A stretch of DNA of 31,918 nucleotides from Saccoglossus kowalevskii (lineage: Eukaryota > Hemichordata > Enteropneusta > Harrimaniidae): the NCBI RefSeq assembly GCF_000003605.2, contig NW_003144331.1:1-31918 (forward strand), written 5' to 3'. Position numbers and translations under genes: made by a program. Below, one piece after another: positions 1-31,918 of this stretch; within the stretch, counting starts at the first letter, position 1; each line of letters begins with the position of its first letter. The notes beneath the pieces were generated by a model. That model did not search any database. It was not told the origin of the DNA and worked only from the letters and a program-made list of their open reading frames with translations.

Positions 1-949
1 TAATGCACTGGAACCATTATCAGAATTCTGCATGGCTATATATGTTTTCTTACCATATAAATGTTAAAGAACGTTCTCATTGGACGTGTATTTGCGGTAG
101 GTAGTCTTCAGAATGTGTGTTACTTATCCGTCAAGCATTGAACATAAGATTACATTTAAAACCATTCGATAGAAGTCAGTGCAAACTATGTTGTTGAATT
201 TCTATTACTTCATGATAAAATCTTATAAAAACACATGTTAACACTGTGGTTACATGGCTAAATCCGGTAAACTTATCAGATTTGGGGCTGTGTCTGCAGT
301 GATTTGCGGTGGAGATAATGTGCTTTTAAAATGTTGGCCAGGGGTAGGGTTAAATCCACGACTTCATTCACAGTAAGTGGAATTCAATCGAATTTTCAAA
401 AAAAAAAAAATAAACGTAATCAAATTATGTCTTCAAAGCATAGATATTTGACAATTAATGGCAACTATACCCCAATGCTCAATATACCCCACTGTGTTTA
501 TGCAATTTGTGCTGCATGATGCGTTCATACGTTTAGTGTTATTGTAAGACAATCTGTTTCTGAATCACCGCAATTTCGTGTTTTCTTTAGTTTATCGTGG
601 TATAAGTCTACAACGTACAACATTTTTTATGATATACTTTGAGTGTCGTACTCTGAAGGATAAATCTGGCGACAATAACACCCCGCAAAGTAGTGAATAT
701 CTACTGTAAATAGATTAATTATTCACTGGGTTTTAATTTTGCTTATTTCGCTGACTGGAAAATGCGCTAAATTAAAATTTAGCATAGAACACATTATCTA
801 AATGATAAAACCGTGAATTTAAAACCTACTGAATATGCCTGAAATGGTAAATCAGCGAAATTTAAACCCAATATGTTATACCTACTAAAAAGTAATATGA
901 CGTGACTCTTCTGAATGTATCGCGTTGTAATTATGTATTGTACTTTTAG

Positions 950-1066
950 GTAATTGTGAGACCGAAGAGTTCCAATGCAATGATACTAGCTGTATATCAC
1001 AGTACTGGGTATGTGATGGGTATAGTGACTGTGAGGACGGTGAAGACGAGGATGGCTGTGACAACA
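950..1066 (+). CDS. Exon: LDLa module (copy 1, counterpart of module 7)
   Basis: Phase 1-1 exon of 117 nt, with acceptor TTTTAG before 950 and donor GTATGT after 1066. It encodes one complete LDLa module with six cysteines, an aromatic-tryptophan pair (QYWVCDG) and an acidic calcium-site end (DGEDEDGC). It is identical in protein to the exon at 29566-29682; the one base change I see is synonymous. Confidence 0.88.
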
Positions 1067-4000
1067 GTATGTTAATATGTATTGTTTCTCTGTCTGTCTT
1101 GTATAAATGACAACTTATACTGATTTGCGTTGTCTTGTTTTGGCATTGTATATCGACTTTTTTTTTTCTAAAACCACGCGCTGGGTCTGCGTTTTTTTGT
1201 ATTTTGCGACGCGCAACATAGAGGGCGCTTCAATATGATAGACATACGTGTACATGACAATAACGATTGCTTGAAATGTCCCCTTAACTCAGTAGAATGT
1301 TATTCAATAACAATATTTTCAAATCTGTTTTCGTCTGTAAAAACACATGACATAGTATGCTTCATCAATACCATATGCACTCACATATCTTGTTAGTTAT
1401 TGGAGGAGTGAATACAAACAAACAAACAAACAATTATTTCCTTATATGTTATAACTTATATGTTAGTATATTTGAATAAATTAATTCCTAGAATGCACGT
1501 GTTAGTAAATTTGAATCAGTGAAAATTAGACATACCAATCACGAACTGGTTGTGGAATACATAGTCATCTCAGGCTGCTGTAACTGTATTATTGATGTTA
1601 TTTTCTTTCTGTTAGGCGACATTTAAAATTAAGTCGATATTTACCAACTGAGTAGATTATAATAATTTGTATTTGGATTGCTGGCTCACGTACGCAAATA
1701 TAAGTAGCACATATATACAATAGAAATAATAATTTCACAAGACTCGCAATAAACAACAATTAAATTAAAGTTGCTCTATGAGTATAAAGGCATCATATCG
1801 GGGGAAATGCAGCGGATTTAATTTACATGTTCATACAATTTGTCGAGGACTTAACTGTTAACAGTAAATGAATAAATTGCTCATGCGTGTTTCTCGTGTG
1901 ACCTTCTAAATATTGTGACCGAAATTTGTTTCTGAGATGACCCCAACAAGGGGATTTTAAAAGAAAAGAAAATTTATCCTCAACTGCTGAAAACTGTCTA
2001 TAATATATTTCTTTGTCTAGAATCTCCGAATCCATTTCTTAAATCCTTTCAACTTTTAGACCGATTTCCAGTGGAAAACCAGTCGATAAATGTTTATTTA
2101 TCGCTTGCCCTGTTTGCCACACACCAAATCAACGCCCGCTTTTCGCAAGACCAACTGTATTTCAGTTGGCCAGAAGCGTTTTCCTCGATTGTGAAATTCG
2201 ACATTCAAAAAATCTCTGTAATTATTACCATAATGTAACTCGAAAAACGTCACTATATTCAAATGTGTCTGTATCTCAAATTAGGTGAAGACTTCTTTGT
2301 CTGCGATGGAGGAAATCGGACAATACATGTCAGCTGGTTATGTGATGATTATGATGACTGTGATGACGTAACTGATGAAGACCCATCAAACTGCCGAAGT
2401 AAACATTTTTATATCTATTTCTGAAAGATTGTTTTAAGAATAAAAAAAACTTGTCTAGTAGTATTTGCAATGCTTCTAAGCGGCACTATCGTCGTGGAGT
2501 GTGCGCTCGGATTTCGTGATCATTGTATTTTACCCGCGTTTTATACATCACGTGGGACCCATGGCGACAACCGTGACTGTGACACTTTAATTGATGTTCA
2601 GGTTGATAATAATTGTTCAAAAGTGGACGGTACAGATTATAATTCATACCTTAATGATCAGAGTATTCTGAGCGTTTGCAGATGCTCTCATATAACTAAT
2701 CTTAACCCATTGCTATATTGACGTTTTGCATAAACTCAATCAATGTTCATTCTATCATTCACAGATTCTACTTTAACTGCAGCGACAAGTGGTAAGTTTT
2801 CGAACGCGAATTTTTCCTCAGCATTAGTAATATACGATTGTCATGATTTCCCATTAACAGTGAACAATGTTGTATTGCTGCACTGATTACCTTGTTCTAC
2901 TCTAAATAAGTTGATTCATGAGAAACAAGCACATAACAACCATTATAACATGTAACTTCTTCAACAATACTCACATGGACTACAACTCAACAATCTTATT
3001 CAACGACCCGAGAGCGTCAATGTTACCCCTGCATTCGGAGATATCGCAAACAATCGTAAGAGTACGGGTTATCTTGGTGACGGTCGTAGAAATCCATTCG
3101 TACAATTGCGCTATCATTTAATAATGTCCCGTTTATGTCTATTATTTCAGCTCCTTTAACATTCTATTGTCAAACCTCGGGTGAAGAGCTGGCATGGAAG
3201 TACGTTTGTAACAACGTTGTGGATTGTGACGACGCAAGCGATGAAATTAACACAGGGTGTACAAGCGGTAACAAAATAATACAGTTGTTGATATTTTCTC
3301 ACTTTATACTACGCTTTATCGAGCATTTTGCTGGAATCACAGTTTGAAAAGAGGTGGGTTCCACAGTTTTATCGCGGGAGTTACTAAATGTACGTGGAAC
3401 ATTGCGATTAACTATGCCCATCATTACGTCAAAGGTAAAACTATTATACACACATCGTGTTTTATACAATCTTTGCCAGGACACAGAGGCAAGATTCACT
3501 TTGTTAAAACAAATATTAAGAAGTAGTTTCACTAGTCTTACAATTCCATACACGTGCAAACTCAATTTACATTTCAGTGGTGTCCGCTAGTTACCGCCCG
3601 ACAGCAGATGAGCTTTTGTCCTTATACTCGAGTATCTCAGATGACATAACCGTGTATTCCGAGTTCTTGGACGGTTTCTACCAAGATCATTTACTTGGCA
3701 GAGTTGTAAGTGAAGATCCACCCGACTGGTATGGGTTTATTGCGTACAGTAACACCCCTGATTACAGCGACTTAGAGAACGTGTTAAAACTTGACGTGAA
3801 TGAGACTGCGGGTTATGGACATCAACTGAGTGACCTTGTATTGGAATGCTCTTTTGATGCGACCTCCTGTAACGTAACTAGGTAAGTAGTATTTTATTTC
3901 AGCGATTTGTTGCTGTTCAATATAATCACATAGGAACAGCATGTACACACCCACACACACAATAATTACAATTATTATACATCTGTCACCGTAACGCCAT

Positions 4001-7000
4001 AAGTTACAGCGTGCCGTAATTTTGCGATATTGCACTGGGTATTTTAATCCTACTATATTAGAAATGCGAATTCCAAATATGGAAAGATTACGCGCGTAAG
4101 CGTCCTCTAATAATAAAAAGAACCTTGGCAGCCCCAAGGTTTGACCGGTCTTCATACAACGAAGTTCGCTCAATCTCAAAACTTTTTGTATTTCGGCATT
4201 TCCGCTGTACTGTCTTCGTGCATACTTTTCGGTATCCTCATAATAACCTGATATCACATAAACTTTCTACCAGCTGCAGTGCAAGCCAAAATAATGGCTA
4301 ATTAAAGGGAATATGCCTTTTCATTAGTCGCGCTCTCTTGCGATGAAAAAAATTCCGTGACGTCAAACTGACGTAGATGAATGGAAGAATGTGTAGTCCG
4401 TCGTTATTTAGAATATAGCAACTCAATCTCCCAAACATTATTCTTATTGATGAGTGATGTCACAAATGCATGATGGCGCGACTTTTTGGACGATGTATTG
4501 AACTTATCAATTTATTTACTAAGTGGAGCAGTGTCGTGTGCAAACATATTTTAGACAGCATTCTGTTTAATTCTCAGGGATTTTCAGGAATTTTATGATG
4601 ACAGGTATGGCAACTGTTACCAGTTTAACCCTTTCAATGGTAACCAGGATGATGAACGCTACTCAACGAAAACTGGCGCTAATTATGGCGAGTATGAATA
4701 AATAAATATGATATGATATAAATTTATTCAGTACAATGGCCTCAGGCCTATGGTACAATAAATAAAAAATAGAAAAATACATATAAAGTGAATCCTTTAA
4801 ATAATTATTGAATCTACAAATCACAACTTGTTAAATAGCTTTTCTCTATGATTAGAAGCGTAGAATACAAATTTCGAACTTTGAAGAACAGATAAGTTGT
4901 CAAACTGCATTAAACGAAGAAATTTTTCATAAATAAATATTTGTTTCTGTCGGAAAACAGATAGGAATGAGAAGTTACCGAAAACGAATACTTTCTCTGG
5001 GATTGTGAAATGTTCTCCTACAGTGCGATGAAACGATATCCTAATATAATTGTAAATCTTTTTTTATTAACATTAATATTTTGGCGTGCATAAATACACT
5101 TGGTAAAATCTATCAATAAACCTTATCCTACTAACCCTATATACTTTCACATTGACTTGACCAGATAAGGGTTTATCACGTGTTTATAAATTACAGGACT
5201 AAAGATGACACTATTTACCGAGCAAGATGAATACATCAGTGTGTACGGTCGAGATTCTGGTGCAAGGGTTGTGATTCATCCACCACATGTCCCTGCCATT
5301 CCATGGTCTGAGGGAATCACAATACCCCCGGGAATGATTACATCCATTGGAATGAAGGAGGTAAATAAACATCATATATTGTGATATGTATTGTGTTGCT
5401 AAGAGACGTGGCGTGACTACTATTATGATTTATCCGATGTTGTCACATGCTAATGTATGTGTTAATGATGTTACTCATGGATTTGTATATGCCAAGGAGG
5501 TTAACCGTGGTTTCGTATATGTTATTAATACGAGTAATAATGGTTAAATATATCAATTAGATTTCTCCTGGTTTCCTATGTTAATGAGGTTAATCGCGGT
5601 TCAATATATGTTAGGCAGGTTAATCGTGGTTCAATATATGTTAATGAGGTTAATCGAACGTGGTTAAATATATGTTAATGAGGTTAATCGTGCTTCAATA
5701 TATGTTAATGAGGTTAATCTTGCTTCAATATATGTTAATAAGGTTAATCGTGGTTTCGTACTTGTATATCGTTTTAGATGAACGTAATCGTGTTTTTGTT
5801 TCGTTTCAGACCAGGATCAAGCGACAACCACATCCTTACGGAAACTGCACTGAACAAACCGAATTCGAATCTATGTACGGTACTCACTACACTCAGACAG
5901 TAAGTTACCGCTGTGTATTTGCAAGTGGTGTATTGACTAAAACATTTTGGCATTTACAATACTAACTGAGGCAGGATCGAGAACATACAAATTCTTGAGC
6001 ATTTTCTTAATGTTTTGCCTGAATGCGAGTGGCATAATGTGAATAAACATAAGACTATATTATATATATATATATATGTATATTTATGTCTGGGTACAGA
6101 AGACTATCGCTGTACAGCTCTAGATGCCTTAATAACGTTCAACATTAAAATAAACAGTTGTCGTTCTGCATAATTGAGTATTGCGAATGCAAACTTTGAA
6201 ACCGAGGTTAATTTATCAGTTTGACAAATCCCGGTTTAAAAGAATGCAAATAGTGAACTGTGAATAACTGAACATATTTATCATCTTTCTGACAATATCC
6301 ATATCACTTGCATTGATTTTAGATTTGCGAAGAAGAGTGCTTACAGGCGAAAATGTTAGAATTTTGTGGTTGTGTTGATACAATGTTGAGGGATGAACCT
6401 CGCTGTATGCTGCTCAATAGGACACAGGGTAAGATGCAATACGGTGGTTTGTGATGTGATGTGATGTGATGTGTTATGCGATGCGAGGGTAATGTTAATT
6501 CAGTGATTTCATACAATGAGGTGCGATGCGTGCGATCGTGATGTTAAGCAATGCGATACGATGGTATGTGAAGGGATGTCACGTTGCATGTATGCGATAC
6601 GTTAATTCTATTGGCTGTGGGGAAATACGGTGGGATGTTAATGATGTGTGCATGATGTGATGTTACGATATATGATTCAATGTGAAGCTATTATTAATCG
6701 GTAATGTGATGTGATGTACGGCTGCCATGCTATGCAATGCTATGTTAACTGTACGAGATGTGACACAATGGCATGCGATACTAAGATAATGCTAAGTTAG
6801 ATACTAATGTTGTACGATGCGATAAATACGATTATACTGCTATGCTATGTAAAGCTGTGTAATGGTACATGTACATGCATGTGATTTTAACACTCTGGGT
6901 ATGCATGAAATGCGATTAAATATGATTCATGCTACCGAATCATTTACGGGATTATACACGAGAAAGTTGTCCGATTTTTTCCAGATTCTTGCAAGCAATT

Positions 7001-9780
7001 AATTCACTATCTCGCTCGAAAGGAAATATTAGATTGCAGTTGTAGTCAATCTTGCACGTGAGTATTAATGAAGTGGATAACGATTCGATTATTAGAATAA
7101 GTGAATATTTGTGTCCATCTATGGGTCTGTAAAGTATTTTTTTCTTCTATTTGTCAGTCTGTGTCATCGTGGGAGGGGGCGGTTGTTCTTTCATAATCAG
7201 CATATATGAATATTCGTTTTTACAGGGAGAGCTGGTACACAACAACAACCTCCCAGTCAGTATGGCCATCTAATACATATCTAGTGAGTATATCTCCAAT
7301 CCAGAATGTTTTATGAATAATATGTTCCATTTTTATACTTATTACTGTGTTTTGAAGCTTTATTGTGGTACTAGCAAACAGTTTATGTTTTAAAAAAGAA
7401 AGAGTACTTACTTGGTAAATTATGAACGAAAACTGTCCACTGTCGAAGGTTAGCCGACTTTTAGCGCAATAAATAAAGCCATCAGGTAGTATTACAGATA
7501 CTTGGAAGCGTAGATAAGAGCAGATTTGGGCCGAGGTATGATTCTCTAAACTTTTACTTAAGGACCCCAAAATAGTTTGTTAATTAACGAAAGTGGTTGG
7601 GAAGAAGTACAAAATTATAATGTGAATTTGAGAATACTGCAAGTTTTTTTTTACTGTTTTCCGCATCCCCATCGCGGGTTTGGTGTTGTCACACATACGT
7701 GTGTGTGGAAGTTCTTTTGTATAAAAGGATATAGGGCCAATATAATGATATCACACCTGATTTATGTTTGTATCATAGCGAACTAAATGTTGCATCCAAC
7801 CGCAAACTACGCACACTTCGCTCATTCAGTAGAATAACCATATCTGCATTCACACAGCTCGTCGATCTGAAAAAAGTTTGTTCGATCCCAGGGTGTTATT
7901 GCTCAAGAAATGTTTTATTTTTAAATAGAAAGGGTAAAGCTGCACTCTTCACTTGGATCATGCGAGAACAGCGTTTTTCTGAAAAAAAGTCCCTTCTAGT
8001 GAACGGGTATTTTTGAGAACATAGAAACAGACTTATTAATAGCAAATAAATAGTACATTCCTATTAATACTGAACTGAAAATGTTATATTACTAAAAAAA
8101 GGTAGAGTATACGTTTAAAGAAAATATAATCTCCGACAAAACAGTTCGGGAATCATGGTGGATAGATTCGCCAATCATTTCTAACGAGAGAGCTATATTG
8201 GGAATTAAATGCACATGAATTCTGATGAGGGTCCCATACTATGGATAACAACGTATGGCTTAGGAAACTTGATTTGCATGAACATTGAACCCATTTGTAC
8301 TCTCGTAAACTAAACAAATAAACGACGTAGCCTTATTACAATATTTTGCAAAGACGCATTGTGACAACATGTGATTTAAAAGTAATCTTTATTTCTTCCA
8401 CAGAAACATTTACTTAAACAAATCCACTATAACAATGCCAAGACAAATGTAATCAACGATCTAGAAAGCGTCAGGTAAGTTATATACACTGGCATATAGG
8501 AAGATTACTTTCACAATAATATTTATCAAAACTACAGCTGTACTGTCTTCGTGCATACTTTGAGGTATTCTTGTAATAATCTCATTATTATACAACTTTT
8601 CCTTCCACGGATACACCATGGAAATGCCGAAATCCAAAAAGTAATCATTCCATATTTGGAATTCGCATTTCCTTGTATGGTAGGATGGAAATACCCCGTA
8701 AAATACCGCAAAATTACGGCACGTTGTAATTTATGGCGTTACAGTGACAGGTGTATAATAATAAGTATGTTCATTTGATACCTAGTGTATCGTTGGGATA
8801 TACATGTTTTGCAACTTTTGAAACGCACGAACTAACGCCGGAAACTTACAGTCAAAATACGTGCAGTTCGACTTATGTAAAGTGACAGCATTTGAATTTC
8901 TAATTAAATAAGCAAAATAAAGTAGTGTTTAGACATAACACGCACTAACTCAAGAAAGTCGGAGACAACATAGTCGACGATTCCAGAATATAAGCAACAA
9001 CTGTCGATACATACAATACACATTTGCTTTTAGGGCTGCCATAGTTTACAAACCTGCATATACACCTTAGATTCAGTCATCAGATAGAAATGTGTTTTAG
9101 TAACGACTGTGTTTAATCTGCACTGTGAAAAACCACATGAACGGATTTGTATTAAATTCTTTATGTGTACATTAAATTTCAAAATGTTTTTCTTTCATCT
9201 CAAGGCAAAACCTGGTACGCTTAGAAGTGTATTTTGAAGAACTAAATTATGAAAGTATCGAAGAGATTCCAGCAATCACGGTAAGTTGTTTAGTAAAATT
9301 ATTTCAGTTTGCTCTCTAATATTATATGTACATGTACTAAGGATTTATTAATATCGGAATATAAGACAATATTGTTGTTTAACAAAGGTAGAACCATTAC
9401 GCACGTACGGCGTCGGGTTGTTAAGACCCATGCAGACGAGTAGTTTAACATCCTTGAAGTATACCATAAACTACTGTCATATGTGTTTTCTGAAGTTTTT
9501 ATGAACATTTGGAAACCGATAGGCTACCCATCAATGAGAAATTGTATATTACATGTATTCTGACGTAATATCTTAAGGTGGCATTGAGAATCTTGCTATC
9601 GTTATGCAATTTTACTTACAGGAAGAAAACCTACTCAGTGATATTGGTGGAACACTTGGTCTTTATTGTGGATTTTCCTTTATAACGATAGTTGAGTTTC
9701 TTCAGTTTGGTTTTGAATTACTCCGCGTGATATTTTTACGAAGTACTAAAGTTGCCCCAAGTAACGGCAGCCATGCTTGA
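950..9780 (+). CDS. LDLa-repeat DEG/ENaC-family sodium channel, copy 1 (5' truncated by window edge)
   Basis: Multi-exon gene; the visible exons are 950-1066, 2285-2398, 2765-2791, 3151-3267, 3578-3881, 4578-4687, 5197-5360, 5810-5899, 6323-6428, 6985-7057, 7226-7283, 8404-8474, 9205-9280 and 9622-9780. Splice phases agree at every junction and the spliced reading gives 528 codons including the stop, with no internal stop. The protein is membrane-bound. Three LDLa modules are followed by a DEG/ENaC ectodomain (YGNC, a GLKMTLF block, CEEEC...CGC and SVWPS blocks) and then by TM2 with the pore signature [11 protein letters not shown]. In this family three subunits form an amiloride-sensitive cation channel; GxS is the selectivity filter. 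Missing here are the N-terminus, TM1 and the earlier LDLa exons, which should lie left of base 1, as in copy 2 of this window. One intron uses a GC donor. Family assignment is firm; ligand and physiological role are unknown. Confidence 0.9.
2285..2398 (+). CDS. Exon: four-cysteine LDLa module (copy 1)
   Basis: Phase 1-1 exon of 114 nt. It shows the LDLa framework ([20 protein letters not shown]) but lacks cysteines 1 and 3 of the standard six. The counterpart at 30896-31009 differs at three residues (Leu to Ile, Ser to Ala, Arg to Pro). Confidence 0.85.
2765..2791 (+). CDS. Micro-exon: Ser/Thr linker (copy 1)
   Basis: A 27-nt exon between CACAG and GTAAGT that keeps phase 1 on both sides. 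It would add nine residues rich in Ser, Thr and Ala, which suits an O-glycosylated spacer between two LDLa modules. The splice sites are retained in the second copy (31357-31383). Because it is so short it could also be skipped without breaking the frame; transcript data are needed to confirm it. Confidence 0.6.
3151..3267 (+). CDS. Exon: last, four-cysteine LDLa module (copy 1)
   Basis: Phase 1-1 exon of 117 nt, with acceptor ATTTCAG and donor GTAACA. It encodes an LDLa-like module ([20 protein letters not shown], then a final Cys), again lacking cysteines 1 and 3. It is the last module before the channel ectodomain. Confidence 0.85.
3578..3881 (+). CDS. Exon: channel ectodomain, region after the LDLa array
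   Basis: A 304-nt exon (phase 1 in, phase 2 out; acceptor ATTTCAG, donor GTAAGT). It encodes about 101 residues including [11 protein letters not shown], an N-glycosylation site (NET) and an LVLECSF...C block that resembles the variable finger region of DEG/ENaC channels just before the conserved YGNC block. Confidence 0.85.
3960..4255 (-). mobile_element. Interspersed repeat fragment, inverted relative to 8530-8765
   Basis: About 120 bases at 3965-4081 are the reverse complement of 8645-8763; for example AAATGCGAATTCCAAATATGG pairs without mismatch. The flank at 4203-4230 (GCTGTACTGTCTTCGTGCAT) instead matches 8537 in the same orientation. The two copies therefore differ by a small internal inversion, or the element has inverted ends. 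No coding capacity is seen. Probably a MITE-like nonautonomous element lying in an intron. Confidence 0.55.
4578..4687 (+). CDS. Exon: YGNC block of the DEG/ENaC ectodomain
   Basis: A 110-nt exon encoding [17 protein letters not shown], the strongly conserved family block (F...YGNCY.FN). Acceptor TTCTCAG. The only donor that keeps the frame is GCGAGT at 4688, a GC-AG intron. Joined to 5197 it gives ANYGLKMTLF, as the family expects. Confidence 0.88.
4690..4790. repeat. AT-rich tail with a near-palindrome (possible retrotransposon 3' end)
   Basis: AATAAATAAA and a short GATAT run precede a near-palindrome, GTACAATGGCCTCAGG followed by CCTATGGTAC. A microsatellite-like tail beside a conserved end is typical of non-LTR element 3' ends, but I cannot name a family. 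It begins right after the GC splice donor at 4688. Confidence 0.3.
5197..5360 (+). CDS. Exon: conserved palm region of the DEG/ENaC ectodomain
   Basis: A 164-nt exon encoding [31 protein letters not shown] and [16 protein letters not shown]. This matches the family pattern of GL.L.L, then Y, then G..V.IH...P.P, then the PG..T block. Donor GTAAAT at 5361, phase 0. Confidence 0.92.
5576..5756. repeat. 30-bp minisatellite in the intron 5361-5809
   Basis: About six units of roughly 30 bp, with consensus ATATGTTAATGAGGTTAATC followed by GTGGTTCAAT. Weaker copies start near 5440. The 101-codon open frame across it is produced by the repeat (unit length divisible by three) and is not a gene. Confidence 0.85.
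5810..5899 (+). CDS. Exon: PYGNC block
   Basis: A 90-nt phase 0 exon (acceptor TTTCAG, donor GTAAGT) encoding [15 protein letters not shown] and YGTHYTQT. It corresponds to the family's thumb entry, where R..PYG.C precedes the cysteine-rich segment. Confidence 0.9.
6059..6077. repeat. TA microsatellite
   Basis: A short, nearly perfect TA run in the intron 5900-6322. Confidence 0.8.
6323..6428 (+). CDS. Exon: cysteine-rich thumb, first part
   Basis: A 106-nt exon encoding [10 protein letters not shown] and EFCGCVD plus a further cysteine (PRCML). This is the canonical C...C...CxC arrangement of the DEG/ENaC thumb. Donor GTAAG at 6429, phase 1 out. Confidence 0.9.
6440..6920. repeat. Degenerate GATGT/GATGC repeat field in the intron 6429-6984
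   Basis: It starts as clean GATGT units (6450-6475) and then decays into scattered ATGTGATG, GCGATGCGA and ATGCTATG words for over 400 bp. This looks like an old simple repeat eroded by mutation. It fills almost the whole intron. Confidence 0.7.
6985..7057 (+). CDS. Exon: cysteine-rich thumb, second part
   Basis: A 73-nt exon (acceptor TTTTTTCCAG, donor GTGAGT) encoding a DSCKQL start and DCSCSQSC. The closely spaced cysteines match the family's C.C...C segment. Phase 1 in, phase 2 out. Confidence 0.88.
7226..7283 (+). CDS. Exon: SVWPS block
   Basis: A 58-nt exon (acceptor TTTTTACAG, donor GTGAGT) encoding [15 protein letters not shown] and NTYL. S.WPS is a common family block after the last thumb cysteines. 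Confidence 0.85.
8404..8474 (+). CDS. Exon: ectodomain, late palm region
   Basis: A 71-nt exon (acceptor TTCCACAG, donor GTAAGT) encoding [20 protein letters not shown]. The position matches the helix-rich part between the thumb and the last beta-strands. It is less conserved, but the splice sites and phases (0 in, 2 out) fit. Confidence 0.8.
8530..8765 (+). mobile_element. Interspersed repeat fragment, partner of 3960-4255
   Basis: It lies in the intron 8475-9204 and shares about 120 bp with the reverse complement of the other copy, plus a GCTGTACTGTCTTCG segment in the same orientation. The open frame through it is incidental, because its counterpart is not coding. Confidence 0.55.
9205..9280 (+). 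CDS. Exon: pre-TM2 beta-strand
   Basis: A 76-nt exon (acceptor CTCAAG, donor GTAAGT) encoding [15 protein letters not shown] and SIEEIPAIT. It resembles the family pattern L.VYF..L.YE......, the strand that leads into TM2. Confidence 0.9.
9622..9780 (+). CDS. Terminal exon: TM2, selectivity filter and short C-terminus
   Basis: A 159-nt exon (acceptor CTTACAG) ending in TGA at 9778-9780. It encodes [20 protein letters not shown] and then [14 protein letters not shown]. The GFS triplet sits at the GxS selectivity filter, and the small Ser in LLSDIGG sits at the degenerin position, where bulky substitutions lock other family members open. Only about 17 residues follow the helix, and no PPxY motif is present in this tail. 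Confidence 0.93.
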   Translation, partial: EENLLSDIGGTLGLYCGFSFITIVEFLQFGFELLRVIFLRSTKVAPSNGSHA

Positions 9781-9786
9781 TTTGTA

Positions 9787-9792
9787 AATAAA
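9787..9792 (+). terminator. Poly(A) signal of channel copy 1
   Basis: A canonical AATAAA lies six bases after the stop codon. This is very close; either the 3' UTR is extremely short or a downstream signal is also used. Confidence 0.5.
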
Positions 9793-12500
9793 GCAGTACA
9801 ATATAAACTAATGTACTCCATTCTATTAAATCAACGAAACTTTTCAAACACACCGTTATGCAATTTATATCATTTAACCACGTTCTAACTACAATCGAAA
9901 CAAGTTTGCCCCCCCCCCCGTCACTCGAGATCAATTTATGCACACTATTGATTTGAACGTAACGCACTGGAATTTCTCACACGACAGTTATTTAACACAC
10001 GGTTACTAAAAAAGACCGTTAGGAAACGCCATTGTTAAAAGGTGTGAATCTGCCTAATCCCTCAAGGATGCGTGTCTCGCTGTGTACGCCCTCTATTGCT
10101 TGAGATTTCAAGGACTGGTCCACCATTTTGCTTCATTTTTGTGTCGATCACTTGATGTTCCGCGAATTTGAAATTTTAAGCTTGTTTTCGATAGAATATC
10201 CACGTTTAGTGAACAAGCTCTACGATGAACCACACGTACATTTCGGATGAGTACTCTTTGTGACTGTGAAAACATTCAGAATCGAGAATCGTCATTTATC
10301 GTTTTCACTGTTGTCATGAGAGTAAGCTTGGGTCCCGGTAGAAAAGTGACAAAAATTCTAACCCCAAGTCACTATTTTAAAATACATTATATTATAAAAA
10401 ATACTACCAAATGAATTTTCAGTATACTACCGTGCGTACTTATGAAGGTTGTGTGCGATTTGGGGGCTTATTAGAGTAAATTTTATAGTTATGCTTACGC
10501 ATCACTGTATCAGCCATTTTGTTTTTTTTTAGTAACAGTGTTTAACACAAAGCGTTTGACTACAATCAGTGTAAGCCGTACATATAGAACATTTACACTA
10601 GTTTTAACGCAAAGGGTTTAACAGCAATGCCCACATGTATATATTTAATAGGTTAATGTGTATAGCTTTTATATCGGTAATAACCATTTGTATCCAACAA
10701 ATTGTTGATATCGCTTTGTGGATGTCAACAGTATTTGCATATCAGAAATGGAATTTTATTCGTACATTTTATTTATTGTTTTATGTATTTTATGAGTCCT
10801 GAAAATTGTGGAGCGACACATCTACAGATTCATTATTAGCATAAACTTGTATCGGTTTGTAATAAATGCGAATTTGTTACACTGCATAGCGTTATTTTAT
10901 GTTGAGTGCTAGCTTTGGTATAATTTTTTCCTATGAGGTGGTATTGCAACAGTTGCAACATGCTGATACAAAGTATTTTGACGCGACAATGTATCCAGCA
11001 GAAAGTCGATCTGATAGTTTGTAATTGGGTGGCATGATCATTATTTAATGCCATTCCAGGCGTGAACTTTGGTACTTTTTCGAAATAACGTGGAATCGAT
11101 AGAGAATGTACAGTAAAAGCATAAAAGTAGGGGATACGGGCCTAGGATACCGTTGAACTTCTGCTTGTACGTTGTTCATTTGCATAATCACCACTGGATA
11201 ATTTGATTACCTTAAAACAAGAGTCACCATGAACTGCGTTAAATGGAAGCAAACCATCTCCCGATTCTGAAGTACGATGCTGACTGTACCACGTGGGCGA
11301 TGTATAGATAGTAAATGTGTAATTGAAGGTGGTATGTTTCGAGTGAGGTGGGCAGAATGGTGCCTCCTGGACCTCGTAATATGTTGACAAGTAGAGCACG
11401 AACACAGAAGGTTAATTCTACATATTACATGTCAGGTTTAACCAGCTATATTGGATGTGAATAGTATTGACCACTGCCATAAAAAAGTAACATTTGTTTT
11501 TGATCAGACAAATTGATACATTACACATCGGCAGATGCACTACATGATGTGGCGCATATACAATATTATATATACAATACTATCATAACTGCGTACAAAT
11601 GCGAGATGAACATCCATTCAGTGGCACATACCCAAACATGAATATAAATATATGGTTTTGTAAGGACTTTATTTGTCAGTAATACACGCTTGCATATAAT
11701 ATTTGATGCCAATTTACAAAGATTTAGCAGGGCATCAACTCGTTTTAATTAGTTACAATAATCAGCTCATTGTTAAAGACCACCTTGATTAAATTTCAAA
11801 TGATTTAAGAAGTACGATTTTAAAAGATACAACCGATACTTAAAAGTACAAAGAAATAAAACGCAACTGTTATTTTATCTCACGTGTATTAGTTACATAA
11901 CTACTCAAGTCGTACGGAAAAAAAATATCAAAATGAATATTCAGGATGTTGAAACAAGTACAATCCATACTAGTATTACAATCCATGCATATACGTAATG
12001 GTTAGAATTCAAGTGACACTTTTGTTGCACACGCTAAATCCGGATGCACGGCCACTTAATTACTATGGAACTAACATTTGTGCACATTTTCAAAATCAAC
12101 AGCTAAATCAAACCAATCAGACACAGTTATTGTAAATTAAAAAAAATGTACATTTTCAGCATCACTTAGATTATACTCTTATCATTTGTAAATATGAAAG
12201 TTGAATCGGTTATACTACGTTACACATGTTCACCCACACTCGAATCATGCTGGGATAGGGAACAAAAATAATCCTGTCATTTCCCAAGAGAAGTCTGTGC
12301 CACAAAATAAAAACATTACTCGTGTTATATATAATTGCCGCCTAAATTATTTAGCAGTAATGTTAAATAAATTTGAAATCAAGAAAAAAAACAATTACAG
12401 AATGTACCGTGTTAATATAACTATTCTCGTACTGATGTACATTTTAAGATATAACACAATACATACTATATAATCTCATGTTGTACATGTATAACAAATA
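9793..12500. other. Intergenic, no gene recognised
   Basis: AT-rich sequence after the end of channel copy 1. It holds a poly-C run near 9908-9918 and scattered short open frames. A minus-strand open frame at 11142-11405 is locally richer in GC, but I recognise no domain in it. Confidence 0.6.
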
Positions 12501-15500
12501 TAGATAATTACAGATGTTAAGCATACATCATTGAAGACGAGCATGCGGCCGACAGAAATATCCGCCGTACCTGCTATGACGATGAATACATTAGCTCAAT
12601 AGAATACACGAAAAACTCGCGCGAATAAAAGTGTGACTTGTTTCCCCGTAAAAGAACAAATCATTACTTCCGTTTTAGCAGTTTTAAATGGACAACTAAA
12701 ACAGTCCGACAAAAAAAAAACTTACCATTTTGTTTCCTACTGGGAAATGCTTAAATTGCCATGGATTCTCTTTGAAACCTTGACCGCTACCTCAAAATTA
12801 CTTACTTTGTAATTGGTCCAGGTACACGTTGCTAGTGGCAGTTATATACAACGAGACTTGTTTGATACGATTGTCCCTATTCAAAAAATAATACGTGTAT
12901 AACAGTTGGCTTTGTTGCCGCGTGAAAATGCAAGTAGTTCTACTATGTAGTAAAAAAAAAATCCAGTCAGTTTGTCTGATGTTGTGCAGTATACCATGGG
13001 ATACCTCCATGCATTGCCATATGTTTGAATTAAAAATTTAAAACCGCGGAAAAGTCAACAAAACTATTTTAGAACCGGGAATTTGTAAGTTTGCAATAGT
13101 TATGACGACCCCGGCTGTTCAGTATATTCACTGGCGATATGCAAATGAGTGCGTTGTTTAATGCCAGATATTTATTCTATGTGACGATATTAAAATAAAG
13201 TGAATGTCGCATTCACTGGCTGAGGATTATAGGGAGTTATTTTTATTGTTTTGAAAAGCCCTGAATTTTATATGTTGCGTTACTGGGTCGGTGAGCGAGT
13301 ACGCCTATGCTAAGTTAACCAATAGCTCGACAACGTTTAAAAGTAGGTGACTGTCCATGCACGCTCTTCTACGAAAATTGATGACGTGGTTACGAATTTC
13401 ATGTCGATTTTGTATGTACGTTATAACATGACAAAGCACTGGCGTTTATCGGGTATGAACGTTATTGTTTCATGATACGGTGTATCAATGCTGAGTTTTC
13501 ACTTGCTTGCGGAAGCAGGATACGCCGCATCACAAGTGGATATATGAATGAGGTTCTGTTAGGGTAATGTAACTGATAAAACGAAATGTCTAGTAGCAAG
13601 TTAATTAACTATGATTAATTATTATATACACATAACCCCAAGTTTCTATCTATTTCATTTGAAACATTATAAAACATTCTATTGCATTTAGCTAAGAACG
13701 GTGCACGAAATTGCAAGAGATCCATCAAATATCCAAATGTGATTGAATACGCGATAATAGCGGGACACATTCGCGGACACGGATTTAAGAAAGTAAATCG
13801 TGCCTGGGTAGGGCACTGGTTGAAAATTACATAACAATTACATCAGAAAAAATCTGACGACATGGTTAATTGATAGTCCTACTGAACATTAGAAATCAAC
13901 TGCATAGCCATCTATATGCCAGAGTGAACATTGAAACCATTACAATACTGTGAACCTAGCCTATACAAATACAAACTAACACCAAGTACCAACTTATAAC
14001 TTGTAAACATTTTTTTAAAGCGTTTTTTGTTTTGTTAGAACTGTTTATTTTAATACATTTGTATAACATTGCCTTGCCCTTGGAATGAATACACGTTTTA
14101 ACGGATATTCTGTTACAAGTTCGGTAGTTGTAATGCCTGGCACAGCACTAAGAAAGAACGAGACACTGAGGGATAATGACAAACGTCGCATACCCGGGCT
14201 TGTCATCCGTTTAATGATACAGCTAACTCAAAATCTTCAATCTTCAAAAGGATGGGCGACATACAAGGCGATCGACACCCCGACTGATGAGTATTATTAT
14301 AATTGTTTAACAAAGGTCGCGCAATTCGTAGGGCATTTGCTATTAAACTATGTACTTGTAGCAAAGTTATAGCTAGGAAAACGACAAATCCGGCATTGTT
14401 CTAGTAAATATTAACTAATGTGCCTTGAATGGTAGTGCGACACGGTCCAGAGATCAGGCAATTGTGTCAACATTCTTCCTGGTCGACAAAAGCAACGCAT
14501 GCATTTCTCAGGGCGTCCATGATAAACAGTGAATCAAATCCACCCCCCGAAAAATCCAAAAGCATGGTCGAAATAATTAAGTAACGCTCCTAGACATTAA
14601 TATCACACATGTGTAACAACATCCAATGTGTAAACACATATAGCAAGACTTGGCTATTCCCAAGAAGTTGAAATCGTAATTTCTCGCCACACAACGACTA
14701 ACGAGACGTACGACTAAATACAACAGAAGTTCATCTATACTATTGTAAAGTAATACGACTCGTGGTTTTCAAGAAAAAAAAGCTTATTAAAAATTACAAA
14801 TACATTCTTTAAATCTATAGCACATTAAAACCTGCACACATCTCCGCCAAGATACCTATTAACATCTGAACTTGCCTGCAGATTCACAATTTTTGATGAA
14901 TGGGGAGCAAATAAGTAAAAGATGCGTGTATTAGTACAAGGCAAACTACAACGTTATATAAAACATTGTACATAATTTTAGAACAGTACAATTCAGATTC
15001 ATTGAATACCTTCAAAGAGAAATCACGCATCTTGCATAAACAATTTAATTCAATCACAAATTACAATAGCTTTTGTGAGAACAAAACGTTCATTAGTTTA
15101 TTATACAATGACAATTTTGCATTAGATAAACAGTATGACGGGCACATTGCCCATAGTCGTACACCTTTACCGGAAATACAACTTGTAAATGACATGCCCT
15201 TTTTCGAGTTCAACATCGATCACACCCGCCCACCTTACATAATTTGCTCGTGAAATTTAAACATTAAGTAACGCCACAAGTTTGGAGTTCATACATCATG
15301 ATTGAGCAGTACATTTTTGACTTGGCAGATGCATGAAATGAGGAAGTTTAAGCTCTCATCAACTGAAAGACGGACTTTTTATAGCAGAATACAAGTTCGT
15401 ATACTGCTATAAAAAGTACATTTTCATCGTAAATTGCCCTAGGAAGCAAGTGCAATACATATAAGTTTGAAAGGGAATTGTATATCAGAGGCTTGTTAAA

Positions 15501-17146
15501 AACTGACAGAGAGAAACGATCGACAATAACAATAACACATTAGACGAGAAGATATGCTCACAGCTGAATTAAATAGCGTTCCAACAATTGTTTGCATCTA
15601 TATACCTCGAGAAAAGTCAAAATTTAGCTTGTACTATCTTTAGAGGTTTGATAAAAGGTCTCAATAATACGCCTCAAATTCAACTAAAATGATTATCTTT
15701 TCTTTAATACTGTGACTGTACATAGCAACAAAGAAAATTATTTTAAATTTACCGCAATGTATAACCTCCTGCTCAATTAACATGATGCATCCGTTCACCA
15801 CCGATATTAACTATTTCTTTCCTTGCTTTGGGAATAAAAACAGGATATCATTTTTCAAGACAAACGTGCGTCTTAGAATGAAATAAGACGTTTTCAAATG
15901 AAATAATTGATTTTGATGCGACATGGACCAACTCACTGACCTGAACCAGTAATAGTTTTGATGTTTACAAAACCTATTTTAGCATTAAAAGACAAAATTT
16001 AATGTAATGTAAACTGCAATTCGTGAGGCATCTGGTTTACAACAGTCCAATGCATCCACTGAGCCACGAGCCAGCCTCTGTAAAATATTTAATTTTATTC
16101 CTAGTTTGCATATCACCACTACTCATAATGTAGTTTCGTTAACTGTGTCCAATAGACTCGAACACAAAGTTAGTAGATATTAGTAGGTGCCTTAGGAATG
16201 AAGGTCTATGCCACGAGAACAAACATGCATAATTTTTTAACAAAACAAAGTTTCATTTTGAAACTTATTCCGACCATTTTTGTAAACAAAGACGGGTCAA
16301 TCAGAAGGTGAACTGTGCAGACTTAGGCAGAGAGAAAAGCGGATATATAGAAGGTATTGCTATTATTTATGTTTTAATGCCAAAATTTCATTTCGAATAT
16401 AAAAAAAATCTTGATGCATGTCAATCAACCTTAAATATTAAAGATATACACAACTTTGCCAATGCACAATGACAAATTCAGTTAATTTAGAATACATAGG
16501 TGTAAAAAAAATCCTCTACTATTCATTCAAAGGTTCTATTTATAAAATGCTTGATTTAAAATCAAATACTGCAACATTAACTCCGTGTCATAGTTTAATT
16601 ATATTATATTTAATTATAAGTTCATCATAGGAGGGTTGAATTTGAAATTGTAAGAGAATATTAAATTGATTATGAAGGATGGATGGCAACAGAGAATAGA
16701 TAGGAATTAAAGAAAGCCATGATGCACGACTCAGGCATAGTTGCCGCATATTGATGATGGACACCAAAACCTTGTGTATTTAATTACAATGGGGAGAGGT
16801 TGAGGAATGTTGAACTCCTGGCCACCTTTAAAATAAGGTAATTGAGTACAGGCCAACACAAACAAATACAAACCTTTCATCAAATACAAGGGGGAAGGGG
16901 ATTTGCCTGTTCTATGTTTGACTTGGCTGAATGTCTGGTTTGTTTACATTGGTGCTGTTTGGTAGATAAACATGTACAGGGATATATAGGGAAAAATGTC
17001 TCAATATTACTCATCAATGTTAGTACAATTATGAAAACAAAATTCCCTGTCAGTAAAACTTACTGAAACCACTGCACCTGTAAATCGTCCTACATGGAGG
17101 GGAGAAACAATGAAATCCAATGTCAGGTAAAGTTGTTTGACTAGTA
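12501..17146. other. Intergenic, no gene recognised
   Basis: Low-GC sequence with homopolymer tracts. Open frames at 14085-14372 (95 codons, +) and 14966-15253 (95 codons, +) show no family signature and have codon use like the surrounding noncoding sequence. The only clear structure is the hairpin at 15374-15417. Confidence 0.6.
15374..15417. repeat. Perfect-arm hairpin (about 19-bp stem)
   Basis: ACTTTTTATAGCAGAATAC pairs with GTATACTGCTATAAAAAGT across a 6-base loop, with a single mismatch. It stands alone in noncoding sequence. Confidence 0.75.
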
Positions 17147-17405
17147 CTATATTACAACTTTCCCTTTAACGATCTTCACTTTTTCCATGATGGTGTCTAA
17201 CGAGATTGTATCCAGATATGACTTGTTTGTTGCTCTCAAGTACTGGGGTTTGAATCTTCCTCTTGCATCTTTACCATACCAGTGAATTTCAACAGTTTCT
17301 CCTTCAATTTTTTTTTACTTTTCCAATCCAATAATCATCATCGTCATCCTCCGCACAGTCTTCTCCCTTAACAGCCACGATATCCCCAGGTTTGAATGTC
17401 CTATC
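17147..17405 (-). pseudogene. Broken minus-strand exon with a small beta-barrel-like domain
   Basis: Read on the minus strand, an exon opens after an acceptor (CTTTCAG, ending at 17406) and ends at TAG 17149-17147. It encodes FKPGDIVAVKGED, then DDDDYWIGKV, then VEIHWYGKDARGRFKPQYL and ISLDTIMEKVKIVKG. PGDIVAV..., YWIGKV and V.I.WYG...G.FKP resemble small SH3/Tudor/chromo-like barrels found near the C-terminus of many animal transposon-associated proteins; this link is inferred from pattern only. A run of nine T (17308-17316) shifts the frame by one base and makes a stop, so the copy is broken unless this is a sequencing error. No further exons were found. Confidence 0.5.
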
Positions 17406-18583
17406 CTGAAAGAGCATAATATAGTGTTTGTTCAATTTACCATCACTAGACTATTGATGGTTATGTCTATAGCATTGATATATAATACTTGGGTTTGCCT
17501 CTCTAATAAACACAAACAGCAGTTTAGAACGAGATAACTTTAAACATGCATCGTAATTGCAATGTATTGTTTCAACCACTTCCTGTAGAGCTAAAGATAG
17601 AAGCCTGCTCATAATTTTTGAGAAAGTTGGTCATAAATCGCATGACAGTGTTCATTGGTCTATTAACTAGAGTCATGAAGCTATTGTCACATAGCACCAT
17701 AAAATACCAATCTTTCGTGTGTTAGTGACGTATTTCGAGAAACTTGTCCTAATATTTTTACAATTCCATAGAGCGCAATGTTAAACAAAAATTGCATTTT
17801 TCATCACTTTTTTAAAACCCAGATTTTTTTTAAAAATTCAGGAAAACAAAAAGTATCCCATTCGTAACAATATATTATTTTTTTCAGCCCATGTCGCCAG
17901 CCCACAATTTGAGATATGGCATAATATCTCTGTCATAGTAACCTAAGGTAAAAGCACTATAATACTGCCAAAATGGCCACTATCCACTAAAATACCACCA
18001 TCATTTTCTCGAAAATTAACCTGGTGACCCCAAACATTTTTTTCAAGTCAATATTCTTATATTGTCCAGAAGTACAATTTATTAAAAAAGGAATAAATTC
18101 TGAGTATTTGAAATCATGAGTAGGCGGGGGTGTCATTTGTTGACTTATTGACATAAACGCAAAATATAGATATAATCAATTTTATTTAAAACACAGTGTT
18201 ACAGTGTTTTGTTTTTAATTACGAAATGAATTTAAAAATAGGCAAGTAATGCCATTATCTGCAATGCAGAGTCTAAAGGTTAACCGAGTTCTATACACGG
18301 GTGGTATTCAATTTTTTTTCTATTGCCATTGAAATTTATAAATATTTCTAATAAAACCAATTCACGCCTTTGTTAAACCCGATAAAACACTAATTGTGGC
18401 TGATTTGTTTGCGTACATTTCTAGGCTAATTTATGTACCTGCGTTTCTAGTTCAATCAAGGGTAATTTATACACTCACGTTTCTTGGCTAATTATGGCTG
18501 ATTCGTCTGCCTACCTTTATATAATAGTCTTGCGCATCAGTTTCGTAGAAATTATAAACTTTGTTTTTTTTTCCACATACCAG
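17406..18583. other. Intergenic, no gene recognised
   Basis: AT-rich sequence with many T and A runs. It may be intron upstream of either flanking broken exon, since an acceptor for each lies at its edges. No other exon is visible. Confidence 0.5.
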
Positions 18584-19651
18584 GTTAACAGATGAACAAA
18601 ATGGTGTCATGTTACCCACCGATTTACAGCAGTCCACAGTGTCGTACCGTAATAACAAAGCAGAAACTACACCTCGGTCATAATCGCCGATATATGCCTC
18701 CCCGATTGATCTTCCATCGCCGATGCAGATGACAGTGCCTGAGCCCCCGCTCGATCTTGCAACGGCAGCTAATGATCTTATCGCCAATGTGAGGACAGTG
18801 CGAGATACCTCTGCTGATTTGCCAACCATACCCACCGAGACATTGATTCAGGATTCGGCAGAGCACCATACGCCTCTCGACCTTCCGAATCAAATGCATG
18901 TGTTTCGAACTGATTTGTTAGCGTCACCAGTGCATGACTCGCCGATAGATTTACCGGCGATACCGAAACAAGACCAGAGGAAACCAGGCTCGGTCTCGCC
19001 ATTAAAAGACCCGCCAGTTGATAGACCGTTGCAAGGTCAAAACTCTAATCGGGCGGGGGAGCCAGTTTATGATTCCCCGACTCACTCTCCATTAAGCTCG
19101 CATACGTCTCCCTTGCATGGTCAAATGAAGAACCACAATACACATGACAATTCAAGCTCATCAACGCCGCGTATTTCAATGAATAATTGTTTTGTTTTGC
19201 CAACAAATAATCCCCGGATGTACCGACAAACCTCGCCAGCGGATAATCCAGGAACAAATCGGACTGCTTCTGAAAGTAGTCGGAACCCCACAATTGTGGC
19301 CTCACCAAGAAAACCTCGGGGACACGTACATAGCTCGAGGACACGGCGCATATCGCAACCAGGTCGGAAATCTAAAGGACGTCGCGCAATGTCGCCTACC
19401 TACGCTAGCCCAATAGATGCAGTGACCACGCCGCCGATGTCTGGTCATTGCAACAACAGTTTTGACGCTACCCAACAAAATGAGTCGCAATACCGCCCGA
19501 AGGCAATGCAGCTCGCAACTCGCACAGACGATCGCGTGAACCTATCACGCATTTCCTTGATCTTACTCCGACCAACTTGAATCCACCACCGGGTGAGGCG
19601 CCGCCACCTTACGACGAAGTGCGGCAAAGTACGTCGGTGTATCTTTGTTAA
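18584..19651 (+). pseudogene. Proline-rich terminal exon with C-terminal PPPY motif, interrupted by a stop and a frameshift
   Basis: A GC-richer stretch that stays open for nearly 350 codons apart from two breaks. It opens after a polypyrimidine tract and CAG (18581-18583). TAA at 18681-18683 interrupts it. From ATG 18723 it runs 285 codons to TGA at 19578-19580. The other frame, open from 19484, carries on to TAA 19649-19651 and encodes PPPGEAPPPYDEV and then QSTSVYLC. The body repeats an SPIDLP-like motif (SPIDLPS, TPLDLPN, SPIDLPA, PPVDRP, SPIDAV) and tyrosine sites (SPIYASP, EPVYDSP, SPTYASP). PPPY is a ligand for WW domains, for example of NEDD4-type ubiquitin ligases. The whole resembles a disordered cytoplasmic tail. 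The gene is unrecognised. The breaks may be real decay or sequence error. Confidence 0.5.
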
Positions 19652-21981
19652 TAGACAATGACAACGCGAAAGCAATGAACTGTATTTACAAGATTCGCGA
19701 GAAAACCTACAACATTCAGTGTAAATATCAGAATACCAACACTTTACGAACTATATGCAGGCAGTCCCTTGTATGACCATTTTACTCGGAACATGTTTCT
19801 AGGTATAAACAAAATCGCCCTTTTTATTACAGTAATATACGGATACTTACTTAAATATACGGCGTGCCATTTCCACTCATTTCAGTCTTTATGCACTTAT
19901 TTTTTAGATTTTTAATAAAAATTATGAACAGAAGATACAATTGTTGTGGGAGATCCATATTCAGAATGATTTCTGACTTACGGATCAGCAAATTAAATAC
20001 ATTATGTTAATGCTACCATGTGTCTTGTCATTGATTGGTTAAGAGTAATGAGTGTGTGAAAGTGGCGTTTCATTCGGATTCTCCCAGACTTGCTTACAGT
20101 CTCTTGTTTGTTTTTTGTTGTTTGTCAATAAAATAAAATATTAAGCGAGTGTATAAATGACGAAAGCTGGGTTAACGTGTTTGTTTCGCGGTTTACCCTG
20201 CTTGTAACATTTATACATTTAAATAATATTTTATTTTATTAAAAAAAACACGAAAAAACAGTCTAGACACTGGATGCAAGTCTAGGATTCACCACATAAA
20301 TTCGGATCGATTCCCCCTCCTGAAAGATGCGTGGTTAGTAAAAGGGTGGTTGTCGCCGCACCGCGTCGTATTCGAGACGGTTCCATAACGAAATACATGT
20401 TTTGTTTCACGAAATTCAAACACGCGCAGCGCGACGACAACCTTTGCCTTTTAAGTGTAAAGTATGCTTTCGAGACATTGACTTCAACTTGAGTGATTAA
20501 TGGAAATCCCAACACTTAGATCAGCAGTATGTATTAGGTATGGTTAATCAAAATTTCTCCGTAACGCTCATATGGTAATGGTGAAATTGTCACATTTGGC
20601 GATTTCTCAACCATCCATTTTCTCACACTAAAATATGTCAAATAGAAGTTCAGTGTGTAGTACATAAACAGCTATTATTTACAGTCGCATATTTTTTTGT
20701 TCATTCCAACCAGTAAAACCGAAATATAACTACTACCGAAAAAAATAGTCGAATAGGGTCATGTTTAACGCCAACCGTAGGACAATAGAATCGTACGCAA
20801 ATAGTGAGTGGGTGTGAATCAAACTGCGACTTCATGAGTCCAGAACTACATATGATGCGTCTAAAAAACAAGATGCGCATTACGATTTGACGCGGGCCAC
20901 GAATATGAATGTAATTAGTGTTGTTCCAACACTTCGAACACCGAGGGCGCTCTTACTATGGTTCCGAATTCAGCTTTTCAGTGTCCTGCATTACAAATCC
21001 GCCGATCATCACGTCAAATGCATCATCGGGATAGAAACTAATCGTGTCCCATGGTATAACGCCAGGTAACGCGTACCGGTAGCATGATATCGGAGAATAC
21101 GAGGCATGTACACGGGTGCAGTGTGTTATGTATCGGTTGCCATCATGCTACTGTAACGGTAGTATTCTCGGCAAGTGTACTAGTACATAGTTTTTATTGC
21201 CATACTCAAGCAATATTTTTCCTACCAGTTTACTGAGTTCAGGTAGCATTTGGAATATTATATCTAGAATCGACAACGGACGGTACTAAATTATTTTGTT
21301 TATTCATACCGACCCGACTTCATCTTAAAGTTCCATTCCATTTTTGTATTATAAGCAGAACATCCCCCCCCCCTCCCACTGATTATTGTGATCACAATGC
21401 AAAATGGTAAAATCAGTCGGTATGGAAACAAATCTCGAAATATTGAGAACTGAAGCTAGCCAACTCTTGTCATTAGAAGTACAACTTGTACACTGCGGAT
21501 GCGGATGTAATGTATTTTTTTTAGATGTCGGAGAGCCTGCTAAAAAAAGGTTTTGCAATGAAAATGGACCACGTGAACTATAAGAATTTAAAAAGAATGT
21601 TACAATTTGTTCATTTAAACTCTCGTGTCACTTACAATTTACTCTGCCTGAATACGACACAGCCGTAAACTAATGTTTAACTGTAGACTTGTTTGCAGTC
21701 TGTTGCGATTCCGATGAAAAATTCTTGAAAAATAAATATAAATTGCGTAAACGAGGGGTGAACGCGAAAGTCCTGTAACCGCGAAATCCCAACAGACGCA
21801 ATTTATATGTATTGTAATCAAGTCTAATTTAACTGCAGAACTCTTCAGAAGCTGCTTGAAGCAGCATTTATCTTGAATGAACGAGACAGTTCTTTTTATC
21901 TTGCAGTCACAAAGTGTGTCAACAATGACAACGTAGATAGAGATGGTGTTCTCAACATTAACAATGGCAACGGGAACTAGT
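19652..21981. other. Intergenic, repeats only
   Basis: No gene recognised. It contains a large hairpin (20127-20240), a weak inverted repeat near 21075-21155 (GTAGCATGAT pairing with ATCATGCTAC) and a poly-C run at about 21364-21374. Confidence 0.55.
20127..20240. mobile_element. 114-bp palindrome, MITE-like or 3'-end hairpin
   Basis: The 33-base arms at 20127-20159 and 20208-20240 pair at both ends (AATAAAATAAAATATT with its complement, and TGTATAAATG with CATTTATACA), with seven consecutive unpaired positions between. Inside, TGGGT and ACCC can extend the fold. No target-site duplication is obvious. Confidence 0.6.
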
Positions 21982-22223
21982 ATACGAGTACGCTTCTCGA
22001 AGAGAAGGAACACCCGGTTTCACTGTGTGCTATAACTATCCTTGAAAGTGAAGTCCGATACGTTGAAGGCGACAAAAACAAGTGCATACTTATTGGAATG
22101 ATGGTATTCGATACACCACAGTCCTTCACCACATGTGGGACTGTAGATACACTTGTGACGACGACTTCTCGTGGAATTGCGAAAAAATACTTGAGATGGA
22201 GTACAAAAAAGAAAACCATTTAA
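21982..22223 (+). other. Possible coding remnant, unrecognised
   Basis: An open plus-strand frame of about 80 codons without an ATG start follows a TAG stop and ends in TAA at 22221-22223. It encodes HPVSLCAITI and GTVDTLVTTTSRGIAKKYLR. The same frame is also open before the TAG, back to a TTGCAG acceptor-like site near 21907. Composition is more coding-like than the flanks. No family is recognised; it could be chance. Confidence 0.2.
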
Positions 22224-22330
22224 CAATGCTGAACAAGCAAACTTAACTCAGGAAGATTATCACGTGGCCTTGGTTTAAACATCAAGGATTTTAATACAAA
22301 ATACGCCAGTAGCAAACAAATGTTACATAA

Positions 22331-22776
22331 GAGACCTTAGAAAGAGGTCTCTCTCAAAGGTAACTATGGTTGCATATACTGTTAAATTTGAATGATAGAT
22401 CGCAGTGTTTTGCGTATATCGACCACTATTAATGTGATCCATATTTTAGTATATGCAATCATAGTTAAGTATAAGAGATAACTTATATTACATAGGAGAC
22501 CTTAGAAAGAGGTCTCTCTCAAAGGTAACTATGGTTGCATATACTGTTAACTTTGAATGATAGATCCCAGTGTTTTGCATATATCGACCACTAGTAATGT
22601 GATCCTTATTTTAGTATATGCAATTATAGTTATCTTTGAGAGTTAACTTATATTACATAGGAGACCATAGAAAGAGGTCTCTCTCAAAGGTAACTATGGT
22701 TGCACATACTATTAACTTTGAATGATAGATCCCAGTGTTTTGCATATATCGACCACTAGTAATGTGATCCTTATTT
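22331..22776. repeat. 165-bp tandem repeat, three units, each able to fold into a hairpin
   Basis: Units start at 22331, 22496 and 22661 (the last cut short near 22776). Each opens with GAGACC...GGTCTC, an inverted pair. The first two units also contain long arms: 22361-22380 with 22449-22468 (19 of 20 pairs) and 22516-22545 with 22613-22642 (about 27 of 30 pairs). The array ends about 57 bases before the start codon of channel copy 2, so it lies in its promoter or 5' UTR. Probably a MITE-derived array. Confidence 0.85.
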
Positions 22777-22833
22777 TCTTTTGATATTAACGAGTTCCAC
22801 GTCGAGTTTCACTGGCCTCGTAGATCGGTGAGA

Positions 22834-23157
22834 ATGTCTTTTGAAAACAGCAGAGCCAACGGCAACGATTCGGTCGGTCCCAACACCGATTTTAACTCCT
22901 ATTTCGACAGAGACAAACCCCGAGATCCCCCACCAAGTTCAGATGATGTGGACACAAGCGCGAAACGGAATGCAAAGAAAATTGTCAACGACTTTATGGG
23001 ATCTACTACGGCCCATGGGCTCCCGAGGATATTTGACGGGAAAGGAATTATCGTGGCGATTTTCTGGACGATAATATTCCTAACAGCGCTAGCGGTATCA
23101 GTGTGGCAAATACAAAAACTATTTAAACAGTTCATGGACAGGGATGTTAACGTTAGG
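22834..23157 (+). CDS. Exon 1: N-terminus and TM1
   Basis: 108 codons. It ends in [35 protein letters not shown] and a charged stretch (DRDVNVR). HG before TM1 is the conserved gating dipeptide of DEG/ENaC channels. Donor GTAGGT at 23158, phase 0. Confidence 0.92.
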
Positions 23158-26100
23158 GTAGGTAAAGGGTATTCTAATTGAAATCTGCGTTTACGTTTTG
23201 CCCTCATTGATTTACATTATGGGGTTGTGAAATTGTATTTTTTTCTCTTCTCCCACAACAAATTTATTTTCCCAATTCCCCCAGCCCATCAGTTTTCATA
23301 TGTGTAAGCCCTAAACTATTCATTTTCTCAGTACTGAATCAACACAAGACGTCCCTATTGTTTGCAATTAACTATTGTCGTAGTATGTCCCTTCATGCCT
23401 ACTTGAATCAATGCCATTGATAATAGTTATTTTTTCGGTAAGTGAGTGGCTTAACTTTATTTTTTCAGATTAAAGTGGTGTCTGCAACAGGTCTACCATT
23501 TCCAAGCGTTTCGATATGCAATACGAACAAATTACGAATGTCCGCCATAGCAGAGTCGCCATACAAGCAACTCATAACAGTTGATACAGAAATAGTTCGG
23601 CCATACTATGGTAGGTCGATTACCTTTTCTTCTGTCAATGATATATATGAATAGAGGCGTATCTACACATGATTCGATGTAGCTGATAGTAACTTGCCTA
23701 TTTTTTCCCGAAACGGGTATTTTCGAGAATGGTTATATCAGGCAAAGTCCCTCAATATATCTATCTGTGGTAGAGGGATTGTGTATCATGTCAGGTGTTT
23801 TGAGTAAGTTTGCAATACAATGTAACCGACCTTCTAGGATGAACGAAGCCTGCGTCAGTGAGCGTCTTTTTTTTTTTTTTACAAATCTATCTAATTATAT
23901 TCCTATTCTGCAGTTACTTTCTTTGTATCAGGATGTATGTTTTTCTATTCATATCTATCATTGAAAAAGGGTACTTTGTCCGGAATATCTTGTACTGCCT
24001 TTTTCTGAAAATTATTATTTTTGAGAATGTTACATTTCAAGTTGTCCAAATTGTTAGGGCAGTTATAAGTGTTATTTTGTGGTAATTTAAGTCATTATAC
24101 ACATTATACATTATACACACTCTTTCGAGATATTACAAATCGGTCAGTTTTTACTCCTCATACTTTCTTAAAATATAAATACGCATGTAATTCCATTGTA
24201 CATTTTATTTTGTTTACAAAGTGTGTAATATACCCACCTTCTATGTTCATTTTAGCACATATGTGTATTGAAGGTGACTTCCGTTGCAATAACAATGGTT
24301 GTATAAAGAGCTATTTGAAATGTGACGGGTATGATAACTGTAGAGATAGAAGTGATGAACAAAACTGCAACTACGGTGAGTACATCGCGATACATATGCA
24401 AGGCGTATAGACCTTTCCCGTGACGTCAATGGATATCAGGGACTTAGTGTGTGTACGTTATTATAAATATGTACGATTTTATGTGCTTTATTGTAAGTAT
24501 GCACGTTATTGTAAGTATGTACTCACAAGTATGTAGTTACGTAAGTATGCACGTTATTGTAAGTATGTGCTTTATTGTAAATATGTGCTTTCATTGTAAA
24601 TATGTGCTTTATTGTAAGTATGCACGTTATTGTAATTATGTACTCACAAGTATGTAGTTACGTATTGTGTGTACGTTATTATAGGTATGTACTTATTGTA
24701 AGTATGTGCTTCATTGTAAATATGTACATTATTGCAAATATGTACTTTATTGTTATTATGTACTCACAAGTATGTACTTACTTATTGTGTGTACGTTATT
24801 ATAGGTATGTACTTATTGTAAGTATGTGCTTCATTGTCAATATGTACATTATTGTAAATATGTACTTTATTGTAAGTCAAAATTATATACCTTATTGTAA
24901 TTCATTTTACCATGAGGATGTCATTGGGTTTATTCACAACATTCCATTGCAGGCAAATGCGGTCTCACGCAATTCAAGTGTAACACCGGAAGTCCCCTAG
25001 GCGCATGCGTGGATGAAACATATAGATGTGACCGAATTTTGAACTGTTATGGAGGTGAAGATGAAGACAACTGTGGTAAGTTAATGTTCTCTCCAATAAT
25101 ATTAAAGTAGCGGGATAGTCTATTTTGTTAGAAAAAAAATTGATGAAGGCTCGAGTCAGAGCAATTATGGCCAAATCATATAGATGTTTGAAAAAGGCTT
25201 TTTTTTGTGTAGACTGTATTTGTTTAAAGTCACATGACTCTAAAAATAAACAGATGTGTTAAATGCATAACGTGAATACAAACGCTATTAGCATAACTAC
25301 TGTTATCTTGTTGAAAAAAAAACATTGTAAAGAATACGTCATGGAGTATAATTGTTAGAGTGTTTTGTTTCTTCTAATTAATATTTCCATCATTTCTAAA
25401 ATGGTAACTGTTCCTGCTATTTAGTGTCTCCGTGATGTCACGTTCGTATTTCGGACAATGTTTTAAAATACGGGAAACATTTGTAGAAAAAATCAAAATG
25501 CAACTTAGGAGCTGTTTTTTGGATTTAAGCAAACTGGAGTTGTTCAGAATTGAAAATGGAGAAAACGGCACTTGTGTGAGTCTGTAATTTCTGCAAGATT
25601 ATCGCATGTTTTAACATTTACAGTTAATTAGATTGAGGACAAATACATAATTTGAAATATTGTCATGAAGTAAAGATAGTGTTTGAACAGTGTTTGTTTT
25701 AACCGATTTCAGGAGACTTCCCTTAGAAATTTGTAATTGAAAAACGTAGGAGCTAATCTTCCATCACACCCACTTGAGCTTGTGCTGTTGTATTGGACAC
25801 AGGTACTATGAGTAACAGGCACAAAAGGGCCCATCCTGCTAACTTAAATGTGTTGATTTTTGGTACCTGAAAATTTACTTACGCGATCGTTACTGGACGA
25901 TCTACCGAAAATTCCTTTATCCATAGCGTGCGCGTCAATCAAACGCAGCGACAGTGCCACATAACGCAGTGGGTGCTTGGAAATGTTTTACTTAAACAGC
26001 AATGAACTAGATTGTCGCTTTCCGAATAAACAAGGGCACTACCCAAAGACACGAAATTAGTTCTTACACGAATTAGGATTTAGGTTTCTGTTGCGAATTT

Positions 26101-28568
26101 GTAATCATATCGCAATTTAATTACACGTGATCTTCATCCACATCACACCTTCGCATACTAGTACATTCATTTTATATGACTTAAATATCTTCAAGAATGT
26201 AAAGACAAAAAGGAGTTCAAATGTGTGACGTCGGGCCGCTGTATTGCGCTATCCAACCTGTGTAATGGTGTAGAAGACTGTGTAGATGCTAGCGACGAGA
26301 GCAACTGTGAGTAGTTTGGTTTAATGAAAACACTTCCACCATTTACTTTGAATCATTCGCTTAAGAATGAGGCGCGCCCGATAGAGCGAAATCTGTCCAG
26401 AAATCAGTTTGTTAAACTTTGCTTCTTTTTCTTTGTTTTTGTTTTAGTAAGCCTATTTAATTATGGGCAACCTAGTCATGAAATTCTCACAAATTACTAG
26501 TAATGGGGATGATTTTAATCCATTACTGTAACATTCACATGTACGTCTTGGGTGAAACACTTAAAATTATTCAGTCAACAGAAATGACTCCTCTAAAATG
26601 GCATAATATTCAACGAAATCATGTATGGAATGCACATCTTATTACGGCTGACCACTATCATGTTTAATCCAGTTTAAAGACAGAACAATGTTGACGCAGT
26701 CCACAGAACAGTGATGATTATTATTTTACGAGCACACAAATACCGACTCATCTCTGAACTGTGACAAGTGTTAATCTATGCCACGACGGGAGCCCACTCA
26801 ATGAGTGAAAATACCGTACCTATACGACAGGTTCACACTGCCCTAATGTATATTTCTAAATAAAACACACCAGGTACAAAAGGCGGAATGTACTGCGCAG
26901 ATGATTATTTCCAGTGTGATGATCAACGGAAGTGTATACCACCAAGTTGGCAATGTGATGATTACAGTGATTGCGATGACAACACGGACGAATTGGACTG
27001 CGCAACACAATCTGCAGGTAAAAAACGTAACCTATGTTAGCATCACATTTGGGCTATGAATTGCAATTGCATGTGACATTCAAAGTGTTATTAACTTATT
27101 AATGTTGATAATAACTCGACAATTAACGATGCGCATTGCATTATACGATATTTTATATAATGCACGCCATATTTCACCGGCTAAACATCGGTTAACTCAT
27201 GGTCGCGTGCAGGTCACGGCATGCAAACCCGGAGCGCGAAACTCGAATGGTTTATTTGATGTAACAATCAAGTACCTATGATTTCATTATTTTGTACCTC
27301 GGCTGTTCTGAATTTAGGAGTTTTATCAATCAATTTGTCACAGTTAATACGCATAGCTTAATTTGTAGTAAATTTGTTGTCGTACTTTCATATACAATGT
27401 CATAACCTGGTTACGTCATTTAGCCGCAGAATGTCCAAAAGGGTCATTGGCTAATTCAAGACAGCCGTGATGTAAACGGTAGTAATTCGTACGACACATT
27501 ATTTTCGATTTTCGCAATAAGGAGAAACATGTTTATATATATGCATTAACATATGTTTTACTCTGTTCCAGGAGAAACAGGTATTGTGGTTTGCTCAAAC
27601 ACAGAATTCCAATGTGATGCAGCGAACTGTATCCCACTATCGTGGAGTTGCGATTGGTACCTAGACTGCCTCTCGGGGAACGATGAAGAGAATTGCGACG
27701 ACAGCGCAACAAACGGTACGCGCATTTAAACATTGCAAATATTCTGTTCAAACTCACCCTAAATAAATGTTGGCAAATTATATCGTGATCATGAAACACA
27801 TTTTTACAAATATTTCTACATTGATTATTGCTTATATGCCACACAGATTGTGACTCGGATCTATTTATGTGCGATGACAACACGTGTATTGTGAGTTATT
27901 GGGTATGCGATGGTGTGGCTGACTGCTTGGACCAGACTGATGAAGCGGAATATAACTGTGGGTATGGAAGCGAATCTTCTAACGGTAATTATTGGAGCAG
28001 TATTTGATTTGCTGTTTAGATAACATGACCTCTGGTGTAGGTTATTTTTATATCCAATATTTCAGGGTTCTTTGCCAGATCCAATGATTTTATCCTTGTC
28101 ATCGTGATCACCACAGTACGTGGGAGGCGAGAATGCAATTTTGACGCTTTTTGTTAAAGCGATAGGGTTGGCACCTGCGCACGCGCGGGAATTGAGTCCC
28201 AGGCGACGATAACAACTCACGCTAAAAACGCAAAGGCTCATAGGTAGACGCTTGTTTGAAAACAATGACACGCCGTGGCCATCTGAGGCATGCGCAGGTG
28301 ATGACTCCCCCGCTTTAACTTTCATTTTATAAAAATAATTGCCTTGCAGCATCGAATGAAGTTTTGAACATATGAAAGCTGAATTAGCCACTAGTGGTTT
28401 TGGCGACATTCCACGTATTTTTTTTTTAGCTAAGACTGTATTTAAAAAAAAAACTTCTTAATTAACTTGGAAAACACAGCGTATAGTTGGGCAATAGAAT
28501 AAATTCGCTTGTGATGTTTCACAATGGTGGAATGAAATTTAAAAACAGGGAATGTAGTTTATCTGCAG

Positions 28569-28614
<46 letters not shown>

Positions 28615-31600
28615 TATAATGCACTGGAACCATTATCAGAATTCTGCATGGCTATATATGTTTTCTTACCATATAAATGTTAAAGAACGTTCTCATTGGA
28701 CGTGTATTTGCGGTAGGTAGTCTTCAGAATGTGTGTTACATATCCGTCAAGCATTGAAGATAAGATTACATTTAAAACCACTCGATAGAAGTCAGTCCAA
28801 AATATGTTGTTGAATTTCTATTACTTCATGATAAAATCTTATAAAAACACATGTTAACACTGTGGTTACATGGCTAAATCCGGTAAACTTATCAGATTTG
28901 GGGCTGTGTCTGCAGTGATTTGCGGTGGAGATAATGTGCTTTTAAAATGTTGGCCAGGGGTAGGGTTGAATCCACGACTTCATTCACAGTAAGTGGAATT
29001 CAATCGAATTTTCAAAAAAAAATAAATAAACGTAATCAAATTATGTCTTCAAAGCATAGATATTTGACAATTAATGGCAACTATACCCCAATGCTCAATA
29101 TACCCCACTGTGTTTATGCAATTTGTGCTGCATGATGCGTTCATACATTTAGTGTTATTGTAAGACAATCTGTTTCTAAATCACCGCAATTTCGTGTTTT
29201 CTTTAGTTTATCGTGGTATAAGTCTACAACGTACAACATTTTTTATGATATACTTTGAGTGTCGTACTCTGAAGGATAAATCTAGCGACAATAACACCCC
29301 GCAAAGTAGTGAATATCTACTGTAAATAGATTAATTATTCACTGGGTTTTAATTTTGCTTATTTCGCTGACTGGAAAATGCGCTAAATTAAAATTTAGCA
29401 TAGAACACATTATCTAAATGATAAAACCGTGAATTTAAAACCTACTGAATATGCCTGAAATGGTAAATCAGCGAAATGAAAACCCAATATGTTATACCTA
29501 CTAAAAAGTAATATGACGTGACTCTTCTGAATGTATCGCGTTGTAATTATGTATTGTACCTTTAGGTAATTGTGAGACCGAAGAGTTCCAATGCAACGAT
29601 ACTAGCTGTATATCACAGTACTGGGTATGTGATGGGTATAGTGACTGTGAGGACGGTGAAGACGAGGATGGCTGTGACAACAGTATGTTAATATGTATTG
29701 TTTCTCTGTAAATGACAACTTATACTGATTTGCGTTGTCTTGTTTTGGCATTGTATATCGACTTTTTTTTTTAAAACCACGCGCTGGGTCTGCGTTTTTT
29801 TGTTTTTTGCGACGCGCAACATAGAGGGCGCTTCAATATGATAGACATACGTGTACATGACAATAACGATTGCTTGAAATGTCCCCTTAACTCAGTAGAA
29901 TGTTATTCAATAACAATATTTTCAAATCTGTTTTCATCTGTAAAAACACATGACATAGTATGCTTCATCAATACCATATGCACTCACATATCTTGTTAGT
30001 TATTGGAGGAGTGAATACAAACAAACAAACAAACAAACAAACAATTATTTCCTTATATGTTATAACTTATATGTTAGTATATTTGAATAAATTAATTCCT
30101 AGAATGCACGTGTTAGTAAATTTGAATCAGTGAAAATTAGACATACCAATCACGAACTGGTTGTGGAATACATAGTCATTTCAGGCTGCTGTAACTGTAT
30201 TATTGATGTTATTTTCTTTCTGTTAGGCGACATTTAAAATTAAGTCGATATTTACCAACTGAGTAGATTATAATAATTTGTATGTGGATTGCTGGCTCAC
30301 GTACGCAAATATAAGTAGCACATATATACAATAGAAATAATAATCTCACAAGACTCGCAATAAACAACAATTAAATTAAAGTTGCTCTATGAGTATAAAG
30401 GCATCATATCGGGGGAAATGCAGCGGATTTAATTTACATGTACATACAATTTGTCGAGGACTTAACTGTTAACAGTAAATGAATAAATTGCTCATGCGTG
30501 TTTCTCGTGTGACCTTCTAAATATTGTGACCGAAATTTGTTTCTGAGATGACCCCAACAAGGGGATTTTAAAAGAAAAGAAAATTTATCCTCAACTGCTG
30601 AAAACTGTCTATAATATGTTTCTTTGTCTAGAATCTCCGAATCCATTTCTTAAATCCTTTCAACTTTTAGACCGATTTCCAGTGGAAAACCAGTCGATAA
30701 ATGTTTATTTATCGCTTGCCCTGTTTGCCACACACCAAATCAACGCCCGCTTTTCGCAAGACCAACTGTATTTCAGTTGGCCAGAAGCGTTTTCCTCGAT
30801 TGTGAAATTCGACATTCAAAAAATCTCTGTAATTATTACCATAATGTAACTCGAAAAACGTCACTATATTCAAATGTGTCTGTATCTCAAATTAGGTGAA
30901 GACTTCTTTGTCTGCGATGGAGGAAATCGGACAATACATGTCAGCTGGATATGTGATGATTATGATGACTGTGATGACGTAACTGATGAAGACCCAGCAA
31001 ACTGCCCAAGTAAAAAAAAAATTATATCTATTTCTGAAAGATTGTCTCAAGAATAAAAACGTGTCTACTAGTAGCTGCAATGCTTCTAAGCGGCGCAGTC
31101 TTCGTGGAGTGTGCGCTCGGATTTCGTGATCATTGCATTTTACCCGCGTTTTATACATCACGTGGGACCTCTCGGCGACAACCGTGACTGTGACACTCTA
31201 ATTGATGTTACGGTTGATAATAATTAGATTATAATTCACACCTTAATGATCAGAGTATTCTGAGCGTTTGCAGATGTTCTCATATAACCAATCTTCACCC
31301 ATTGCTATATTGACGTTTTGCATAAACTCAACCAATGTTCATTCTATCATTCACAGATTCTACGTTAACTGCAACGACAAGTCGTAAGTTTTATAACGCG
31401 AATTTTTCCTCAGCATTAGTAATATACGATTGTCATGATTTCCCATTAACAGTGAACAATGTTGTATTGCTGCACTGATTACCTTGTCCTACTCTAAATA
31501 AGTTGATTCATGAGAAACAAGCACATAACAACCATTATAACTTGTAACTTCTACAACAATACTCACATGGACTACAACTCAACAAACTTATTCAACGACC

Positions 31601-31859
31601 CAAGAGCGTCAATGTTACCCCCGCATTCGGAGATATCACAAACAATCGTAAGAGTACGGGTTATCTTGGTGACGGTCGTAGAAATCCATTCGCACAATTG
31701 CGCTATCATTTAATAATGTCCCGTTTATGTCTATTATTTCAGCTCCTTTATCATTCTATTGTCAAACCTCGGGTGAAGAGCTGGCATGGAAGTACGTGTG
31801 TAACAACGTTGTGGATTGTGATGACGCAAGCGATGAAATTAACACAGGATGTACAAGCG
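22834..31859 (+). CDS. LDLa-repeat DEG/ENaC-family sodium channel, copy 2 (3' truncated by window edge)
   Basis: Exons are 22834-23157, 23469-23610, 24256-24375, 24953-25075, 26196-26306, 26874-27017, 27572-27715, 27847-27984, 29566-29682, 30896-31009, 31357-31383 and 31743-31859, giving 540 codons with all phases consistent. ATG 22834 is the first in frame after a TGA at 22765 and has A at -3. Order in the protein: a 66-residue acidic and proline-containing cytoplasmic N-terminus; the gating motif HG (residues 61-62); TM1 (about 71-91); the FPSVSICN block (about residues 118-126); then nine LDLa modules, one per exon, the last two with four cysteines. The rest of the channel should follow to the right, by analogy with copy 1. 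LDLa modules bind calcium and protein ligands in other receptors, so the array likely acts as a ligand-binding extension of the ectodomain. The exact ligand is unknown. Confidence 0.9.
23469..23610 (+). CDS. Exon 2: first ectodomain strand (FPSVSICN)
   Basis: A 142-nt exon (acceptor TTTTTCAG, donor GTAGGT, phase 0 in and 1 out). [17 protein letters not shown] matches the family's FPAVTICN...R block directly after TM1. Phase 1 at its end starts the run of phase 1-1 LDLa exons. Confidence 0.92.
24256..24375 (+). CDS. Exon 3: LDLa module 1
   Basis: 120 nt, phase 1-1, acceptor TTTTAG, donor GTGAGT. Six cysteines in LDLa spacing ([17 protein letters not shown]) with the DRSDEQNC calcium-site end. 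Confidence 0.93.
24450..24890. repeat. Minisatellite of about 19-21 bp carrying splice-donor consensus
   Basis: Repeats of TTATTGTAAGTATGTGCT-type units with higher-order repetition (a block of about 120 bp recurs near 24660 and 24780). Seven exact GTAAGTATG words are present. It lies in the intron 24376-24952, starting about 75 bases after the real donor. The open frames of 68 and 132 codons across it are repeat artefacts. Confidence 0.85.
24953..25075 (+). CDS. Exon 4: LDLa module 2
   Basis: 123 nt, phase 1-1, acceptor TTGCAG, donor GTAAGT. Six cysteines ([26 protein letters not shown]), with a longer loop between cysteines 2 and 3. Confidence 0.92.
26196..26306 (+). CDS. Exon 5: LDLa module 3
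   Basis: 111 nt, phase 1-1. Acceptor TTCAAG, donor GTGAGT at 26307 splitting the last cysteine codon (T at 26306, GT at 26874). Six cysteines; [10 protein letters not shown] and DASDESN present. Confidence 0.92.
26874..27017 (+). CDS. Exon 6: LDLa module 4
   Basis: 144 nt, phase 1-1, acceptor ACCAG, donor GTAAAA. Six cysteines ([29 protein letters not shown]), followed by a short linker ATQSA. Confidence 0.92.
27572..27715 (+). CDS. Exon 7: LDLa module 5
   Basis: 144 nt, phase 1-1, acceptor TTCCAG, donor GTACGC. Six cysteines ([28 protein letters not shown]) and the linker DDSATN. Confidence 0.92.
27847..27984 (+). CDS. Exon 8: LDLa module 6
   Basis: 138 nt, phase 1-1, acceptor CACAG, donor GTAATT. 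Six cysteines ([30 protein letters not shown]), then a Gly/Ser linker. Confidence 0.92.
28066..28410. other. GC-richer island in the intron 27985-29565
   Basis: Clearly higher GC than the surrounding intron, with CGCACGCGCGGG near 28177-28188. A minus-strand frame of 115 codons covers it but shows no family signature. It may be an inserted element or a regulatory island. Confidence 0.3.
28571..28610. repeat. Perfect AT dinucleotide repeat, 20 units
   Basis: Forty bases of uninterrupted AT, ending six bases before the point that aligns with window base 1. Confidence 0.98.
29566..29682 (+). CDS. Exon 9: LDLa module 7
   Basis: 117 nt, phase 1-1, acceptor TTTAG, donor GTATGT. Six cysteines ([28 protein letters not shown]). 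First coding exon inside the duplicated segment. Confidence 0.93.
30896..31009 (+). CDS. Exon 10: four-cysteine LDLa module 8
   Basis: 114 nt, phase 1-1, acceptor ATTAG, donor GTAAAA. It retains [14 protein letters not shown] and the DVTDED calcium site. Cysteines 1 and 3 are absent, as in copy 1. Confidence 0.88.
31357..31383 (+). CDS. Exon 11: micro-exon linker
   Basis: 27 nt between CACAG and GTAAGT. It encodes a Ser/Thr-rich spacer that differs from copy 1 at one internal residue and at its last base, changing the junction codon from Ala to Pro. It is optional, since skipping it keeps the frame. Confidence 0.55.
31743..31859 (+). CDS. Exon 12: four-cysteine LDLa module 9
   Basis: 117 nt, phase 1-1, acceptor [22 protein letters not shown] and DASDE are present; cysteines 1 and 3 are missing. 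It is the last exon inside the window; the channel exons should follow beyond it. Confidence 0.87.
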
Positions 31860-31918
31860 GTAACAAAATAATACAGTTGTTGATATTTTCTCAATTTATA
31901 CTACGCTTTATCGCGCAT

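Follow-up and report, generated by a model that had tools for sequence, protein, structure and literature searches.

DEG/ENaC channels with known stimuli answer to protons, short peptides, proteolysis or force. It has been described, in portions of PMC8536179, that these channels carry an HG motif and that the x of their G/SxS selectivity filter is not conserved. According to portions of PMC6197857, seven disulfides, needing 14 cysteines, are conserved in the family, and the GRIP of ENaC sits between finger alpha1 and alpha2, at the channel periphery. Regarding LDLa modules, adjacent pairs with a conserved Trp bind lysine pairs of RAP in LRP1 and LDLR (parts of PMC8239462). The literature co-mentioning ENaC and LDLa, as judged by title and abstract start, describes no channel that carries such modules, nor did one show up among the papers listed in other literature searches, and the term "LDL" is absent from the main texts of PMC9822975, PMC9949801 and PMC4284660, supplements aside.

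The window analysed here is the whole stretch of 31,918 nucleotides of Saccoglossus kowalevskii DNA (contig NW_003144331.1), and it contains zero Ns. Two tandem copies of a DEG/ENaC-LDLa gene lie on its forward strand, the strand of all features given below. Copy B (22834-31859) supplies the channel N-terminus, nine exons for LDLa modules and a microexon of 27 nt; its sister, copy A (950-9780), supplies LDLa 7-9, finger, palm, thumb and a TM2 with the GFS filter, ending in a stop. Within the tandem repeat, the segment of copy B (28617-31918) matches positions 1-3326 with introns included, which gives an overlap of 3.3 kb at 96.6% identity; a TA microsatellite is found in copy B at 28571-28611, and position 1 of the window begins just past its equivalent. 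Since each copy is incomplete inside the window, the full protein was joined from B (5' half) and A (3' half), in a gene model predicted from genomic DNA alone. As far as can be judged from its sequence, the gene is an animal gene, tandemly duplicated. Between the copies, exon bases differ at 11 of 375 overlapping sites and noncoding bases at 57 of 2916 (exon versus noncoding, Fisher p 0.24); exon divergence is thus not below noncoding divergence, and no purifying selection is visible on modules 7-9 in this comparison.

The joined model has 22 exons and 943 residues with zero internal stops, in agreement with the original prediction of about 900-1000 residues. Its introns are GT-AG in 20 of 21 cases and GC-AG in one, and neither a stop nor a frameshift is present in the 22 model exons or in the four duplicate exons of copy A. 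Pfam assigns to the 943-residue model ASC (2.5e-81) and nine Ldl_recept_a stretches, with nothing besides these two families at E<=1. Exon 1 of copy B (22834-23157, residues 1-108) encodes the cytoplasmic N-terminus, the HG motif (residue 61) and TM1, and exon 2 (23469-23610) encodes the first palm strand, FPSVSICN, and the start of the finger, ending in phase 1. These two exons alone (155 residues) match ASC with 6.7e-20 at profile positions 1-88; no ASC match at 0.01 was obtained for the B half when the array was included (540 aa). Copy A alone gives three LDLa modules and ASC profile positions 140-455 (E 1.7e-71). In copy A, the finger exon (3578-3881) is entered in phase 1 straight from LDLa 9 and is followed by eight palm/thumb/wrist exons (4578-4687, 5197-5360, 5810-5899, 6323-6428, 6985-7057, 7226-7283, 8404-8474 and 9205-9280), matched by ASC, and by a last exon (9622-9780) with TM2, the GFS filter, a short C-terminus and the stop. 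The order that had been read directly from the letters, namely TM1, HG and FPSVSICN followed by nine LDLa exons in one copy, and an array running into finger, palm, thumb and GFS pore in the sister copy, is therefore recovered by exons and Pfam matches.

The three top hydropathy windows fall at residues 72-90 and 896-930 of 943, which fits two transmembrane segments with a large extracellular loop. The GFS filter at residue 908, with Phe in the middle, matches the G/SxS pattern in TM2, and the core ectodomain contains exactly 14 cysteines (a count of residues, not of pairs). As for a protease-cleavable tract of the ENaC kind, RIKR is present in the core at residue 735, and RxxR occurs once in the array, at residue 220, within LDLa 2. 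Elsewhere in the window, a tblastn search for further ASC or LDLa pieces with the model exons masked gave three matches, of which the best has E 3.6; for seven other ORFs Pfam reported no family above cutoff (one sub-threshold match, PSI_PSAK, E 0.029), and there was no tRNA (bacterial code) and no Rfam family at gathering scores. A pattern search for relatives in viral contigs matched seven stretches, with zero confirmed.

The original prediction placed the array right after the first strand. The array does lie past the first palm strand, as the last anchor before it aligns just past the FP.V..CN strand of ASIC1; the exact spot has to be widened, with the first anchor after the array aligning to the stretch ahead of "LLSC" in ASIC1. 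By this alignment, the first palm strand and the last part of the finger bound the interval that contains the array, and it is in this region that ENaC has its GRIP.

Nine modules make up the array, with about 385-386 residues and a net charge of -69 by simple count. In single-module Pfam scans, eight of the nine exceed the gathering score and the ninth reaches 24.0 against a cutoff of 24.1 bits. Cysteines and the four acidic positions of the Ca2+ cage, which we take to be those of LDLR LA5, were scored in each module. LDLa 1 (24256-24375; 43.6 bits), LDLa 2 (24953-25075; 32.7 bits) and LDLa 3 (26196-26306; 40.2 bits, its last cysteine finished by the next exon) have six cysteines and one cage Asp replaced by Asn. 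The cage is complete, together with Trp, in five consecutive modules: LDLa 4 (26874-27017; 39.4 bits), LDLa 5 (27572-27715; 42.9 bits), LDLa 6 (27847-27984; 39.8 bits) and LDLa 7 (29566-29682; 50.3 bits), all with six cysteines, and LDLa 8 (30896-31009; 27.2 bits), which has four. LDLa 9 (31743-31859; 24.0 bits) also has four cysteines, and one cage Asp is Asn. Thus, six cysteines are kept in seven of nine modules, and LDLa 8 and 9 are both without C1 and C3, which form one pair in LDLa modules. Because of the Asp-to-Asn changes in four of nine modules and the two cysteines missing in two, part of the array may have no more than a structural role. Between LDLa 8 and 9 the gene model places the microexon (31357-31383), symmetric in phase 1, encoding a Ser/Thr-rich linker. 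By repeat match and Pfam, the copy A equivalents are LDLa 7 at 950-1066, LDLa 8 at 2285-2398, the microexon at 2765-2791 and LDLa 9 at 3151-3267. A profile built from the nine modules, run over six frames of the window, recovered 12 LDLa exons (nine in copy B, three in copy A); at E<=1 it listed, besides these, a 0.4-bit fragment in the LDLa 1 segment and one minus-strand match (E 0.53). When the window was shuffled 20 times in 10-base blocks, two matches at E<=0.01 arose, compared with E 3.8e-15 for the weakest of the real exons.

All 11 introns bounding or within the array are in phase 1, and the remaining ten mix phases 0, 1 and 2. When the array is removed in silico, a 558-residue channel is left, still in frame. 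The 12 exons that run from exon 2 through the finger exon allow 66 forward joins, of which a single one, LDLa 3 to LDLa 5, creates a stop. With its symmetric exons, the array could be varied or removed by splicing. The junction of exon 2 with LDLa 1 is contiguous in copy B and that of LDLa 9 with the finger exon is contiguous in copy A, both in phase 1. Taken together, the prediction that a DEG/ENaC channel and an LDLa array are fused in one gene is well supported. Of the earlier idea of a channel with a receptor-like headpiece, the fusion therefore stands on contiguity, splice signals, phase and a 943-codon frame, and the receptor role stays an inference.

To hypothesize, a cassette of nine LDLa modules would have entered the finger of a DEG/ENaC channel through exon shuffling into a single phase-1 intron, and it would bind ligands and modulate the pore; we give this best overall explanation an even chance of being right. 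With three subunits assembled, up to 27 modules could surround the outer rim. Modules 4-8, in which the ligand-binding features are kept, might hold lysine-rich extracellular proteins or peptides in a Ca2+-dependent, multivalent manner, and the array may in this way let the channel sense proteins. Ligand binding could then shift the finger against the thumb, so that the pore would be opened, closed or modulated, a movement likened to the proposed effect of removing the GRIP segment in ENaC. Splicing could vary the array, or drop it and leave the ordinary 558-residue channel.

The same chain could act as a tether, with the modules anchoring a mechanosensitive or positioned channel to matrix or neighbour cells and the signal being force or localisation, not ligand occupancy. 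A peripheral chain of about 386 residues with such a charge on the finger could serve this, and parts of PMC7958617 deal with the tethering of ENaC to matrix; however, such a tether would still need a force-bearing partner, and five consecutive complete Ca2+ cages with Trp exceed the needs of a passive spacer, so we regard this account as rather unlikely. LDLR-family receptors with such modules internalize numerous ligands (parts of PMC8239462), and a ligand could likewise set the number of channels at the surface by trafficking or endocytosis. This is improbable in our estimate, as Pfam found no LDLR propeller or EGF domain and inspection by eye showed no NPxY at either cytoplasmic end of the model.

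Two readings would undo the fused gene itself or its array, and both appear very improbable. Contigs often break at microsatellites, and the start of the window after the equivalent of the copy B microsatellite, together with the incompleteness of both copies, would fit a misjoined contig, or an LDLa gene that merely lies between the 5' fragment of a DEG/ENaC gene and a 3' part of one. Nevertheless, both array junctions are contiguous and in phase 1, the ASC positions of exons 1-2 and of copy A are complementary parts of one domain, and the copies overlap over 3.3 kb with no Ns; the separate-gene reading was judged unlikely on contiguity, phase and the complementary ASC halves. A transcribed gene with a decaying array, in which pseudogene formation has set in for the tandem copies or for modules 8-9, would suit the exon divergence and the loss of C1 and C3 in two modules, but the exons are free of stops and frameshifts in both copies, and in both modules the cysteines lost are the two partners of one pair.

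Returning to the ligand-binding cassette, a more specific proposal is that the channel is gated directly by extracellular protein ligands through an LDLR-type cluster grafted where GRIP sits in ENaC, and that its symmetric exons permit splice isoforms that differ in their set of ligands or have no ligand; we put it forward tentatively, as possible rather than probable. If this is true, a cluster of several protein-binding modules in the gating periphery would make the locus a natural setting in which to ask whether the finger couples protein capture to pore opening, and since the array can be omitted in frame in the gene model, the full and the bare channel could be compared cleanly.

Compared with known DEG/ENaC channels (ASC, PF00858; ENaC alpha and gamma, ASIC1, ASIC5, FaNaC), the predicted protein shares two transmembrane segments, HG, the first palm strand, 14 core cysteines and a GxS filter, but differs by about 385 extra LDLa residues in the finger and by having Phe as the central filter residue (GFS). 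Against PDB, the best match of the 558-residue core is ENaC alpha (1.7e-51), not ASIC, with ENaC gamma and ASIC1 also matched, while exons 1-2 alone match FaNaC1 best (1.4e-10), and ASIC5. In the PDB search that gave the LRP2, VLDLR and LDLR matches described below, 60 of 102 sequences were listed, and not one of these is, by name, an LDLa-bearing channel. The GRIP of ENaC is likewise an extra finger segment at the channel periphery (portions of PMC6197857), but it is smaller, strand-based and with protease sites, whereas the segment found here consists of nine cysteine-rich modules and has a single RxxR match. The array matches the clusters of LRP2/megalin, VLDLR and LDLR in PDB, among the matches listed, and shares with them tandem LDLa modules with acidic cages and Trp. 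Those proteins are one-TM endocytic receptors, whereas this is a two-TM channel, and the YWTD propeller and EGF modules that define the LDL-receptor family were not found in the whole protein (Pfam, E<=1). Matriptase and the TMPRSS family, type II serine proteases that carry LDLa modules and activate ENaC, also tie LDLa to ENaC biology; there the modules are on the protease, and here they are on the channel, with no protease domain found by Pfam. The relaxin receptor RXFP1 is another LDLa-bearing membrane protein, but it is a GPCR with a single module, placed within its activation switch, and the predicted channel carries nine.

The plus strand of the window (31,918 bases, with no N) carries spliced gene parts of animal type. 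Copy A is already running at the start of the window, with its first visible exon at 950 and its end at 9780, and has 14 exons (the last three LDLa exons, a microexon and ten channel exons). The start of copy B is at 22834, and this copy continues past the end of the window; its 12 exons are exons 1 and 2, followed by eight LDLa exons, then the microexon of 27 nt and finally the ninth LDLa exon. Positions 1-3326 and 28617-31918 are 96.6% identical, introns included. Since the 3' part stands before the 5' part, which is impossible for one linear gene, two tandem gene copies are the simplest reading, although an artefact of the contig is possible because window position 1 sits just past the point that, in copy B, comes after a TA microsatellite. 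The four exons common to both copies differ at 11/375 bases, which is not different from noncoding sequence (57/2916, Fisher p 0.24) and argues against strong constraint.

Exon ends were placed by hand, guided by splice signals and reading frame. Joining copy B to the ten channel exons of copy A gives a 22-exon model of 943 residues with no internal stops, in which 20 of 21 introns are GT-AG (the B/A junction being scored by the donor from B and the acceptor from A); the remaining one, GC-AG, lies in copy A directly after 4687, 3' of the YGNCYQFN exon. The model matches both the channel profile ASC (2.5e-81) and the LDLa profile Ldl_recept_a (2.4e-66, nine stretches) of Pfam. Copy A alone covers ASC positions 140-455 (1.7e-71) plus three LDLa, and the copy B protein including the LDLa array had no ASC match at 0.01 in the Pfam scan, which is taken as masking of a weaker N-terminal match by the array, as it returns with exons 1-2 alone (positions 1-88, 6.7e-20).

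When the array (nine modules and the microexon) is omitted, the frame stays open and a channel core of 558 residues is obtained. This core carries the HG motif (residue 61), two regions that are hydrophobic, 14 cysteines in its ectodomain and the selectivity filter GFS. Against PDB chains, the core matches ENaC alpha (1.7e-51), ENaC gamma and ASIC1 best, with FaNaC among its further matches, while exons 1-2 alone match FaNaC1 (1.4e-10) and ASIC5 best; because these best matches differ, no subfamily is given. The array matches the LRP2, VLDLR and LDLR clusters among the matches listed.

Modules 1-7 have six cysteines each, and modules 8 and 9 four, without the first and third, which in LDLa pair with one another. 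At the cage positions, which we take to be those of LDLR LA5, modules 4-8 keep all four acidic residues, and they also keep the Trp; one Asp is replaced by Asn in modules 1 and 2, and a different one in modules 3 and 9. By simple count the array is strongly acidic (net charge -69). Joining LDLa 3 to LDLa 5 makes a stop, so module 4 alone is not skippable; the intron 26306/26874 splits the last cysteine of LDLa 3.

Several other features accompany the copies. Between them lies a proline-rich plus-strand ORF of 298 codons (18684-19577), with recurring motifs (SPID, SPIY etc.) and no Pfam match; a PPPY motif at about 19600, 3' of it in a different frame and ahead of a stop, suggests that the true exon may include an intron or frame change. 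Three tandem 165-bp units (100, 91 and 78%) with internal inverted repeats occupy 22315-22809, ending 24 bases upstream of the copy B start codon. A degenerate tandem repeat of GTATGT/TTATTGTAA type units (24442-24875) lies in the intron that separates LDLa 1 from LDLa 2. Related dispersed repeats in two copy A introns (3971-4252 and 8537-8762), sharing about 120 bp inverted at 88% and 49 bp direct at 86%, are perhaps a small mobile element.

Each of the 11 introns that lie between exon 2 and the finger exon is in phase 1, the usual mark of exon shuffling; the other ten have mixed phases 0, 1 and 2. Fast domain recombination is reported for lancelets (PMC4284660). None of the papers among the matches listed dealt with a DEG/ENaC channel bearing LDLa modules; the 11 papers found to name both "ENaC" and "LDLa" included none about such a channel, as judged by titles and abstract openings, and two surveys of DEG/ENaC channels (PMC9822975, PMC9949801) do not use the string "LDL" in their main texts. 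Unnamed database entries of equal architecture may exist.

On the most likely reading, the protein is a DEG/ENaC subunit whose outer finger bears a calcium-dependent protein-binding cluster, which would be coupled to gating. The sequence itself shows this reading as far as the residues of the modules. In the trimer that we infer, a protein ligand would be caught by the cluster in the presence of calcium, and binding would be passed to gating via finger and thumb. That the array instead serves tethering is rather unlikely, and a role in trafficking is less likely still. In LRP1 and LDLR, lysine pairs of the ligand RAP are bound by two neighbouring modules that conserve Trp (PMC8239462); modules 4-8 would provide, five in a row, what a putative multivalent ligand site would need. 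Exon 2 can be aligned to ASIC1 until just past the first palm strand. Alignment is secure again from the stretch ahead of "LLSC" in ASIC1, so that the anchors on both sides place the array in the finger. The GRIP domain of ENaC is located between the alpha1 and alpha2 helices of the finger (PMC6197857), and the array may occupy exactly this spot.
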